Below, in pieces: positions 1-64,000 of a stretch of DNA of 64,000 nt. The translations under genes were made by a program, and so were the position numbers. Source of the DNA: Marisediminitalea oceani (GTDB lineage Bacteria > Pseudomonadota > Gammaproteobacteria > Enterobacterales > Alteromonadaceae); the NCBI RefSeq assembly GCF_003731635.1, contig NZ_RCUA01000002.1, positions 1 through 64,000 on the forward strand. The letters run 5' to 3'. The notes beneath the pieces are model-generated. The model had not been told where the DNA came from and did no database searches. It worked only from the letters and a program-made list of their open reading frames with translations. Position 1 is the first letter of the stretch. Every line of letters starts with the position of its first letter.

Positions 1-52
<52 letters not shown>

Positions 53-107
53 TCTGAACTGGTTTGAACCGGACCGCGTAATGCGCTGTGCCGTTCAAGT
101 GGTGCGT

Positions 108-135
108 ATTATACATAGGGATTAGTGGTTGGCAA
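108..135 (-). promoter_or_regulatory. sigma-70 type promoter of tRNA-fMet
   Basis: On the minus strand a TTGCCA -35 box (130-135) and a perfect TATAAT -10 box (108-113) are separated by 16 bases. The predicted start is near position 101, about 50 bases before the mature tRNA 5' end. Boxes and spacing are seen directly; activity is inferred. Confidence 0.7.
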
Positions 136-222
136 GGCCTGTTTGGTGAATTGTTTCAATTTTTTGACCAACCGGTTAAATACCCATCACAACGCTTATT
201 AAGCGTACTATTTATTACGTAT

Positions 223-528
223 TTATTTAAAATATAGATTCATTTTTTGCGCCAGTTTAAAGTCCAGCTCGCTGAGGCCGCCCACATCATGGGTGGTTAA
301 TCTGACTTCAACTTTATTATAAACATTAAACCACTCAGGGTGGTGTTTCAGCTTCTCTGCCCAGATAGCAATTTGTGACATCCAGCCAAAGGCTCCGATA
401 AACCCTTTAAAAGTAAACGTACAGGTAATAGCATCGCCATCGCGCTGCCAGGCGCTTCCCTCTGCCGAGGTGGTGTTTAAGGCCGCTAGTTGCTCTGCAA
501 TTTCAGTATCATTTAGCTTAGTGGTCAT
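223..528 (-). CDS. phhB: pterin-4a-carbinolamine dehydratase (PCD/DCoH family)
   Basis: The product (101 aa) matches the small cytosolic PCD family that dehydrates 4a-hydroxytetrahydrobiopterin to recycle the pterin cofactor of phenylalanine hydroxylase. It carries the family signature KLKHHPEW followed by [14 protein letters not shown] and a C-terminal LSELDFKLA segment. The start MTTKLND at 528 is preceded by AAGGAG at good distance; the longer reading frame reaching 585 has no such site. No phenylalanine hydroxylase gene is adjacent, so the partner must be elsewhere, or the protein may serve molybdopterin or another pterin. The family call is firm and the pathway is inferred. Confidence 0.9.
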
Positions 529-720
529 AAGAACTCCTTGATTGAAGATGTTAAATATTACCTTAACGAATGTTGGCGGCCTCACAAAGGCACATCAGCT
601 TTCTTTATGCCAGCAACTGTAAAGTAATCCATGCAGCAGGGTAATCCTTTCGTGTTTAGCAGGAAAATTTTACTCACGCGATGCTCCCACCTTATTCAGA
701 ACAACTTAAATTCATCAATA

Positions 721-764
721 AATCATAAAGTTAAATAACAACTATCTATGGTGCAATGCTTGCA
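721..764 (+). promoter_or_regulatory. candidate sigma-54 promoter with IHF-like site upstream of mscS
   Basis: TGGTGCAATGCTTGCA (749-764) has the GG-N10-GC spacing and a perfect TTGCA -12 half of the sigma-54 consensus. Two bases in the -24 half differ. AATCATAAAGTTA (721-733) matches the IHF consensus WATCAA-N4-TTR with one mismatch. It lies 28 bases before the -24 box, almost the spacing at 59143-59187. The start would be near 776, about 42 bases before the mscS ATG. The rest of the 529-817 gap shows nothing I can name. Confidence 0.4.
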
Positions 765-817
765 CTACCCGTTTCAGACAATCAACCCGATGACTCACCG
801 TCTGTTTGTGGAGAATT

Positions 818-1792
818 ATGAAAGCACTACAACTCGATACTTTCTGGCAACTAATCAATGAAAAGCTTGAACGCTGGGTCGAAGCAAGTATTAAACACCT
901 GCCTAATATTGCCGTGGCCATTTTTATTGCCATGGCTTTTGGCCTGTTAGCTAAAATTGTCGGTAATCTCGCTCACCGCGTGTTATCCCGCACCTTTGAC
1001 TCCACCCAGATTGTCGGCTTGCTCACCTCCATAATTAAAGTCGCTATCGCGACCGCGGGTATTTTTATCGCACTGGATTTTATCGGGCTGCGGGGAACAG
1101 TAACCTCATTATTGGCCGGTGCCGGTATAGTTGGTCTGGCAATTGGTTTTGCATTCCAGGATATTACCGAGAACCTAATTGCCGGGATTGCCATGGGGGT
1201 GCGTAAACCCTTTCAGATTGGCGATGTCATCGAAGCCGAAGGCGTATTTGGTAACGTAGAGGCAATTAACCTGCGTAATACCCATGTGATGACATTCTTT
1301 GGTCAACGGGAAATCATTCCCAACAAGATCCTGTTTCGCAACATTCTTACCAACTACAGCGTTAATGGCCATCGCCGCATTGAAGTACCAGTCGGCATCT
1401 CCTACGCGGACGATCCTCAGCAAGCCGCCGAAGTGTTAACCGAAGCTGTTAATGAATTTGACTTTGTGATCAGAAAAGAAGAAACCGGTGTGTGGGCTGA
1501 GTCCTTTGGCGACAGCAGTATTAATTTGCTGGTCTGGTTCTGGATTGAATACCCGGGCGAGCCCGGTTTTCTGGCGGCAAGACATCAGGTAATCGTTGCC
1601 ATTCAGAGAGCATTGAGCGATGCTAATATACTTATTCCCTTCCCTATTCGTACGCTGGACTTCGGTGCTAAGGGAGGCGAGAAACTCAACGCTATGCTTA
1701 ATGATTCTGTTTTACCTGAAAACCAAACAGATGATGGTGCTTCCCAGCCATCGGCTAGTGAAGACGGTGATAGTCCTAGCGATGATAGTTAG
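818..1792 (+). CDS. small-conductance mechanosensitive channel, MscS family
   Basis: The product (324 aa) is an inner-membrane MscS-type channel that opens on membrane tension during hypo-osmotic shock. Three hydrophobic helices are visible (about residues 28-50, 67-90 and 95-125). The last is the Gly/Ala-rich pore helix (LAGAGIVGLAIGFAFQD) followed by the beta domain (KPFQIGDVIE, then IIPNKILF and NYS). A Ser/Asp-rich C-terminal tail makes it somewhat longer than E. coli MscS (286 aa). The ATG at 818 with GGAG upstream is preferred over a TTG at 806. The entericidin-like lipoprotein gene begins 33 bases after its stop in the same direction. Confidence 0.92.
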   Translation: MKALQLDTFWQLINEKLERWVEASIKHLPNIAVAIFIAMAFGLLAKIVGNLAHRVLSRTFDSTQIVGLLTSIIKVAIATAGIFIALDFIGLRGTVTSLLAGAGIVGLAIGFAFQDITENLIAGIAMGVRKPFQIGDVIEAEGVFGNVEAINLRNTHVMTFFGQREIIPNKILFRNILTNYSVNGHRRIEVPVGISYADDPQQAAEVLTEAVNEFDFVIRKEETGVWAESFGDSSINLLVWFWIEYPGEPGFLAARHQVIVAIQRALSDANILIPFPIRTLDFGAKGGEKLNAMLNDSVLPENQTDDGASQPSASEDGDSPSDDS

Positions 1793-1825
1793 AAAACAGT
1801 TTTAATTTTTGTTTGGAGACATCCC

Positions 1826-1969
1826 ATGAAGTTTCGTAATGTGCGTCTTTTTTTATTCGGATTAATCGCTGTTGCCGGTATGACAACGGGCTGTGCAACA
1901 ATGGAGGGACTCGGCAAAGATATTAAAAAAGCAGGTGAACAGCTCGAGGAAGCCGCAGACAAAAACTAA
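1826..1969 (+). CDS. entericidin EcnA/B-like small lipoprotein
   Basis: A 47-aa ORF encodes a lipoprotein precursor: MKFRNVR, a hydrophobic h-region, then the lipobox TTGC with the lipidated Cys at residue 23. It is followed by the entericidin-type helix ATMEGLGKDIKKAGEQLEEA. A GGAG site precedes the ATG at a good distance. Entericidins are stationary-phase or osmotic-stress membrane lipoproteins. The family is recognised by the GLGKDIKKAG motif; its role here is unknown. It probably shares the mscS transcript. Confidence 0.88.
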   Translation: MKFRNVRLFLFGLIAVAGMTTGCATMEGLGKDIKKAGEQLEEAADKN

Positions 1970-2094
1970 GGGAATTAGCAAAGGCCTAGCAGTGCCCCCA
2001 ACTGGTCTGACAATCAATCAATGTGATAGAAATGTTGATTTTCTATTAATAATGGTAATAATGATTGCAGTTAACTGGTTGGGCCACTTCTTAC

Positions 2095-3018
2095 ATGAAT
2101 TTAAACCGAATCGATTTAAACCTGTTTGCTGTATTTGATGCCATCTATACCGCAGGTAATCTTACCAAAGCTGCTGATATCCTTTGCATCACTCAACCGG
2201 CAGTGAGTAATTCGCTGGCCCGGCTTCGTGATCTGCTCAACGACCCGTTATTTGTCAGAACCGGCCATACCATGAGTCCAACACCGGTAGCACAAAACCT
2301 TATCGGCCCGGCTCGTCAGGCACTGGAGCTATTACGAACCAGTGTGTTACAAAGTCGCGAGTTTAATCCGGAAGTAGCTGAAAAAACCTTTCAGTTTGCC
2401 TGTCGGGACCTCATTGAAGCCAGCATCCTGCCGCGGCTGATTGCAAAAATTGAAGCTCAGGCACCAGCCATTACCATCACCAATTACGACATTGATAAAA
2501 AACAGGTGGTCAATGCCCTGGCCAGTGGACAACTCGATTTTTACGCCGACAGCGAGACACTTACCGATCAGTATCTGGCGCGTCATAAAATAGCTGAAGA
2601 TCGTCTTGTGGTGGTTGGCCGGCCGGAACATCCGGCATTCAGCGAACCCATGTCGATGGAAAGTTTCCTTACTTATGGCCATATAAAGGTCTCCCAACGC
2701 CAGGAACAGGCCAGTGAAGTGGATATTGAATTATCTAAGCTCGGCCACCAACGGCGTATTGCCATGCAAAGCCATCACTTTCTTACCATCCCCAGCGTAC
2801 TGGTAAAAACGGATCTCCTTGCCTGTTTACCGTCACACTTAGCTAAACATTACAATCTCGCCGTGAGTGAACTCCCCTTTGCTCTGCAGCCCCTTGATTA
2901 TTATGTGTACTGGCACGTCAGTGCCAACGAAGATCCGGCCCACCGCTGGGTGCGCCAGCAGTTAATCGATATCGCTCAGGCGTTTCTTTCGCCGCCCTTA
3001 AATCAACACGCTGCCTGA
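2095..3018 (+). CDS. LysR-family transcriptional regulator
   Basis: The product (307 aa) has an N-terminal winged HTH typical of the NodD/LeuO-like branch: NRIDLNLFAVFDAIYTAGNL, ITQPAVSNSLARLR, DPLFVRTGHTMSPTP. A PBP2-type effector domain follows from about residue 95. The internal ATG (MNLNRID) at 2095 is preferred because family members begin at this point; the upstream frame to 2065 adds an untypical extension. It is followed by the DUF3718 cassettes in the same direction, but nothing shows that it controls them. Target and effector are unknown. Confidence 0.85.
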   Translation: MNLNRIDLNLFAVFDAIYTAGNLTKAADILCITQPAVSNSLARLRDLLNDPLFVRTGHTMSPTPVAQNLIGPARQALELLRTSVLQSREFNPEVAEKTFQFACRDLIEASILPRLIAKIEAQAPAITITNYDIDKKQVVNALASGQLDFYADSETLTDQYLARHKIAEDRLVVVGRPEHPAFSEPMSMESFLTYGHIKVSQRQEQASEVDIELSKLGHQRRIAMQSHHFLTIPSVLVKTDLLACLPSHLAKHYNLAVSELPFALQPLDYYVYWHVSANEDPAHRWVRQQLIDIAQAFLSPPLNQHAA

Positions 3019-3199
3019 ACTAATTGACATAAAAGGCCTCGCTGTCCCGTGCGAGGCTACCAATAACCAGTTTAAATGCAGGTGAAGCACAGCTATCTGC
3101 ACATAGTTACATCCCCGCTGAAAATCTACTTATTCATTAATATTCAATGCTCTATACCAATAAAATCAGGGTTCTTCACGCTTAAAGGTATTTACCTTC

Positions 3200-3214
3200 A
3201 TAACAATGTATCAC
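3200..3214 (+). promoter_or_regulatory. conserved upstream element of DUF3718 cassette 1
   Basis: ATAACAATGTATCAC lies 122 bases before the cassette 1 start codon. It is the least conserved copy of an element (ATACCAATGTATCA) that precedes all three DUF3718 genes and the following small gene. Further down a shared motif (TTTAATGAACCTGACAAAAC) resembles a -10 box plus start region. The remaining 3019-3321 sequence holds no convincing gene. Confidence 0.5.
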
Positions 3215-3321
3215 CCGCGCAATTTACCAGTAACGCAGACAGAGCTTTAATGAACCTGACAAAACAAACAACTGATTGACCACCTAACTTAACCTATAAC
3301 CTATCTTTCAAGGAGCTAACC

Positions 3322-3717
3322 ATGTTGAAAATTGTTAAGTCCTCTTTGTTTGCTTTAACTGCATCGCTGGCGCTTACCGGCACCGCGAATGCTAATGTAG
3401 AAGAAGCGCTGGCCAACATCTGTACTATCGTAAGTGCCGATGATAAAGGCGAGTTACGTAAGAAAATGCGGGCTGTTCAATCGGACTACCGTCTCAAGCT
3501 GCGAGACTACTACTCAGGTATTTCATGCAATGGTCAGAGCTTAATCCGCACTGCCCTGCAAAATAATGCCGTTGAGGTTGGCACGCTACTGGTGAAGAAA
3601 ATGCCTAGCCGTGAGCTGGGCGAACCAGAGCAAGACGGAAAAACGCTGCAAGCGTGGATCAATGAAAATGGTCTGCAGGACCATGCCATTGCCAAGGAGT
3701 TAATGGACCGTCTGTAA
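3322..3717 (+). CDS. DUF3718-like secreted protein, tandem copy 1
   Basis: A 131-aa protein with a Sec signal peptide (cleavage after ANA, about residue 24). The 107-aa mature part has two cysteines (NICTIV and SCNGQSL), probably forming a disulfide, a basic segment KGELRKKM, and a helical end. It resembles the DUF3718 family known from Alteromonadales, whose function is unknown; this assignment is from memory of the family. A strong AAGGAG site precedes the ATG. The mature part differs from copy 2 at about eight positions, while the signal peptide is much more divergent, suggesting this is the older branch of the tandem array. Confidence 0.8.
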   Translation: MLKIVKSSLFALTASLALTGTANANVEEALANICTIVSADDKGELRKKMRAVQSDYRLKLRDYYSGISCNGQSLIRTALQNNAVEVGTLLVKKMPSRELGEPEQDGKTLQAWINENGLQDHAIAKELMDRL

Positions 3718-3737
3718 GGCGGCCACCGTACCCATTT

Positions 3738-3823
3738 CATGATAGCCATGTAAACAGTTCAACATGGTTGCAGGGAATTTAGCAGTCCCCTGCATTTAGA
3801 AGGCGCCGAGAGGCGCCTTTTTT
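3738..3823 (+). terminator. conserved structured 3' UTR and terminator of cassette 1
   Basis: A first hairpin pairs CCATG (3746-3750) with CATGG (3763-3767). A second pairs GCAGGG with CCCCTGC. The last is a rho-independent terminator with AAGGCGCC (3800-3807), loop GAGA, GGCGCCTT (3812-3819) and a T run. The same order of hairpins recurs after copies 2 and 3, so the 3' UTR was duplicated with the gene. Confidence 0.85.
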
Positions 3824-3910
3824 CTTTGTGTTCCAGACCTGTTCTCAATGCAAACCACAACACATTGATTTTACTTACCTTTGCGCCAGCGAAAAAAGGT
3901 ATTGAGTCCA

Positions 3911-3925
3911 ATACCAATGTATCAC
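3911..3925 (+). promoter_or_regulatory. conserved upstream element of DUF3718 cassette 2
   Basis: ATACCAATGTATCAC begins 122 bases before the copy 2 start codon. ATAC and GTAT form a small inverted repeat around CAAT. A -10-like TTTAATAG lies at 3957-3964 with no good -35, so the element would centre near -53, where an activator could bind. The downstream leader CCAACAAAACAAA is shared with copies 1 and 3. Confidence 0.5.
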
Positions 3926-4032
3926 CTGAGCTGTTTAATCAGCCTTATACTTTAGGTTTAATAGACCCAACAAAACAAAGCAAACAAAATTATTTCCCTT
4001 AAAGGCTGCTAAAACTAACGAGGATTACCACC

Positions 4033-4428
4033 ATGTTGAAATTTGCTAAAACTACTGCTCTTGTATTAACTGCTTCTTTTGGTATTAACGCCACTGCCCA
4101 CGCTAACGTGGAAGAAGCTTTAGCTAACATTTGTACTATTGTAAGTGCTGACGACAAAGGCGAGCTGCGTAAAAAAATGCGTGCCGTTCAGTCTGACTAT
4201 CGTTTGAAACTGCACGATTACTACTCAGGCATTACCTGTAATGGCCAAAGCCTGATCCGCACCGCGTTACAAAATAACGCGACTGAAGTAGGTACTCTGC
4301 TGGTGAAAAAAATGCCCAGCCGTGACCTGAGCGAGCCGGAAAAAGACGGTAAAACACTGCAAGCCTGGATCAACGACAACGGTCTGCAGGATCACGCTAT
4401 TGCAAAAGAAGTGATGGATCGTCTGTAA
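4033..4428 (+). CDS. DUF3718-like secreted protein, tandem copy 2
   Basis: A 131-aa paralogue of the neighbours on both sides. Signal peptide to about residue 24 (ATAHA/NVEE), then the same two-cysteine mature domain. It differs from copy 3 at about ten positions over the full length including the signal peptide, so copies 2 and 3 are the most recent duplication. One change, R to H in LKLHDYY, is unique to this copy. It has its own upstream element and terminator, so the three copies are separate transcription units rather than an operon. Function unknown; a periplasmic or secreted location is predicted from the signal peptide. Confidence 0.8.
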   Translation: MLKFAKTTALVLTASFGINATAHANVEEALANICTIVSADDKGELRKKMRAVQSDYRLKLHDYYSGITCNGQSLIRTALQNNATEVGTLLVKKMPSRDLSEPEKDGKTLQAWINDNGLQDHAIAKEVMDRL

Positions 4429-4446
4429 GACATCATCCCCCTCTTT

Positions 4447-4531
4447 CATGATAACCATGTAAGCTGTTCAACATGGTTGCAGGGAGCATAGCAGTCCCCT
4501 GCATTGGAAAGGCGCCGCAAGGCGCCTTTTT
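4447..4531 (+). terminator. conserved structured 3' UTR and terminator of cassette 2
   Basis: Same hairpin order as after copy 1: CCATG/CATGG, then GCAGGG/CCCCTGC, then AAGGCGCC (4509-4516), loop GCAA, GGCGCCTT and TTTTT. It starts 19 bases after the stop codon. Confidence 0.85.
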
Positions 4532-4608
4532 CCTTTCTGGCTGGACAATAAAAACTCAACCCACTGATTTTGAAAGTAAAGCTACTCAAAATCCAGGTAT
4601 TAGAATAA

Positions 4609-4623
4609 ATACCAATGTATCAG
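4609..4623 (+). promoter_or_regulatory. conserved upstream element of DUF3718 cassette 3
   Basis: ATACCAATGTATCAG begins 117 bases before the copy 3 start codon. It is followed by the -10-like TCTAATAG and the A-rich leader CAACAAAACAAAC seen in the other cassettes. Confidence 0.5.
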
Positions 4624-4725
4624 CCCTGCTGTTTAAGCGAATGTTAGTTTGGGGTCTAATAGCCTCAACAAAACAAACAAAACAAAACAAAATTTTAAGA
4701 CTGCTAACTTAAAAGGATTACTACC

Positions 4726-5121
4726 ATGTTGAAATTTGCTAAAACTGCTGCTGTTGTATTAACTGCTTCTTTCGGAATTAACGCCACTGCCCACGCCAAT
4801 GTGGAAGAGGCGCTAGCCAACATCTGCACTATCGTAAGTGCTGATGATAAAGGCGAACTGCGTAAAAAAATGCGTGACGTTCAGTCTGACTACCGTTTAA
4901 AACTTCGCGATTACTATGCTGGTATTACCTGTAACGGCCAGAGCCTTATCCGCACCGCGTTACAAAATAACGCGACAGAAGTGGGTACCCTGCTGGTGAA
5001 AAAGATGCCAAGCCGTGATTTAAGCGAACCAGAGCAAGACGGTAAAACACTGCAAGCCTGGATTAACGATAATGGCATGCAAGACAACGCCATTGCTAAA
5101 GAAGTACTCGCCCGTCTATAA
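4726..5121 (+). CDS. DUF3718-like secreted protein, tandem copy 3
   Basis: A 131-aa protein, the third tandem paralogue, closest to copy 2. Signal peptide to about residue 24, mature region with the same two cysteines (NICTIV and TCNGQSL). The C-terminus has drifted most (NGMQDNAIAKEVLARL). The start is fixed by AAAGGA upstream and by identity of the first residues with copy 2. Biological role unknown. Three retained near-identical copies with full regulatory regions suggest either selection for dosage or a recent array that is still unstable. Confidence 0.8.
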   Translation: MLKFAKTAAVVLTASFGINATAHANVEEALANICTIVSADDKGELRKKMRDVQSDYRLKLRDYYAGITCNGQSLIRTALQNNATEVGTLLVKKMPSRDLSEPEQDGKTLQAWINDNGMQDNAIAKEVLARL

Positions 5122-5136
5122 GACTGATAACGAATT

Positions 5137-5216
5137 CATGATAGCCATGTAAACATTTCAACATGGTAGCAGAGCTCCGGGCTCTGCGGTGGGGCGCCTC
5201 AGGGCGCCTTTCCTTT
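5137..5216 (+). terminator. structured 3' UTR and terminator of cassette 3
   Basis: Begins with the shared CATGATAGCCATG motif and the CCATG/CATGG hairpin. The second hairpin is AGAGC/GCTCT instead of GCAGGG/CCCCTGC. The terminator is GGCGCC, loop TCAG, GGCGCC followed by TTTCCTTT. The middle hairpin has therefore been replaced while its position is kept. Confidence 0.75.
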
Positions 5217-5269
5217 ATTTGATAACTCACCACAAAACATACACTTACAGATGTAACGTATTAACTTGA

Positions 5270-5283
5270 ATACCAATGTATGA
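5270..5283 (+). promoter_or_regulatory. fourth copy of the ATACCAATGTAT element
   Basis: ATACCAATGTATGA begins 92 bases before the start of the next small secreted-protein gene. That gene is not a DUF3718 paralogue, so here the element is shared without the gene. This supports co-regulation, or a repeat-derived promoter piece. Confidence 0.45.
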
Positions 5284-5361
5284 TTCTCAGTGTGTCATCA
5301 CATCTACAACTAAGGTGTAATGACATTGTTGCTGACCGAGATCAATAAAAGCGAGCATATT

Positions 5362-5634
5362 ATGAAAATCAAAATCGTTACCCTTAGCCTGCTGACCTGC
5401 TGTTTATTTACAGGCACAACCATGGCCAACGAGCATAATATCCAACCTGCTTCTGTTGACAGTGCTCCACAACTGGTCAAAAAGCTACGCGCCGACTCTT
5501 CGCGTCTGCCGGTTGACCAGTTACTCAATAAGTACATCAAAAAAAATAATCGGTCAGAAAATACTTTCACAACAGCGCCAGCGTTATCTTTGAACGGTGC
5601 TAATCAACAGCCGGGACAACAAGCCGGTCGGTAA
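5362..5634 (+). CDS. small secreted protein of unknown function
   Basis: A 90-aa product with an N-terminal signal peptide (MKIKIVTLSLLTCCLFTG, cleavage probably after TMA). The mature part of about 65 residues is hydrophilic, with a basic helix APQLVKKLRADSSRLPVDQL and a low-complexity Asn/Gln/Gly tail. I do not recognise a family. The internal ATG at 5362 is preferred because it starts the signal peptide; the frame extending to 5320 adds an untypical leader. It follows the DUF3718 array and shares its upstream element. Confidence 0.6.
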   Translation: MKIKIVTLSLLTCCLFTGTTMANEHNIQPASVDSAPQLVKKLRADSSRLPVDQLLNKYIKKNNRSENTFTTAPALSLNGANQQPGQQAGR

Positions 5635-5762
5635 ACTACTACCTGGCCAACCCTGTACCAATTATTAGTTATCACAATTTGTTGCATTCATTTACTACCC
5701 CTCAGGCCTAATTGTCACTACACTATGCGCCAATTACTGCCGATAAAAAGTCAGGGCGATCT

Positions 5763-8342
5763 ATGCAACAACCTCAGTCTTCTCAATCTTCGTACCACTC
5801 ACGAAAGCTTGTGCCGGCAATGTCATTACTGGCTACCGCGATACTCTCTTCTTCAGTGTTTGCACAATCTTCTCCCACGACATCTGAGTCCGGGTTGGAA
5901 ACCATTGAAGTTACCGCACAAAAGCGTTCGCAAAACTTGCAGGAAGTGCCGGTAGCAGTTACCGCTCTTAGTGGTGAGCTGTTAGCAGAAAAAGCCAGTT
6001 TCGATATTTTTGATATCGAACGCAGTGTCCCTACCCTGTCAGCTTTTCAGAGTCAGAGTGCAACCAACAGTGCCTTCGCCATTCGCGGGATTGGTACTTC
6101 ATCGCAAAACTTTGGTTTTGAGTCCTCGGTGGGATTGTATGTTGATGGTGTTTATCGCGCGCGCCAGAACTCGGTGATTAACGATTTAGTGGATATCCAG
6201 TCGGTAGAAGTACTGCGAGGACCACAGGGCAGCTTGTTTGGTAAGAATACGCCTTCCGGTGCAGTGGTTATTAATACCGTTAATGCCGATTTTGATGGCC
6301 GGGGCTTTTTTCAGGTCACTGCCGGCAATTACAATACGCTAAATATAAGCGGTGCTAAATCGGTCACCCTGATTGACGACGTACTGGCTATGCGCGCAAG
6401 CGGCTTTACCGCACGCCGTGATGGCTGGGTAACCGATCAGACCCACCCCGGCAAAGATCTTAACAACCGCGACCGCTCAGGTTTTCGTCTGCAAGCGTTG
6501 TATACCCCCACAGATGCACTATCGGTTAGAGTTATCGCCGACTATGCGGAGCTCGACGAGCGCTGTTGTGCGGCGCTCACCTGGCAGGGTAACGCCCAGG
6601 CAAACGAGATTGCAGGAAAGTATGGTACCGATAGCCTTATCGCGTCGCCATTAATAGGTGGCCGCGTATTTACCCAGGCGCAGTATTTTGATTTCACCAC
6701 GGCGCTTAGCACCTCGCCGCGTTCAGCCATGCAAGATAGGGGGCTATCTGCAGAGATCGACTGGCAAATCAGCGACACCTTATCGCTGGTGTCGGTCAGT
6801 TCACTGAGAAAGTTTGATAGCTTTGACTATATCGACTCTGATTTCTCCGATGGCGAGCTATTATCCACCACCAATGACTCGGCACAGCGCGCGGTGACTC
6901 AGGAACTCAGGGTTCACTATGCCTCGCCCTCGTTATCTGCCATTGCCGGTGTCTTTTACTTTCATCAGCGCCTTGACCTCGATTTCAATAACATGATTGG
7001 CAGTGATTTTCCGGCCTTTTTTGCCACCAGTGCAGCCGAACTCCAGCCTCTTATTGAAGGGATTAACACGCTAAGTACATTAAGCGGTGGCCTGATAGCA
7101 CCGGTTGCGCCGGCCACACCAGGCGGCACCGACTTCCCGCACAGTGCCGATCAGACCCAGGACAGTTATGCGGTATTTGCCCAGACAGACTGGACGTTTC
7201 TGCCACAGTGGACCCTCACTACCGGGATCCGCTGGACCACCGAAGATAAAACATTAAATGGCGAATTCAGCGAAGTTGGGCCGGGTATAAATGGTTTACC
7301 TACTCAACCGCAAGACATTCCTAACCCCTATGCCGCTGTACCAGCTTTAACGGATATCGCCACGGCACTTGCCACCATGCAAATGCCCGATGCGGATTCA
7401 CTGGCAGCCATCGCACCGTTTCAGAATCCGGGCTGGGGATTTTATTTTCTTAATACAGCTTCCATCCTGCCGCGGCCGTCCATGCAGGAATCCTTATCCG
7501 ACGACAATGTTTCCGGCACGGTTAAAATTAGTTACCAGCCCAATGATGAACGCCTGATATACCTGTCCTGGGCGAATGGATTTAAGTCTGGTGGCATCAA
7601 TACCGACCGTATAGCGCCTGGATTCGATCCGGTATTCAAAGCCGAAACGTCCCGGGCCTGGGAGTTAGGTGTGAAGCAGGAATTCCCTGACTACAATTTA
7701 CGCTTTAATCTTGCCCTGCATAAAACCGATATCGACGACTTTCAGGCATCCACTTTTACCGGGACTGGCTTTAATCTGCAAAATGCTGGCAGTATCGGCA
7801 CCAAAGGCGTTGAATTCGATTTGGTCTGGTTACCCGTTGCCTCTACCCAGATATCGTTAAATTTTGCCCGCACACTGGCCACCTTTGACGAGTTTGACAA
7901 TGGTACCTGTTGGGTTGCCTATACCTGGCACACCGGGATTGACGATCCGGGCCGGCAAAACGTGGAAGATCCTTATTGTTCACGGGCTGGCGATCGGGTC
8001 GGTTTTGAACCAGAAACCCGTTATACACTGGGTCTTGAGCATTATATTGATGTCTTTGACTTCCCCACCACAGTGCGCGTGGATTATCTGTACACCGGTG
8101 ATCTGTTCATGGATGACACCAACGATCCCTACAAACATCTCGACAGCTTCGATCTGGTTAACGCCAGTTGGATGTGGGAAATGCCAGCGTGGGACAGCCA
8201 GTTAATTGTCTGGAGTAAGAACCTGTTTGGTACCGAGTACGTGGCTAAAAATGGTTTTGATGTACCGGTTCAGGCGGGCAAGATTATGGCTTACCCTGGC
8301 ATGCCACGCACCTGGGGCATTACCCTGAGAACCCACTTTTAA
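5763..8342 (+). CDS. TonB-dependent outer-membrane receptor
   Basis: An 859-aa outer-membrane receptor with a signal peptide ending at VFAQ. A TonB-box-like LETIEVTAQKR is followed by the plug domain (QEVPVAVTALSGE, IRGIGTSS, VEVLRGPQGSLFGKNTPSGAV). The 22-strand barrel ends in an aromatic residue (LRTHF). The type with VTAQKR and an LFGKNTPSGAV plug is widespread in Alteromonadales and sphingomonads, where it imports siderophores, polyols, aromatics or other nutrients. The substrate cannot be told from sequence. No Fur box, regulator or enzyme gene is adjacent. The ATG at 5763 is preferred over an upstream TTG at 5712 because it leaves a normal signal peptide. Confidence 0.9.
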   Translation: MQQPQSSQSSYHSRKLVPAMSLLATAILSSSVFAQSSPTTSESGLETIEVTAQKRSQNLQEVPVAVTALSGELLAEKASFDIFDIERSVPTLSAFQSQSATNSAFAIRGIGTSSQNFGFESSVGLYVDGVYRARQNSVINDLVDIQSVEVLRGPQGSLFGKNTPSGAVVINTVNADFDGRGFFQVTAGNYNTLNISGAKSVTLIDDVLAMRASGFTARRDGWVTDQTHPGKDLNNRDRSGFRLQALYTPTDALSVRVIADYAELDERCCAALTWQGNAQANEIAGKYGTDSLIASPLIGGRVFTQAQYFDFTTALSTSPRSAMQDRGLSAEIDWQISDTLSLVSVSSLRKFDSFDYIDSDFSDGELLSTTNDSAQRAVTQELRVHYASPSLSAIAGVFYFHQRLDLDFNNMIGSDFPAFFATSAAELQPLIEGINTLSTLSGGLIAPVAPATPGGTDFPHSADQTQDSYAVFAQTDWTFLPQWTLTTGIRWTTEDKTLNGEFSEVGPGINGLPTQPQDIPNPYAAVPALTDIATALATMQMPDADSLAAIAPFQNPGWGFYFLNTASILPRPSMQESLSDDNVSGTVKISYQPNDERLIYLSWANGFKSGGINTDRIAPGFDPVFKAETSRAWELGVKQEFPDYNLRFNLALHKTDIDDFQASTFTGTGFNLQNAGSIGTKGVEFDLVWLPVASTQISLNFARTLATFDEFDNGTCWVAYTWHTGIDDPGRQNVEDPYCSRAGDRVGFEPETRYTLGLEHYIDVFDFPTTVRVDYLYTGDLFMDDTNDPYKHLDSFDLVNASWMWEMPAWDSQLIVWSKNLFGTEYVAKNGFDVPVQAGKIMAYPGMPRTWGITLRTHF

Positions 8343-8406
8343 TTACCCATTCAGTTACCCGGTGTTCCCTTTCACCGGGTAACTAATACCAATTCGCCGC
8401 TATTTA

Positions 8407-8447
8407 TTGAACGAGATCAAATTGTCTTTGCACAGAATCTGTATGCT
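8407..8447 (+). promoter_or_regulatory. FNR/EtrA-type class II promoter of hemN
   Basis: TTGAACGAGATCAA (8407-8420) matches the FNR dyad TTGAT-N4-ATCAA with one base change. A TATGCT -10 box lies at 8442-8447, placing the expected start near 8455. The centre of the dyad then falls at about -41.5, the standard class II activator position. Anaerobic induction of hemN by FNR is known in Gammaproteobacteria. Confidence 0.75.
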
Positions 8448-8502
8448 ATGGCTTATCAGGAACTATCCGGTTCCCATAACGATAAACAAATGAATTCAGG
8501 CT

Positions 8503-9873
8503 ATGCAAACTATCGATTTTTTTGACCCGGCGCTACTTAACAAATACAACATCAACGGCCCGAGATACACTTCGTACCCTACCGCTCTGGAATTTAATAA
8601 CGATGTGAGTGATGCCACCCTGCTAACGGCCGCACAAACCAGTCCTGCGCAGGATTTGTCGTTATACGTGCATATCCCGTTCTGTCATTCGCTGTGCTAT
8701 TACTGTGGTTGCAATAAGGTCGTTACCCGCCACGCCGATAAGGCAGACCGTTATCTGGATTATCTGAGTAAAGAGATTACCCTGCGTGCAGCCGCTTTCG
8801 GCCATTATACAGTTCGGCAGTTACACCTTGGCGGCGGTTCACCGAGCTTTCTTTCTCCTGAGCAACATCAGCGTTTAATGGCACTGTTAAAAGATGCCTT
8901 CAACTTTGCTGACGACGCTCAGTGCAGCATCGAAATAGATCCCCGCACAGTCGACACCGACTACATCAGCGCCCTTGCCAACGTGGGCTACCGCCGTATC
9001 AGCATTGGCGTACAGGACACCGACTATAACGTTCAACAAGCGATTAACCGGGTTCAGAGTACGTCACATATTGCCATTCTGGTAGAGCATGCCAGACAGG
9101 TTGGCTTTGAATCGGTAAACCTCGACCTCATTTATGGTTTGCCCCATCAAACCGAGGAAACCTTTAAGACTACCCTGGCGGCAGTAAAAGCCATGGAGCC
9201 AGAGCGGGTTTCACTGTTTAGCTATGCACACCTGCCGGAGCGTTTTGCCGCGCAGCGTAAAATTAAAGATGAATGGCTGCCTTCTGCCGAGCTTAAACTG
9301 GCATTAATGAAACAGGCCATGGCCACCCTGAGTGAGGTAGGTTACGAACTGATTGGCATGGATCATTTTGCTAAGGCCGACGACGAACTCGCCGTCGCTC
9401 AACGTCAGGGTGAGCTGCACCGCAACTTTCAGGGCTATACCACCCGTGGGGATCTCGACCTGCTCGGTTTAGGCGTTTCGTCTATCTCTGCGGTTCACAA
9501 TATGTACGGTCAGAACCCTAAAACCCTTAACGATTATTACGCAGCGCTGGATGAACCATCGAACCTTACTAGTAAAGGTGTGTTATTAAACCGCGATGAC
9601 ATGTTGCGCCGACAGGTCATTATGCAACTGATGTGTAACCTGAACCTGGCCATCTGCGATATCGAGTCAGAGTGGGATATTGATTTTAACGCCTATTTTG
9701 CTGATGCCATTGCGGCTTTGGATCCCTTTATAGACGATGGGCTGGTATCGGTCACCGCGCAGCATATCCGGGTAGCCCCAAAAGCGCGCTTACTGATCCG
9801 CATCATCAGTATGTCTTTCGACGCCTACCTGGCCAAACAGGTTCATCAGCGTCGATATTCACGGGTAATTTAA
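8503..9873 (+). CDS. hemN: oxygen-independent coproporphyrinogen III oxidase (radical SAM)
   Basis: A 456-aa cytosolic radical-SAM enzyme that decarboxylates coproporphyrinogen III to protoporphyrinogen IX without oxygen. It has the normal HemN length. The CxxxCxxC cluster motif with its extra Cys is HIPFCHSLCYYCGCNK (about residues 59-74). The family start segment YNINGPRYTSYPTA precedes it, and GGGSPSFL, IEIDPR and DLIYGLPHQT follow. The HemN rather than HemW/ChuW identity rests on the N-terminal segment and the C-terminal domain. An FNR-type promoter lies upstream. Its 3' end overlaps the convergent REC gene by four bases. Confidence 0.95.
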   Translation: MQTIDFFDPALLNKYNINGPRYTSYPTALEFNNDVSDATLLTAAQTSPAQDLSLYVHIPFCHSLCYYCGCNKVVTRHADKADRYLDYLSKEITLRAAAFGHYTVRQLHLGGGSPSFLSPEQHQRLMALLKDAFNFADDAQCSIEIDPRTVDTDYISALANVGYRRISIGVQDTDYNVQQAINRVQSTSHIAILVEHARQVGFESVNLDLIYGLPHQTEETFKTTLAAVKAMEPERVSLFSYAHLPERFAAQRKIKDEWLPSAELKLALMKQAMATLSEVGYELIGMDHFAKADDELAVAQRQGELHRNFQGYTTRGDLDLLGLGVSSISAVHNMYGQNPKTLNDYYAALDEPSNLTSKGVLLNRDDMLRRQVIMQLMCNLNLAICDIESEWDIDFNAYFADAIAALDPFIDDGLVSVTAQHIRVAPKARLLIRIISMSFDAYLAKQVHQRRYSRVI

Positions 9874-10775
9874 CCTGCTCCGCCGGGCTTTAAATAACTG
9901 CCAACCGGATTAGCAGCCAGTGACGCATGGCACTGGCCCATCAATTCATCCATATTGTAGCCAGTATTGCCATCGCAACTGGCTATAGACGACTTAAAGC
10001 GGATGTTTAACGGTAATTTTGTGCCACTGCTGAAAAGATACTTGCCCATGGCATCACTCACTTTGTCAGTAAATTCCAGTCCTTGCTGTTCACTAACATT
10101 AGGTAAACTGACAGCAAAAGTGGCACCACTTATCCGACAGCACTTGGCCAGCGGCAGGGTAAGTTGGCCCTCAATTACCCGGGCAACCGCCTGAATAGCC
10201 TGATTGCCCTGATGAAAGCCCTGATGTTCGTTGATATCGTGGATACCGGCAATTTTTATCAGCAACATCGAAAACGGCTGATTATTGATTTGGCAGTACT
10301 GCAGATGCTCGCTGACTTCTTTCATTAAATAATGCTCGGTCTTCATACCGGTAAGCGGATCGTCATAACCAGTATGAAACATCGAATCAGCAACAATTTT
10401 GCTCTTCAGTAAGTTCTCAGCACGCTGCTTGAGGGTATTACTGATAACCGGCTTCTTTACAAAGTCATTACCACCGGCAATCCAGCAGGCTTCCTGAATA
10501 TTGCGCTCAACCGAAGAGGTAATAAACAAAATGGGGATTTTAACAAAGTTGTTGTTGGCGCGGACTTTTTCGCAGAATTCCAGGCCCGACATATCCGGCA
10601 TCTGAATATCCAGCACAATCAAATCAACCGGATGAACTGCCAGAAAATTAAACGCCTCCTGGGCATTTCCTGCTGCTTCACAATGACAGATGTCGCTTAA
10701 TACTGCTATTAGCATCAATCGTGTAATTTCATCGTCATCAACAACTAACACTGAACATTGATCGATGTGTTTCAC
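9870..10775 (-). CDS. response regulator with degenerate GGDEF domain
   Basis: A 301-aa protein: receiver domain at about 7-125 with intact acidic pocket (VDDDE), phospho-acceptor Asp in IVLDIQMP and Lys in FVKKP, then a GGDEF-fold domain at about 140-290. The catalytic loop reads RISGATFAV where an active enzyme has RxGG(D/E)EF, so diguanylate cyclase activity should be lost. The receiver and linker are clearly paralogous to the active REC-GGDEF protein at 14617 (same SDI-C-E and LL-SK positions). It lies downstream of the hybrid kinase gene in the same direction, 109 bases away. It may act as a phospho-dependent binding protein; that is inference. Confidence 0.85.
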   Translation of the reverse strand: MKHIDQCSVLVVDDDEITRLMLIAVLSDICHCEAAGNAQEAFNFLAVHPVDLIVLDIQMPDMSGLEFCEKVRANNNFVKIPILFITSSVERNIQEACWIAGGNDFVKKPVISNTLKQRAENLLKSKIVADSMFHTGYDDPLTGMKTEHYLMKEVSEHLQYCQINNQPFSMLLIKIAGIHDINEHQGFHQGNQAIQAVARVIEGQLTLPLAKCCRISGATFAVSLPNVSEQQGLEFTDKVSDAMGKYLFSSGTKLPLNIRFKSSIASCDGNTGYNMDELMGQCHASLAANPVGSYLKPGGAG

Positions 10776-10884
10776 CTAGGTACTCCGAAACCACATTTTT
10801 GTTAAGTTATATACGTTCCTTTAACAAAGCGCTATACAACTTTAGTAGTCATTATTTTGACGCATGACAATTTATTGACATTAG

Positions 10885-13800
10885 CTAGCTTTCTTCAATG
10901 AATTGTTCAAATTGCGCTATCAGTGCTGGCAACTGCCTGACAATACGCTCATAAACCGATTGCATTTCTGCTTTTTTAGCGGTTTTCGCCTGATATTCCA
11001 GCTCAGTCAGCATTTCTTTAAGCGCGTTAGCGCCTACATCAGCAGCGTTGCCTTTAAACGCATGGGCCGTGAAGCGCACTTTTTCCCTGTCTTCAGCGGC
11101 AATTGCCTGCGCGAGTGTTTGTCGTTTTTCATGACTTTCATTAATAAACAGTGACAACAGTTTTTTGAGCAGCGCCTTGTTGTTGTCCAGACGCACCAGC
11201 GCTTCCTCACATTGCCAGATAGCTTGCGTTGGTTCTTCATGGGTTTGATTCGGTACTCTATCCACCTTAGCTAAGCTCAGGCTGTCAGTAACTTTTTCGA
11301 TGAACTCACCGGCATCAATGGGTTTGGTCAGGTAATTATTCATGCCAGCGTCATAGCATTTTTCGCTCTCGCCTTTCAGGGCGTTAGCCGTCATCGCAAT
11401 AATCTGAATATCTCGGTGTACTTCGCCAGCTTGTCCGCCCCGAATCGCTCGGGTGGCATCGTAACCATTGAGCACCGGCATATTACAATCCATTAAAACC
11501 AGATTGATATCCGGGTTATTGCTTAATTGTTCAATTGCATCCGCACCGTTAACGGCGCTGAACACCGTTGGCCCGTAAGGTTCGAGAATAAACTCAGCCA
11601 CCTGACGGTTAATCTCGTTGTCATCGACAATTAAAATATGCTGCGCACTAATATCCACCGCAGCCATGGAATAGTCAGTACGCACGTCTGAACTGCGCCG
11701 GCTGTCGGAAGTTTGAACCAATAACGACGTCTGTTTCGCTCTGCTATCAATTACATTAGAAAGGAAAACAGACCGATACAGTGGCTGCACCATTACAGTT
11801 GCCTGCGGTAAACTGTGATCGGCATCCGATGCACTTTTAGCGATTACGAACAGTGATGGAAGGGATTGTTGTTCTGCCACCCATTGCTGCCAGTAATGGG
11901 TAAAAGCACCATAATAACTGCTGTTTTGTTCAACAAACAGATAAGTACAAGACTGAACTTCGTTCAGGGATAGCATACGGTGGTACACCATCGGCTCTGC
12001 ACCGTTACACACTAATAAATGTTGCAACACACCTTCCAGTGGTTCACTCTCTATCAATAATCCTGCGTTACAGTCGGCCAGCCGCGGCTCTTCTTCTTCC
12101 CTGACCTGCCACAGATCCAGCGGCACTTTTATGGTAAATGTCGACCCCGCCTGCTCTTCCGATTCGACTGAAATGGAACCGTTGAGCAACGACAGGATTT
12201 CCCGGCAGATCGACAATCCCAGGCCGGTGCCACCATAACTGGCAGCAATAGTCTCATCGGCCTGACTGAAGGCCGTGAACAGCTTGCCCTGTTGTGCAGG
12301 TGGTATCCCTTTACCTGTATCAGTTATTTCAATTATCAGGCTGGCATTATTATGCTCAACCACACTTCGTGAAGTCAGCAACACGTAGCCTTCACTGGTG
12401 AATTTAATCGCATTATTGAGTACGTTATTAACAACCTGAGTAAGCCGGTGCGGATCGCTGTGTACCAATGTAAAATTTAACTCACTGGTATCAATGTAAA
12501 AACCTAGCCCTTTCTGGCTCGCGACTACCGACATGGTACTGGTGATACCCTCAATCAGTGCTTCCGGGTTAAAATTTTGAAAATCCAGCTCCAGTTTTCC
12601 GGCCTCAATCTTAGACAGATCCAGAATGTCGTTGATCAGGTGCTTAAGATTATCCACGCTGCCTTCGGCCATAGTCAGCAGTTGTGACTGCTTGGCAGTG
12701 AGAGCCTCGCCACGAAGGAGTGTTGTGGCACCAACTATCCCGTTAAGTGGCGTACGCATTTCATGACTGATGGTAGAAATAAAGTTTGTTTTAAGCTGGC
12801 TCAGTTCCAACGCCTCGTCCCGGGCTTTTTTAAGCTCTTCCGTACGCTGCTCCACCTGCTCCTCTAACTGACGGTTGGTCTCAGCCACATTTATCAGGCT
12901 TTCTTTTTCTACCGTAATGTCACGGATAACAATCGCATAAGCAGCCTCTGCCTGCGAATTATCAATTTTATTCACTTTGCAGTGATACCACTTGCTGATA
13001 CCCCCGTTGCCCTGACGATGCCATTCCGCACCGTTCACCCCGGTTCCCAGGTGTAACTCTAGCGATTCTGCCACCTCTTCACCACCTAAGTGCCGTAGCA
13101 AGTCGGTAAATTTCTGTTCTCTGACCTGTTGCTCCTCGAGTAAAAACATGCGCTCAAAAGACTGGTTAAATGTATTAATGCGCCAGTTGTTACTAACCGT
13201 AATAACGGCGTCCTCAGCCACATCCACGGCCGCCTTCGCCTCCTCGGCAGCCACGAGCAATTTGCTTAAACGCTGGTTATTGCTGCCCAGGTACTGCAGG
13301 GCAAACACGGCGAACACCAGCACGGCACCGAGCCCGGCCATTGACTCCAGTCGTCGGCTAGTCAACTGGCTAAGGTAGTAATCATCGTTTACCAGCAAAT
13401 AAACATGCAGCAGACCTGTTTCACCCGCTGCAACGAAAATGTCCTTACTGGCTCCCAAAGCAGAGGCCCCTGCTCCCGGGCTGGCAAAGCGCTTTAAGCC
13501 ACCTATTTCTGCTGGGTTAACCCTATACTCACTACTAAATGTGCGATCTGGCGCAAGGTCCCGAGTGAATGCCAGTTCAGCCTGAGGGTGTTTGACAAAG
13601 TATTGCTCATAATCAGTTAGCACGACATCCAAATGCTCTCCAATCAGCAGATCCAGTTCATCAAGTAATTCAGACACATCGATATTGGCAATCAGCACAC
13701 CAAAAAACTCACCGTCAGAGAAAATAGGCAGCGCCAGGCGTAAAGTGGGTTGATGAGGGAAGGCGATTCGACCATATTCCCGGTTTAAATCGATATTCGA

Positions 13801-14295
13801 TACAAAGAGTTGATCTTTACCAAGCATCTTAGTAGTGGTGAAGTAATAGCGGTCACCCTTATTCTGCAGATTGCTTTCAGTAGCGGCCGAGACTCTGCCG
13901 TTTTTTCGCTCTACCCGAATGGTTTCGTTGCCTTGCTGGTCAAGCAGCCGTAACTGATAATAGCTCCGGTTATTTTCCATAAACCCGCGAAAGATTTTGG
14001 TTAGCTGGTTCTGCCATTGCGCAGTGGTAGCGTTATCCAGCGGATCCAGGCCGTTATTGCTTTCTGCGCGGGTTAAGCCGCTTATTGGCGGGGTGGAGTA
14101 TAGGAAAAATAAGTCATCCCGATAGGAGGCGTACTCGTTTTTAATCAACGCTTCCACCTCACGCAGGTTTATTTGCACGTCTTCCACCACAGACTGGTTA
14201 TAGGAAGCGGTAATATAATGATCGGCAATCATTGCAACGACAAAAATGATAAATGCCGCAGCAAATGAATATGCCCTGACTGATATTTTCTTCAA
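10885..14295 (-). CDS. hybrid sensor histidine kinase (Cache-type sensor, HisKA, HATPase, REC, HPt)
   Basis: A 1136-aa inner-membrane tripartite kinase. A TM helix lies near 10-27, a periplasmic double-Cache-like region spans about 30-315 (YYFTTTKMLG, LALPIFSDGEFFGVLIANIDV), and a second TM lies near 320-340. A PAS-like region is followed by a coiled coil and HisKA with FISTISHEMRTPLNG (His about 511). HATPase shows NNAIKF, DTGKGIPP and GGTGLGL. A probable degenerate receiver precedes a good REC (VLMDCNMPV, Asp about 935) and an HPt with AHAFKGNAADVG (His about 1079). The start is a TTG with AAGGG upstream; the next Met would cut the TM helix. It lies between two paralogous REC-GGDEF genes, which are the likely phosphorelay targets. 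Layout resembles BarA/TorS-type kinases. Confidence 0.88.
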   Translation of the reverse strand: MKKISVRAYSFAAAFIIFVVAMIADHYITASYNQSVVEDVQINLREVEALIKNEYASYRDDLFFLYSTPPISGLTRAESNNGLDPLDNATTAQWQNQLTKIFRGFMENNRSYYQLRLLDQQGNETIRVERKNGRVSAATESNLQNKGDRYYFTTTKMLGKDQLFVSNIDLNREYGRIAFPHQPTLRLALPIFSDGEFFGVLIANIDVSELLDELDLLIGEHLDVVLTDYEQYFVKHPQAELAFTRDLAPDRTFSSEYRVNPAEIGGLKRFASPGAGASALGASKDIFVAAGETGLLHVYLLVNDDYYLSQLTSRRLESMAGLGAVLVFAVFALQYLGSNNQRLSKLLVAAEEAKAAVDVAEDAVITVSNNWRINTFNQSFERMFLLEEQQVREQKFTDLLRHLGGEEVAESLELHLGTGVNGAEWHRQGNGGISKWYHCKVNKIDNSQAEAAYAIVIRDITVEKESLINVAETNRQLEEQVEQRTEELKKARDEALELSQLKTNFISTISHEMRTPLNGIVGATTLLRGEALTAKQSQLLTMAEGSVDNLKHLINDILDLSKIEAGKLELDFQNFNPEALIEGITSTMSVVASQKGLGFYIDTSELNFTLVHSDPHRLTQVVNNVLNNAIKFTSEGYVLLTSRSVVEHNNASLIIEITDTGKGIPPAQQGKLFTAFSQADETIAASYGGTGLGLSICREILSLLNGSISVESEEQAGSTFTIKVPLDLWQVREEEEPRLADCNAGLLIESEPLEGVLQHLLVCNGAEPMVYHRMLSLNEVQSCTYLFVEQNSSYYGAFTHYWQQWVAEQQSLPSLFVIAKSASDADHSLPQATVMVQPLYRSVFLSNVIDSRAKQTSLLVQTSDSRRSSDVRTDYSMAAVDISAQHILIVDDNEINRQVAEFILEPYGPTVFSAVNGADAIEQLSNNPDINLVLMDCNMPVLNGYDATRAIRGGQAGEVHRDIQIIAMTANALKGESEKCYDAGMNNYLTKPIDAGEFIEKVTDSLSLAKVDRVPNQTHEEPTQAIWQCEEALVRLDNNKALLKKLLSLFINESHEKRQTLAQAIAAEDREKVRFTAHAFKGNAADVGANALKEMLTELEYQAKTAKKAEMQSVYERIVRQLPALIAQFEQFIEES

Positions 14296-14616
14296 ACACT
14301 GAACCCTTTATGAAGCTACCTGGCAACTGCTCGCATAGCTTTTACAACGCCTATTTTTAAGGTTAGTGGAAATTTTCGCTTTTACGACAGTAGAGACAAA
14401 ATAATCAGCCGGGTGACCAGACGTTTGGCAAGTACTGGCTTTGATCACCTTCAATTGTAAAATTTATGTAATCATGTACACTTAATTTAGCTCACACGGA
14501 GTCAGAGTCCAGAGCGCACCGGATAGTCAACCGACACAGGATGTCATTAGGGGTGAGGTAACGCTAAGCAGCAGGCTTGCCAACAGAACAACAGCAAAGC
14601 AGCATAGAAAGACCCA
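14296..14616. other. divergent intergenic region between the hybrid kinase and the diguanylate cyclase
   Basis: A 321-base gap that must hold two divergent promoters. A nested inverted repeat pairs GGTGACCAG (14412-14420) with CTGG (14435-14438) and TCACC (14445-14449). It could be a regulator site or an RNA stem. I see no ORF with a credible start and no riboswitch I can name. Confidence 0.4.
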
Positions 14617-15591
14617 ATGACACAAACAACCGCTTACACCACGCTAGAAGCATCGGTTTATGCCAGTAAAGGTCTAGCAGATTGCAAAGTGCTGGTGGTT
14701 GATGACGAGCAATCCAGTTGCCTGTTAATCACCACTATTTTAAGTGATATCGTGCAGTGCGAGTTTCTTCACGATCCGGCACGGGTGATTGATTATTGTG
14801 AAAAACAACCGCCGGACCTCATTGTTCTCGACATCAATATGCCTGGCATTAATGGCATAGAACTTTGCCAACAGTTAAAGCAAAACCGCAATACATCCGC
14901 TTGCCCGGTAGTATTTATAACCGGTGACGGCAATGCTGAAACCCAGAATAAGTGCTGGCAGGCCGGAGCATCAGATTACGTCAGAAAGCCGGTTGTTGCC
15001 TCGACTCTGGTCCACCGTGTAAAAAACTTATTGCAAAGTAAATTGCGCCTCGACTTGTTAACCGAACTGACTTTCAAAGATCAGTTAACCGCCCTGTATA
15101 ACCGCTACTATCTGTTTACCGAAATCCCGACACAGCTCAAACGGCTGTCCCGGGAGAGTAAATCTCTGGGCGTTATCATGATTGATATCGACTACTTTAA
15201 GGGCTTCAACGACCGTTACGGTCACGTAGCTGGAGATAAGTGTCTTTTTGACGTGGCGCAAACCCTTAAAGATCAATTGCCCGGCCCCCACGACAGTATT
15301 GTACGTTTTGGTGGCGAGGAATTTAGCGTATTCCTGCCTGACACCACACAGGAAGAATGCCGGAATATCGGCCAGCGTATGGTAGACGCCATTGCTAATT
15401 TATCAATCGATAATGAAGCCAGTCCGCTGGGAAAAGTCACTATCAGCGCCGGCTATGTGATATCGCCGCCGACTAATACGCCTGACCTGGAACAACTGCT
15501 GAGTGAGGCCGACTTGTACCTTTACGAAGCTAAACTGGCCGGTAAAGCCAGGCTTACAGGCAGTACAGAGAAGCAAAATCAGGCATGTTAA
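14617..15591 (+). CDS. response-regulator diguanylate cyclase (REC-GGDEF)
   Basis: A 324-aa cytosolic two-domain protein. The receiver (about 24-140) has VVDDEQ, phospho-acceptor Asp in IVLDINMP (about residue 72) and Lys in YVRKP. The GGDEF domain (about 155-320) has DQLTALYNRYY, IDIDYFKGFNDRYGH and the intact active-site loop RFGGEEFSVFLP (about 230). It should make c-di-GMP from GTP when phosphorylated, in the manner of WspR/PleD. I see no clear RxxD inhibitory site. It is divergent from the hybrid kinase and is the active paralogue of the degenerate protein at 9870. Confidence 0.92.
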   Translation: MTQTTAYTTLEASVYASKGLADCKVLVVDDEQSSCLLITTILSDIVQCEFLHDPARVIDYCEKQPPDLIVLDINMPGINGIELCQQLKQNRNTSACPVVFITGDGNAETQNKCWQAGASDYVRKPVVASTLVHRVKNLLQSKLRLDLLTELTFKDQLTALYNRYYLFTEIPTQLKRLSRESKSLGVIMIDIDYFKGFNDRYGHVAGDKCLFDVAQTLKDQLPGPHDSIVRFGGEEFSVFLPDTTQEECRNIGQRMVDAIANLSIDNEASPLGKVTISAGYVISPPTNTPDLEQLLSEADLYLYEAKLAGKARLTGSTEKQNQAC

Positions 15592-15603
15592 TGTCATGCT
15601 GGC

Positions 15604-16629
15604 TCAGGCCAGCGTTAGCTGGCCACTGAAATACGCCCAGACCAACTGCCCTTCCTGCAGCGCATTAATCCGCCTGTCATAGTTATCCAGCAGCACCGCT
15701 AACTCTTGCCCCTCGCACACAATTTTTACCGCGACTTGCGTAGCCGAATAAGGTACTACCGATTGCACGGTTCCCTGCAGGCAATTAGTGTGTAGCGCAG
15801 TACTATTTTCAGTGGCGAGCGTTACTTCACTGGCTGGAAGCAACAGCCGTACAGACTGTCCCACCGGAATAGCTGATTCATCCACCACTTTAACCGATGT
15901 CTCGCCCACAGATATCCGGCTAATCCCTTTATTTCGCTCTGCTATTTCACCGTGTAGCACGCTGATTAAAGGCAACGAAGCATTGGCTTGTTGGCCCCTG
16001 GCAGGGTTAAGCATTTCACTGAGTGGTCCACAGGCCACACAATGGCCACTTTCTATGATGCTCAGATGATCACAACTCACGATGATGTCGTTGATATCAT
16101 GGCTCACCATGATTACTTTGACGTCCGGACTCAGATAAGCTTTGAGTTTATGTAAAATACCAAAGCGCAGGGCACGATCCATGGCGCTGAAACTCTCATC
16201 GAGCAGCAACAGCGCTGGATTTGCCAGTAACGCCCTGGCCAGTTTTACCCGTTGTAGTTCGCCGCCTGACAGCTCATTAGTTTGCCGGGACATTAGTGCA
16301 GTACATTCACACAGCGCCACTATGGTCTTAACATTGTCCAGTTGCTGATTATGGCGAGCAACCAGCTCAAGATTGCCTGCCACGCTGAGAGCCGGAAACA
16401 GCGGCGTTTGCGCACTCACCAGTACCGCATGATCAAGCTTACTGAGATCTTTATCGTGCCAGCGGCCGGTGACATTGGCCGCAGCGTTAAATCCAGCCAG
16501 CGCCTGTAAAAAGGTAGATTTACCGGCGCCGGATTGGCCGACTATGCCAAGCCAATTTGGCTCAGCAGCAGTCGATAGCGCTATATCCACCGTAAACTGG
16601 CCGGCCTGAGCCGTTACATGACATTCCAT
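15604..16629 (-). CDS. modC: molybdate ABC transporter ATP-binding protein
   Basis: A 341-aa ATPase of the ModABC importer. Walker A GQSGAGKST (about 31-39), signature LSGGELQRVKLARALL, Walker B LLLDESFSAMD and the H-loop VSHDIND are all present. A C-terminal TOBE/Mop-like oxyanion domain follows (IPVGQSVRLLLPASEV). The start ATG has GGAGG upstream and overlaps the modB 3' end by 16 bases, indicating translational coupling. It is the last gene of a minus-strand run moaB-moaC-moaD-moaE-modA-modB-modC. A sulfate/tungstate relative is possible, but the gene order and TOBE domain favour molybdate. Confidence 0.93.
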   Translation of the reverse strand: MECHVTAQAGQFTVDIALSTAAEPNWLGIVGQSGAGKSTFLQALAGFNAAANVTGRWHDKDLSKLDHAVLVSAQTPLFPALSVAGNLELVARHNQQLDNVKTIVALCECTALMSRQTNELSGGELQRVKLARALLANPALLLLDESFSAMDRALRFGILHKLKAYLSPDVKVIMVSHDINDIIVSCDHLSIIESGHCVACGPLSEMLNPARGQQANASLPLISVLHGEIAERNKGISRISVGETSVKVVDESAIPVGQSVRLLLPASEVTLATENSTALHTNCLQGTVQSVVPYSATQVAVKIVCEGQELAVLLDNYDRRINALQEGQLVWAYFSGQLTLA

Positions 16630-17288
16630 TTAAGCCTCCGCCGCCCCTGCAGCCAGTAAAGGCCAATCAGCAAAAATAGCGAGAATACCAGTAACACGGC
16701 AGCCAGCTGGTGAGCACTGCCATAATTGAGTGACTCCACCTGGTCGAACAGCGCAATAGACACTACCCTTGTTTCTCCGGGTATGTTGCCACCAATCATC
16801 AGTACTACGCCAAATTCGCCTACCGTGTGGGCAAAACTCAATCCGGCAGCAATCAGTAGGCTTGGCCTCACAGCCGGTAAAACAACCCGTTGCAAACGCA
16901 CGTGCCAGGGTAAATTGAGCATCTTTGCAGTGTGTAAATAGTGCGGGTGTAACTGCGCGAAGCCTGCATACAGTGGCTGCACCGCAAAAGGAAACGAATA
17001 AATTACCGAGCCGAATACCAGAGCTTCAAAAGTGAATGCCAGGCGCTCACCGGTAATGGATAACCACAGTTCGCCGATCAGGCTGTCGGGCGCAAACGCC
17101 AGTAGCAAATAAAAACCCAGTACAGTGGGTGGTAATACCAGCGGTAATGCCACACAGGCCTGCACTACTGCCTTAAAGCGGCTGTTCCAGCGACTTAACC
17201 ACCAGCTCACCGGTATAGCAACCAGCATCAGCAGTAACGTTGATAGCCCTGCCAGTTTGAGGGTAAGCCAGATTGCTGAAAATTCCAC
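16614..17288 (-). CDS. modB: molybdate ABC transporter permease
   Basis: A 224-aa inner-membrane permease with about five TM helices and the ABC-permease EAA-type loop (HTAKMLNLPWHVRLQRVVLPAVRPSLL, seen around residues 115-140). Family marks include LPLVLPPTVLGFYLL and GEFGVVLMIGGNIPGETRVVSIALFD. The reading frame starts at a GTG two bases after the modA stop. It overlaps modC. Confidence 0.94.
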   Translation of the reverse strand: MEFSAIWLTLKLAGLSTLLLMLVAIPVSWWLSRWNSRFKAVVQACVALPLVLPPTVLGFYLLLAFAPDSLIGELWLSITGERLAFTFEALVFGSVIYSFPFAVQPLYAGFAQLHPHYLHTAKMLNLPWHVRLQRVVLPAVRPSLLIAAGLSFAHTVGEFGVVLMIGGNIPGETRVVSIALFDQVESLNYGSAHQLAAVLLVFSLFLLIGLYWLQGRRRLKWNVM

Positions 17289-17290
17289 GC

Positions 17291-18052
17291 TTAACGACTT
17301 CCTTCAGCTGGGCCTGACGCGAGCGGCGCATACCCTGCTTTGGCCAGTTGCGACTGAACTTTGGGGCTACGCAGGAATGCGGCGAGCTTTTCAGCAGCTA
17401 CAGCGGATTCACCCTGACCGGTAACCGCCAGTTGCTGAATAATCGGCGCGTAGCTATCCGGCAGAGTCTGGCAAGTCAGTTGATAGGTAACACATTGAGA
17501 AGCAGCAATAAACGCCACATCCACATTGCCGGTTTGCCAGAATTGCAGTGTCTGTTGAATGTTAGTCCCGCGAATCAGCCCCGGTACAAGTTTTTCCCAT
17601 AACCCGGCCTGCCCCAGCAACTGTTTAGCTGCTCGTCCGTAAGGAGCTATGTCTGGCTCGGCGATGGCAACTCTGGTACCCGCCGCCGTTAACTGTGGAT
17701 CGCTGAGGCCATCAATGTTGCCCACCAGCGCCAGATGGCCAACCGCGTAGGTCTGCACCGCAGACGGCGTTACCCTGCCTGAGGCGACCAGCGCCTGAGG
17801 CCGTTTACTGTCGGCGGATAAAAATAAATCATAGGGCGCGCCATGTTGGATCTGCGCAAATAAAGCGCCGCTCGAGCCAACACTTACCCGCACGTTAATA
17901 CCGCTAGCCGCCTCAAATTCCGGCAGTAGCTTTTGCAGTGGTGCCGCAAAATTTGCCGCTACGGCGACATTGATGGATGGCGCAGCATGAGCCACCTGAG
18001 TTGCGCACACAGCCACAACGATTGCCCACAAACACTGCATAATTCGGTTCAT
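17291..18052 (-). CDS. modA: periplasmic molybdate-binding protein
   Basis: A 253-aa periplasmic protein with signal peptide ending at AHAAP. The mature part starts with INVAVAANFAAPL, contains VRVSVGSSGALFAQI and YDLFLSADSKRP, and has the Ser/Gly oxyanion-binding positions typical of ModA. It delivers molybdate to ModBC. The ATG at 18052 follows the moaE stop by a few bases, so the uptake genes are read with the cofactor genes. Confidence 0.95.
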   Translation of the reverse strand: MNRIMQCLWAIVVAVCATQVAHAAPSINVAVAANFAAPLQKLLPEFEAASGINVRVSVGSSGALFAQIQHGAPYDLFLSADSKRPQALVASGRVTPSAVQTYAVGHLALVGNIDGLSDPQLTAAGTRVAIAEPDIAPYGRAAKQLLGQAGLWEKLVPGLIRGTNIQQTLQFWQTGNVDVAFIAASQCVTYQLTCQTLPDSYAPIIQQLAVTGQGESAVAAEKLAAFLRSPKVQSQLAKAGYAPLASGPAEGSR

Positions 18053-18058
18053 GGCCGG

Positions 18059-18532
18059 TTATTTATCCTTATCATCAGTCAGCCAGCGCATTGCCGCCTC
18101 ACTGTCTGTGCCTTTGGCGGCTACCCAGGTTGACGTATCTCCCGCCCATTCTTTTTTCCAGATAGGTACCGATTGTTTGAGCATGTCCATAATGTACGAC
18201 GCCCCGCTAAAAGCATCCTGGCGATGCGCTGCACAGGTGCCGACCCAGACAATTTGCGCCTGATTAGGTAACCGGCCCACCCGGTGCAAGATGCCGGCGT
18301 TGGTAAGTTTAAATCGCGCGGTTGCCTGCTCGAGTAATTGCTGCAGGGCTGACTCGGTCATGCCCGGATAGTATTCCAGTTCAATGCCGTCGATGGCCCC
18401 CTCGGCATTGTAATCCCTCACCCGGCCGGTAAAGGTAACCACGGCACCAGACTGACTGGCCTGGTTATGTTCGCAAAGCTCATCGTAGAGCGCTTGTTGG
18501 CAAAAATCGGCTTCACTGACCCGTGCAAACAT
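18059..18532 (-). CDS. moaE: molybdopterin synthase catalytic subunit
   Basis: A 157-aa large subunit of MPT synthase, which with thiocarboxylated MoaD converts cPMP to molybdopterin. Family motifs present are GAVVTFTGRVRD, LEYYPGMTE, HRVGRL, CAAHRQDAF and the catalytic Lys region PIWKKEW. The start MFARVSEADF at 18532 lies one base after the moaD stop; a longer frame to 18601 lies inside moaD and is not needed. Confidence 0.95.
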   Translation of the reverse strand: MFARVSEADFCQQALYDELCEHNQASQSGAVVTFTGRVRDYNAEGAIDGIELEYYPGMTESALQQLLEQATARFKLTNAGILHRVGRLPNQAQIVWVGTCAAHRQDAFSGASYIMDMLKQSVPIWKKEWAGDTSTWVAAKGTDSEAAMRWLTDDKDK

Positions 18533-18533
18533 T

Positions 18534-18776
18534 CTACCCTCCGGTAACCGGTGGAAAGAACGCCACTTCATCCTGCTCAGACACCACCATGGTGCCATCA
18601 CAAAGTGTCTGATTGCAGGCGCAGAGCACGTTAGCCGACAACGCTTCCCGCCACTGCGGGCCTTTAGCCATTAACGCCTGACGCACACCTTCGATGGTGG
18701 CATCATCCGGTACCGCCATTTCCAGCGACTCGGTGCCGGTAACTTCCCGGATCTGGGCAAATAACTTAACCTTCAT
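18534..18776 (-). CDS. moaD: molybdopterin synthase small subunit (sulfur carrier)
   Basis: An 80-aa ubiquitin-like protein ending in the obligatory GG (FFPPVTGG), whose C-terminus is adenylated by MoeB and then thiocarboxylated. The start is MKVKLFAQIREVTG at 18776, eleven bases inside moaC, suggesting translational coupling. The stop is one base before moaE. Confidence 0.95.
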   Translation of the reverse strand: MKVKLFAQIREVTGTESLEMAVPDDATIEGVRQALMAKGPQWREALSANVLCACNQTLCDGTMVVSEQDEVAFFPPVTGG

Positions 18777-19245
18777 CACGACTCCACTGACCACTCTTAC
18801 CGCCCTGCTTGTGTAGCACCCGGACATTGGTCATTATCATAGCCGGATCCACCGCCTTGCACATATCAAACAGGGTCAATAGCGCCACATTAACGCCGGT
18901 CAGCGCTTCCATTTCTACGCCGGTCTGACCATTAAGCTTGCAGCGGCAACGGGTAATAATGCGGTTATTCTGCTCATCAAGCGTGAATTCAATATCCACC
19001 TTACTCAGCGCCAGAGGATGACATAAGGGGATCAGGCTGGCACATTGTTTTGCCCCCTGAATACCCGCGATTCTGGCCACAGCCAGCACATCGCCCTTGG
19101 CGGCACTGTTATTTTTAACCTGCGCCAGCGCCTCGGCACTTAAGTGTAACTCGCCTTCGGCAATAGCTTCACGGGTAGTTACCGCTTTACCGCTGACATC
19201 CACCATATTGGCTTCGCCCTGTTGGTTCACATGAGACAATTGCAT
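18766..19245 (-). CDS. moaC: cyclic pyranopterin monophosphate synthase
   Basis: A 159-aa enzyme that forms cPMP from the product of MoaA. It contains AKGDVLAVARIAGIQGAKQ, the active-site IPLCHPLAL, and GVEMEALTGVNVALLTLFDMCKAVD. Length is normal. It lies two bases after moaB and overlaps moaD by eleven bases. The upstream partner enzyme MoaA is not encoded in this window. Confidence 0.95.
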   Translation of the reverse strand: MQLSHVNQQGEANMVDVSGKAVTTREAIAEGELHLSAEALAQVKNNSAAKGDVLAVARIAGIQGAKQCASLIPLCHPLALSKVDIEFTLDEQNNRIITRCRCKLNGQTGVEMEALTGVNVALLTLFDMCKAVDPAMIMTNVRVLHKQGGKSGQWSRDEG

Positions 19246-19247
19246 AA

Positions 19248-19757
19248 CTAATGATTGCCCTTTAAATGACCAACAAAGTTACATGGCTTAAAACTGGCAT
19301 CCAGTTGTGAACGGATAATCCCTTGCCAGGCCGTTTTACAGGCGCCGGTAGAGCCAGGCAGACAGAAAATAACGGTACGATTAGCAAAACCAGCCAACGC
19401 CCGCGACTGAATGGTAGAGGTACCAATTTCCTGAAAACTCAGATAGCGGAACAATTCGCCAAAGCCGTCTACGGTTTTATCAAATAAAACGCTAAGCGCC
19501 TCGGGCGTTGAATCTCTGCCGGTAAAACCGGTACCGCCGGTCACCAGAATGGCTTCCACTGCGGGGTCAGCAATCCACGCCGATACGATGGCCCGCTGCT
19601 GGTAAATATCATCAATCACCAATTGGCGGTCGGCCACGGAGTGACCGGCTTCAGTGACGGCGTCAACCAGGTACTGACCTGAGGTGTCGGTATCCAGGGT
19701 ACGGGTATCTGATACGGTTAAAATGGCAATAGCCAGTGATTCGGAAGCGGTAGTCAT
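19248..19757 (-). CDS. moaB: molybdenum cofactor biosynthesis protein B (MPT adenylyltransferase-like)
   Basis: A 169-aa MogA/MoaB-fold protein with SDTRTLDTDTSG, ILVTGGTGFTGRDSTPE and FCLPGSTGACK. These resemble E. coli MoaB; MogA-like activity (adenylation of molybdopterin) is the alternative. The internal start MTTASES at 19757 has AAGGA upstream and fits family length; the frame up to 19841 would overlap the divergent moeB start. It is the first gene of the minus-strand moa-mod operon. The 82-base gap to moeB holds both divergent promoters; I see no convincing ModE site. Confidence 0.9.
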   Translation of the reverse strand: MTTASESLAIAILTVSDTRTLDTDTSGQYLVDAVTEAGHSVADRQLVIDDIYQQRAIVSAWIADPAVEAILVTGGTGFTGRDSTPEALSVLFDKTVDGFGELFRYLSFQEIGTSTIQSRALAGFANRTVIFCLPGSTGACKTAWQGIIRSQLDASFKPCNFVGHLKGNH

Positions 19758-19839
19758 GATGGTCCTTAAAAATCTGCTGCGACAGGACTGTCGAATTGGT
19801 ACATTATGCGTTGAAATATAACAGGATAAAAGTCTAACC

Positions 19840-20607
19840 ATGGCAGATACGCTCAGCTATCCCCAGGCGGTCACATATAATCGCCATATAGTGCTGCCCC
19901 AGATTGACCTGGAAGGCCAGGAAGCATTACTCAATGCCCGGGTGCTGATCATCGGGATCGGCGGGCTTGGTTGTCCGGCTGCCCAGCTGTTATGCAGCAG
20001 TGGCACAGGCCAGCTTACCTTAGTCGACGATGATAAGGTAGAAGCCTCTAACCTGCCCCGGCAGCTGCTGTTTAGCCGCGCTCAGGTCGGCCAGTTTAAA
20101 GTGCACGCCGCCCGCGACAGATTACACGAACTCAACCCCGACTGCCGTATCAGGACCGTTAACACAAGGCTTGACGATGAGGCACTGAGACAGGCCGTTA
20201 GCGAGCACGATCTGGTGCTGGACTGCACCGACAATCCAGCCAGTCGCCAGCAAATTAATGCCATCTGTTACGCACAACAGCGGCCACTGGTTAGCGGTGC
20301 GGCCATTCGTTTTGAAGGTCAATTGCTGATGGTTGACCCGCTTAATCACAGCCCCTGTTATCAGTGCATTACCCGCCTGTTCAGTGAACAAGAGCTGTCC
20401 TGCGTAGAAGCCGGTATCTTTGCCCCGGTGGTCGCCACCATTGGTACTCAACAGGCGCACATTGCCTTACTCTGGCTAATGGGCAAACAAGTATTGCCCG
20501 CCGGCCGGTTACTCACTTACGATGGTCTGTCGCTTAGCTGGCAACAATTTACGGTGCCGGCCGATCCGCAGTGCACGGTTTGCCAATCCATAAAAACAAA
20601 CAAATAA
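19840..20607 (+). CDS. moeB: MoaD-activating adenylyltransferase (MoeB/ThiF family)
   Basis: A 255-aa E1-like enzyme that adenylates the MoaD C-terminus. Rossmann motif VLIIGIGGLGCPA (about 35-47), nucleotide-contact segment SNLPRQLLFS, DCTDNPASR, and two zinc CxxC pairs (CYQC and CTVC). No rhodanese domain is attached, so it is MoeB-length rather than MOCS3-like. ThiF is a possible alternative; the adjoining moa genes favour MoeB. It is divergent from moaB and followed after nine bases by the M14 gene. Confidence 0.92.
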   Translation: MADTLSYPQAVTYNRHIVLPQIDLEGQEALLNARVLIIGIGGLGCPAAQLLCSSGTGQLTLVDDDKVEASNLPRQLLFSRAQVGQFKVHAARDRLHELNPDCRIRTVNTRLDDEALRQAVSEHDLVLDCTDNPASRQQINAICYAQQRPLVSGAAIRFEGQLLMVDPLNHSPCYQCITRLFSEQELSCVEAGIFAPVVATIGTQQAHIALLWLMGKQVLPAGRLLTYDGLSLSWQQFTVPADPQCTVCQSIKTNK

Positions 20608-20616
20608 AGAATCGTT

Positions 20617-21753
20617 ATGCTCAATCAGGTAAATAAACAACATATCCGGGTCGCCCAGAATGCCTCAGGCCGCAGCATGAATGTGCCGGTGTATCATATT
20701 AAAGGCCAGCGACCAGGGCCCAAAGTGTATATCCAAAGCTCTATTCACGGCGCCGAAGTTCAGGGTAACGTAGTGATCTACCACCTTATTCAGTGGCTGC
20801 AGACGATGCCTATTTGCGGCGAAATTGTGCTGGTGCCAAACTGTAATCCGGTGGGTACCAACATCAAGGCCGGAGAATATACCCTTGGCCGGTTTGACCC
20901 GGTAAACGGTACCAACTGGAACCGCGGATATTATTACGACCCGGAACAGATAGCAGCCTTTGTAAATACGGTTACCGCTGAAGAATCGGTGAGCTCAATC
21001 AAACAGCGCTTTCGAGACCATTTACGCACTGCCATCGCCAATAAGCTTGCCAGCCCCTGGGGACTGGGCCTGGCTCAGCAACTTAACCTGCGCTTGCAAC
21101 AGTTGGCGCTGGATGCCGATTTTGTACTGGATTTACATAACGGACCAGTATCAACCCGCCACATTTATATTCCGGAGTATGCCCGCGAAAGTGCCAGGGC
21201 GTTTAACTTTCCCCATTGTATATTTATCCCCAATGTTTTTGCCGGTGCTCTGGATGAAGCTACTTTTTGCCCGTGGTGGACGCTTACCGATAGCCTTAAT
21301 CAGCGGGATAACCGCGACATTGATTTTGGCATCGAGGCGTTTACGCTGGAAATGGGCAGTCAGGAAGTGATTGATTTTGCCGAAGGGGAAATCGATGCCC
21401 GCAGCATTATCAGTTATCTGACCGTGAAGGGCTTATTACCGGAAAGTCAGGTTAGTCCGGCTGTCATGGACCGTATAGGCGTAGCGCTTAAAGACTATAA
21501 AACCCTGTTCACCAGTTGGGGAGGCATGGTGGAATATTGTGCTCGGCCCGGTCAGCACGTTAAACAGGGCGAGCTACTGGCGCGCGTTCTGAACATCGAC
21601 GAACTGGACAATGACAAAGGCAGCCACGACATTCTCGCACCCTGCGATCTGATCCCTATGCTGCATTTTCCTTCAGCCTCGGTACTCAGTGGTACCCAGC
21701 TGTACAAATGCTTCACCGAGTATTATTACCTCACGCGACAGCAGGACACATAA
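20617..21753 (+). CDS. AstE/AspA-family M14 zinc hydrolase, function unknown
   Basis: A 378-aa cytosolic protein of the succinylglutamate desuccinylase/aspartoacylase group. Zinc ligands are visible as HGAEVQG (His44, Glu47) and LDLHNG (His174); the general-base Glu is probably in FTLEMGSQE. A C-terminal beta domain (GMVEYCARPGQHVKQGELLARVL) looks like the biotinyl/lipoyl-like fold found in this family. It begins nine bases after moeB and is likely co-transcribed, but no molybdenum-related role is known for the family. Substrate (an N-acyl amino acid or a peptide amide) cannot be read from sequence. Confidence 0.8.
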   Translation: MLNQVNKQHIRVAQNASGRSMNVPVYHIKGQRPGPKVYIQSSIHGAEVQGNVVIYHLIQWLQTMPICGEIVLVPNCNPVGTNIKAGEYTLGRFDPVNGTNWNRGYYYDPEQIAAFVNTVTAEESVSSIKQRFRDHLRTAIANKLASPWGLGLAQQLNLRLQQLALDADFVLDLHNGPVSTRHIYIPEYARESARAFNFPHCIFIPNVFAGALDEATFCPWWTLTDSLNQRDNRDIDFGIEAFTLEMGSQEVIDFAEGEIDARSIISYLTVKGLLPESQVSPAVMDRIGVALKDYKTLFTSWGGMVEYCARPGQHVKQGELLARVLNIDELDNDKGSHDILAPCDLIPMLHFPSASVLSGTQLYKCFTEYYYLTRQQDT

Positions 21754-21807
21754 TAACTTACCGGTGAAGGTGGTTTGCGCTTCCCACAAAAAAATGGGCG
21801 CTCTGTT

Positions 21808-22059
21808 TAAATCGAAGAGAGAACAACACTTGTGCCCTTCTTCAGTGTTGTCTTCGTCACTGGCATACACGACAAACTAGAAGAATCATCATGGATGAGG
21901 ATTCAGTCGATGCGGCACAGGGATGTGCCGTCATTGACGGTCTAGTTTGTTCTGCCAGAGACGATGACGCTTTTCACTGATAAGGGCTGCGGGGAGTCCA
22001 GAGGGTGTCGCACAACACCCTCTGGTCGCTGTCGGCGACTCCGACAAAAACTATAAACA
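21808..22059. repeat. modular intergenic repeat, copy A
   Basis: A 252-base intergenic unit whose outer parts match copy B at 61307-61566. The shared 5' part (about 125 bases) runs from TAAATCGAAG through CAGTGTTGTC, CGTCACTGGCATACA and ATGGATGAGGATTCAGTC to GCGGCACAGG. The shared 3' part contains CGACTCCGACAAAAA. The middle differs. Here it holds GGCACAGGGATGTGCC, CGTCATTGACG and an 11-bp hairpin at 21998-22025. An inverted pair ACAAACTAG/CTAGTTTGT encloses part of the middle. A 29-codon frame from 21891 is present but not conserved in copy B. Confidence 0.8.
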
Positions 22060-22140
22060 TCTTCCTTGGCCAACTCCCGGCAACCATTGCAATGCAATAC
22101 CAAAATTGCTGACGCCTACTCAAGTAGGCGGCATAAGATT

Positions 22141-22167
22141 AAAAAAGAGGGCTAAAAAGCCCTCTTT
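22141..22167 (-). terminator. rho-independent terminator of the metalloprotease gene
   Basis: On the minus strand a 10-bp stem AAAGAGGGCT/AGCCCTCTTT with a four-base loop is followed by a T run (the A run at 22138-22146 on plus). It lies 22 bases after the stop of the minus-strand protease gene. Confidence 0.9.
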
Positions 22168-22188
22168 CGATTTAAAGAAATCGCCGGA

Positions 22189-24573
22189 TTAAATTGGCGA
22201 GCCCGGTGGCAATGGCTTCACTTTAAAGTCCATCTGCCAGTCGCCTGTTTCAAGGTAATGATCCAGATAATGCTCCAGTGCCCGGTAACCCGGCACTTCA
22301 TCTTCATCTTCCAGCCATTCCGTCAGCGTCATCAGTTCGGCGGTGATCGCCAGCTTCACTTCAGGTGACGTGGCATCGTTTTGCAGTGAGCTCATCACGC
22401 TCTGGAGTGCCACCATTTGCAGGCGGGCCACCAGATTATCACTGGGCTCAGGCTGACGATAAAAGTGCACAGAGAAAATCTTGCGGATCAAATCATCAAC
22501 ACCAGGAATGCTGGTCTGGCGGCTGTGCTGATAGGCCAGGCGATTTAATCGCTCAGGGTGTAACAGCAGTTCCAGGCTGAATGCTGCTGCACTTTCGGCG
22601 GCAGAAATCGGATCGAACACCCGGCCCAACCGGCCATTAAACTGCTCACGGGTTTCTGCCTCTGCAAAGGTCGGCGGCGTTATCAGGGATAACAAACGCT
22701 GAGGCATCTTAAGCACCTCGGCGCTCGATGCATCAATTAAACGCATCATCGCTTCAACCTGGGTTTCTGATGGCACCAGCTTAACCCCCATGGGTTTATC
22801 CAGGTCGCCCTTATTCTCATAGAAATAGTGCACACCACCCACCTGCTTGGCCACCGCTTCGAGCTGATAACGGTGTAACAGATATACCGGCACCAAAGCA
22901 TTTTCCAGTGACGACAGGCTGCTGCCTGAGGCGATGGTGTTCAGGCCCATATTACCCAGTGCAATATCACGCACTTTTAGCAAGTGATCGTATTCGGCCA
23001 GCGGGTTCGCCCCGTTGTCCCACATATGTCCATCGGATGAGCCATGACGAGACGCTCTGGCATCGGCGTCTGACTTGTATTTCAGTCCGGCCTCCCGAGC
23101 GTCCACCACCATAGCCTGCAGCGCTTCAGCACTGTCTGTAGCCTCGGCAAAGTCCTGGTAACCGTAGGCAATAACATAGTTATCCCACTCTCCCATCCCG
23201 GTATCATAGGCATTAGCTAAAGAGAGCTGATTGCCTTTAATCTCGATTTTCGGATGCGGATAATCCATCACCGATTCGCGGCCATTTTCGCTGGCGGCAA
23301 AGTTATGCGCGATACCCAGCGTGTGGCCAACCTCGTGAGCAGACAACTGACGAATGCGTGCCAGCGCCATTTCTTTTTGCTCTTTGGTTGCCTCACTGTC
23401 ACCGGTAAACGGACTGGTTAACCCGAGTGCTATCAGGTAATCCTGACGGACCCTCAGTGAGCCAAGGGTAACGTGCCCTTTAATGATTTCACCGGTGCGC
23501 GGATCCACCACAGACGAGCCATAAGACCAGCCTCGGGTGGCTCTGTGGACCCAGTTGATCACGTTGTACCGCACATCCATGGGGTCGGCGCCTTCGGGTA
23601 ATACTTTTACCTGAAACGCATTTTTATAGCCTGCTGCGGCAAACGCCTGATCCCACCAGCTCGCACCGTCCCGTAAAGCACTCATCACGGGCTCAGGGAT
23701 CCCAGGGTCGAGGTAGTAAACAATCGGCTCAACGGCTTCACTCACCGGAGCGGAAGGGTCTTTTTTGGCCAGCCGGTGACGGCGAATATAAGCCTGCTCC
23801 AGAGGTTCGGTAATCGGCGCAGAATAATCCTGCCAGCTGTGTTTCCAGTAACCGGAAAACGGGTGGAATTCACGTGGCTCATAGCCATCGTCGGGTAAGG
23901 CAATAAATGAATGGTGCATGTGTACACTGACACTGTCGGAATCCGGTGTGACCTGACGTAAATATGCGCCGGTACCTTTGCCACCAAAAGTAACCAGTGC
24001 TTCCAGTTCCGTATTTAAAGGAAACGCTTTGGTTCTCGGCAGGTATACGCCACTGCGTTGCGGATCAGCTTTAAAACTGCCTTGTTGACGGCCTTTCAAA
24101 CGTTCAGCGACGCCGTGAATATCGCTCAGTAACTGACTGGTATAGTCGATTAACACGCTGTCATCATCACTGGCCGCAATGGTGAAGCCGGCAATGACCG
24201 AATCGGCAAACGCCTCATCAATACTGGCCCGTTCAGCCGGGTTATCGGCACTCGCCCGGTACTCGGTGTTGAGTTGCTTGAGCAGCAGCTTATTGCCGTA
24301 GCGCTCAAACTGCACCAAACGCGTGGCGCCCAGTTGGCCGCGATCCAGGCCAATATCATTGGAGCCTACACCATGGGGCAGACTGGACTGAAATAACAAT
24401 GGCTCATCCAGCGCTTCAATTTGCAGATAAACCTTATCGTCTTCACTACTGTAATAAACGGGGATAAACCCCGTTTGCTTTTGCATATCTTTGGTAAAGG
24501 ATGCGATGGTCTCCGCCCATACAGGCGAAACAGCCATCAGCGCCAGGCTGGCTAGCAGAACATAAACGCGCAA
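22189..24573 (-). CDS. secreted zinc metalloprotease (metzincin type, DUF5117-like)
   Basis: A 794-aa exported protein. The signal peptide is MRVYVLLASLALMAVSPVWA if translation starts at the TTG at 24573, which has GGAGGG eight bases upstream; a GTG at 24615 would give a longer N-terminus without a good ribosome site. The zinc motif HEVGHTLGIAHNF fits HExxHxxGxxH and a Met-turn-like ESVMDYPHP follows, the metzincin arrangement. The long N-terminal region resembles the DUF5117/DUF5118 zinc-dependent proteases common in Bacteroidetes and marine Gammaproteobacteria. Substrates unknown. It has its own terminator and is divergent from the GCS2 gene. Confidence 0.85.
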   Translation of the reverse strand: MRVYVLLASLALMAVSPVWAETIASFTKDMQKQTGFIPVYYSSEDDKVYLQIEALDEPLLFQSSLPHGVGSNDIGLDRGQLGATRLVQFERYGNKLLLKQLNTEYRASADNPAERASIDEAFADSVIAGFTIAASDDDSVLIDYTSQLLSDIHGVAERLKGRQQGSFKADPQRSGVYLPRTKAFPLNTELEALVTFGGKGTGAYLRQVTPDSDSVSVHMHHSFIALPDDGYEPREFHPFSGYWKHSWQDYSAPITEPLEQAYIRRHRLAKKDPSAPVSEAVEPIVYYLDPGIPEPVMSALRDGASWWDQAFAAAGYKNAFQVKVLPEGADPMDVRYNVINWVHRATRGWSYGSSVVDPRTGEIIKGHVTLGSLRVRQDYLIALGLTSPFTGDSEATKEQKEMALARIRQLSAHEVGHTLGIAHNFAASENGRESVMDYPHPKIEIKGNQLSLANAYDTGMGEWDNYVIAYGYQDFAEATDSAEALQAMVVDAREAGLKYKSDADARASRHGSSDGHMWDNGANPLAEYDHLLKVRDIALGNMGLNTIASGSSLSSLENALVPVYLLHRYQLEAVAKQVGGVHYFYENKGDLDKPMGVKLVPSETQVEAMMRLIDASSAEVLKMPQRLLSLITPPTFAEAETREQFNGRLGRVFDPISAAESAAAFSLELLLHPERLNRLAYQHSRQTSIPGVDDLIRKIFSVHFYRQPEPSDNLVARLQMVALQSVMSSLQNDATSPEVKLAITAELMTLTEWLEDEDEVPGYRALEHYLDHYLETGDWQMDFKVKPLPPGSPI

Positions 24574-24838
24574 CGGGATTCCCTCCGGTTTTTTTAATTT
24601 ATTGTTGGTACTCACTTTACGCTACCCAAACCGGGCGCATAAATCCAGTCACGACTGACCAAACCGCCATTACCGCCGACCAATAACGCATGGCGATCGT
24701 TGATTTATCGCAAACAATAATATGCCGCTCAGCCAGTTGTGATCTGGCTTGATCTGTATCAAGGAGCATTTTGCCGCCTGTCGTTACTCTGCTTAGCGAT
24801 AGGCTACACTTAGTATTGTTAACTGACACAGAGAAAGC

Positions 24839-26299
24839 ATGGGTCTTAATTTTCAACAACATGATTTTACAGACGCTCAACGTGCACTGTTTGACCAACG
24901 GGTGCAGGCACAACTGTGCGAGGTCAGACATGAGCTCAATCGCGACTGCTACAACCGCGACGAAGTCAGTCTCGGTGCCGAGTTAGAATTTTACCTGGTT
25001 AATCGCCAGTTCAACCCGGCGCCTATTAATGAAGCCATTCTCGAAAGAGCCCGTATCGATGGTCTTCAGGAAGAATTAAACCAATACAATCTGGAATTCA
25101 ATCTTGAACCGGTTAACGCCGCCGGTACGCCCTTCTCGCAGCTTCAGCAGCAGTTAGACAAAGCCAGTCGGGTGGTCGACCAAACTGCCAGCCTTTTCGA
25201 TGGCCACGCGATGGCCATTGGCATATTGCCCACTCTGGCAGGTAGTCATTTAACCGAAGACTACCTGACCAACCGGCCCCGTTATAAAGCGCTCACCCAG
25301 GAACTCAGCGAGCAGCGTGGCGCGCCATTCGACATAGACATTCATGGCCAGGATGTGGTGCGCACGACCTGTGATGATGTCACGCTGGAAGGCGCTAACA
25401 CCTCTTTTCAATTACATCACCGCATCGCGCACAGCCGGTTTACCGATTGTTATAACACCGCGCAGCTTATCTCACCGTTGGTGCTGGCTCTGGCTGGAAA
25501 CTCGCCGTTCTTTATGGGCAAACGGCTGTGGCAGGAAACGCGTATTGCGCTGTTCAAACAGGCAATCGATTATCGCGACACCAATGCCACCCAATGGCGT
25601 CAGCCAGCCCGCGTAAGTTATGGTCACGGCTGGTTACGCAACGGCATAACCGACTGCCTGACCGAGAGCGTCGCCCTGTACCCGGCAGTTTTACCGGTCA
25701 CTGCAGAGCGGTTAAACGGCGCCAGCAAACCTTTTGCCGAACTCAACTTACATCACGGTACAGTATGGAGCTGGAACCGCGCGGTGTTCGAACCAGGTGA
25801 AAACGGTCATGTACGCATTGAATACCGCAGTCTGCCAGCCGGCCCTACCAATCAGGATATGCTCGCCAATGCTGCCTTACAGATTGGCCTGGTTGAAGCG
25901 CTGTCGGATCATATTGAAGAGTATCTGCAGCGCCTGCCTTTCCGCTATACCGAATATAACTTTTACCGCTGTGCTCAGTCCGGTCTGAATGCACAAGTCC
26001 TGTGGCCGCAAAAACACCAGCATCAGTTAAAGGAATACAAGGTCACGGCAATTCTGTCTGATCTAATCGGTAAGGCAGACGATGGACTGGCAAAAATCGG
26101 CGTTAGTCGCGCAGAGCGGGATCATTACCTGGGTATTATCGAGCATCGCCTGGCAGCACGGCAAACCGGCGCCATGTGGCAGTTAAACACCTATAAAACC
26201 TTAATGAGCCAATATCCTGAATCAAAAGTACTGGGCGAACTGTGTCGCCGGTACTATCAACTGAGCCACAGTGGTGAACCTGTGGCCTACTGGGAGTAG
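24839..26299 (+). CDS. GCS2-type carboxylate-amine ligase (glutamate-cysteine ligase family)
   Basis: A 486-aa ATP-dependent ligase of the GCS2/EgtA/YbdK fold. Signature GAELEFYLVN (about 46-55) corresponds to the metal/Glu-binding GxExEF motif. Also present are NLEFNLEPVN, the ILPTL segment, TSFQLHH, LALAGNSPFFMG, and the substrate motif RIEYRSLPAGPT. Such enzymes make an amide between a carboxylate (often gamma-Glu) and an amine. True glutathione synthesis is not assured, and no gshB is adjacent. It lies two bases before an M14 hydrolase gene, suggesting a make/break pair acting on the same amide bond. Confidence 0.8.
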   Translation: MGLNFQQHDFTDAQRALFDQRVQAQLCEVRHELNRDCYNRDEVSLGAELEFYLVNRQFNPAPINEAILERARIDGLQEELNQYNLEFNLEPVNAAGTPFSQLQQQLDKASRVVDQTASLFDGHAMAIGILPTLAGSHLTEDYLTNRPRYKALTQELSEQRGAPFDIDIHGQDVVRTTCDDVTLEGANTSFQLHHRIAHSRFTDCYNTAQLISPLVLALAGNSPFFMGKRLWQETRIALFKQAIDYRDTNATQWRQPARVSYGHGWLRNGITDCLTESVALYPAVLPVTAERLNGASKPFAELNLHHGTVWSWNRAVFEPGENGHVRIEYRSLPAGPTNQDMLANAALQIGLVEALSDHIEEYLQRLPFRYTEYNFYRCAQSGLNAQVLWPQKHQHQLKEYKVTAILSDLIGKADDGLAKIGVSRAERDHYLGIIEHRLAARQTGAMWQLNTYKTLMSQYPESKVLGELCRRYYQLSHSGEPVAYWE

Positions 26300-26301
26300 C
26301 A

Positions 26302-27390
26302 ATGGGAACCGCCAGACTAGCCACACCTGCTCTGCCCGGCTTTAAAATACTGCATGCGCCGGCTCCACAGCAAATCCCTGATTCCAGCGTGAGTTTTCTC
26401 CAGATGCTGGGCGGACCGGCGATTATCTTTATGCCCGGCAGAACCCGCCGAAAACGCGCCATCACAACCTTGTTACACGGTAACGAACCGTCTGGGTTTC
26501 AGGCTTTACATCGCCTGTTAAAAGAAGGCTTTAAGCCCTATGCCGACACTACCTTTATGGTGGTATCGGTCGATGCCGCGCTGCATGAACCCCTCTACAC
26601 CTACCGGGCTTTGCCGGATCACCGGGACATTAACCGTTGTTTCAAACCGCCTTATACCGATGCACCGGGTATGCTGGCCAAGCAGGTACTGGATTACCTG
26701 GTGGATTTAGCGCCTGAAGCCATTGTTGATGTACATAATACCTCCGGCAGCGGCCCGGCTTTCAGCGTCTCCACCCGGTTAGGCACCCAGTATACAGCGC
26801 TGGCGTCGCACTTTACCCGCTGGTTTATTCATACCGATATTGAGCTGGGCTCGCTGATGGAAGTGCCTTTTTGCTGTCCTATCGTTACCATCGAATCCGG
26901 TGGTGCCATGGATGAGCTGGCCACCTTAAATGCTTATAACGGCTTACGCTCCTATCTGACAGCTGAGGATGTCTTTGCCCCGCGTCAGGATATTGAGTTA
27001 CTGGAACAGCCCAAACGTCTGGAGATTCATCGCCACGCCACGCTGGCTTATGCAGAACGGCCCGTATTTGGCGCCAATGTCACCATCCGCCAGGATATCG
27101 AACAACGTAACTTTGGCATTACCCGCCCCGGTGAGGTATTAGGCTGGCTGGATCATGCCCGGCTGGAACATTTCAGGCTGGCCGGCCAGCAACCCCAGGA
27201 GTTCCTGAGCGACTATTTCTGCGCGGATAACAACGAGCTCACGGTCACCCGGCCGTTGAAGTTTTTTATGGTGACCACACGCAGTGACATCGCCAAATCG
27301 GACTGTTTACTGTATTTCGTGGATATTAATAACCAACTTACCACTTCTAAACGACAGCAGCACCTCAGTGAGGTGCCACTCAGCGATTAG
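26302..27390 (+). CDS. AstE/AspA-family M14 hydrolase paired with the GCS2 ligase
   Basis: A 362-aa zinc hydrolase-like protein. LLHGNEPSG supplies His59 and Glu62 and VDVHNTSG supplies His145; TIESGG around 199 is the likely base. It shares the fold with the 20617 gene but little sequence beyond motifs, and the first HGNEPSG is closer to true desuccinylases. The ATG follows GGGAG and starts two bases after the ligase stop, so the two are a translationally close pair. The stop overlaps the recD end (convergent) by eleven bases. The substrate is unknown. Confidence 0.8.
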   Translation: MGTARLATPALPGFKILHAPAPQQIPDSSVSFLQMLGGPAIIFMPGRTRRKRAITTLLHGNEPSGFQALHRLLKEGFKPYADTTFMVVSVDAALHEPLYTYRALPDHRDINRCFKPPYTDAPGMLAKQVLDYLVDLAPEAIVDVHNTSGSGPAFSVSTRLGTQYTALASHFTRWFIHTDIELGSLMEVPFCCPIVTIESGGAMDELATLNAYNGLRSYLTAEDVFAPRQDIELLEQPKRLEIHRHATLAYAERPVFGANVTIRQDIEQRNFGITRPGEVLGWLDHARLEHFRLAGQQPQEFLSDYFCADNNELTVTRPLKFFMVTTRSDIAKSDCLLYFVDINNQLTTSKRQQHLSEVPLSD

Positions 27391-29245
27391 CGCCAATAGC
27401 TTCGGCGAGTAATTGCGGTAAGCCTGTTTTGCGCTGCTGACGGCGGGCTACGACGTCCTGCAAAATCGCCTGGCTAGTGACCAGCACTGCTCCGGTTTTA
27501 GCCCGGGTCAGGCCGGTATACACCAGTTCACGACTGTACAGGCTTGCGGCCTGGCGTGAAGGCGCTTCCGGCACCAATAACAACAATCGGTCAAATTCGG
27601 AACCCTGGGATTTATGAATAGTCATCACATACACGGTTTCGTGCTGAGGCAGGCGCATAATAGGTATCGCCCGAAATGAACCGTCCTGGCCGGCAAACCA
27701 GGCTTTAAGTACGCCGCGCTCATCTGGCCAGATTAAACCAATGTCACCATTGTACAGGCGCTGGCCGTGATGGTTCTCGGTGATCATGACTGGCCGGCCT
27801 TTATAAAAGCCACGGCTATCGCCCGGCGACAGTAAACGTTCTATGCGCTGATTAAGCGCCAGTGCTCCCCAGTCTCCCTGCCTGAATGGCGTTAACCAGC
27901 GCCCGGCTTGTAAATGGTTCATGGCTTCAGGCAGTGAACCAGCCTGGCTGATTGCGCTAAACCAGTTTATCGCCAGTTGCTCGAAGTGGTTATCCAGCGC
28001 GCTAAAACTGCTGGTAGCCACACCATCAACACTATGCATCTGGCCGGCCTCAAGCACACTTAACTCATTCCAGATGCCATCAATCTGGCCGTTATTCATA
28101 GCACTGGCCACTTCTGCCAACTGACCGCTGAAGCGCTGGGCCCGGCGCAGGGCAAAGTGCATGGCCACCGGCCGGTTGTCGGTGCTCACAGATAATGGCG
28201 GTAAATGCGGACACAGGCGGGCAAACTGCCCGGCAGATGCTTGATCAACACTATCCGTTAATTCAGCGCCCAGCGCGGCAATAATATCGCCCAGCACATT
28301 CCCTGCCTCGACCGATGGTAATTGTTTTGGATCGCCCACCAGGATCACCCGGGTATGTGGTGCCAACGCCCGGAACAGACGGGTCATTAAGGCAAGGTCA
28401 ATCATTGAACTTTCATCCACAATGATCACATCCGCCGGCACCGGGTTGTGCTGGTTAAAGCGGCTTTGAATTCCCCAGCGTGGCATGCCGAGCAAGCGGT
28501 GCAAGGTCATAGCGGGCTGTTGCATGGCACTGCTGTACGCGGCCAGCGTTGGATGACCGGAAAATTGCGCCAGTGCCGCATCCACCGATTCGGTGAGCCG
28601 CTGGGCGGCTTTGCCGGTCGGCGCTGTGAGCACCACGTTTAATTTGCCTTGCCAGGCAACCTGCAGCGCCATCAGTAAGCGGGCCACGGTATAAGTTTTA
28701 CCGGTACCGGGGCCCCCTGATAACATTGCAAAGGAGCGGTTAATGCAAAGTGCAGTAGCGACCTGTTGCCAGTCCTGCTGCTCGCTTTGCTGCACCGGGA
28801 ACAAGCTTGGCCAGGCTTGTAATAACGCCTCCGTCTGCTCCTCTGTTAACGGAGCGGGATTGCTGCGCTCAGCAATACTGGCAACCAGTTGCTGCTCGAA
28901 TTGCCAGTAACGGGCGGTGTACAGACGCCCGTTATACCAATGCAACCGACCAGCCATGCCTGGGTGTTTAACCATTGATTCGGCACGGAAAAGCAACTCA
29001 TCCTGCTGAGCAAATATAAATCCGCTGTCGGGTTCATCGCTATGGGCAAAAGAGTGTTCACCGGCCAGTTCGCTCACGATAAGGCAACTGTTGCCCATCC
29101 GCTGGGCCCGACTCAGCGCCAGCAATAAACAAAAGTCGGTCTCATTGCTGCTTTCCACCAGCCCGGTAAGCTCCCGGGCAAAGAAATAATCAATCGCTTC
29201 AATATCCGCCAGGCGCGCGGCACATAGGGAATAGCTGGCAAACAT
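27380..29245 (-). CDS. recD: exodeoxyribonuclease V alpha subunit
   Basis: A 621-aa 5'-3' helicase subunit of RecBCD. Walker A GGPGTGKTYT, Walker B VIIVDESSMID, motif III LVGDPKQLPSVEAG and C-terminal MTIHKSQGSEFD are all seen, with normal RecD length. The ATG at 29245 shares its A with the recB TGA and has GGAGG seven bases upstream; a GTG one codon earlier is less likely. It is the last gene of the recC-recB-recD operon and the 3' end overlaps the convergent M14 gene. Confidence 0.95.
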   Translation of the reverse strand: MFASYSLCAARLADIEAIDYFFARELTGLVESSNETDFCLLLALSRAQRMGNSCLIVSELAGEHSFAHSDEPDSGFIFAQQDELLFRAESMVKHPGMAGRLHWYNGRLYTARYWQFEQQLVASIAERSNPAPLTEEQTEALLQAWPSLFPVQQSEQQDWQQVATALCINRSFAMLSGGPGTGKTYTVARLLMALQVAWQGKLNVVLTAPTGKAAQRLTESVDAALAQFSGHPTLAAYSSAMQQPAMTLHRLLGMPRWGIQSRFNQHNPVPADVIIVDESSMIDLALMTRLFRALAPHTRVILVGDPKQLPSVEAGNVLGDIIAALGAELTDSVDQASAGQFARLCPHLPPLSVSTDNRPVAMHFALRRAQRFSGQLAEVASAMNNGQIDGIWNELSVLEAGQMHSVDGVATSSFSALDNHFEQLAINWFSAISQAGSLPEAMNHLQAGRWLTPFRQGDWGALALNQRIERLLSPGDSRGFYKGRPVMITENHHGQRLYNGDIGLIWPDERGVLKAWFAGQDGSFRAIPIMRLPQHETVYVMTIHKSQGSEFDRLLLLVPEAPSRQAASLYSRELVYTGLTRAKTGAVLVTSQAILQDVVARRQQRKTGLPQLLAEAIGANR

Positions 29246-32200
29246 CACAGTGCCTCCTGCATAACTTTACCGGTTAGCGCCCGTTCCATCTCAGCAATCA
29301 AATCTGCCGATAGAGGATGGAAAAACACGCCGCTTCCAGGCGGAAAATCGCCAGACATGCCGCGCAGGTAAAAATAGGCTACACCACCAAAGTGGATATC
29401 CGGATCATAATCTTCGATGCGCTGCGCTAAAAAGCGGTGCAAGGCTACACTGTAAATCAGATATTGCAGGTCATAGTAATGCTGCTGGTTATTCTGATTC
29501 AGTTTATGTGGCTGATAGTCTTCGGGGCTGTCGCCGAGCATGGTGGATTTATAGTCGGCCACAAAATAGCGGCCGTCGACGCAAAAAATCAAGTCGATAA
29601 AACCATGCATCATGCCCTCCAGCCTGACGCCATCGAGTACGGCAGGTAAGGCAACACCACCCTGTGATTGGCGGTGTTGCTGCAAAATCCGCCCCACGGC
29701 GCGGCGATCAGCCTGGTGCAGAGGGAAATAAAACTCCGCCTCACGCAGTGTATCGGCCATGGCCAAATCGGCCAGTTTCACCGGTCCCGCTCCGGCTAAT
29801 TCCAAGGGAGTGGTAAGCACTTCATCGAGCCAGCTAAACAGAGCGTCATGGTCTGCTTCATCAATGCCATAACGGCGGGCAACCGCCGCCCCGGTTTCCG
29901 CCCAGTCCGGCGCGCTGAAGTCTGTCACCTCCAGAATGTCGTGTAACAAGTTACCACTTTGGGCGCCTGCTTTAAGCTGAAAACGAAGCTCTTCACTTTT
30001 TGCGGTCACCGGCAACGTATTGTTGTCTGTCGCTACGGCTTCTGCCTCACGATGGCGAAAGGTGGTGTGCACCGCCTGCCGGGTGATTGCCGAGAACGAG
30101 TACAATCGCCAGTTATCCTCAAGCGCTCGTTCAAAGGTTGCGCACCTGAGCTTAACCGAATCAATTTGCGTCGCCGGCAAGCTCTCTTCCGCCACTTCAC
30201 TTATCAATGCAGTATGACCGTTGCCTTCCTGTATCAGCGCTTCTATAGCACAACGCCAGCCATCAAAATCCGCGCGGCGCATAATTTGTCCTAACGCCGA
30301 CTGGTCACTGAGTTTATCTTCCCCTACGCCCAGATAACAGCGGTGGGAAGCCCGGGTGATAGCTACGTACAATAACCGCATGGATTCGGCTTCGCCCTCA
30401 CGGCGCACCCGTGCCAACACATCCGGGGCCGCGCCAAGGGCCATTTGCTGGCTGGCGCTGTGCGGATCGTAATAGCGCAACACCTCTGACTGACTGTTAC
30501 CAAACTTCACCGGATCACGGTACTCACTGGCAAAAGGCACAAACACAATGGGGTATTCAAGGCCCTTTGAGCCGTGCTGGGTAACAATCTGAATTAGCCT
30601 TGCATCACTTTCGAGGCGTTGAATGTGTTCCTGTGCCTGCTCTGGCTGACGCACCTGACGGTGTAACCAGTTGAGTAGATGGCCGGGCTGATTATAAGTT
30701 CTGGCGGTCTCCTCGAGCACCTCGGCCAGATGCTGATAATTGGTCAGGCTACGCTCGGCCTCCTGTTGGTGCGGAAGATAACTGTTTTGCAACATCGCCA
30801 GCAGCAACGCCATAACACCGCGCCGGGCCCAGATCTCACGCCACTGGGCAATCTGTAGTAATAGTGCATCCCAGTCGCTGGCGTATTCGTCAGTGAGCAG
30901 CGTCTGGATCTGCTGGCGGTTAAGGCCCAGCAACGGGCTGGCGATAATGCCGTTGACCAGGCGCAAATCATGGGCATGCCAGATAGCATTCAACACCATT
31001 AGCGTATCGGCAGCTTCGGCACTGGCAAACAAGCTGTTACGGTTAGACAGATACACTGAGGGTAAGCCCACCGTCTTTAAAGCGTTCTGAACTATTGTGG
31101 CTTCTTTGCCAGTTTGTACCAGAATCGCGATGTCAGCAGGCTGTACATTACGCTCCCCGAGCTGGGCCTGAGCCAGCAAACGCATGATTTCCCGGGTGAG
31201 TAACTCAGCGAGGCGCTGGCGGGTAGCCCCTTTACTGTTACTGGCATCTTCGTCGGGCTCGTCGGCAATAAATGTCAGCGCACTTCGGTCTGTTGCAGCA
31301 TCCTTAAGCGGCGTCTTAGCAGCTTTAGCGCCGCTGCTGGCATTAACCGGCTCATAAGTGATACCAAAATTAAACAGGTCACGGCGCGACTGACTCATGG
31401 CTGCGCCCCAGAACAACCGGTTGTAGGCATCCACCATGGGCTTTACCGACCGCCAGTTGGTATCCATTATCCAGCGATACTCCGCCTGCTCTGCGGCCTG
31501 TAAATAGGTAAAGATATCACCGCCACGAAAACCATATATGGCCTGTTTGGGGTCGCCTATCATTAACAGGGTGGTAGACACCTGAGACTCGCCATCCTGC
31601 CCGGGATAAACGTTGGCCAGAATGTGATACTGATCGGCATCGGTATCCTGAAATTCATCCACCAGCGCCACCGGATAGCGCTGGCGCAGTTGCACACACA
31701 ACGGCGAATCCGGGGCGTCTATTTGTGCGGCCAGCAAGCGAATGAGATCGTTAAAATCCACTGTACTTAAACGCTGCTTTTGTTTGCTGACATAATCCCG
31801 CACAAACGCCACTGCCTCACAAACCACCGCATATACCGGCGCTTTATCCAGCAGCGCCTGACGCGATTTAGCCAGTTTATCAACGGCTTTGGTCAACTCT
31901 GTACGCAAGGTTTTAGCCGGTTCAACCAGGGCTTTCGCCTCGGCAATGCCCTCGCGCTTGGCGCGATAGCGATTGCCATTGATAAACTTACCTAACTCTT
32001 CGGGGATATCCGTTAACGGGCCGTTTTGCAGCCAGTCGAGTATCACCTGCCATTCTCTGGCGCGCTCTTCATCGTTATTAATGACGGCGGTTAAAAACAA
32101 CGATTCGTTATCCACCAATGCGGTATACAACGCTCTTGCCTGGGGCTGGTATTGCTCGGCCAGATTGTTTAGCGCCGCATCGAACTGTTCATTGATTTGT

Positions 32201-32817
32201 TGCTCTGAGGCTATGTACGGCGGGTTAGCAAACTCCATTAATGGCAGAAAATCACTCAACAGCTGTTCGGGAGTATGCCAGCCATGACTGGCCAGCTGTG
32301 CAAAGGCTTCCTCATCGCGACTAACTTTACGGATAAAGTCTTCACAGCCCTGCAAATACATCGCCCGGGTATCGGTTGCCAGCGCCAGTTCCAGCGGCGC
32401 TGCCGAGGTAAACGCCATATCGGATAACACGTTGTTGCAGAAGCTATGGATAGTAAACACGGCCGCATCATCCAGCTCCAACAGGGCCGCCTGCAGTAGG
32501 GCTAACGCCTCCTCAGCAGCAACTCGCTGATAAAGCTCGTCGAGTACCGGGTCTGAGTCGAAAGGCTTATCAAGGGTGCGCGCCTGCCAGTATGCCAGGG
32601 CGTCCCGCAGCGTGGCAGCAATACGACCGCGAATTTCCTCGGTGGCCGCTTTGGTGAAGGTCATTACCAGTATTTGTTGCACGGTGAGGCGTTGCTCAAG
32701 CAGGCAACGTAAGTGAATCCGCGTAATATTAAAGGTTTTACCGGTACCGGCGGAGGCCTCAATCAGGTGACGTCCGCGCAGGGGCAGATTAATGACATCC
32801 AGATGTTGTGCGGTCAT
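29245..32817 (-). CDS. recB: exodeoxyribonuclease V beta subunit
   Basis: A 1190-aa 3'-5' helicase/nuclease subunit of RecBCD. The N-terminal SF1 helicase has IEASAGTGKTFNI, VDEFQDTDADQY, GDPKQAIYGFRGGD, TQHGSKGLEYPIVFVPF and YVAITRA. The C-terminal nuclease has GNLLHDILE, GFIDLIF and VADYKST. The ATG overlaps the recC stop (ATGA). Together with RecC and RecD it processes double-strand ends and loads RecA at Chi. Confidence 0.96.
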   Translation of the reverse strand: MTAQHLDVINLPLRGRHLIEASAGTGKTFNITRIHLRCLLEQRLTVQQILVMTFTKAATEEIRGRIAATLRDALAYWQARTLDKPFDSDPVLDELYQRVAAEEALALLQAALLELDDAAVFTIHSFCNNVLSDMAFTSAAPLELALATDTRAMYLQGCEDFIRKVSRDEEAFAQLASHGWHTPEQLLSDFLPLMEFANPPYIASEQQINEQFDAALNNLAEQYQPQARALYTALVDNESLFLTAVINNDEERAREWQVILDWLQNGPLTDIPEELGKFINGNRYRAKREGIAEAKALVEPAKTLRTELTKAVDKLAKSRQALLDKAPVYAVVCEAVAFVRDYVSKQKQRLSTVDFNDLIRLLAAQIDAPDSPLCVQLRQRYPVALVDEFQDTDADQYHILANVYPGQDGESQVSTTLLMIGDPKQAIYGFRGGDIFTYLQAAEQAEYRWIMDTNWRSVKPMVDAYNRLFWGAAMSQSRRDLFNFGITYEPVNASSGAKAAKTPLKDAATDRSALTFIADEPDEDASNSKGATRQRLAELLTREIMRLLAQAQLGERNVQPADIAILVQTGKEATIVQNALKTVGLPSVYLSNRNSLFASAEAADTLMVLNAIWHAHDLRLVNGIIASPLLGLNRQQIQTLLTDEYASDWDALLLQIAQWREIWARRGVMALLLAMLQNSYLPHQQEAERSLTNYQHLAEVLEETARTYNQPGHLLNWLHRQVRQPEQAQEHIQRLESDARLIQIVTQHGSKGLEYPIVFVPFASEYRDPVKFGNSQSEVLRYYDPHSASQQMALGAAPDVLARVRREGEAESMRLLYVAITRASHRCYLGVGEDKLSDQSALGQIMRRADFDGWRCAIEALIQEGNGHTALISEVAEESLPATQIDSVKLRCATFERALEDNWRLYSFSAITRQAVHTTFRHREAEAVATDNNTLPVTAKSEELRFQLKAGAQSGNLLHDILEVTDFSAPDWAETGAAVARRYGIDEADHDALFSWLDEVLTTPLELAGAGPVKLADLAMADTLREAEFYFPLHQADRRAVGRILQQHRQSQGGVALPAVLDGVRLEGMMHGFIDLIFCVDGRYFVADYKSTMLGDSPEDYQPHKLNQNNQQHYYDLQYLIYSVALHRFLAQRIEDYDPDIHFGGVAYFYLRGMSGDFPPGSGVFFHPLSADLIAEMERALTGKVMQEAL

Positions 32818-35800
32818 TTTCTTCCCCTTTTGAAGTTGCTCAGAAAAGCGCAGTAAAGATCGGCCAGTTGCTCAAGAGGCAGTTGCGAAGCGGGCGGAAT
32901 GTAGTTGTAAAACCAGTTAAAGTATCCGTTACTGCCCAGCTTGCTGTAGGGGTTATTGCTGTCGGTGATATCATCCCAGCGTTTAGCAATTTCTTTACTC
33001 TCATGCCAGTCATCACTGTCGGTGTTCATGCCGGCATACTTATAAAACGCTTCGGCCACCGCCAGATAAAGTAAGCTTGGCCCTGCTTCTATTTGTTTAA
33101 TCGTCTCAATAAACCTGTGCAACTGCGCTGTGGCCTCATCGGCCGTTAGGGGTTGATAGGTTTCTGATTTCAGTGCCAGTGGCTGTTTTTTCCAGTCGAT
33201 ATAATGCAGGGTCAGCGGTAGCGATATGCCCTGACTATTGGCAATCAGCATGGTCAGCCAGGCCGTTAAGCTGCGCCTTAGCTGGTGCTGCCCGACATGA
33301 TAAGCCACCAGGGTCTCGTCCTGCTGATAACAGGTAGCATACAACTGCCAGTCACTTAAACTCACCCGACACGCTAACAGGTGATCATCTCCACCGGGCA
33401 CTGCCTGATTAAGCAGCGTTGCGGCCTCCTGCCAGCTGGCCAGTTCAGCGCGGGTAATGGGGGTATCAGGCAGTTCACCGCTTAACAAAAACTCTGCAGT
33501 GAGCTGGTCGGCACTGGTATTTGCCGGGTTATTAACCAGTTCATCCACATACTGATAACGGCTAAGCTTATTGGTTTCAAAAGGCTCACTGTCTTCTAAC
33601 AGGCGGTTATCGAGTTCCAGTCTGAGGCCCAGTTGCCGGGCCAGCCAGGCCAGTGGATCATCAAAGCAGCGTGCTATGTCGGTAGCGCTGAGTTGGCGGG
33701 TCTGATGGCTGGTTGCCGACACCTCAATAACACTTTCGGTTTCCTCATTCTGCAGCCCGGCAATGGACTGTGCCAGCCGGTACCAGCCCTGACTGTATGC
33801 CGGCCAAGGGCTATTAAACACCGCCGGACTAAACGGGTGCAATGGCAGTTGTCTCACCGCCTCTGGTTGCCAGCCGTAAGCCTGGCCGAGGAAGTCCATT
33901 AACTCCTGTAGCACCAGACTGGGCTGGCGCTCAGCATTATTTAACGCACTGCGCCCCTGAAAACTCAGATAAAGGGCCTGACGGGCCGATATTAATGCTT
34001 CCAAAAACAAATAGCGGTCTTCCTGACGGCGGGACCGATCGCCGAGGCGCCCCGGGTGACGAGCCATCATATTGATGCTACCCGGCGGGTTACTGCGCGG
34101 GAAATCCCCGTCGTTGAGGCCCAGAATGCCAATCACGCTAAAGGGAATGCTCCGCATAGGCAGCATAGAGCAAAAGGTGACCTGCCCGGTCATAAAATGG
34201 TTACCGGCATCCGGTGTGGCAAAGCGCTTGGTCAGCACATCGCGCACTTCGGCCAGGCTTAGCTCCCCGGTAAAACCGGCTTGCTGGCACTGTAAGGCTA
34301 AATCAGCAATGGTTTTACCAATGCTCTCCCAGCTGTCGATATCGTCATTACCCGGAATAAAACAGTCTTCCCGCAAGGTATTTAAATACAGCTGCCAGTC
34401 ATCGGCAGTTCGCGGGCGGGCAAGCTCCCGATTATGAACTTGCAGTTGCTCTACAATCAGCATCAGTCTGCCCAGCTCAACACTCTCCTGCCCTTCTACG
34501 TCTGGCACCGTTACGCAGTTATCCAGCAATAGCGTGGCATCTTCGCTAATCATTCCCAGCAGTAAACGTTGCAAGCCCCAGTGCCAGCTGTACATGTCAC
34601 TGTCGACGGCAGATTCCGTTACCTGTGCTTTATGACGGCCATCCAGTCCCCAGTGGATATTCGCCCGCTCCAGCCAGTACTCGATCACCGTGAGACTTTC
34701 TTCACTGAGGCTGAATTTTCGTTGTAACGGCGGCAGACTCAGGTATTCAAGAATTTGCGTAACACTGAAACGGCTGTCGGGTAAGGATAATAGCGACAAA
34801 AATGCCGCCACCAGCGGATCGGCATCCAGTGGCGAACGGTCAGCAATGGTACAGGGCAGTCGCGGCGAGGCATCATCGTCACTGTTTAACGTACCGACTC
34901 TGGCAAACACCGCTTCAATAGCCGGGGCGTATTCTTCAATAGCCGGGCACATGACCAGAATATCCCGCGGTTGCAGCGCCGGATCCTCAGATAACCGGTG
35001 CAGTAAATAATCGTGCAGAGACTGCACCTCTCGCAGCGTACTGTGAGCAGAATTGATCAGGATGCTGTCATCACCGGCTGTCCAGCGAAAGTCGGTGCTG
35101 CCGTTGCTCGCTTCAAGAATGTCATGTTGTACCTGACTCAACATCGACGTCTGCGCTGACTGTTCTTCCGGCGCCGGCAAATCGAAGGCGCTGATCTCAT
35201 AGCTTTGCAGCTCGGTAAGCTGATTAAACAGGTCCCGGCCTTGTCGTCCCAGGTTTGCCAACAACGGGTTTTCCTGCGCCTGTTCGAGCCAGGCCGTAAT
35301 CCCCTGTTCACGAAGCATTCGGGCCTGCTCACCACGGCTAGCGAGATTGCCCCAGTAATTCACACAGGGGTTTAAATGAAACAGGTGTACATCCACCCAT
35401 TGCGCCAGCGCATCCAAAAACGCCACGAACTGCGGCGCCATGGTATTAATGGCAAACAAAATAATCCGTTTCGGTAAGGCTTTAATCACCGCCTCGGATG
35501 GCTGTTGCAGGGCGTTGACCATTTGCTCGTGCAGACGCGCCGGATGCGCAGGCGTATCACTCACCAGCAGTCGCCAGATATGCGCCTGCCAGACTTCATC
35601 AGCATCTTCTACCACGACCTGCTGATGTTGCTCCCAGGCCAGCAGCCAGTCAGGCCGGTATAACAGGTATTGCTCGAGTAAATCGGCCAGCGCCACGGCT
35701 AATTGCAGGGTTTGTAAATGGCCGCTGCCATTGGCCTGACTTTTATCCAGAAACCGTAACACTCGCGACATCGCCGGGTGAGTCAGTTGTTCAGGCTGGG

Positions 35801-36101
35801 TTAGCAAGTCGTAAATCCGCCAGCGCAAAGTTTCCCGGCGAAACGGTGATTCCCTTGGAACCGCCTCGGGCCCGAGTACCGCTCTGGCGGTATCCCACAT
35901 AAAGCGGACCGGTAGCGGGTAGTCAATATTCATGGCGATACCACGACTGGCAGCCAGTTCCATACTTAGCCAGTGTTGCATACCGGGGCTTTCTACCAGG
36001 ATCACGTCCGGACTCAGACCTGCTGCGGGTTGACGGTCGAGTAAAGTGGCCAGCAAAAAGCTTAAATGTTCGAGTTTATTTGACGGATAAAGAGTGAGCA
36101 A
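32814..36101 (-). CDS. recC: exodeoxyribonuclease V gamma subunit
   Basis: A 1095-aa Chi-scanning subunit of RecBCD. The start is inferred to be the TTG at 36101, giving (M)LTLYPSNKLEHL, which aligns with the E. coli RecC start MLRVYHSNRLDVL. AGGA lies about ten bases upstream. The frame continues up to 36218 without an in-frame stop, but the extra 39 residues are not RecC-like. Typical segments are VESPGMQHWLSMELA, NIDYPLPVRFMWD, LRALRS-type helicase remnants, GILGLNDGDFPR and RSRRQEDRYLFLEAL. It is the first gene of the operon and overlaps recB by four bases. Confidence 0.93.
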   Translation of the reverse strand: MLTLYPSNKLEHLSFLLATLLDRQPAAGLSPDVILVESPGMQHWLSMELAASRGIAMNIDYPLPVRFMWDTARAVLGPEAVPRESPFRRETLRWRIYDLLTQPEQLTHPAMSRVLRFLDKSQANGSGHLQTLQLAVALADLLEQYLLYRPDWLLAWEQHQQVVVEDADEVWQAHIWRLLVSDTPAHPARLHEQMVNALQQPSEAVIKALPKRIILFAINTMAPQFVAFLDALAQWVDVHLFHLNPCVNYWGNLASRGEQARMLREQGITAWLEQAQENPLLANLGRQGRDLFNQLTELQSYEISAFDLPAPEEQSAQTSMLSQVQHDILEASNGSTDFRWTAGDDSILINSAHSTLREVQSLHDYLLHRLSEDPALQPRDILVMCPAIEEYAPAIEAVFARVGTLNSDDDASPRLPCTIADRSPLDADPLVAAFLSLLSLPDSRFSVTQILEYLSLPPLQRKFSLSEESLTVIEYWLERANIHWGLDGRHKAQVTESAVDSDMYSWHWGLQRLLLGMISEDATLLLDNCVTVPDVEGQESVELGRLMLIVEQLQVHNRELARPRTADDWQLYLNTLREDCFIPGNDDIDSWESIGKTIADLALQCQQAGFTGELSLAEVRDVLTKRFATPDAGNHFMTGQVTFCSMLPMRSIPFSVIGILGLNDGDFPRSNPPGSINMMARHPGRLGDRSRRQEDRYLFLEALISARQALYLSFQGRSALNNAERQPSLVLQELMDFLGQAYGWQPEAVRQLPLHPFSPAVFNSPWPAYSQGWYRLAQSIAGLQNEETESVIEVSATSHQTRQLSATDIARCFDDPLAWLARQLGLRLELDNRLLEDSEPFETNKLSRYQYVDELVNNPANTSADQLTAEFLLSGELPDTPITRAELASWQEAATLLNQAVPGGDDHLLACRVSLSDWQLYATCYQQDETLVAYHVGQHQLRRSLTAWLTMLIANSQGISLPLTLHYIDWKKQPLALKSETYQPLTADEATAQLHRFIETIKQIEAGPSLLYLAVAEAFYKYAGMNTDSDDWHESKEIAKRWDDITDSNNPYSKLGSNGYFNWFYNYIPPASQLPLEQLADLYCAFLSNFKRGRK

Positions 36102-36231
36102 AGCGTCGGTGTTCCTGTTACCGAATGAACGCCTAGTATGCACCTTAAGGATGAATTTAGAAATATGCGGGAAAATTAACTGGCCAAAATATGCGCAGTG
36201 AGCTATATTAACGCGCAACAGAATTTGGACA

Positions 36232-36392
36232 TAAAAAAACCCATACAGACCTCAGGACACGAAAAATCTGTATGGGGAAGGTTACGGGCCATATTCTGAC
36301 AACTTTGAGCCGGCGTTGCCTGGCACCGGCCAAAGTTAGCGCCAGAATCCAGCGCAGTTAACAACCTTGGCATTGCAGAATAAATGCCAACA
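36232..36392 (-). ncRNA. candidate structured small RNA or leader upstream of recC
   Basis: Read on the minus strand, this non-coding stretch holds three strong stem-loops in a row. The first is TTGGCATT/AATGCCAA (36367-36390, perfect 8 bp). The second is a nested stem of ATTCTG/CAGAAT, AACTTTG/CAAAGTT and GCCGG/CCGGC (36293-36348). The third is a 10-bp stem (36240-36249 with 36267-36276) followed directly by seven Ts, a terminator shape. AAGGTT (36278-36283) can also pair with AACCTT (36363-36368), closing the middle. The recC start lies 130 bases further on, so it could be a separate small RNA or an attenuated leader. I know no matching family. The upstream AT-rich 36393-36480 could hold the promoter. 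Confidence 0.5.
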
Positions 36393-36649
36393 TTTAAAAT
36401 ATTAAAAATCAACAACTTACAAAAATAGCGCAAATCGTATAAATTCTAATGCTTCCTCATATTGGTGCACGCGCTCATTAAAAGTGCATCTGCATTGCAC
36501 CTCTGCTTCCCAAATTAATGATTTTGCCTACACCAGCGTTCATCCCGCTATTCCACCGTGGTAAACTAGCCGCCCATGAATCAGGACTGCAAGCCATGCC
36601 TCCCGCTGCGCATTGCCGCTCCGTCAGCAACCCCAAAATTAGGTAATTT

Positions 36650-37306
36650 ATGCTTACTCAACAACAATTAAACACCATGTTGTCGCTGCAGAACAAAATG
36701 AACTGCAAAGTAAACCCACAATGGTTAACCGCCGGATATGGTTATTTACGCGCCGCGATGGTGGAGTCGGTAGAGGCAATCGAACACCACGGCTGGAAAT
36801 GGTGGAAAGCGCAGCACAAAGACCTGCCACAACTGCAAATGGAACTGGTGGATATCTGGCACTTTGCCCTGTCGGCCAGCATTATTGATTATAATGGCGA
36901 TGTTGAGGCAACGGCTCATGCGCTGGCGGCACAACTGGCTCAGCAAGCCGAGCCCATGGTGACCTTTGACGGTAAAGACTATGCCATCGAGAAGCAGGCA
37001 TTACTGGATAATCTGGAATTAATGGCGGGTCTGTGTGCCGCTAAACGATTCAGCGTGCCATTGTTTATGCATATTGTTGAACAGTGCGAGATGTCCGGTG
37101 ACGAACTCTACCGTCAGTATGTCGGTAAAAACGTGCTGAACTTTTTCCGTCAGGATAATGGTTACAAAGCCGGTACCTATCAAAAAACCTGGCAGGGTCG
37201 CGAAGACAATGAGCATCTGGTAGATGTGCTGGACGCACTGGATATTAACAACCCTGACTATGCCGATGAGGTTTATCAGGGCTTACAACAGCGTTACCCT
37301 TCCTGA
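36650..37306 (+). CDS. all-alpha dimeric dUTPase (dUTP diphosphatase)
   Basis: A 218-aa all-alpha NTP pyrophosphohydrolase of the dimeric dUTPase/MazG superfamily, which hydrolyses dUTP to dUMP and PPi. Metal-binding acidic helices are visible: AAMVESVEAIEHHGWKWWK and QMELVDIWHF give the ExxE and ExxD pairs. KNVLNFFRQDNGYKAGTY is the family's nucleotide-binding segment. It differs from the trimeric Dut of E. coli. The upstream gap 36434-36649 has no gene; the start has a modest AGG site. Followed by a hairpin at 37315. Confidence 0.85.
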   Translation: MLTQQQLNTMLSLQNKMNCKVNPQWLTAGYGYLRAAMVESVEAIEHHGWKWWKAQHKDLPQLQMELVDIWHFALSASIIDYNGDVEATAHALAAQLAQQAEPMVTFDGKDYAIEKQALLDNLELMAGLCAAKRFSVPLFMHIVEQCEMSGDELYRQYVGKNVLNFFRQDNGYKAGTYQKTWQGREDNEHLVDVLDALDINNPDYADEVYQGLQQRYPS

Positions 37307-37314
37307 ATAACTGC

Positions 37315-37340
37315 ACCCTATCCGTAGCAGCGGATAGGGT
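37315..37340. terminator. hairpin between convergent dUTPase and Cys-rich gene
   Basis: ACCCTATCC (37315-37323) and GGATAGGGT (37332-37340) form a perfect 9-bp stem with an eight-base loop, between two convergent genes. Neither side has a long T run, so termination is plausible but not certain. Confidence 0.5.
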
Positions 37341-37351
37341 ACACTCCCACT

Positions 37352-37729
37352 TTAGTACTGGCGGTAGTTTTCTGCCACGCGTTCATAGCGCTGGCAGGCG
37401 GCTGTTGTTTCCTCACCGTTTAACAGCTCATCACAGCTTTTATCTGCTATGGAATTCAGGCATGCCGTTGCCGGCTCAATGATTTCGTGATTTTCGCCCA
37501 CCGTTGCGATAGACATGTACTGCTTGCACAACTCACCCATCATGTTATCGAGCATGGCTGCCATACCTGGTGGTAAATCGTCCTCGGCGGCCATTTCCTG
37601 CTGCAGGCAAACCTTACTTTTATTGCAAAGCTTTTTGGCGGCGTCATTTAACGCCGCGAGGTCGGCCAGAGCGCCGGCCGAAAAGCCCATCAACATGCAG
37701 CCTAATAACAATCCCTTGCTACGTTTCAT
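37352..37729 (-). CDS. secreted Cys-rich protein of unknown function
   Basis: A 125-aa precursor with a signal peptide (GCMLMGFSAGALA/D, cleavage about residue 22). The mature domain has six cysteines, an even number consistent with three disulfides, and is acidic with helical Met-rich segments (GMAAMLDNMMGELC). AAGGAG precedes the ATG. It lies sixteen bases downstream of the acyl-CoA ligase and may be co-transcribed. I do not recognise a family. Periplasmic location is inferred from the signal peptide. Confidence 0.7.
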   Translation of the reverse strand: MKRSKGLLLGCMLMGFSAGALADLAALNDAAKKLCNKSKVCLQQEMAAEDDLPPGMAAMLDNMMGELCKQYMSIATVGENHEIIEPATACLNSIADKSCDELLNGEETTAACQRYERVAENYRQY

Positions 37730-37745
37730 AATATCTCCTTAGTTC

Positions 37746-39425
37746 TTAGTTTGAATCATGTTGCCAGACGACTTTGTCATTATAGGCCTGATGGATCACT
37801 TCTGGAAAGCGTTCCTCAAGTACATGACGCTTTACCTTAAGCGTTGGTGTCAGCAGATCATTTTCAATAGTCCAGGGCTCGGCCATCACCACCAGGTGAT
37901 CAAGACGCTGATGGCTCTCCAGCCCGCCGTTAATTTTATTCAACGTTTGTTGCAGGGAAGCTGTAATCTGATTTTTTGACTGTTCCTGGGCTTCTTCGGA
38001 TAACACCAGTAACGCAATGGGCTGAGGTAAACTCGCCCCCGTTACACAAACCTGCTCAATGACACTGTTTTCCATTAGTTTGGCTTCAATGGGCGCCGGT
38101 GTGACGTACTTACCTTTAGCGGTTTTAAAGATGTCTTTTATACGACCGGTAATAGAATAGTAACCATCACCATCGGCGATAGCCTTATCTCCGGTACGCA
38201 AATAGCCGTCACCGGTAAAGGCTTCGGCCGTTCGCTCCGGGTCGAGGTAATAGCCCATCATGTTGCCCGGCGACTTACTCAATAACTCCTGCTGTTCAGA
38301 CAGCTTCAGCGATACGCCTCCCCAGGGGCGGCCTATACAACCAATTTTATCCTTGCGAAATGGCAGACACGCCGTGCCCAGTGCGGCATTTTCTGTCATG
38401 CCCCACCCTTCACAAATTTCGATGCCCAGCTTTTCAAACCAGGCAGTGATCACCGGCGGTAACGGCGCAGATCCGCTAGCGCACAACTTGGTTTGAGATA
38501 ATCCCAGACCATTGCGAATTTTGTTTTTAATCACGCCATTCACTACCGGTATGCGCAGCAGAATATTGAGTTTGGTTTGTGACAGTTTATGCAGAATACC
38601 GTGCTGAAACTTAGTCCATAAGCGCGGTACTGAAACAAATAAGGTAGGCTGACATTCCTGTACATCACGCTGGAAGGTATCCAGTGACTCGATAAAATAG
38701 AGCGTCATGCCCGATTGTAACGCCGCCATTTCAATCAATACCCGTTCGGTAATGTGCGCCAGCGGTAAATAACTGAGCAGCCGGTCATCCTCTCCCAGTG
38801 ACAGATCGGTTTTCGCCTGGGCGCCCGCCCAGGCCATGGCGCTATAAGAATGCATAACACCTTTAGGACTGCCGGTACTGCCCGATGTATAGATAATTGT
38901 CATTAGCTCATCAGCGGCCGGAGTCGGACTGTCGGTAAAACTGTCACAGTGGCTGAACTCTGCCCAGCTATAAGTGGTTTTCACGCCCGGATAAGGAAAG
39001 GAAACCGTGGTAATTTCATCATCTATGGCCGTCGCCTGCTTAGGGCCGTCATCCAGTTTGCCAACAAAAACGACTTTCACATCGGCATGCCGGAGTACGT
39101 AACGAATAGTATCTTCACCAGCGGTGGCAAAAATTGGCACAGACACATGCCCGGCCAGCATGATCGCCAAATCAGCCATCAGCCATTCGGCACAGTTTTT
39201 TGACAAAATGGCAATCCGACTGCCCTTATCCAGACCCATATTGCTGAGGCGCCAGGCGAGTTTGCGCACCTGAGATGCAACCTCTGCCCAGGAATAGGTG
39301 TGATAGCTCCCCTCTACCGGTTGCACCAGGCAAAGATGATCCGGGCTATGTTGTTCACGGTAATAAAAGCATTCGAGAGGCGACATTACTTGAGAAGTTG
39401 TGTGGTCTGCAGACGCATCTGACAT
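37746..39425 (-). CDS. AMP-forming long-chain acyl-CoA synthetase
   Basis: A 559-aa ANL-superfamily ligase that activates a carboxylic acid as acyl-AMP and transfers it to CoA. Motifs are IIYTSGSTGSPKGVMHSY (P-loop), YLPLAHITER, GWGMTENA, YLRTGD and the A10-like Lys region FKTAKGKYVTP. The long-chain FACS type is suggested by this last segment and the LAHITER motif. The start ATG at 39425 has AAGG/GGTGG upstream; a GTG four codons earlier is an alternative. It is divergent from the molybdenum hydroxylase genes with a palindrome between (39533-39550). Confidence 0.88.
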   Translation of the reverse strand: MSDASADHTTSQVMSPLECFYYREQHSPDHLCLVQPVEGSYHTYSWAEVASQVRKLAWRLSNMGLDKGSRIAILSKNCAEWLMADLAIMLAGHVSVPIFATAGEDTIRYVLRHADVKVVFVGKLDDGPKQATAIDDEITTVSFPYPGVKTTYSWAEFSHCDSFTDSPTPAADELMTIIYTSGSTGSPKGVMHSYSAMAWAGAQAKTDLSLGEDDRLLSYLPLAHITERVLIEMAALQSGMTLYFIESLDTFQRDVQECQPTLFVSVPRLWTKFQHGILHKLSQTKLNILLRIPVVNGVIKNKIRNGLGLSQTKLCASGSAPLPPVITAWFEKLGIEICEGWGMTENAALGTACLPFRKDKIGCIGRPWGGVSLKLSEQQELLSKSPGNMMGYYLDPERTAEAFTGDGYLRTGDKAIADGDGYYSITGRIKDIFKTAKGKYVTPAPIEAKLMENSVIEQVCVTGASLPQPIALLVLSEEAQEQSKNQITASLQQTLNKINGGLESHQRLDHLVVMAEPWTIENDLLTPTLKVKRHVLEERFPEVIHQAYNDKVVWQHDSN

Positions 39426-39532
39426 TGTCGTTTCCACCTTTTATATCTATTGGTTATTATTATTTGTAGAATACTTAACAAAGACTTTACAAAAACAAGG
39501 GCAATAAAGCTAACGAATTGTGGTTAAATGGG

Positions 39533-39550
39533 TTAAAACAGTTGTTTTAA
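39533..39550. promoter_or_regulatory. candidate operator between acyl-CoA ligase and hydroxylase genes
   Basis: TTAAAACA-GT-TGTTTTAA is a perfect 8-bp inverted repeat in the 245-base divergent gap. Its size and symmetry suit a TetR- or MarR-type dimer, but no such regulator gene is adjacent. Only the palindrome is seen; the binding protein is unknown. Confidence 0.4.
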
Positions 39551-39670
39551 TCGGGCGAAATTAGTCGTGGTGTACCGCCGTTTAACCCGTTTTTATTGAA
39601 TCATCAACGTGAACATGTTGATCTAATCCCACTTAACGAAACTATCGTCTGGGATAAAAAGAGGAACGTT

Positions 39671-40138
39671 ATGAAAGTCACTATTAATCAACAGGAGTTT
39701 GACTACCAGGGGGATCCCAGTATGCCGTTGCTTTGGTTCATCCGTGATGAACTGAAGATGACCGGTACCAAGTATTCCTGTGGTATGGCCCTTTGCGGTG
39801 CCTGCACGGTACACCTTGACGGCGAGCCGACCCGTTCCTGCCAGCTTCCCATGGCAGCGATTGGTGACAAAGCCGTCACCACAATCGAGGGCCTTTCAGA
39901 AGATGGCTCGCACCCGGTGCAACAAGCCTGGCGTGAACATAACGTGCCGCAATGTGGTTACTGTCAGAGTGGTCAGATGATGCAGGCGGCCTCACTGGTC
40001 GACAAACAACAACCAGTGACTGACGAACAAATCGAATCCCACATGTCGGGCAATATCTGCCGCTGTGGTACCTATCCACGTATTCGCGCTGCGGTTAAAT
40101 CGGCGGCGGAGTCAATCGCTGTGAAGGTGACCAAATGA
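39671..40138 (+). CDS. molybdenum hydroxylase small [2Fe-2S] subunit (isoquinoline 1-oxidoreductase alpha type)
   Basis: A 155-aa electron-transfer subunit. The plant-type cluster has Cys in [12 protein letters not shown] plus a distal Cys in TRSCQLP. The second domain has [10 protein letters not shown] and [11 protein letters not shown]. Two [2Fe-2S] clusters are expected. It matches the IorA type, which pairs with a large subunit without FAD. The start MKVTINQ at 39671 with GAGGA upstream is preferred over a frame start at 39596. It overlaps the large-subunit gene by four bases (ATGA). Substrate may be an aldehyde or N-heterocycle. Confidence 0.9.
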
Positions 40139-42393
40139 GTGATTCAACCGTTTCCCAATCCCGCCGCACGTTTCTGAAACGCAGCGTTACTGCCTCAGGC
40201 TTTACTCTTGGTCTGGCCCTGTTACCAGGTACCCGCCCACAGGCAATGTTTGCCAATGCGCCGGAGCAAGATAGTTTTGCCCCCAATGTTTTCATTAGTT
40301 TTGCCGATGACGGTAAAGTTGAAATTACCTGCCACCGCTCAGAGATGGGTCAACAGGTGCGTACCAGTATTCCGCAAATAATGATGGAAGAACTTGGTGC
40401 CGACTGGCAACACGTAACCATTAAGCAAGCTACCGGCGATGCTAAGTATGGCGATCAGAACACTGATGGTTCCCGCAGTGTTCGACGCAACTTCCAGCGT
40501 TTACGCGAAGCCGGCGCCACCGCTGCCCTGATGCTGTGTACGGCTGCCGCCAAAGGCTGGCAGGTCGATCCCTATGAATGTGAGACCCAGGCGCATTTTG
40601 TCGTGCATAAACCCACCGGCCGTAAAGTGCCTTTTGCCGATGTGGTGGCCGTAGCGGCTAAGTTACCGGTTCCCAAGCCGAGTGATTTAAAGCTGAAATC
40701 CCGCGATAAGTGGACGCAAATTGGTAAGGCAGTGCCCAGCGTTGATCTAACCGGCATGACCACCGGCACCGCCGTGTATGGTCAGGACGTGGTCATGGAC
40801 AACATGCTTTACGCGGTTATCCAACGCCCGCCGGTATTATTCAGCAGCGTAAAATCCTCAAATCAGGCTGAAGTGAAAAAAATGGCCGGTGTGGTCGATG
40901 TTATCGACATGCCAGCGGCCTCTGCCCCGGCGCTGTTTAATCCTTTGGGTGGTATTGCGGTACTGGCCACCAATACTTGGCTGGCCTGGCAGGCCTGTAA
41001 CGCACTGAAAACCGAATGGCAAACCAGCGATCATGTCAGCTACAACTCCGAAGACTACCAGCAGGCGTTGTTAGATAACGCAGCCAAACCTGGCGAAGTG
41101 ATGCGTAAGCTGGGTGATTTTGAACAGGCCACGGCCGACGCCGCTAAAGTAGTGGATGCCAGTTATTATGCGCCGCACCTGGCGCAGGCCCCAATGGAGC
41201 CGCCGGCCGCAACCGCTGTAGTAACCGACGATAGCGCTGAAATATGGGCTTGTGTGCAATCACCACAAACTGCTCGTCAGCAAGTTGCCGGGGCCTTAAA
41301 AATCCCGGTGGAAAACGTCACCATTAACGTTACCTTACTCGGTGGTGGATTTGGCCGAAAAGCGAAGCCGGACTTTGCGGTTGAGGCTGCCCTGCTGGCC
41401 AAACAAGCCGGTCGTCCGGTGAAGGTGGTGTGGCGTCGTGAAGACGACATAAAACATGGTTATTATCATTCAGTCAGTGGCCAGCGCTTAAGTGCAACGC
41501 TGGATGACAATAACAACGTTACCGGCTGGTACCACAAAACGGTCTTCCCGCCGATTTCATCAACCTTCAATCCGGCAGCCAATAAGCCCAGCGACGGCGA
41601 ACTGGATTTAGGTCATCTGGATACACCGTTTGATGTCCCTAATCTGCAACTGGAGCGCGGTGAAGCGAATGCTCATGTGCGTATCGGCTGGATGCGCAGT
41701 GTAGCTAATGTCTACCACGCGTTTGCCAAAGAGTCATTTGTGGCAGAGCTGGCCCACCAAACCGAAGTGGACCACAAGGACTTCCTGCTGCAACTGATTG
41801 GTAAAGACCGGCATGTGGATTTTGCCGCCAGTAACGCCAAATATGGCAACTATGGCGATGACCTCAACGACTACCCGGTGGATACTGCCAGACTGAAAAA
41901 TGTCATTAATAAAGTGACTGCCATGGCAGACTGGGATAAGCGTGAACAACAAGGCCGATATCTGGGTCTGGCCGCGCACCGGTCATTTTTAAGTTATTCA
42001 GCAGCCGTTATTGAGGTGAAGGTTAACAGTCGTGGTGAATGGACCATTCCTAAAGCCTACATCGCTATTGATGCCGGCACCGTGGTTAACCCTGACCATG
42101 TTAAGGCGCAGTGTGAAGGCGGTCTGATTTACGGTATCAGCTGTGCTATTGGCCAGATTACTGCACTTAATGGTGAAATCACGCAGAGCAATTTCCACGA
42201 CTACCTGGTTGCGCGCATGCCGCAAACCCCGGTGAGTATTGACGTGGAAATCATCGAAACCGAAGCCCTGCCGGGTGGCGTGGGTGAGCCGCCGACACCA
42301 CCTGCAGCGCCTGCGCTGGCCAATGCGCTGTTTGCCGCGACAGGCCAACGGTTCCGTAACCTGCCTATTCCATTGAATATTAAAACCGCCTAA
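40135..42393 (+). CDS. molybdenum hydroxylase large subunit (isoquinoline 1-oxidoreductase beta type)
   Basis: A 752-aa xanthine-oxidase-family molybdopterin subunit. The N-terminus carries a Tat signal ([15 protein letters not shown]), so the enzyme is predicted to be periplasmic and folded before export, with the small subunit probably carried along. [28 protein letters not shown] and the C-terminal [18 protein letters not shown] with the catalytic Glu are present. The Tat-containing, FAD-free type is IorB-like. Molybdenum cofactor would come from the moa/mod genes at 15.6-20.6 kb. No XdhC-like maturation gene is adjacent. Confidence 0.9.
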
Positions 42394-42410
42394 CAGCTAA
42401 GCAATAAAAG

Positions 42411-42445
42411 AAGCCCGGTCTATACAAATTGACCGGGCTTTTTTT
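42411..42445 (+). terminator. rho-independent terminator after the hydroxylase operon
   Basis: AAGCCCGGTC (42411-42420) and GACCGGGCTT (42431-42440) form a 10-bp stem with a ten-base loop, followed by TTTTT. It starts 18 bases after the stop codon. Confidence 0.93.
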
Positions 42446-42456
42446 GATCTGAATGA

Positions 42457-45400
42457 TTATTCTGGCAACGACCAGGTTTTACACAGGCATGGCCTGATAT
42501 CATCGGCATTCACCGGCCGTGAGAAGAAATATCCCTGCATTCGATAACAGCCGTGATTAAGCAGGTACTGCACCTGTTCAGTGTGCTCAATACCTTCGGC
42601 GATACAGTCCATTTTTAAACTTAAAGACAGATTAATCGTTGTTTGCACTAGCGCGTTTTCTTCCACACTTTCCTTAACGTCATCGATAAAGCTTTTATCA
42701 ATTTTTAACACATCCAGCGGGAAGCGGCGCAGATAACTCAACGACGAATAACCCGTACCAAAGTCGTCCAGTGCCAGCTTGAAGCCGGCATCGCGGATGC
42801 GTTTCAGCTCAAGCAGCACTTCGTCTGATTTATCGATCAGCACCCCTTCGGTAATTTCAAAACGTAAGGCTGTACGAGGCAGACCCGCCTCGGTTAAGCG
42901 CTCCTCGATGTAGTCCAGATCAAAATGGGTTTTAAAGTGCAGTGCCGACAGGTTGATGGATACGTACCCGGTGTAACCTTCTGCATACCACTGCTGTAAA
43001 TCATTAATGGCAGTGTCAGTTGCTTTGCGGGTTAGTTCAATAATATGACGAAGCTCCTCCAGCACCGGGATAAATGCGGCTGGCGAGATCCACTCGTTGT
43101 TAAAATGACAACGCAATAGCAGCTCAACCCCTTCGGTTTTACCGGTAGTCAGATTCACGATGGGCTGATAGTAGTTTTCAAATACGTTTTCTTCGTAAGC
43201 CGACTTCACCCGGTTTTCCAGTGCCAGGCGCTCAATTGCCCGTTCGTTCATTTCCTTGGTGTAATAAATAAACGCACTCAGCGTATTCTTCTTAGCGGTA
43301 TACATGGCCACATCGGCCTGTTTAAGCAGTTCTGCCGGGTCGGTCGCATCATCAGGGAAAAATGAAATCCCCACTGAACAGGACACCCGCAGGACTTCTT
43401 TACCCAGTGAAATGGGGGTTTCAATAGACTCTATGAGCTGCGACACGAAACTTGATACCGCCGACTCGCTCTCAACCTCTTCCATAACGATAACAAACTC
43501 ATCACCGCCTAAGCGAGCTACCGTATCGCTCTTGGATGCCTGATTGAGCATGCGATTTGCAATCACTCTAAGCAACTTGTCGCCATAATCATGGCCTAGA
43601 GAATCGTTAATTCCTTTAAAGCGGTCGAGGTCAACGAACAATACCGCAACGGTGTGATCGTGAGCCGCGGCGGAGTCAATAGCATGTTCCAGGCGATCCA
43701 GCAGCAAACTGCGATTCACCAGACCGGTGAGGTTGTCAAAATTGGCAATTTTCACCAGCTTACGTTCGGCGTTTTTCTGTTCGGTGATGTTGGAAATTAC
43801 CACCAGATAGTGCGTGTCATCACCGCCCTTTTCGCCTGTCATACGATTAATGTCTACAAGCACATCATACTGGCGTCCATCGGGCGTCTGAATACGCTCC
43901 TCGCCTTTCCAGACTGCATCATCGCTTAGCAGTTTAAGGTGGCCCGATAGCTGTGCTTCCAACTTGGGTACCTGCTGATATACCCGATAAAGCTGACGGT
44001 CGAGCCGTTCTTTATCACTGATACCGAAGGTCTTTTCGAAAGCCGGATTAGCCGCTACCGGCAAGTGAGATTCATCAAAAATAACCACCCAGTCACTGGT
44101 ATGGCGAAAAGCATTACCAAATAACTTAACCTGCTGCTGGGCCTGTTTTAAGCGCAGTAGCTGCAGGTGACGACTGACCAGATAAGCGCCCAGTAAGCCT
44201 ACTACCACCATTGCATAAAGGGTATAGGCCAGAGGCGAACCAAACGGTGGATATGCCATGTGAATGGTCAGGCTGGCGGGCAACAATGTCTGCTCCCGGG
44301 CCTGTGACACCGGCATCACCTCAAAGCGGTAATCACCTGCTGCCAGCGAAGGCAGGATCACCCGGGTGTCCTTGGTAATATCTTCACTAAGAACTTGCTT
44401 ACCCTTGCTTAACACGTACCTGTATTGCGCATCCCTGTCCTGATGATACAGCAAGGAAGAAAACTCAATGGTTAAACCATAGTCATCATGGGACAGTTTC
44501 AGGTTGGTATTAGCCAGGTTTTGCTTAGGCAAATTCAGGTCGCGGGAGGATAACTGAATACCAGTGATCACCATTTGCCGCGATTCATCCGATAATAACT
44601 GAGATTGCTTGAGCTGATTTAATTTATGCGGTTCAAAAAACACCAGGCCTTTTGGCGATCCAAAGACCATGCGGCCATCTTGTAACTTGGCGTTGGCACC
44701 CTGGTTAAACTCGGCGATACTGAGTTCCCGGCCATACTCATACTGAGTGAAGGTAAGTTCGGTTGACGAAAAACGGTGGATGCCATTGAGCGAGCTAAAC
44801 CAGAAATAGCCGTCATCATCTTCCAGCAAATCAAATAATACCACCGCCTGGCCCAGCGCATCACGACCAAAATGATAACGTTCTTCATAGGTAGTAGCAT
44901 CAAGGCCTACCAGACCGTATCCAGGGTAACCCACCCACAATACGTGGCCGTCCAGGTTCACGACGTCGGGCCATAATTCGGTATTGACCAGGCGATCAGG
45001 TAAACGGTGCAATTGCCGGGCTTGTTGGGTATTAACGTTAAAGGTCCACAGGCCATCGTACATGGCCATCAACATTTCTTCGGGATTAAGGGGGTTAATC
45101 CCGATAAAGTTCATTACCTGATTGAGTGCTATCTGGTCCTCCAGGGTATCCAGTCTGGTCAGCGTCTCGCTCGCAAAGTTGTAGCGGTATAAATGGTTGG
45201 CATAAAAGTACAATTCGCCGTCTGGCCCGAAAGAAGCCCCGGCCACGTAGTCAGCCTCTTCTGAACTGAGGCCAAAATTTAATCGTTCGTAATCGCCGTT
45301 CGCCTTATCGAAAAGCACCATACCATTGTAAGTAGAAAGTAATAATTTACCCGGTTCGCTTGCCGGCATGATTTTACCGATGGTATGAATACTGTAAGGG

Positions 45401-46677
45401 TCCGGGATGCCATCCGCGACCAAATAAAACTGGCTGTCTGCGCTGACGGGGTCGTAGTGCGTGAGGCCATTATCTGACCCTATCCATAATGTCTGGTCGC
45501 TGTCTTCAAAAATTGACCAAATCACATTATCACTAAGCGGCTTTTTGTTGCCCTGATTTTGCACGGTTTTAAAATTGAAACTGCTCGGCGACCAGAACAA
45601 TGCTCCGTTAAAATAGGAGCCAATCCACAGATTGTTATCAGAAGTCAGCGCAATTGAGCGGACGTCAGAGCGAGAAAGGGCTACATCACCGGTAGATGGC
45701 TCTAATACGTAAGAAGCTTGCCAACCACTGTCATTCCTTTCTAATTGCAATAAACCGATGTCGGAACCAATCCACACTAAATTATTGTTTTTTGCTTTCA
45801 ACTCCCAGATGTTTCGATCCCGGATAATCAGCTTACTGTCCTTCACCACACCATCACCCCGGTGCGCCCTTTTTAACGACTCCCAGGGCAGGCTATACAG
45901 GCCCGAAACAGTGCCTACCAGCAGCGCGCCGTCATCGTCCAGCAACAACCTTTTAGTATTGCCATTATCGAAATTAAAATCTTCATCTACGCGGTGTTCA
46001 ATATCTTTAAAAGTAAGCTGTTGCGCCGAATAGTCAGCTAGCATCAAGCCCTCTGAAGATGCGATTAATAACATGTTATCAACCAGCAACATGTCCCTGA
46101 AATAGGGCGCACGGTCTTTATCCTGCAGATTTACCTGATATAACACTTCGTGGGAGTCATTGCTGGTGTCGTAAAAGACCAGCGATTGATCGAACAATAC
46201 CAGCATGTCGCTGTTGGCCATTTCAATAAATTGCACAGCCGTTTGGTTATACTCGGTAATTTCCAGTTGTGGCAGCTCCATCACCAGGCGGAGCTTATTG
46301 GTTGCCAAATCCAGCTGATAAAGGCCACGGTAGAAGGTGCTGATCCACAAACGGTTTTTACTGTCCAGAAAAAGGTTTTGAATAGGTGTGGACGCCAGCA
46401 ATCCGTCTTCACCGGCAATATGCTCTACGCGATGGCCATCAAACCTGTCCAGGCCGCCTTCGGTAGCGATCCACAAAAAACTGTCATTATCGATTAGCAG
46501 GTCCTGAATGCTGTCCTGTTTGAGTCCTTGCTGAGTCGATAACACCGTACCCAGTGGATTACTTACCAGCGGTTCGCTGTTGAGACTAACCGCCAGAGCA
46601 ACTTGCGGGATACTGAGCAACAAGCAGCAAAACAGCAGACAGCGAGACATTGTGGAGGACAACCAACTACTAACCAT
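42457..46677 (-). CDS. sensor protein with periplasmic beta-propellers, PAS, GGDEF and EAL domains
   Basis: A 1406-aa inner-membrane c-di-GMP protein. A signal/TM segment is followed by a long periplasmic part with repeated two-component-propeller units (LWIATEGGLDRFDG, LWIGSDNGLTHYD, FWFSSLNGIHRFS) and a Y_Y_Y-type domain. One TM helix (YTLYAMVVVGLLGAYLV) follows, then PAS, GGDEF with intact ARLGGDEFVIV (about 1055) and EAL. In the EAL domain the first motif reads ELLLR instead of EALLR, but NLSAL, ALDDFGTGYSS, LKIDKSF and AEGIEH are kept, so phosphodiesterase activity is possible. The ATG at 46677 is preferred over a TTG at 46689. It is monocistronic. Confidence 0.88.
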   Translation of the reverse strand: MVSSWLSSTMSRCLLFCCLLLSIPQVALAVSLNSEPLVSNPLGTVLSTQQGLKQDSIQDLLIDNDSFLWIATEGGLDRFDGHRVEHIAGEDGLLASTPIQNLFLDSKNRLWISTFYRGLYQLDLATNKLRLVMELPQLEITEYNQTAVQFIEMANSDMLVLFDQSLVFYDTSNDSHEVLYQVNLQDKDRAPYFRDMLLVDNMLLIASSEGLMLADYSAQQLTFKDIEHRVDEDFNFDNGNTKRLLLDDDGALLVGTVSGLYSLPWESLKRAHRGDGVVKDSKLIIRDRNIWELKAKNNNLVWIGSDIGLLQLERNDSGWQASYVLEPSTGDVALSRSDVRSIALTSDNNLWIGSYFNGALFWSPSSFNFKTVQNQGNKKPLSDNVIWSIFEDSDQTLWIGSDNGLTHYDPVSADSQFYLVADGIPDPYSIHTIGKIMPASEPGKLLLSTYNGMVLFDKANGDYERLNFGLSSEEADYVAGASFGPDGELYFYANHLYRYNFASETLTRLDTLEDQIALNQVMNFIGINPLNPEEMLMAMYDGLWTFNVNTQQARQLHRLPDRLVNTELWPDVVNLDGHVLWVGYPGYGLVGLDATTYEERYHFGRDALGQAVVLFDLLEDDDGYFWFSSLNGIHRFSSTELTFTQYEYGRELSIAEFNQGANAKLQDGRMVFGSPKGLVFFEPHKLNQLKQSQLLSDESRQMVITGIQLSSRDLNLPKQNLANTNLKLSHDDYGLTIEFSSLLYHQDRDAQYRYVLSKGKQVLSEDITKDTRVILPSLAAGDYRFEVMPVSQAREQTLLPASLTIHMAYPPFGSPLAYTLYAMVVVGLLGAYLVSRHLQLLRLKQAQQQVKLFGNAFRHTSDWVVIFDESHLPVAANPAFEKTFGISDKERLDRQLYRVYQQVPKLEAQLSGHLKLLSDDAVWKGEERIQTPDGRQYDVLVDINRMTGEKGGDDTHYLVVISNITEQKNAERKLVKIANFDNLTGLVNRSLLLDRLEHAIDSAAAHDHTVAVLFVDLDRFKGINDSLGHDYGDKLLRVIANRMLNQASKSDTVARLGGDEFVIVMEEVESESAVSSFVSQLIESIETPISLGKEVLRVSCSVGISFFPDDATDPAELLKQADVAMYTAKKNTLSAFIYYTKEMNERAIERLALENRVKSAYEENVFENYYQPIVNLTTGKTEGVELLLRCHFNNEWISPAAFIPVLEELRHIIELTRKATDTAINDLQQWYAEGYTGYVSINLSALHFKTHFDLDYIEERLTEAGLPRTALRFEITEGVLIDKSDEVLLELKRIRDAGFKLALDDFGTGYSSLSYLRRFPLDVLKIDKSFIDDVKESVEENALVQTTINLSLSLKMDCIAEGIEHTEQVQYLLNHGCYRMQGYFFSRPVNADDIRPCLCKTWSLPE

Positions 46678-46968
46678 TAAAATATTCAACCTTCCCCGTT
46701 TGTCCGGGATATTATTATCTGTTTATGGAATTATGGAAGCTATGCAGTCCGGGGCGTAAAAGCCACACCAGACCTATTATTCATAGCATAGAAACGCCAC
46801 AAATTGTATGCGTAAGCCCTATAAAACACAGCTTAAGCGCGAATTTTATACTTTTAGACAGAAAAATTACGATTTTGCGGGCAGGAGATGGGGCAGGAAT
46901 CTCACCATAAGGTATTCATTCCTGTATGTATTCAGGCATGCCTCAAATGGCATGTTGCAAAGAATTAT

Positions 46969-48348
46969 TCAGGACTGATCAATCGCAAGCCGGCCTGCTT
47001 TGACCCTGGCACGACGGATACCCGGTTGCGGTGCGAGCAGATATAAATCGCCATTACGGCCCACATAAGTGCGCTTTACGCCCATCTCACGCGCCACTGC
47101 GGCATGGGCTTCAAGGTGCTCCGGTTCACCGTGTACAGGGATGGCGATCTGCGGTTTTGTCCACTGATACATGAGCTTTAATTCCTCGACACAGGGGTGC
47201 CCACTGGCATGTATGGGCACATCGCTGTCTTCGGATAAAACGACTTCAACGCCCTTCTTGCGCAGCTTTTCAAGCAGGCGCTCCACTGCTTTTTCGTTGC
47301 CGGGAATAACAATACTTGAAAAAATCACCGTATCACCGGCCTCCAGTTCAAAATAAGGGGAAGCATCAATGGCCATTCTGTTAAGCGCCGCGCGCGGCTC
47401 TCCCTGACTACCAGTGGCAACTACCAGCACCTCATCCGGGGGCAGGTAGCCAATGTGCGCCTTTTCCAATACGTCCAAATTATCGGGCCAGTAACCGGTT
47501 TTTTTGGCAACGCCGTGCATGTTTTCCAACGATCGCCCTAACAGGGCCATATACCGCCCGGTTTGCTGAGCAATACGTGCCAGTGACATCAGGCGGGCAA
47601 TATTACTGCCAAAGCAGCTCACTACCACCCTGCCGGTGCAGCGTTTGATAACAGTATTCAGGCCCTCGGCGCAAATCCGTTCGGAGATGGAGAAGCCGGG
47701 CTTTAACGCATTGGTAGAATCGCCAACCAAAGCCAGTAGTTCTGTTTCACCCAATTGCCGGTAGAGATTAGCGTTGAAAGGTTTGCCACTAACTGGCTGC
47801 GCGTCAATCTTCCAATCTGCGGTATGAAAGACCGTGCCTGCAGAGGTGCTAATCAGCAGCGCCTGAGGCTCAGGGATCGAATGAGTAATTGCCAGCCAGG
47901 ATAAGACAAATGGCCCAACGGTTAAGGTGGCATCCGGGCTGACTATTTGAACAGGGACCTTGCCAGCAAGGCCTACCTGACCCAGTTTGCGATGTAAAAT
48001 TTCTGCCGTAAACGGCGTCGCGAAAACCGGGCAGCGTAAGCGCGGCCACAATGCCGCAACCGCACCTACATGATCTTCATGACCATGGGTAATAACCAAA
48101 CCAGCCAGTTGCTCTCTCTGCTGCACAATAAACGCCGGATCCGGCGCCACAACATGATACCTGGAGCCCGTATTCTGGTTGAGATACGGCGCCACCAGAG
48201 GTTCATCAAACGTAACCCCACAATCCACCATCAACCATTGGCCGTCATGGCCGTACAAATTGAGGTTCATGCCAATCTCACCCGTTCCGCCCAGGGGTAA
48301 AAACCATAAATCATTTGCACCGGGTGTTAAGGTTGAAAAGCTTGAAAT
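46969..48348 (-). CDS. RNase J-like metallo-beta-lactamase hydrolase, apparent AUU start
   Basis: A beta-CASP metallo-hydrolase of the RNase J group, 459 aa if the AUU at 48348 is used. Zinc motif THGHEDH is seen along with the SDS-like DSTNAL, VVATGSQGEP, SGHP and IPVHGEPEHL motifs. The first in-frame ATG (48270) would delete WFLPLGGTGEIG, the conserved first strand and loop of the family. The frame stays open upstream, has no ATG, GTG or TTG there, but has AUU five bases after a perfect AGGAGG. Proteobacterial homologues are predicted RNases or hydrolases of uncertain role. An alternative is a sequence error at the start. Confidence 0.82.
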   Translation of the reverse strand: MSSFSTLTPGANDLWFLPLGGTGEIGMNLNLYGHDGQWLMVDCGVTFDEPLVAPYLNQNTGSRYHVVAPDPAFIVQQREQLAGLVITHGHEDHVGAVAALWPRLRCPVFATPFTAEILHRKLGQVGLAGKVPVQIVSPDATLTVGPFVLSWLAITHSIPEPQALLISTSAGTVFHTADWKIDAQPVSGKPFNANLYRQLGETELLALVGDSTNALKPGFSISERICAEGLNTVIKRCTGRVVVSCFGSNIARLMSLARIAQQTGRYMALLGRSLENMHGVAKKTGYWPDNLDVLEKAHIGYLPPDEVLVVATGSQGEPRAALNRMAIDASPYFELEAGDTVIFSSIVIPGNEKAVERLLEKLRKKGVEVVLSEDSDVPIHASGHPCVEELKLMYQWTKPQIAIPVHGEPEHLEAHAAVAREMGVKRTYVGRNGDLYLLAPQPGIRRARVKAGRLAIDQS

Positions 48349-48550
48349 AGTCTCCTCCTGAGCAATTTGCTAACTGATGGTTGTGGTTTACGAAATTAGT
48401 TTGTCACACCATAGCCGTCATTACTGACAAGCATTTATGCAATGACAAAGACGCGATTATGATGGTCTTTACCGAGGATGTTATTGACCTTAATCAGCAA
48501 AGCCAACACACCCTGGAAATTATTACGTTTATTGCGGATTATGGTTCAGC

Positions 48551-48904
48551 TCAGGCGAGCTTATCGGCAAAATCTTCCGGGGCCATAAGCTCACTTTCCT
48601 CGGCTGGCATGGGGGCAATAATGACGTTGAGAAAGTCTTTGGACAAACCTGAAGTCCAGCGTGACAGCCAGACATCGAGACTAATCGCTTTGGGTTCACA
48701 GTGAGCCCACTCCTGATCGGCCCACATACTCGCCAGGCTGGCCGTTGGCCACACCGGGACGCCTTCCTCATCATCTGAGGTCAGCATTACGCAACCATCA
48801 TCATCATTGAGGATAAACAATTCGCCCTGCTCTTTTACCGTTGCAAAAAAGCTGGCCAGGCGTTGTTCAGGGTTCTGGCTAATAAATTCGTCGTCTTTCA
48901 ACAT
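48551..48904 (-). CDS. DUF2750 family protein
   Basis: A 117-aa acidic cytosolic protein. The family pattern VPVWPTASLASMWADQEWAHCEP, then ISLDVWLSRW and a C-terminal VIIAPMP, corresponds to DUF2750, whose function is unknown. A weak AGAGAA site precedes the ATG. It lies about 200 bases upstream of the RNase J-like gene and 47 bases downstream of hdfR in the same direction. The 48361-48550 gap contains no gene I can support. Confidence 0.8.
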   Translation of the reverse strand: MLKDDEFISQNPEQRLASFFATVKEQGELFILNDDDGCVMLTSDDEEGVPVWPTASLASMWADQEWAHCEPKAISLDVWLSRWTSGLSKDFLNVIIAPMPAEESELMAPEDFADKLA

Positions 48905-48950
48905 TATAATTCTCTTTGTTTCAATTCAGGCTGAGCATGTTGCTCTGTTA

Positions 48951-49793
48951 TTATACGTCCTGAGTAAAGTGTTGACTCACCACACTCACTACATCAGGCA
49001 CAATGGCTCGTCTGACAGACTTCATGTAATACATATACAGTTTACACTGGGCATGCGTGAAATGATCAATACAACGCACATTTTCCAGCCCCCACTGTGA
49101 CCAGTCCAGGCCAACCGGTAACACCGCTACACCGCCCTCTTGCTGCAATGTCGCAAGGGCCAGACGCAGGGAGTTGGTAGTAAACTTGGCATCCCGGTAT
49201 TCAGTAAAACGGGTCAGGAGCTCATCACGGGCCTTACTGCCCCAGTCTATCGACACAAACTGCTCCGGTCCGGTGTCCACTTCGGCCTGATTTATACTGA
49301 ACAAGCCCAAAGGCATAGCCTTCAATAGTTGCCCGGTAAATTCTTCCGACTTAAGCGGTTCACTGGAAAAAGCAATATCGATGCTGCGGTCATGCAACTG
49401 CCGGGAAATTTGCTCAGATGGCAATACCTCGGCTTTGATTGCCCACTCGGGAAACGCTCCGTGGATTTGGCGGAGCAATTCAGGCATCCAGATCTCATTG
49501 TTTAACTGGCCGGCACCGCATACCAGATACTCACCAGCTTCGCGCTGTAACTCTTGTTTAGCTTGTAACAAGGTAGCACTAAGCTGCTCGGCATAAGGCA
49601 ACAGCCGCTCGCCGGCTGGCGTGAGCTGGATACTATTACGGTGGCGCACAAATAAAGTCGTGTGGAAGTATTCTTCCAGCTGCTTAATTCTGGCGCTGAC
49701 TGCCGATTGGGTTAAATAAAGATTCTCGGCTGCTTTGCCGAAATGACGTGTTTTAACTACTTCTACAAATGTGGTCAGAAAACGAATGTCCAT
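48951..49793 (-). CDS. hdfR: LysR-family regulator, HdfR-like
   Basis: A 280-aa LTTR with the HTH MDIRFLTTFVEVVKTRHFGKAAENL and LTQSAVSARIKQLE followed by TTLFVRHRNSIQLTPAGERLL. This matches HdfR of enterobacteria, a repressor of flhDC among other targets. The assignment is supported by the divergent maoP gene at 50407, the same neighbour as in E. coli. A 55-codon ORF sits between the two here. Targets in this organism are not known. Confidence 0.85.
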   Translation of the reverse strand: MDIRFLTTFVEVVKTRHFGKAAENLYLTQSAVSARIKQLEEYFHTTLFVRHRNSIQLTPAGERLLPYAEQLSATLLQAKQELQREAGEYLVCGAGQLNNEIWMPELLRQIHGAFPEWAIKAEVLPSEQISRQLHDRSIDIAFSSEPLKSEEFTGQLLKAMPLGLFSINQAEVDTGPEQFVSIDWGSKARDELLTRFTEYRDAKFTTNSLRLALATLQQEGGVAVLPVGLDWSQWGLENVRCIDHFTHAQCKLYMYYMKSVRRAIVPDVVSVVSQHFTQDV

Positions 49794-49853
49794 GCTTATA
49801 CGTACTATGACTCTCGTCCATACGCATAAGCTGGCACAAGTTTTCAGTAAAGT

Positions 49854-49886
49854 AAAATAAAACGTGCCGGGCGGCCCGTTTTATTT
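49854..49886 (-). terminator. terminator of the 55-aa ORF (possibly bidirectional)
   Basis: AAATAAAACG and CGTTTTATTT pair around an inner GGGC/GCCC stem. On the minus strand the stem is followed by TTTTATTTTAC. It separates the small ORF from the hdfR promoter. Confidence 0.7.
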
Positions 49887-49891
49887 GGCGT

Positions 49892-50059
49892 TCACTCGAA
49901 GCTATCGTGCTGAGCGCGCCGCTGTTTATCGCGTCGGTGCATCGCCTTCTTCTTGTCTTTCATAGATTGCTGACGTTTATGGTCTTTGCGGTAATCGCCA
50001 CCATCTTCGTCATCTACCGAGTCCCATTCTTCCCGCTGGTAACGATAGTCTTTGCTCAT
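49892..50059 (-). CDS. small basic/acidic hypothetical protein (55 aa)
   Basis: A 55-codon ORF too short for most gene callers. It starts ATG at 50059 (MSKDYRYQREEWDS), has an acidic segment DDEDGGD, then a very basic end rich in Lys, Arg, Gln and His (KDKKKAMHRRDKQRR). AGAGAA lies about seven bases upstream and a clear terminator follows the stop, both of which support a real gene. The basic tail suggests nucleic acid or ribosome contact, but that is inference. I recognise no named family. Confidence 0.6.
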   Translation of the reverse strand: MSKDYRYQREEWDSVDDEDGGDYRKDHKRQQSMKDKKKAMHRRDKQRRAQHDSFE

Positions 50060-50132
50060 TGTCTTCTCTGGGTTGGTTGAACACTAACCCATTTATTATT
50101 CCTCGCTGTTAAAAAATAGGAAATGAATAGTT

Positions 50133-50149
50133 TTTATCGTCACGATAAA
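50133..50149. promoter_or_regulatory. 17-bp palindrome in the hdfR-maoP interval
   Basis: TTTATCG-TCA-CGATAAA is a perfect 7-bp inverted repeat in the 347-base gap upstream of maoP (50060-50406), which otherwise holds only AT-rich DNA with a direct TTGTGAA repeat near 50300 and 50321. In E. coli the MaoP protein works with a short cis site, maoS, near its own gene. This palindrome is a candidate for an equivalent site, or simply a regulator box for either gene. Confidence 0.35.
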
Positions 50150-50406
50150 CTTTATTTCTGAGCATTTTTTAACCAATTTACATTTTCACTCGCTAACAAA
50201 GTACTGCTTACGGGGCCTCATCCCAGCGCTGTCAGAGGCTGCAAAGCCCTTACCATGACTGGTTTTTATCACTCATTTTATGAATCGAAAGATGGCAGTT
50301 TTGTGAAACAATTTTTTTTATTGTGAAGGTAAAAATTTTTTGTTTTTCATTTGCAGATTTATAAATTAAAAGTGCACGAAATTACTCAACCAAGAGAATT
50401 CGTATC

Positions 50407-50763
50407 ATGAAGACGACAGATATACGTGTACCTGCTAAGCAATTTATTGACCGCCAACACTTTCCTTACGGTTTCCGTAAGTCGGGTGACTTTAGTATTC
50501 CCGAAGCCGATGTGCTGAGCGCCTATGGCAAAACTCTGGCTGGCTTGGAGTCTGGTGAACTGAGCCCGGAAAACGCCGAAGAGCAACGTTTCATCGCGGT
50601 GCTGAAAGGTGAACAACAAGCCAACAGCCTGCTGGAAAAAGCCTGGTTGAAATACATCAAGCTGGCGCGCAACCGCAAACAATTCTATACCCTGCATAGT
50701 TCAGCCAGTAATCAGTCTGACTATGACGAGGATTACTCTGACGACGAGTTTGACGTAGCTTAA
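50407..50763 (+). CDS. maoP: MaoP/YifE (DUF413) family protein
   Basis: A 118-aa protein matching E. coli YifE/MaoP: DRQHFPYGFRKSGDFSIPEADVLSAYGKTLAGLESG aligns with the E. coli segment around HYPRGFSRHGDF; later FIAVLKGE and KAWLKYIK match FVAVCRGE and RVWSKYM. It ends in an acidic tail (DYDEDYSDDEFD). In E. coli MaoP constrains DNA mobility in the Ori macrodomain. Its neighbour hdfR is the same as in E. coli. Presence outside Enterobacterales and close Dam-bearing groups would be informative. AGAGAA precedes the ATG. Confidence 0.88.
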   Translation: MKTTDIRVPAKQFIDRQHFPYGFRKSGDFSIPEADVLSAYGKTLAGLESGELSPENAEEQRFIAVLKGEQQANSLLEKAWLKYIKLARNRKQFYTLHSSASNQSDYDEDYSDDEFDVA

Positions 50764-50802
50764 CCGTTACCGCCGTATACCCGTCATTCAGCATACACCC
50801 GT

Positions 50803-50834
50803 CGGCAGTCTCCCGACTGCCGGCTGTCTTTTTT
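50803..50834 (+). terminator. rho-independent terminator of maoP
   Basis: CGGCAGTC (50803-50810), loop TCCC, GACTGCCG (50815-50822), then GCTGTC and TTTTTT. The stem is perfect; the T run is offset by six bases. Confidence 0.75.
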
Positions 50835-50967
50835 GTTTTCTCCTGTCTACACTCATTTTAAAGATGTGATCACCCCCGGCTCATGGGTATCAGAGTGATC
50901 CGTCCTATGCACCGCACCTTATAAATTAGTGACCGGTAATTCAGGTCAGTAAAGCAAGGAGGTTATT

Positions 50968-51642
50968 ATGGAAACGCGATTCTCGCAGTTAAGCCACTAT
51001 TCAATTCACGCGACTGATGGCGATATAGGCGGCTGTCAGGATGTATTAATTGACGATGTCCAGTGGGTCGTCAGATATATCGTTGCCGATACCAACACCT
51101 GGCTGCCATTGAGTCGTAAGGTAGTCATCACGCCAGTCTCCATCGAAAGTTTACTGCCCGATGAGGAAAGCCTGGCCGTTTCCCTTACTAAAGAAGCGCT
51201 GAAGAACAGCCCTTCTCTTGAAGAGCACCAGCCTGTATCCCGCGAGTACGAATCGTTGCTTTATAAATATTTTGGCTACGGCTACTACTGGACGGGGCCG
51301 GGTGCCTGGGGCGAGTACGCCCACCCTCTGGAACTGGTTGATAATTATGCCCAGGAGCAAGCAGAGGTAGAAGAAGACAATTCGCACCTGCGTTCCTGTG
51401 ACGAGCTCAGCGGATATACCATCGCGCTTAGTGATGGCCAGGCAGGCCATGTTGAAGACTTTGTTATCCAACTGCCAGAGTGGTCTGTTACACACCTGAT
51501 TATTAATCTTAACGACTGGCTGCCCGGAGGCAAAAGGGTAAAAGTAGACTGCCGTCATATTGTAAAAATTGACTGGGCCGGTCATGCCATTGAGCTTGAT
51601 ATCAGTAAGAAAGAACTTGAGGGTGCGGTGAGTGCGGACTAG
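50968..51642 (+). CDS. tandem PRC-barrel domain protein
   Basis: A 224-aa cytosolic protein with two PRC-barrel units. The first (about 4-75) contains YSIHATDGDIGGCQDVLIDD and VRYIVADTNTWLP; the second (about 145-215) contains YTIALSDGQAGHVEDFVIQ and THLIINLNDWLPG. The halves are internal repeats of each other. A linker with YWTGPGAWGEYAHP joins them. PRC-barrels occur in RimM, photosynthetic reaction centres and stress proteins; this stand-alone type is often stress induced, with no set function. AAGGAGG precedes the ATG. The stop overlaps the convergent ArsR-type gene by four bases. Confidence 0.85.
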   Translation: METRFSQLSHYSIHATDGDIGGCQDVLIDDVQWVVRYIVADTNTWLPLSRKVVITPVSIESLLPDEESLAVSLTKEALKNSPSLEEHQPVSREYESLLYKYFGYGYYWTGPGAWGEYAHPLELVDNYAQEQAEVEEDNSHLRSCDELSGYTIALSDGQAGHVEDFVIQLPEWSVTHLIINLNDWLPGGKRVKVDCRHIVKIDWAGHAIELDISKKELEGAVSAD

Positions 51643-51938
51643 TCGTCCGCACAGAAAAAACCGTATAACAGATTCATGATTTGGATAATGCGATTATCCG
51701 CCAGACGATAATAAATGGTTTGGCCGCTGCGGCGGGTGGCTACAAACTCGGCTTCACGGAGCAATGCCAAATGCTGTGAGAGCACAGGCTGAGTTACTGG
51801 CACGTCGTCGAGTAATTCAGTCACCGAGCGCTCTCCCTCCAGCAGAGAACAAAGCACCATCAACCGGGTTTTATTCGATAATTGTTTTAGAAATTGCTCA
51901 GCTTCTTCAGAGCGGCTCAGCATTTGCGTTGGGTCCAT
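51639..51938 (-). CDS. ArsR-family repressor, BigR/SqrR-like (persulfide-responsive type)
   Basis: A 99-aa winged-helix repressor (LSNKTRLMVLCSLLEGERSVTEL, TQPVLSQHLALLREA, RRSGQTIYYRL). Cys in VLCSLLEGE (alpha-2 region) and Cys in YGFFC (near the C-terminus) match the positions of the two redox cysteines of BigR/SqrR/YgaV, which release DNA when linked by a polysulfide bridge. No metal-site ELCVCD motif is present. The start at 51938 has AAGG upstream. It is divergent from a rhodanese gene with a palindrome between, the normal BigR arrangement. Confidence 0.82.
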   Translation of the reverse strand: MDPTQMLSRSEEAEQFLKQLSNKTRLMVLCSLLEGERSVTELLDDVPVTQPVLSQHLALLREAEFVATRRSGQTIYYRLADNRIIQIMNLLYGFFCADD

Positions 51939-52071
51939 AGCTTTTACCTTGTCTTGTTCAGGCTCACTGCACGCTATGGGCATATTGAACTGCAAACTGG
52001 TCGCCTAAGCAAGTAATGGTTATCATTTAATATCACAAAATTGAGAGTAGTTATCTCATTAACGCTTGCTG

Positions 52072-52110
52072 TTGACAAGAACAACCCTCAATATTAGCTT
52101 TAACTAATAT
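52072..52110 (+). promoter_or_regulatory. rhodanese promoter overlapped by ArsR-type operator
   Basis: A perfect TTGACA -35 box (52072-52077) is followed by ATATTAG-CTTTAA-CTAATAT (52091-52110), a perfect 7-bp inverted repeat covering the -10 region. A repressor bound there would block transcription of the rhodanese gene. AT-rich dyads of this type are BigR-family operators. Confidence 0.65.
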
Positions 52111-52135
52111 AACTTGTTTTTTACCAGAGGACATT

Positions 52136-52483
52136 ATGCTTTTAACTATCCCGGAACGTTTAGCGGCCATCGACCCGGCCCCCAGAAAAATCACCGCGGC
52201 AGAAGCCGCTAAAGAACGAGCGGAACTTAATGGCTATGTAATTGACGTCAGAGAACCTGCAGAACATGCTAATTCCCCTGCCAACGGCGCAATTAATATT
52301 CCCCGCGGCGTACTTGAAATGAAGATGCTGGAACTGGTGAAGGATCCCGGCACACCGATTTTCCTACACTGCGCCTCAGGTGCCCGGGCAATGCTCGCCG
52401 CCGAACAACTGGCGAAAATGGGCTATCAGCACGTTGCTGTAATGACCTGCGACGTGCCAACCATTCAAAAGGCATTTAACTAA
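52136..52483 (+). CDS. single-domain rhodanese (sulfurtransferase)
   Basis: A 115-aa rhodanese-fold protein with AxGYVIDVREPAEH-type entry (YVIDVREPAEHANSPANGAINIPRG) and the active-site loop CASGARA with the catalytic Cys (about 82). It probably moves persulfide sulfur in sulfide detoxification. GAGGACATT precedes the ATG. It is monocistronic and divergent from the BigR-like repressor, which likely controls it. Confidence 0.88.
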   Translation: MLLTIPERLAAIDPAPRKITAAEAAKERAELNGYVIDVREPAEHANSPANGAINIPRGVLEMKMLELVKDPGTPIFLHCASGARAMLAAEQLAKMGYQHVAVMTCDVPTIQKAFN

Positions 52484-52557
52484 TTTACTAACCGGTGTAA
52501 GCTCGCAAAAAACAATAAGCTGGCCGTATAAGCCAGTTTTCGTGGAGTTTACCCGGT

Positions 52558-53469
52558 ATGTTAAAAGCAACCCTTGAACAGTGGCGCATGTTTAAGGCTG
52601 TCGTGGAAGCCGGCGGTTTTAATCAGGCCGCTGAGCAGGTCCATAAAAGTCAGTCCAGCATCCACCATGCGGTGCAGAAACTCGAACACGCCCTGGACCT
52701 TACCCTGTTTCTCAATGAGGGCCGTCGCGTTACCCTGACCGAAGCCGGCGAGCTGATGTACCGCCGGGCCTGTTTCCTGCTGGAAGAAGCTCACAAAGTC
52801 GAAAGTGTGGCCAGCAGCCTTACGTCGGGAATTGAAACCTATTTACGTGTGGCGGCGGACATTATTTTTCCGCCACAAATGCTTTACCACGCACTCAATA
52901 AAGTTTCCCAGGAGTACCCGTTACTGCGTATTGAACTGATGGAAACGGTGTTAAACGGCGCCAACACCTTACTTAAGGATGGCGATGTGGATATCGGTAT
53001 TTCACCTTTCCCCTACCCCAACGGCTTCAGTGAGGATCTTTGCGATATTGAGTTTATTGCCGTTGCCCATCCCAGCCACCCATTGCACGAATTAAACCGC
53101 ACGCTGACCCTGGATGATCTAAAAAGTTATCGCCAGATTGTGGTGCGCGATTCCTCCACGGAACGTAAAGCTGAGTCCGGCTGGCTCGGTGCAGAACAGC
53201 GCTGGACTGTGAGTCATGTTCGCACTTCTATCGACATAATCAGTCAGGGGTTAGGCTTCGCCTGGTTACCCCTTGCAATTATCAGCGATAAACTTGAAGA
53301 TGGCACCTTAAAGCCCCTACCCATGGAGCAAGGCGGATTACGTAAAGCAATGCTGCATCTGTGTTTTGCCGACGGCGATCGCCTTGGTCCGGCTGCCCGG
53401 GCTTTCATTGGTGAGTTACGCTATCAAACCATGCTGTTGCCCAGCGCCGACTCACTGGATAACAACTAA
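52558..53469 (+). CDS. LysR-family transcriptional regulator
   Basis: A 303-aa LTTR with HTH LEQWRMFKAVVEAGGFNQAAEQVHKSQSSIHHAVQKLE, then LFLNEGRRVTLTEAGELMYRR, and a PBP2-type effector domain. It begins 74 bases after the rhodanese gene but has a weak ribosome site, so the two may or may not be linked. QSSIHHAVQKLE places it with a poorly studied branch common in Alteromonadales. Target unknown. Confidence 0.85.
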   Translation: MLKATLEQWRMFKAVVEAGGFNQAAEQVHKSQSSIHHAVQKLEHALDLTLFLNEGRRVTLTEAGELMYRRACFLLEEAHKVESVASSLTSGIETYLRVAADIIFPPQMLYHALNKVSQEYPLLRIELMETVLNGANTLLKDGDVDIGISPFPYPNGFSEDLCDIEFIAVAHPSHPLHELNRTLTLDDLKSYRQIVVRDSSTERKAESGWLGAEQRWTVSHVRTSIDIISQGLGFAWLPLAIISDKLEDGTLKPLPMEQGGLRKAMLHLCFADGDRLGPAARAFIGELRYQTMLLPSADSLDNN

Positions 53470-53561
53470 CCCTGTAATTAAACTAAAAACTGATGATCTT
53501 AATGTAACCCATTGTCGTATCAGTTAAATTGACCAAATAATCAGCATACAAGGATGCGACA

Positions 53562-54896
53562 ATGTTAACCGTACTTTTAGTGGATGATGACGCGGAGTTT
53601 TCCGACGTCGCCTGTACAATCATCGAATTTCTTGGTCATGAAGTATTAACCGCGTCTACCCTCGCCGAAGCTCGCGAGTGGCTCTCTAAAGAAACCTTTG
53701 ACCATATCCTGTTAGATTTCATGTTACCTGATGGTTCAGGACTGCACCTGATGGAATCGTTGCAGCCCGAGCAGAACACCCGGGTAACCCTCATCACCGG
53801 TCACCCCTCGGTAAAAGGAATTATCAAGGACATGTGCGGTCCGAATATCGATTATCTGGTGAAGCCCATTCAACGGGAAGATTTAGAGTCGGTACTCCAG
53901 GGCAAAAAGCAACCTGCCAGTAAACGTTCAACCACCGCCATTACCAAACATTTCGGCCAGCTTATTGGTGAATCAGCCCCGATGCAGGAGCTATATAAGC
54001 TGATAGGCCGGGTCAGTAAAACCAAAGCCAATGTGATGCTGCTTGGCGAAAGTGGTGTGGGTAAGGAAGTGGTTGCTGCCGCGATTCACGAAGCGTCTGA
54101 TTGTGAAGGTACTTATGTAGCCACCAACTGCGGCGCGTTCTCAAAAGAACTTATCGGCAGTGAGTTATTCGGCCACGAAAAAGGCGCGTTTACCGGTGCT
54201 GTAGGCCGCAAGGAAGGCGTCTTTGAACAAGCAGAAAACGGCACACTTTTCCTCGACGAAATTACCGAGATGCCTATCGACATGCAGCCCAACCTGTTAC
54301 GGGTTCTGGAAAACAAAGTCGTGATCCGGGTAGGCGGCACCAAGGCGATGCCGGTAAACTGCCGGGTAGTTTCGGCCACCAACCGCAGCATGGAAGAAAT
54401 CGCCGAAAGCAAGGTATTGCGTGAAGACATTTATTTTCGTCTGGCCGTATTCCCTATCACGATCCCGCCGCTACGGGAACGGAAGGAAGACATTCCGCTT
54501 CTGGCTGAACACTTTATTAACCAGCTCAACGAAGAAAATGGCAGTCAGTTTCGCTGGCAGCCTGTACAGCTGGAAAAACTGCAAACCTACGACTGGCCTG
54601 GTAACGTTCGCGAGCTGCGCCATTTCGTGCACCGCGCTGCCATCATGAGTGACCCGGAAGGTACCGAGATCGAATTACCCAAAACCATTGAGTCACCGTT
54701 TGCCAAAAAGCAAACGCTTTCAACGGGCCTGAAGGCGGGCAGAACCATTGAAGAGGTCGAAAAAGAGTTAATTTACGCGACCTTAGAAAAAGTAGATGGC
54801 AATAAAACCACTGCAGCGGAAATGCTTGGGATCAGCACCAAAACCCTGTATAACCGATTACATGCCTATGGCGACCTTAACAGTGATTCGGAATAA
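53562..54896 (+). CDS. NtrC-type sigma-54-dependent response regulator
   Basis: A 444-aa activator. Receiver at about 1-115 (VDDDAEF, phospho-acceptor Asp in LLDFMLPDG about 51, Lys in LVKPIQ). AAA+ domain with Walker A GESGVGKE (about 163), the sigma-54 contact loop GAFTGA (about 208), Walker B GTLFLDEITE and R-finger region RVLEN. A Fis-type HTH ends the protein (KTTAAEMLGISTKTLYNRL). It should activate RpoN promoters once phosphorylated. AAGGAT precedes the ATG. It is the first gene of a five-gene run ending at 59067, followed by a sigma-54-like promoter at 59172. Confidence 0.94.
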   Translation: MLTVLLVDDDAEFSDVACTIIEFLGHEVLTASTLAEAREWLSKETFDHILLDFMLPDGSGLHLMESLQPEQNTRVTLITGHPSVKGIIKDMCGPNIDYLVKPIQREDLESVLQGKKQPASKRSTTAITKHFGQLIGESAPMQELYKLIGRVSKTKANVMLLGESGVGKEVVAAAIHEASDCEGTYVATNCGAFSKELIGSELFGHEKGAFTGAVGRKEGVFEQAENGTLFLDEITEMPIDMQPNLLRVLENKVVIRVGGTKAMPVNCRVVSATNRSMEEIAESKVLREDIYFRLAVFPITIPPLRERKEDIPLLAEHFINQLNEENGSQFRWQPVQLEKLQTYDWPGNVRELRHFVHRAAIMSDPEGTEIELPKTIESPFAKKQTLSTGLKAGRTIEEVEKELIYATLEKVDGNKTTAAEMLGISTKTLYNRLHAYGDLNSDSE

Positions 54897-54902
54897 TACA
54901 AT

Positions 54903-55145
54903 ATGGATGAAGGTGAATTTGCACGATTACAAAAGGCGGTGCACGACGCGCGCCGCCCGTTAAATCGAATTACCATGCAGTCGGAGCTGATTAAGCTGGC
55001 CCTTGAAGGTGCTGTACCAAAGGAAAAAGCGCTGACGGCACTGGATAAGATCATTGCCGGTAGTAAAGACTGCAGTGATGGTCTTAGTGAGCTGGTAGCG
55101 CAGTTTTCTCCAGACGCAAACGACGAAGGCAGTCCCACAGAATGA
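54903..55145 (+). CDS. stand-alone DHp (HisKA-like) protein without ATPase domain
   Basis: An 80-aa protein that looks like an isolated dimerisation/histidine-phosphotransfer domain. VHDARRPLNRI resembles the kinase H-box HDxRxPLxxI (His about 14), followed by a first helix, a short turn (EGAVPKEK) and a second helix ALDKIIAGSKDCSDGLSELV matching the second DHp helix. No HATPase or receiver follows; the end is an acidic tail. It sits six bases after the sigma-54 activator gene and overlaps the CHASE3 kinase by four bases. It could act like Spo0B or an HPt, or as a decoy dimer partner of the kinase. Family call by eye only. Confidence 0.6.
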   Translation: MDEGEFARLQKAVHDARRPLNRITMQSELIKLALEGAVPKEKALTALDKIIAGSKDCSDGLSELVAQFSPDANDEGSPTE

Positions 55146-56656
55146 AGACCATTATCCGCAATACAGCTTCGTCGATATTGTTGGTTACCCTGGTTATCAT
55201 AGTTATTGCCGCTAATTCCACTTACACCATCCACACCATGGATGAGCTGGCCTCGCTTGAGCGGCGGTTATTTACCACCAACCAGGTGATTAACTCTATT
55301 AATACCCTCCACCTTGCCGTACTCAGAACCGAGTCCGGCCAGCGCGGCTACTTACTCGCCGAACGGGAACGTTATTTAGTTGACTACGAAAAAACACTTA
55401 ATAAGGTCAACAACATTATTGAGCAGGTAGAAGCCAACGCAATTCGTTCAGACTTTACCGAACAGGAAGTGCGGCTGCAGCAATTGGTAGATCTATCAAA
55501 AGCCAAGCTGTCAGAGCTTATTGAAACGGTCGAACTGGCACGTCAGGGCCGCAAGGACGAAGCCATTACTATTTTTCAGTCTGACGTTGGACTGGAACTC
55601 TATAACGAGTTTGAAGAGGTGTTTGTCCAGATTGCCGAAGAAGAATACAAAGTACAGGCACAGCACATTGATTCGCTACTTAAACTGCGATCAGACTCAG
55701 TCACTAACCTGATTATCTCCTCACTGACCACCGGCCTGCTGGTGATCAGTATTTTCATGTTACTACGTATGAACATCCGCGGAACCATCCGCCACAGACG
55801 GGAATTGCAGCAACATAACCTGGTGCTGGAATCACGGGTAAAAGAACGTACCGTGGAGTTACAGGTTTACGCGGAAGAGCTGTCTCGCAGCAATCGTGAA
55901 CTGGAAGATTTTGCCTTTGTCGCCTCCCACGATCTACAGGAACCTTTACGAAAGATACGCGCCTTTGGCAATCGCATCAGCACCGGCTACGAAGATGCAC
56001 TGGATGAGCGTGGTCAGGACTTCCTGCGCCGCATGCTCAATGCCGCCGAGCGTATGTCTATGCTGATCAGTGATTTATTGTCATTCTCCCGGGTAACTAC
56101 CCGCGGTAAGGACTTTGAAGATACCGATTTAAATACCGTCGTTGCCTCGGTATTGGAAGATCTCGAAATCACCATCGAAGAAAAGCAGGCAGAAATTCAC
56201 ACCGATTCATTACCGGTGATGAAAGCCGATGCCTCACAAATGAGTCAGCTGTTTTTAAATTTGTTGTCTAATGCACTGAAATTTACCAAGCCAGACCAGC
56301 CACCGATTATTACTTTACGCTATGAGGCTATCGATGAGGAGCAGGCAGAAGCCCTTCATCTGTTACCAGGCCTGAGCTGGTTTAAACTAACCTTACAGGA
56401 CAATGGTATAGGCTTTGAACAGAGCTTTGCCGAAAAAATATTTGCCCCGTTCCAACGCTTACACGGGCGCTCAGAGTATAAAGGTACCGGTATCGGCTTA
56501 GCGGTTTGCCGCCGCATTATCGAACGTCATAACGGCACCATCGAAGCCTTTAGTGAGCCCGGCCAGGGAGCCAGGTTCGAATTGTACCTGCCCGAAGACG
56601 GCCAGCCGTTTACCAACTTGCAACAACAGGGAGTGATAAGTCATGCCGAACAGTAG
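55142..56656 (+). CDS. CHASE3-domain sensor histidine kinase
   Basis: A 504-aa inner-membrane kinase. TM1 lies near 10-28. A CHASE3 periplasmic domain (about 35-190) has TESGQRGYLLAERERYL. TM2 lies near 193-213, then a coiled coil. HisKA has FVASHDLQEPLRKI (His about 261) and HATPase_c has LLSNALKFT, DNGIGFEQ and GTGIGLAVCRRI. The EDFAFVASHDLQEPL type is phytochrome-related and usually pairs with Rcp1-like receivers, one of which is encoded next (overlap 14 bases). It is the likely sensor of the operon. The signal is unknown. Confidence 0.92.
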   Translation: MKTIIRNTASSILLVTLVIIVIAANSTYTIHTMDELASLERRLFTTNQVINSINTLHLAVLRTESGQRGYLLAERERYLVDYEKTLNKVNNIIEQVEANAIRSDFTEQEVRLQQLVDLSKAKLSELIETVELARQGRKDEAITIFQSDVGLELYNEFEEVFVQIAEEEYKVQAQHIDSLLKLRSDSVTNLIISSLTTGLLVISIFMLLRMNIRGTIRHRRELQQHNLVLESRVKERTVELQVYAEELSRSNRELEDFAFVASHDLQEPLRKIRAFGNRISTGYEDALDERGQDFLRRMLNAAERMSMLISDLLSFSRVTTRGKDFEDTDLNTVVASVLEDLEITIEEKQAEIHTDSLPVMKADASQMSQLFLNLLSNALKFTKPDQPPIITLRYEAIDEEQAEALHLLPGLSWFKLTLQDNGIGFEQSFAEKIFAPFQRLHGRSEYKGTGIGLAVCRRIIERHNGTIEAFSEPGQGARFELYLPEDGQPFTNLQQQGVISHAEQ

Positions 56657-57095
56657 CTTACCCGTTACCATATTAATGGCCGATGACGACGAGGACGACA
56701 GATTACTGGCGCTCGACGCGTTAAAAGAAGGCCGGGTGCTTAACAATTTACACTGCGTAGAAGATGGCGTTGAACTGCTGGAGTATCTGCGTCGGGAGGG
56801 TAAATTTGCCGATCCTGCCACTTCGCCCCGCCCGAGTTTAATTTTGTTGGATTTGAACATGCCGCGCATGGATGGCCGGGAAGCCTTGCAGCACATCAAG
56901 GCCGACCCAAACTTACGCAGCATTCCGGTGGTTATCCTGACGACTTCGAAAGAAGAAGAAGACATGATCCGCGGTTACGACCTCGGCGCAGCCTCTTACA
57001 TTACTAAACCGGTTAACTTTGAGGGACTGGTGGATCTGATGCGCGCTATCGGTCGCTACTGGATAGAATTTGTTGAACTCCCTCACAATAAATAG
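56643..57095 (+). CDS. Rcp1-like single-domain response regulator
   Basis: A 150-aa receiver: ADDDEDDR acidic pocket, phospho-acceptor Asp in ILLDLNMPRMDG (about 64), Thr in VVILTTSKEE and Lys in YITKPV. The LLDLNMPRMDGRE pattern and the length are those of Rcp1-type partners of phytochrome-like kinases. No output domain. GGAG precedes the ATG inside the kinase gene. It probably relays phosphate or titrates it between the kinases of the operon. Confidence 0.93.
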   Translation: MPNSSLPVTILMADDDEDDRLLALDALKEGRVLNNLHCVEDGVELLEYLRREGKFADPATSPRPSLILLDLNMPRMDGREALQHIKADPNLRSIPVVILTTSKEEEDMIRGYDLGAASYITKPVNFEGLVDLMRAIGRYWIEFVELPHNK

Positions 57096-57108
57096 GCATT
57101 CGTGACCC

Positions 57109-59067
57109 ATGACTGACCATGTTCGCATACTGCTGGTTGAAGATGACGAAGACGATTATTTTCTGACCGCCGACTCACTCTCGCAGTGCAAGTCGCCGGT
57201 GTTCGAGCTGGTATGGGCCAAAACGGGTGAAGAAGCCATTGAACATCTGCAAACAGATACCTTCGATTTGTGCCTGCTCGATTATCTGTTGGGTCAGGAA
57301 AATGCCATGGACGTGCTGGAAAAGCTTAAAAGTCTGTCGGTAACCATTCCTGTAGTGGTCCTCACAGGCCAGGCAGACAGTATCGTTGATGACAGGGTAA
57401 TGCGCGCCGGTGCCGAGGACTTTTTAACCAAAGCCGAAGTCGATACGCCACGCTTTATGCGGACTATCCGCTATGCACTGGTACGCCGCGAAATTGAAAC
57501 TGAACGATTAGAACGTAATCGCATCGAGCAGCAAAACAAAGCCAAGGATAAATTCCTCGCCCATCTTGGCCATGAACTCAGAACCCCACTGGCCTCTATT
57601 CTCGGTTATACCGAGCTGTTGCTCGACAGCCCTGGTAACGAGCGAATTAACGCTGAACTCTCAACCATCTTTAATAACAGCAAACATTTGCTTAGCCTGC
57701 TCAACGACTTACTGGATATGTCGCGGATCATGGCCAACAAGTTAGAGCTGGTGCCACAAACGCTTAATCTGAACGGCTTTTTAACCGATCTTTATAGCCT
57801 GATGGTTGTGCACGCCAGTGAGAAAGGCCTGGTTTTAACAGTTAGCGCCAATTCGTTAATCCCCGAATATATCAAAGTAGACCCTACCCGACTGCGGCAA
57901 ATCCTGATCAATCTTGTTAATAACGCAATTAAATTTACCGACAATGGTGAAGTGGCAATCAATGTTGAATTCGATAAAGACGGCGAGCGGATTTGCTTTG
58001 CGGTAAAAGATACCGGTATTGGCATGCCGGCAGACAAGCTTGAAACCATTTTTAAGCCCTTCGAGCAAATTGAGGATCTTATCCACGCCAACCATGGTGG
58101 TGCCGGCCTCGGGCTGGCCATTTCCAATGAGTTAGTCAGCCGTATGGGTGGCCGTATCAGAGTAGAGTCCACCCAGGGCGAAGGCAGTCGCTTTTGGTTT
58201 TGTATCAATGCCGAAGGCAGCACTGAACAGAATCTTATTCGCTTGAATCTGGAGGCACCTGAGCGTCTTCCAGTCCAATTTAAAATAAATCAACACCTTG
58301 ATGGCCGGGTGCTGATTGTTGATGACTTACGTGAAATTCGCCGTCTCACCGGCCGTTTAGTTAGCATGAGCCAGGCACAGGTAAGCTACGCCCAGAATGG
58401 CGCCGACGCATTGGAAAAAATACGCAGCGCAGAGCATAGCGGTGAACCTTTCCACCTGGTACTGATGGATATACATATGCCGGTGATGAATGGCATTGAT
58501 TGTTTAAAGGCTATGCGCTCCTCTGGTATTCAAACGCCGGTAGTAGCCGTTACGGCAGCCAGTCGTAAAGGGCTTAGAGAATCCTTACTGGCCGAGGGTT
58601 TTGACAACGTAATTGCCAAGCCTATCGACCGTAAAGATTTAAGTGAAGTGCTCAGTACCTTTTTACTGCCAGCCACCCAGCCTGCTGCGCCGAAAGAAAC
58701 CAGCAACGCTGAGCAGAAGTCATCTTTACTGGTAGTAGAAGATGATGAGGACGCGGCCGAGTTAATGTGCCTGCTGCTAAATTCGTTGGGTTACGAGGCA
58801 GATATTGCACTTAATGGCCAACAGGCTCTGGAAAAAGTTGCCAATGCCCCGGCACATTATGTCCATGTGCTTATGGATCTGCATTTGCCCGATACTGACG
58901 GCTATGAACTGACCGCTGCCATCGCTGAAGTCGCCCCTGGCCTGAACGTGACCATTATCAGCGGCGCTGAGCCAGATAAAGGCCGACTCGAGGGTTTACC
59001 CATCGCGCAGGTGTTACTCAAGCCCGTGAGTAAAGCTGATCTGGCCGTACTGAACTTTTGCGGGTAA
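57109..59067 (+). CDS. hybrid histidine kinase (REC-HisKA-HATPase-REC-REC)
   Basis: A 652-aa soluble protein. REC1 (about 5-120; VEDDEDD, LLDYLLGQ), HisKA with AHLGHELRTPLASI (His about 155), HATPase with NNAIKF, DTGIGMP and GGAGLGLAI. REC2 follows (VLIVDDLREIRR, LVLMDIHMPVM, Asp about 451, KPID) and then REC3 (LVVEDDEDAAE, VLMDLHLPDTDG, Asp about 589, LKPVSK). No TM helix or HPt is present, so input is likely through REC1 from another kinase. It is the last gene of the signalling operon. With three receivers and one kinase core it could integrate several signals. Confidence 0.92.
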   Translation: MTDHVRILLVEDDEDDYFLTADSLSQCKSPVFELVWAKTGEEAIEHLQTDTFDLCLLDYLLGQENAMDVLEKLKSLSVTIPVVVLTGQADSIVDDRVMRAGAEDFLTKAEVDTPRFMRTIRYALVRREIETERLERNRIEQQNKAKDKFLAHLGHELRTPLASILGYTELLLDSPGNERINAELSTIFNNSKHLLSLLNDLLDMSRIMANKLELVPQTLNLNGFLTDLYSLMVVHASEKGLVLTVSANSLIPEYIKVDPTRLRQILINLVNNAIKFTDNGEVAINVEFDKDGERICFAVKDTGIGMPADKLETIFKPFEQIEDLIHANHGGAGLGLAISNELVSRMGGRIRVESTQGEGSRFWFCINAEGSTEQNLIRLNLEAPERLPVQFKINQHLDGRVLIVDDLREIRRLTGRLVSMSQAQVSYAQNGADALEKIRSAEHSGEPFHLVLMDIHMPVMNGIDCLKAMRSSGIQTPVVAVTAASRKGLRESLLAEGFDNVIAKPIDRKDLSEVLSTFLLPATQPAAPKETSNAEQKSSLLVVEDDEDAAELMCLLLNSLGYEADIALNGQQALEKVANAPAHYVHVLMDLHLPDTDGYELTAAIAEVAPGLNVTIISGAEPDKGRLEGLPIAQVLLKPVSKADLAVLNFCG

Positions 59068-59142
59068 CTCCTTGCAAGTTTTACACTGCATTTTCCCATC
59101 ACTGTTAACTCCACTTGCAATAAAACAGGCTTAAATCAATTT

Positions 59143-59187
59143 TATCAATAACTTACACATAATCACATTGATGGCATAAGCGTTGCA
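59143..59187 (+). promoter_or_regulatory. sigma-54 promoter with IHF site upstream of lipoprotein gene
   Basis: TGGCATAAGCGTTGCA (59172-59187) fits the RpoN consensus TGGCAC-G-N4-TTGCW with two changes and correct GG-N10-GC spacing. TATCAATAACTTA (59143-59155) is a perfect match to the IHF consensus WATCAA-N4-TTR, 29 bases before the -24 box. The predicted start is near 59198, 86 bases before the ATG. A sigma-54 activator gene is encoded just upstream. I could not identify an enhancer dyad in 59068-59142. Confidence 0.65.
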
Positions 59188-59283
59188 CTCTCTCCTGTAA
59201 GCACAGGTTTAATTCGGTCAGTAACCAGTTAATCAAAGCTTTCAACACCCGGTTACTGACGATAATGCAAACAGGACAACAAC

Positions 59284-59859
59284 ATGGATATACAACTATT
59301 AGGCAGATTATTCAGCGATGCAGTGTTGATCAGAGCTTTGGTATTCGCTGTGGTTACCACTTGTTTGCTAACCGGTTGCGCAGGTTCCGGGTTAACAGCA
59401 ACACCTTATCAGGCGGCCGAGTCAGCCCGCGACGTAGGTTATTCATCACATCGCCTGTCAGAGGGGAAATTTAAAATTCTTTACAAAGCCAATAGCGCTA
59501 CCAGTGAAGAAACTTTGGAACAATACAGCTTGCAACGTGCAGAAGAGATTGGCCTGGAACGTGATTACAACTGGTATCGCATTGTTTCCAGCGAGGCTGT
59601 GACCATGCCATCCATGACCGACCAACAGGTAATAACTGCCGCCCCTCAGTCACAAACGGTTGATGGTGCAGTTACCGGTGATGTCACCGCCACCAGTTTA
59701 CCTTCTAATCAGCAGTGCACGGTATCCGGCTGTGAGCAGGTGTCTACGCCCAATCCTGTTTCAGGCGATACGTCTGAAGCTGGCATGCAATTCTATGCCA
59801 TGACCATCCAGTATGGTCGTTTCGAACCGATCCCCGAAGACGCTATTAAATTGCAATAA
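59284..59859 (+). CDS. CC0125/CC1285-like lipoprotein
   Basis: A 191-aa lipoprotein with lipobox LTGC (Cys about 36). Family core follows: TPYQAAESARDVGYSSHRLSEGKFKILYKANSATSEETLEQY with LQRAEEIGLERDYNWYRIV is typical of the CC0125-like lipoproteins, which have no known function. The second half (about 105-175) is low-complexity, Ser/Thr/Gln/Pro rich, with two Cys (CTVSGC). A longer than usual N-terminal leader precedes the hydrophobic segment. AGGACAACAAC lies before the ATG. Predicted to be driven by the sigma-54 promoter at 59172. Confidence 0.8.
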   Translation: MDIQLLGRLFSDAVLIRALVFAVVTTCLLTGCAGSGLTATPYQAAESARDVGYSSHRLSEGKFKILYKANSATSEETLEQYSLQRAEEIGLERDYNWYRIVSSEAVTMPSMTDQQVITAAPQSQTVDGAVTGDVTATSLPSNQQCTVSGCEQVSTPNPVSGDTSEAGMQFYAMTIQYGRFEPIPEDAIKLQ

Positions 59860-59899
59860 GCGTTTTCAAAGGTCAAACAAATAAGGTGTAACTGTGGTT

Positions 59900-60322
59900 A
59901 TGTCGAACACCGGAAAATGTGCCATCAAAATGTTTAAAGACCTTTTCAATCAAGGCGCTGAGCTTTACCAAACCGCTCAGCAAAGCAATCAGCAGCCGCA
60001 ACAGCGCGCGTGTTTACGGGTGCTCAGAGCCGAGAAGCTTCGCGCCCTGCGATTGATGGAGGCAGAGAGCAATAGCGGACATGATTATGCTCTGTCGGAA
60101 CAGGTGAAAGAGCAATTTAAGTCAATGCTTGAGCACTACCCTTCAATTCGTCATGTTAGCGATTTCATAGAAATAGAACAACGATTGTTGGCAAGTCTCA
60201 AAGAAAACCTGACTTCGCTGACCCCGTCCCCGTTGTCTTTAAACCTGCGCACAATTACAACCCGTCATCAGCAGTGCCTGGAAAAGCTCAGTCGTGAGCT
60301 TGCCGGGCAGCCGGATAAGTAG
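59900..60322 (+). CDS. helical hypothetical protein
   Basis: A 140-aa protein predicted to be all-alpha and cytosolic, with no signal peptide or TM segment. Gln-rich near the N-terminus (AELYQTAQQSNQQPQQRA), then amphipathic helices (LRVLRAEKLRALRLMEAE and so on). I recognise no family. The start is uncertain: a GTG at 59894 or the ATG at 59900, both behind AAGGTG. It follows the lipoprotein gene by 40 bases and may share its sigma-54 transcript. Confidence 0.6.
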   Translation: MSNTGKCAIKMFKDLFNQGAELYQTAQQSNQQPQQRACLRVLRAEKLRALRLMEAESNSGHDYALSEQVKEQFKSMLEHYPSIRHVSDFIEIEQRLLASLKENLTSLTPSPLSLNLRTITTRHQQCLEKLSRELAGQPDK

Positions 60323-60387
60323 TCCGGTACAGCCCCATTTATACACAAAATTACCGTCTGGATCAGTGACAACATCTCCTGCTCCGG

Positions 60388-60425
60388 CGCCATAAATTTA
60401 TCGCGACAGCTGCGATAATATGGCG
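60388..60425. repeat. long hairpin beside the MITE-like element
   Basis: CGCCATA and TATCGC (60388-60394, 60399-60404) pair with GCGATA and TATGGCG (60412-60417, 60419-60425), giving a 13-bp interrupted stem with a seven-base loop. It has no T run on either side. It lies eleven bases from the element at 60436 and may be a separate repeat or a weak transcript end. Confidence 0.6.
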
Positions 60426-60435
60426 TAAGCTACTG

Positions 60436-60635
60436 ATACCAATCGGCATAGAAGTTTACCCTCTCAGAGTGATCCCTGAGGGCTAGTCGAAAACGGCTTA
60501 GATCACGACGCGTTCACTGAGGCATAGTTACTCTATGTCCAGGGGACGCAACACAGATGTAAGTCGTTTTGGCCACTCCCTTTGGGCAATGCTGTCAGTC
60601 TTGCTGAGTGGGCAAACTTCTATGCCGATTGGTAT
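60436..60635. mobile_element. 200-bp MITE-like inverted-repeat element
   Basis: The ends are a perfect 22-bp terminal inverted repeat (60436-60457 and 60614-60635, outer end ATACCAATCGG). With two mismatches the repeat runs to about 32 bases. Inner arms also pair (AAAACGGCTTA with TAAGTCGTTTT, and CATAG/CTATG at the centre), so the whole unit could fold back on itself. It contains no credible ORF. Size, ends and folding fit a non-autonomous miniature element. No target duplication could be fixed by eye. Confidence 0.75.
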
Positions 60636-60708
60636 GGAACGTAGTTGGTCCTGTCTGCTCATATCACGAGTCAATCAGGGCTATGAGTAGTAAAAGGAAA
60701 ACCATAAC

Positions 60709-61245
60709 ATGGATGCAAAAAACGACGCCCCGTCAACGCAGAAAAAGCGCCTGGGTGGCTGGTTAATTTTAGTTGGTATAGGAGTCGTACTGTCGCCGTT
60801 TCGGCTATTGATGAATACACTACCCGCTTATCAACCACTGCTACAAAGTGACATATGGGATGCACTAACCAATCCGGACTCCGCGGCCTATCATCCTTTA
60901 TGGGGGCCTTTACTAATTGGTGAAATTACTTTTAATGTAGGGCTGTTTCTGGCTTCGCTGTATTTAATTTATCTGTTTTTTACCCGCCACTGGCTGTTTC
61001 CCTCATTTTACATTGGTATCGTGCTCTCCTCTTTGGTGTTTATTCCGGCTGATGCCTGGTTAGTATCCATTGTGTTACCGCAAGAGCCCATGTTCGATCC
61101 TGACACTACCAAAGAGTTTGTACGAACGCTGATTGGTGCTCTCATCTGGATCCCATACATGCTGATGTCTCAACGCGTAAAAGAAACCTTTGTTAAAGAC
61201 CAGCAAGACCTGTCACCCGCTTTACCGGTAGCAGAATCCAATTGA
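60709..61245 (+). CDS. DUF2569 family membrane protein
   Basis: A 178-aa inner-membrane protein with about four TM helices. LGGWLILVGIGVVLSPF near the N-terminus is the DUF2569 signature; QRVKETFVK follows the last helix. Function unknown. AAAGGA precedes the ATG. The MITE-like element lies 73 bases upstream and a modular repeat follows the stop. Confidence 0.82.
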   Translation: MDAKNDAPSTQKKRLGGWLILVGIGVVLSPFRLLMNTLPAYQPLLQSDIWDALTNPDSAAYHPLWGPLLIGEITFNVGLFLASLYLIYLFFTRHWLFPSFYIGIVLSSLVFIPADAWLVSIVLPQEPMFDPDTTKEFVRTLIGALIWIPYMLMSQRVKETFVKDQQDLSPALPVAESN

Positions 61246-61306
61246 TGAAATTAGTTCTATTCACAAGCTGTGTGGTTCTGGTTTGAATCTAAAAATCGGC
61301 AGTATC

Positions 61307-61566
61307 TAAATCGAAGAAAGAAAAATCATTGTGCCCTTGTTCAGTGTTGTCATCGTCACTGGCATACATAACAAACTGGAAGAATAATCATGGATGAGGA
61401 TTCAGTCGATGCGGCACAGGGGTGACGAATAACCGAAATGCCAGTGGCATTTCGCAGTATGAGGAACGACACGCCATGAATGGCGTGGCTGGAATGAATC
61501 ACAGGGACGTTTGTTACGATTGTCTCAAATTCGCTGTCACCGACTCCGACAAAAAATATATAAACA
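61307..61566. repeat. modular intergenic repeat, copy B
   Basis: A 260-base unit sharing its first 125 bases and its last 30-35 bases with copy A at 21808. The middle is different and holds two other hairpins: GAAATGCC/GGCATTTC (61436-61454) and CACGCCAT/ATGGCGTG (61470-61487). The frame that gives 29 codons in copy A ends after eleven codons here, which argues against a protein. Confidence 0.8.
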
Positions 61567-61637
61567 ACTATCGTAGCTGAACGCTGCTAGCGGGGAAATA
61601 AATCACACCTGCGTTCAATAGAAACCTAACTCAGGTA

Positions 61638-62288
61638 CTATTCCGGTGTTTTTAAATTTGCCTGATTGGCATTTTCCACCCAGTCCAAGTCCTTGGTTTG
61701 TTCATCCAGCGTGCCTTTGGCATCTTCTAAGAAGACTTTGCAGAAATAATCCACACAAGGATGCATTTCGCGATAACGTTCCAACTGAATATCCATTTCT
61801 TCCATGGCATTGGAAAACTCATGATTCGATTTAGCCAGCTCATAATCACACTTGAGGTAGGCGCACAGCACATCGGCCGCCTTGGCCAGGCGTACATGCA
61901 CGTCATTTTTATCTTGTAGTATCAGCGGCTCATAACAGGCTTGTAGCGGCTCTGGCAGCGTTTTTATCAGCATTTGCTCAAACCGTCGCTCAAGTTTTTT
62001 AATCGCCTGAGTGGTTTCCGGGTCGTGATATTTCACCGGGCTGGGAATGTCGCTCATACCGGCAATTTCGCTGCCTTCATGAAATATAGCCATGGCAGCT
62101 ACCCGGTCTGGCTCAATATCTTCCCCATAGACTTCCCTGGCGATTACGCCAAGCATATGGGCAATTACCGACGCTTCATAAATGTGGGTAGATAGCATCT
62201 CAGACTGAAACTGCGCCATCAGCGGCCAGCGTTTTACATTTCGGGCGCGCTGCATAAGACCAATAAAGGCGGAATGACTGTTGGCCAT
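61638..62288 (-). CDS. YfbR-like HD-domain nucleotidase with altered HD motif
   Basis: A 216-aa protein of the YfbR 5'-deoxynucleotidase family. The KRWPLM opening, IPSPVKY, and the second metal Asp region AKAADVLCAYLKC (Asp139) match E. coli YfbR. The central HD motif, normally HDASE, reads HEGSE (His70, Glu71), and the usual SEHS is STHI. The metal ligand Asp is thus replaced by Glu. It may have altered metal use or substrate. GGAG precedes the ATG. No neighbour gives context. Confidence 0.85.
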   Translation of the reverse strand: MANSHSAFIGLMQRARNVKRWPLMAQFQSEMLSTHIYEASVIAHMLGVIAREVYGEDIEPDRVAAMAIFHEGSEIAGMSDIPSPVKYHDPETTQAIKKLERRFEQMLIKTLPEPLQACYEPLILQDKNDVHVRLAKAADVLCAYLKCDYELAKSNHEFSNAMEEMDIQLERYREMHPCVDYFCKVFLEDAKGTLDEQTKDLDWVENANQANLKTPE

Positions 62289-62470
62289 GGGTTCTCCGGG
62301 TGAATTTTAGCAATGATAAACCGATCCTAAAGCTTATCGGCAGTGATGTCAGCCTAACACAGCATCGTGGTCTGTAAAATATGCACGAACTCCTGTAACG
62401 AATTATCAAAGACTGCCTGACCAACCCAGGAAATTCTTATTTTTATCATAATTATCAATTAGATAAGTGT

Positions 62471-62486
62471 TGGCACAAGATAAGCA
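62471..62486 (+). promoter_or_regulatory. weak candidate sigma-54 promoter upstream of DUF1328 gene
   Basis: TGGCACAAGATAAGCA keeps a perfect TGGCAC -24 half and GG-N10-GC spacing, but has AAGCA where TTGCA is expected. A one-mismatch IHF-like TATCAATTAGATA lies at 62453-62465. Start would be near 62498, before the ribosome site AAAGGAG. Confidence 0.3.
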
Positions 62487-62525
62487 TATATCACTGTGAC
62501 ATTAGATGAAATTAAAGGAGACATC

Positions 62526-62702
62526 ATGTTAGGTTGGGCAATTACATTTTTTATCATTGCCATCATCGCAGCAGTTTTCGGTTTTGGTGGAATCGCCGGT
62601 GCAGCAACTGGTATCGCACAGTTTCTGTTCTTCTTATTTGTAGTATTACTGGTTATCTCTTTGGTTGCTGGCGCGCTTCGCGGCAAAAGACCAAGAGCGT
62701 AG
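62526..62702 (+). CDS. DUF1328 (YtjA/UPF0391) small membrane protein
   Basis: A 58-aa protein with two TM helices ([22 protein letters not shown] and [18 protein letters not shown]) and a basic end RGKRPRA. This is the DUF1328 family, common, stress-linked and functionally unassigned. The start at 62526 has AAAGGAG upstream. It is followed by a small lipoprotein-like gene 37 bases later. Confidence 0.88.
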
Positions 62703-62739
62703 TCAATCACAAACTCAATAACCAATCAGGGAGATTATT

Positions 62740-62940
62740 ATGAAAACGTTGAAATTACTTGATGTACTTAAAATGACTGTTATCGCTGCCTTTGCATGTT
62801 CTGTTATCGCATGTGGTGACGGTGAAGCCGAAGATGCCGGTGAAGCTATTGATGAAGCAGTAACTGATGCTGGCAATGCCGTTGAAGACGCCTGTGAAGA
62901 TGTTAAAGAAGGCGTGGATGCAGAAGACAAAGACTGTTAA
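62740..62940 (+). CDS. small acidic lipoprotein-like protein
   Basis: A 66-aa precursor with an h-region ending in SVIAC, a lipobox-like site (Cys25), and a strongly acidic mature chain of Ala/Glu/Asp heptad-like repeats (AGEAIDEAVTDAGNAVEDAC). Two further Cys lie in the mature part. It resembles entericidin-like or CsbD-like stress peptides in size only. GGGAG precedes the ATG and a strong terminator follows. Predicted outer or inner membrane lipoprotein of unknown role. Confidence 0.7.
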   Translation: MKTLKLLDVLKMTVIAAFACSVIACGDGEAEDAGEAIDEAVTDAGNAVEDACEDVKEGVDAEDKDC

Positions 62941-62956
62941 TCTGCACTCGTAACAG

Positions 62957-63001
62957 AAGGGCAATGTGTCGCTACAAACGTGGTAGCACATTGCCCTTTT
63001 T
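62957..63001 (+). terminator. rho-independent terminator after the lipoprotein gene
   Basis: AAGGGCAATGTG (62957-62968) pairs perfectly with CACATTGCCCTT (62987-62998), followed by TTTTT. The loop is 18 bases with a weaker inner pairing. It also separates the convergent yqhA-like gene. Confidence 0.9.
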
Positions 63002-63005
63002 GCGT

Positions 63006-63497
63006 TTAGTGCTGTTTACTTTTCTTATCCAGCACGCCCATGGCAAACGCTGAAATCACAAAGGTTAAATGGATAAGCACATACCACATGAGCTTTTCGT
63101 TCTCGATATTCTTTGCATTCATAAAAATTTTCAGCAAGTGAATCGATGATATTGCCACAATCGATGCTGCCACCTTACTTTTAAGCGTGCCGGTATCCAG
63201 CGTACCCAGCCAGGCCAGTTTTTCTGTCCCTTCTTTTAAATCGATGCTGGAAACAAAGTTCTCATAGCTGGTAAACATCACCATAATGATCAGGCCGGAT
63301 ACCAGAGCAATATCAATCAGCGATAATACTACCAGCACAATATCGGCTTCACTGATTTCAAGTACATGGGGTAAAAGATGAAATATTTCCTGGAAAAACT
63401 TAATCCCCAGGGCAATAAGCGCCAGTGATAGACCAAAATAAATCGGCGCCAGTAACCACCGGGATGCGTACATCATACGCTCAATTAACACTTCCAA
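63006..63497 (-). CDS. yqhA: YqhA (UPF0114) family membrane protein
   Basis: A 163-aa inner-membrane protein with three to four TM helices, matching E. coli YqhA (164 aa): [46 protein letters not shown] and [20 protein letters not shown]. Function unknown. The start is inferred to be the TTG at 63497, which sits six bases after AGGAGG and gives (M)[13 protein letters not shown], equal to the E. coli start. A longer frame to 63560 has no support. Confidence 0.88.
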
Positions 63498-63701
63498 ACC
63501 AGGCCTCCTGCGTTGGAAAAACTTACTTGTCAGAGAAGAAAAAGGATATGCACACACCACACATTGCGATTCTCAACTAGCGAACTGAAATTCAGCGGCG
63601 CTGGTGAATCCTGATGCCGGTGATTTTATCAGAGCCGGTAATTTTGAGGTATCATTTCTTACAAATTTTAACGGCTCTGAGGCAATCTTCACGACAGCGT
63701 T

Positions 63702-64000
63702 TTAATCTTCGTCGAGAACAATGTCCATCCAAACCAGACGGTGATCGGAACTGCTCTGGCGGTCTTTCACCAGCCGGTACAAGGGCGATGATTTTACCGG
63801 CCAGAACACACCACCACCCTGCACTGTCAGCCCCTCTCTGGAGGGCAACACATAATCGGCGCGAGCGCCCCAGTAAGCGGTAAAACGGCTGCTGTAAGGC
63901 TGCTCTGCCGACTCGCTGCCGCCATCACTTTGCGGGATCACGCTGCTATTAACCAGCGGATGTTCGGTTAACTGTTCAATCACTCCCGGACGGTATTTAT
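63702..64000 (-). CDS. endonuclease/exonuclease/phosphatase-family protein, partial (C-terminus only)
   Basis: The frame ends at 63702 and runs off the window at 64000, so about 99 C-terminal residues are seen. ARADYVLPS followed by a GVFWP segment and the terminal SSDHRLVWMDI with the catalytic SDH are typical of the EEP fold, as in secreted phosphodiesterases of this superfamily. The gap 63498-63701 contains no gene I can support. Substrate cannot be assigned. Confidence 0.75.
   Translation of the reverse strand, partial: KYRPGVIEQLTEHPLVNSSVIPQSDGGSESAEQPYSSRFTAYWGARADYVLPSREGLTVQGGGVFWPVKSSPLYRLVKDRQSSSDHRLVWMDIVLDED

Follow-up and report, generated by a model that had tools for sequence, protein, structure and literature searches.

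Introduction

A hybrid histidine kinase ends on an aspartate, and a histidine carrier is needed for phosphate to travel from there to an output regulator. HPt domains belong to another fold family than HisKA/DHp. Spo0B, ChpT, and PhyT are phosphotransferases derived from histidine kinases (HK), and are described as degenerate kinases in the sections of the literature consulted here (PMC5898713, PMC9981736). In the last of these systems, phosphate transfer is described from the single receiver SdrG to PhyT and from PhyT to PhyR (PMC5898713). ATPase-less HisKA proteins have also been recorded outside this group, both as archaeal REC-PAS/GAF-HisKA proteins without HATPase, which are noted as unstudied experimentally in the available text of their description (PMC5847659), and as HisKA-only proteins, which two genome surveys, in the portions available, treat as incomplete kinases for manual checking (PMC4618731, PMC9953108). 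In the open-licence literature, we found no description of a bacterial DHp that stands alone and is paired with a regulator, which is weak evidence of absence.

The locus examined here lies in the window, by which we mean the entire 64,000-nucleotide stretch of Marisediminitalea oceani DNA that was analyzed, from a genome of 4,987,953 bases in 90 contigs. The initial annotation had read one of its products as a stand-alone DHp protein comparable to Spo0B, and the sequence analyses described below bear out both the reading and the comparison.

Results and Discussion

Layout of the Operon in the Window

The DHp gene (54903–55145, + strand) starts with ATG, stops with TGA, and was delimited by ORF and domain analysis; the CAC codon of its putative phospho-accepting residue, His14, lies at 54942–54944 (+). 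It begins six bases after the end, at 54896, of a gene encoding an NtrC-type response regulator (53562–54896, +; REC, sigma-54 AAA, and Fis HTH by Pfam), and its end is overlapped by four bases by the start, at 55142, of the gene for a CHASE3-HisKA-HATPase kinase (55142–56656, +; Pfam), which confirms the coordinates and neighbors first annotated for this 80-codon frame. Further downstream are genes for a stand-alone REC (56643–57095, +; Pfam, with the phospho-Asp motif in 42/42 orthologues scored), which may be a Spo0F/SdrG-like intermediate, and for a hybrid kinase with three REC domains, arranged as REC-HisKA-HATPase-REC-REC, and no Hpt match (57109–59067, +; Pfam). Among named records, the DHp gene is closest, at 96 percent identity, to Alteromonas alba and to an Alteromonadaceae MAG.

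Both in the window and at five loci from close relatives (L002–L006), the NtrC and DHp ORFs share a frame across an intervening TAA and two codons (54894–54902 in the window). Stop readthrough from NtrC into DHp was nevertheless rejected, since spacing and frame differ in other relatives and the same-frame layout is not conserved. The stand-alone REC is among the best-conserved proteins of the operon, with about 75–89 percent identity in many relatives, in which the kinases show about 39–71 percent, and for a few relatives its identity is lower, at about 50 percent. A LysR-type regulator gene (52558–53469) precedes the operon; such a gene lies within about 5.3 kb upstream of the operon in the Alteromonas relatives read, and most other genera read have no close homologue near the operon. 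Scanning the window for the sigma-54 promoter pattern gave two matches with one mismatch, compared to 7.8 expected by chance, and is uninformative.

A Predicted HisKA-Type Hairpin

Pfam ranks HisKA first for the 80-residue protein, at E = 0.0047 and 17.4 bits, short of the curated 26.9-bit cut-off, and up to E = 5 it lists one further family, CgtA (E = 0.38). Within the same limit, there is no match to Hpt (PF01627), and the Pfam scan detects no HATPase/CA domain, such that the protein does not classify as a sensor histidine kinase. It is also absent from the 49 matches of a genome-wide HisKA scan at E = 0.01, all of which lie in frames of 329 residues or more. HisKA is, in turn, matched at E = 1 or better by all 36 members of our alignment A1 (best value 3.5e-8), and one relative (L083, in G019) reaches 27.9 bits, which is above the curated cut-off. 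The profile search proposed in the initial annotation thus upholds the HisKA assignment for the family, and falls short for the window protein taken alone. The proteins in A1 and in a second alignment, A2, are 63–81 residues long with the starts chosen, and terminate shortly past the hairpin.

That hairpin, which the annotation had also anticipated, is obtained from AlphaFold2, which predicts two helices (residues 3–34 and 40–68, single chain) with a mean pLDDT of 86. When the model was submitted to Foldseek, the first nine rows were each HK853 or an EnvZ-based chain, with E-values of 0.2 or worse. VIA-align placed ChpT-CtrA (4qpj) and HK853 (4jav) at Z = 8.6, amid many unrelated hairpins at 8.4–9.5, and thus fails to tell DHp from unrelated hairpins. 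A search of PDB sequences with the family profile returned BPa0997 at the top (E = 0.02), which we took to be a chance match, and the EnvZ DHp at E = 0.61, with ChpT absent at E = 10. A comparison between the family profile and the DHp from the hybrid kinase encoded in the same operon aligned His to His at E = 8.5e-6 and a probability of 64 percent. Judging from the HisKA matches, the profile comparison, and the predicted fold, the 80-residue protein consists of a HisKA/DHp-like helical hairpin alone, without an ATPase domain.

Conservation, Selection, and Distribution

Conservation was assessed over 55 copies. Of the 55 loci read, L086 yielded none and L070 two, so that 54 loci are represented; the copies are mutually related and hence not independent. 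The His, Arg+3, Asn+7, and Glu+14 are invariant in all 55 aligned copies, Pro+5 is present in 53 and Leu+6 in 54, and the family follows the HisKA H-box pattern of His followed by Arg/Pro/Leu/Asn. Two further points on which the initial annotation had staked its reading, namely retention of the His in homologues and an unbroken frame in close relatives, therefore stand: loci L002–L006 all keep the full-length 80-residue ORF, and the dN/dS of the DHp gene against them is about 0.05–0.13. The DHp gene is under selection and represents a real family.

On the regulator side, the phospho-Asp is present in 53/53 aligned partners. Where residue His+8 is Arg or Lys, the regulator carries Glu12 in 36/36 scored pairs, and where it is another residue, in 6/17; this apparent charge pairing falls at a known DHp/REC contact, tracks phylogeny, and involves a position at which the REC-GGDEF rows are badly aligned, and is only a hint. 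We also note a Cys in helix 2 (in KDCS or QDCS; Cys57, window 55071–55073), counted by eye in 32/36 rows of A1; another Cys often lies three positions before it.

Relatives of the DHp protein occur in 39/147 genomes of the window's family, which we take, from the closest named records, to be Alteromonadaceae. At the order level, profile A1 matches 24/394 genomes, one of them solely in a 1012-residue frame, and profile A2 matches 13/369 class-level and 16/299 phylum-level genomes, with 11 of the 13 and 10 of the 16 in long frames. We took these long-frame matches (312–1450 residues) to be ordinary kinases rather than family members, three of them having a second match on an N-box-like stretch and the rest being assigned from frame length and visual inspection. 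Searching with A3, a set of the divergent members alone, gave 9/192 order genomes, all of which the other searches had already found. Outside the order, the small DHp gene turns up in one genome (G1030), flanked by genes for an NtrC regulator and a CHASE3-type kinase. Alteromonadaceae are thus the centre of the family, which has a few members nearby.

Pairing with the Response Regulator

Every one of the 45 copies counted has a response regulator gene immediately upstream, of NtrC type for 40 and of REC-GGDEF type for 5, with adjacency defined as a distance of −50 to +200 bases between match ends. These 45 were drawn from 46 matches, leaving out one in a 1057-residue frame (G019:C5), and a match in a 422-residue frame (G018:C1) was treated as a kinase. 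The pairing also holds when counted from the regulator: NtrC homologues (E = 1e-120 or better) number 40 copies, in the same 39 of 147 genomes as the DHp, and the DHp lies directly downstream in 40/40, as it does for 5/5 regulators closely related to the REC-GGDEF protein of G058 (the five hits at E = 1e-144 or better, with the next hit at 1e-88). A sixth REC-GGDEF-DHp pair occurs in G264, from another family. In the conservation set, 2/55 copies lack an upstream regulator ORF of at least 250 residues (L004, near a contig end, and L081, with a broken frame), and in both, NtrC sequence is nonetheless adjacent to the DHp.

The CHASE3 kinase is found in 38 of the 39 genomes and directly follows 37/45 copies, while 8/45 have no such kinase directly downstream. 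In G031, the NtrC-DHp pair is on contig C10, before a gene that appears lipoprotein-like by eye and a GGDEF-EAL gene, and a cluster of CHASE3 kinase, REC, and hybrid kinase lies on contig C14 without NtrC or DHp. In G019, the pair is followed by a single CHASE3-HisKA-HATPase-REC-REC kinase, and G009 has a second NtrC-DHp pair that is divergent from genes for a heme oxygenase and a bacteriophytochrome hybrid kinase (L070, 1766–6837), possibly a light-responsive version of the system. Because all 45 copies follow a regulator, and because the kinase is separate or replaced in these three cases, we take the upstream regulator, and not the CHASE3 kinase, to be the constant partner. The gene order that the initial annotation had drawn attention to is thus kept in homologues as far as the regulator-DHp pair is concerned and is less strict for the kinase behind it, and the association that it described with NtrC is real but too narrowly drawn, as some REC-GGDEF regulators have the same companion. 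Divergent DHp genes lie directly behind REC-GGDEF diguanylate cyclase genes at L078 (7555–8812), L069 (6550–7803), and L091 (4667–5920), and in the H-boxes that they encode, position His+1 is Ser or Asn and position His+4 is Asn.

A Proposed Phosphorelay and Its Alternatives

Taking these observations together, we consider it probable, with modest confidence, that the DHp-only protein is a CA-less histidine phosphotransferase of the Spo0B/ChpT/PhyT kind, dedicated to its regulator. The protein would form a homodimeric four-helix bundle, in which His14 would take phosphate from a receiver of the operon, either the stand-alone REC or a REC of the hybrid kinase, and would hand this phosphate on to Asp52 of the NtrC-type activator, whose gene lies immediately upstream. 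The phosphorylated activator would in turn drive sigma-54 transcription, and the operon would constitute a complete Spo0/PhyT-like relay of kinase, REC, DHp, and NtrC. We favour transfer from REC through DHp to regulator because the DHp supplies a conserved His and is genetically tied to a regulator with an intact phospho-Asp.

A Pfam scan found no Hpt in 5/5 hybrid kinases (that of the window, the G019 kinase, the G009 bacteriophytochrome kinase, and two near REC-GGDEF-DHp pairs). The genome does, however, hold 11 Hpt matches elsewhere, and thus an HPt could act in trans. One of the 11, which falls in the window (10903–11160, −), is in a 1140-residue frame that also holds HisKA, that is, a hybrid kinase with its own HPt. 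Of the two roles that the initial annotation had offered for the protein, relay of phosphate to the activator is the better fit, given the 45/45 copies behind a regulator and the five hybrid kinases without Hpt. We tentatively extend this to a broader picture, which may well hold but which we would not yet assume, in which the regulator-DHp pair is a portable module, the DHp being a clip-on histidine that replaces HPt and is fed by whichever hybrid kinase or receiver adjoins it, with outputs ranging from sigma-54 transcription to c-di-GMP synthesis.

Several observations count against the relay reading. A CA-like domain is retained in the known HK-derived phosphotransferases and is absent here, and the acidic residue after the His is missing in six REC-GGDEF-associated copies. 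Furthermore, in a mirror-tree analysis of 38 non-redundant loci, the partial r with DHp was 0.45 for the NtrC REC, 0.49 for the CHASE3 sensor, and 0.00 for the stand-alone REC. As the sensor value matches that of the NtrC REC, and the stand-alone REC shows none, the analysis names no donor; the signal is not specific, and counts against the relay reading insofar as the stand-alone REC is a proposed donor.

The missing signal with the stand-alone REC is compatible with the main rival to the phosphotransferase reading, in which the protein would be a phosphatase or phosphate sink dedicated to its regulator, which the DHp hairpin would bind and strip of phosphate so as to sharpen or reset the response. 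The regulator pairing alone, which is constant whatever kinase adjoins, would fit this equally well. HisKA phosphatases, however, use Thr or Asn at His+4, and this position is not conserved in the family (Lys in 17, Arg in 12, Asn in 10, Gly in 8, Ala in 7, and Ser in 1 of the 55 copies, with no Thr), and its variability therefore speaks against a phosphatase. The published data available to us point both ways, as an HK853 construct without its CA domain is reported to be phosphatase-active at pH 8.0, whereas HisKA phosphatase activity is stimulated by the ATP-binding domain (PMC7005713). On balance, we regard a phosphatase or sink as unlikely, although it deserves to be kept in view.

It is less likely still that the protein is one half of a split kinase, in which the CHASE3 or hybrid kinase would use its ATPase domain to phosphorylate the DHp in trans and the DHp would then phosphorylate NtrC directly. 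Split kinases do exist, as in Hik36/Hik43, although there, in the text available, the histidine lies in an HPt domain (PMC7656254). The residue after the His, where an acid would aid attack on ATP, is Asp in 48, Asn in 5, Glu in 1, and Ser in 1 of the 55 copies, so that the acid is kept in 49/55; it is, however, lost in the six REC-GGDEF-paired copies, and an NtrC-type copy (L032) has Asn here too. The candidate donor kinases, moreover, keep H-boxes of their own, in 46/46 CHASE3 (of SHDxQEP type) and 46/47 hybrid kinase orthologues scored, which argues against a split kinase.

RetS/GacS provides a precedent for tuning a kinase through mixed DHp bundles, and the initial annotation had suggested, as its second option, that the protein forms heterodimers of this kind with the CHASE3 kinase. 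While the four-base overlap and the gene order in the main operon would suit such a role, we consider it very improbable: 8/45 copies are not directly followed by a CHASE3 kinase, and the family profile, which matches the hybrid kinase DHp at 64 percent, gives a probability of only 0.1 percent for the CHASE3 DHp, the same as for a control stretch from an AAA domain. Finally, the short length and sub-threshold HisKA score could suggest a functionless leftover of a decayed kinase, which can safely be dismissed in light of its presence in 39/147 genomes, its invariant residues, and the dN/dS of 0.05–0.13.

Comparison with Known Systems

Should the phosphotransferase reading be true, the protein would be a minimal kinase-derived phosphotransferase of roughly 65–80 residues, linked through gene order to a single regulator. 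Spo0B, ChpT, and PhyT are described as keeping a dead ATPase part, and a DHp-only protein would go further; measured against these three, the sequence offers a DHp with a conserved His and no retained CA-like domain. Such a protein would be a small natural system in which the requirements of a DHp for phosphotransfer and specificity could be probed, and would explain how hybrid kinases that lack an HPt reach their regulators in Alteromonas-related marine bacteria. Relay parts may therefore be overlooked wherever a genome survey classes HisKA-only proteins as incomplete kinases.

Spo0B keeps a CA-like C-terminal domain, and, to our knowledge, its gene is not beside that of its regulator, whereas the window protein is the hairpin alone and its gene is directly behind the regulator's. 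The likeness lies in the proposed role, as Spo0B is described as an HK-derived phosphotransferase that acts as a dimer in the Bacillus sporulation relay, linking a single REC to an output regulator (PMC5898713).

ChpT differs from the window protein in having a degenerate CA domain and in serving two acceptors. Its Pro27 is five residues from its His. A Pro in helix 1 is common to ChpT (Pro27) and the DHp family, and in the CckA-ChpT-CtrA system of Caulobacter and Brucella, as described in the text available, phosphate likewise passes from the REC of a hybrid kinase to a transcription regulator (PMC9981736).

The wiring proposed here, of kinases, a single REC, an HK-derived phosphotransferase, and a regulator, is that of PhyT/SdrG/PhyR in Sphingomonas. 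PhyT (formerly PhyP) is, by contrast, described as predicted to be membrane-anchored, its H-box being HRxxN and its ATPase domain degenerate (PMC5898713). HPt domains (PF01627) would occupy the same place in a hybrid-kinase relay as that proposed for the window protein, which, however, matches HisKA and not Hpt. Lastly, the archaeal REC-PAS/GAF-HisKA proteins without HATPase, such as AF_1472, also combine a receiver with an ATPase-less DHp, but they do so in a single fused archaeal protein, as far as the available description goes (PMC5847659), whereas here the two parts are encoded by two genes and the output is through sigma-54 or GGDEF.
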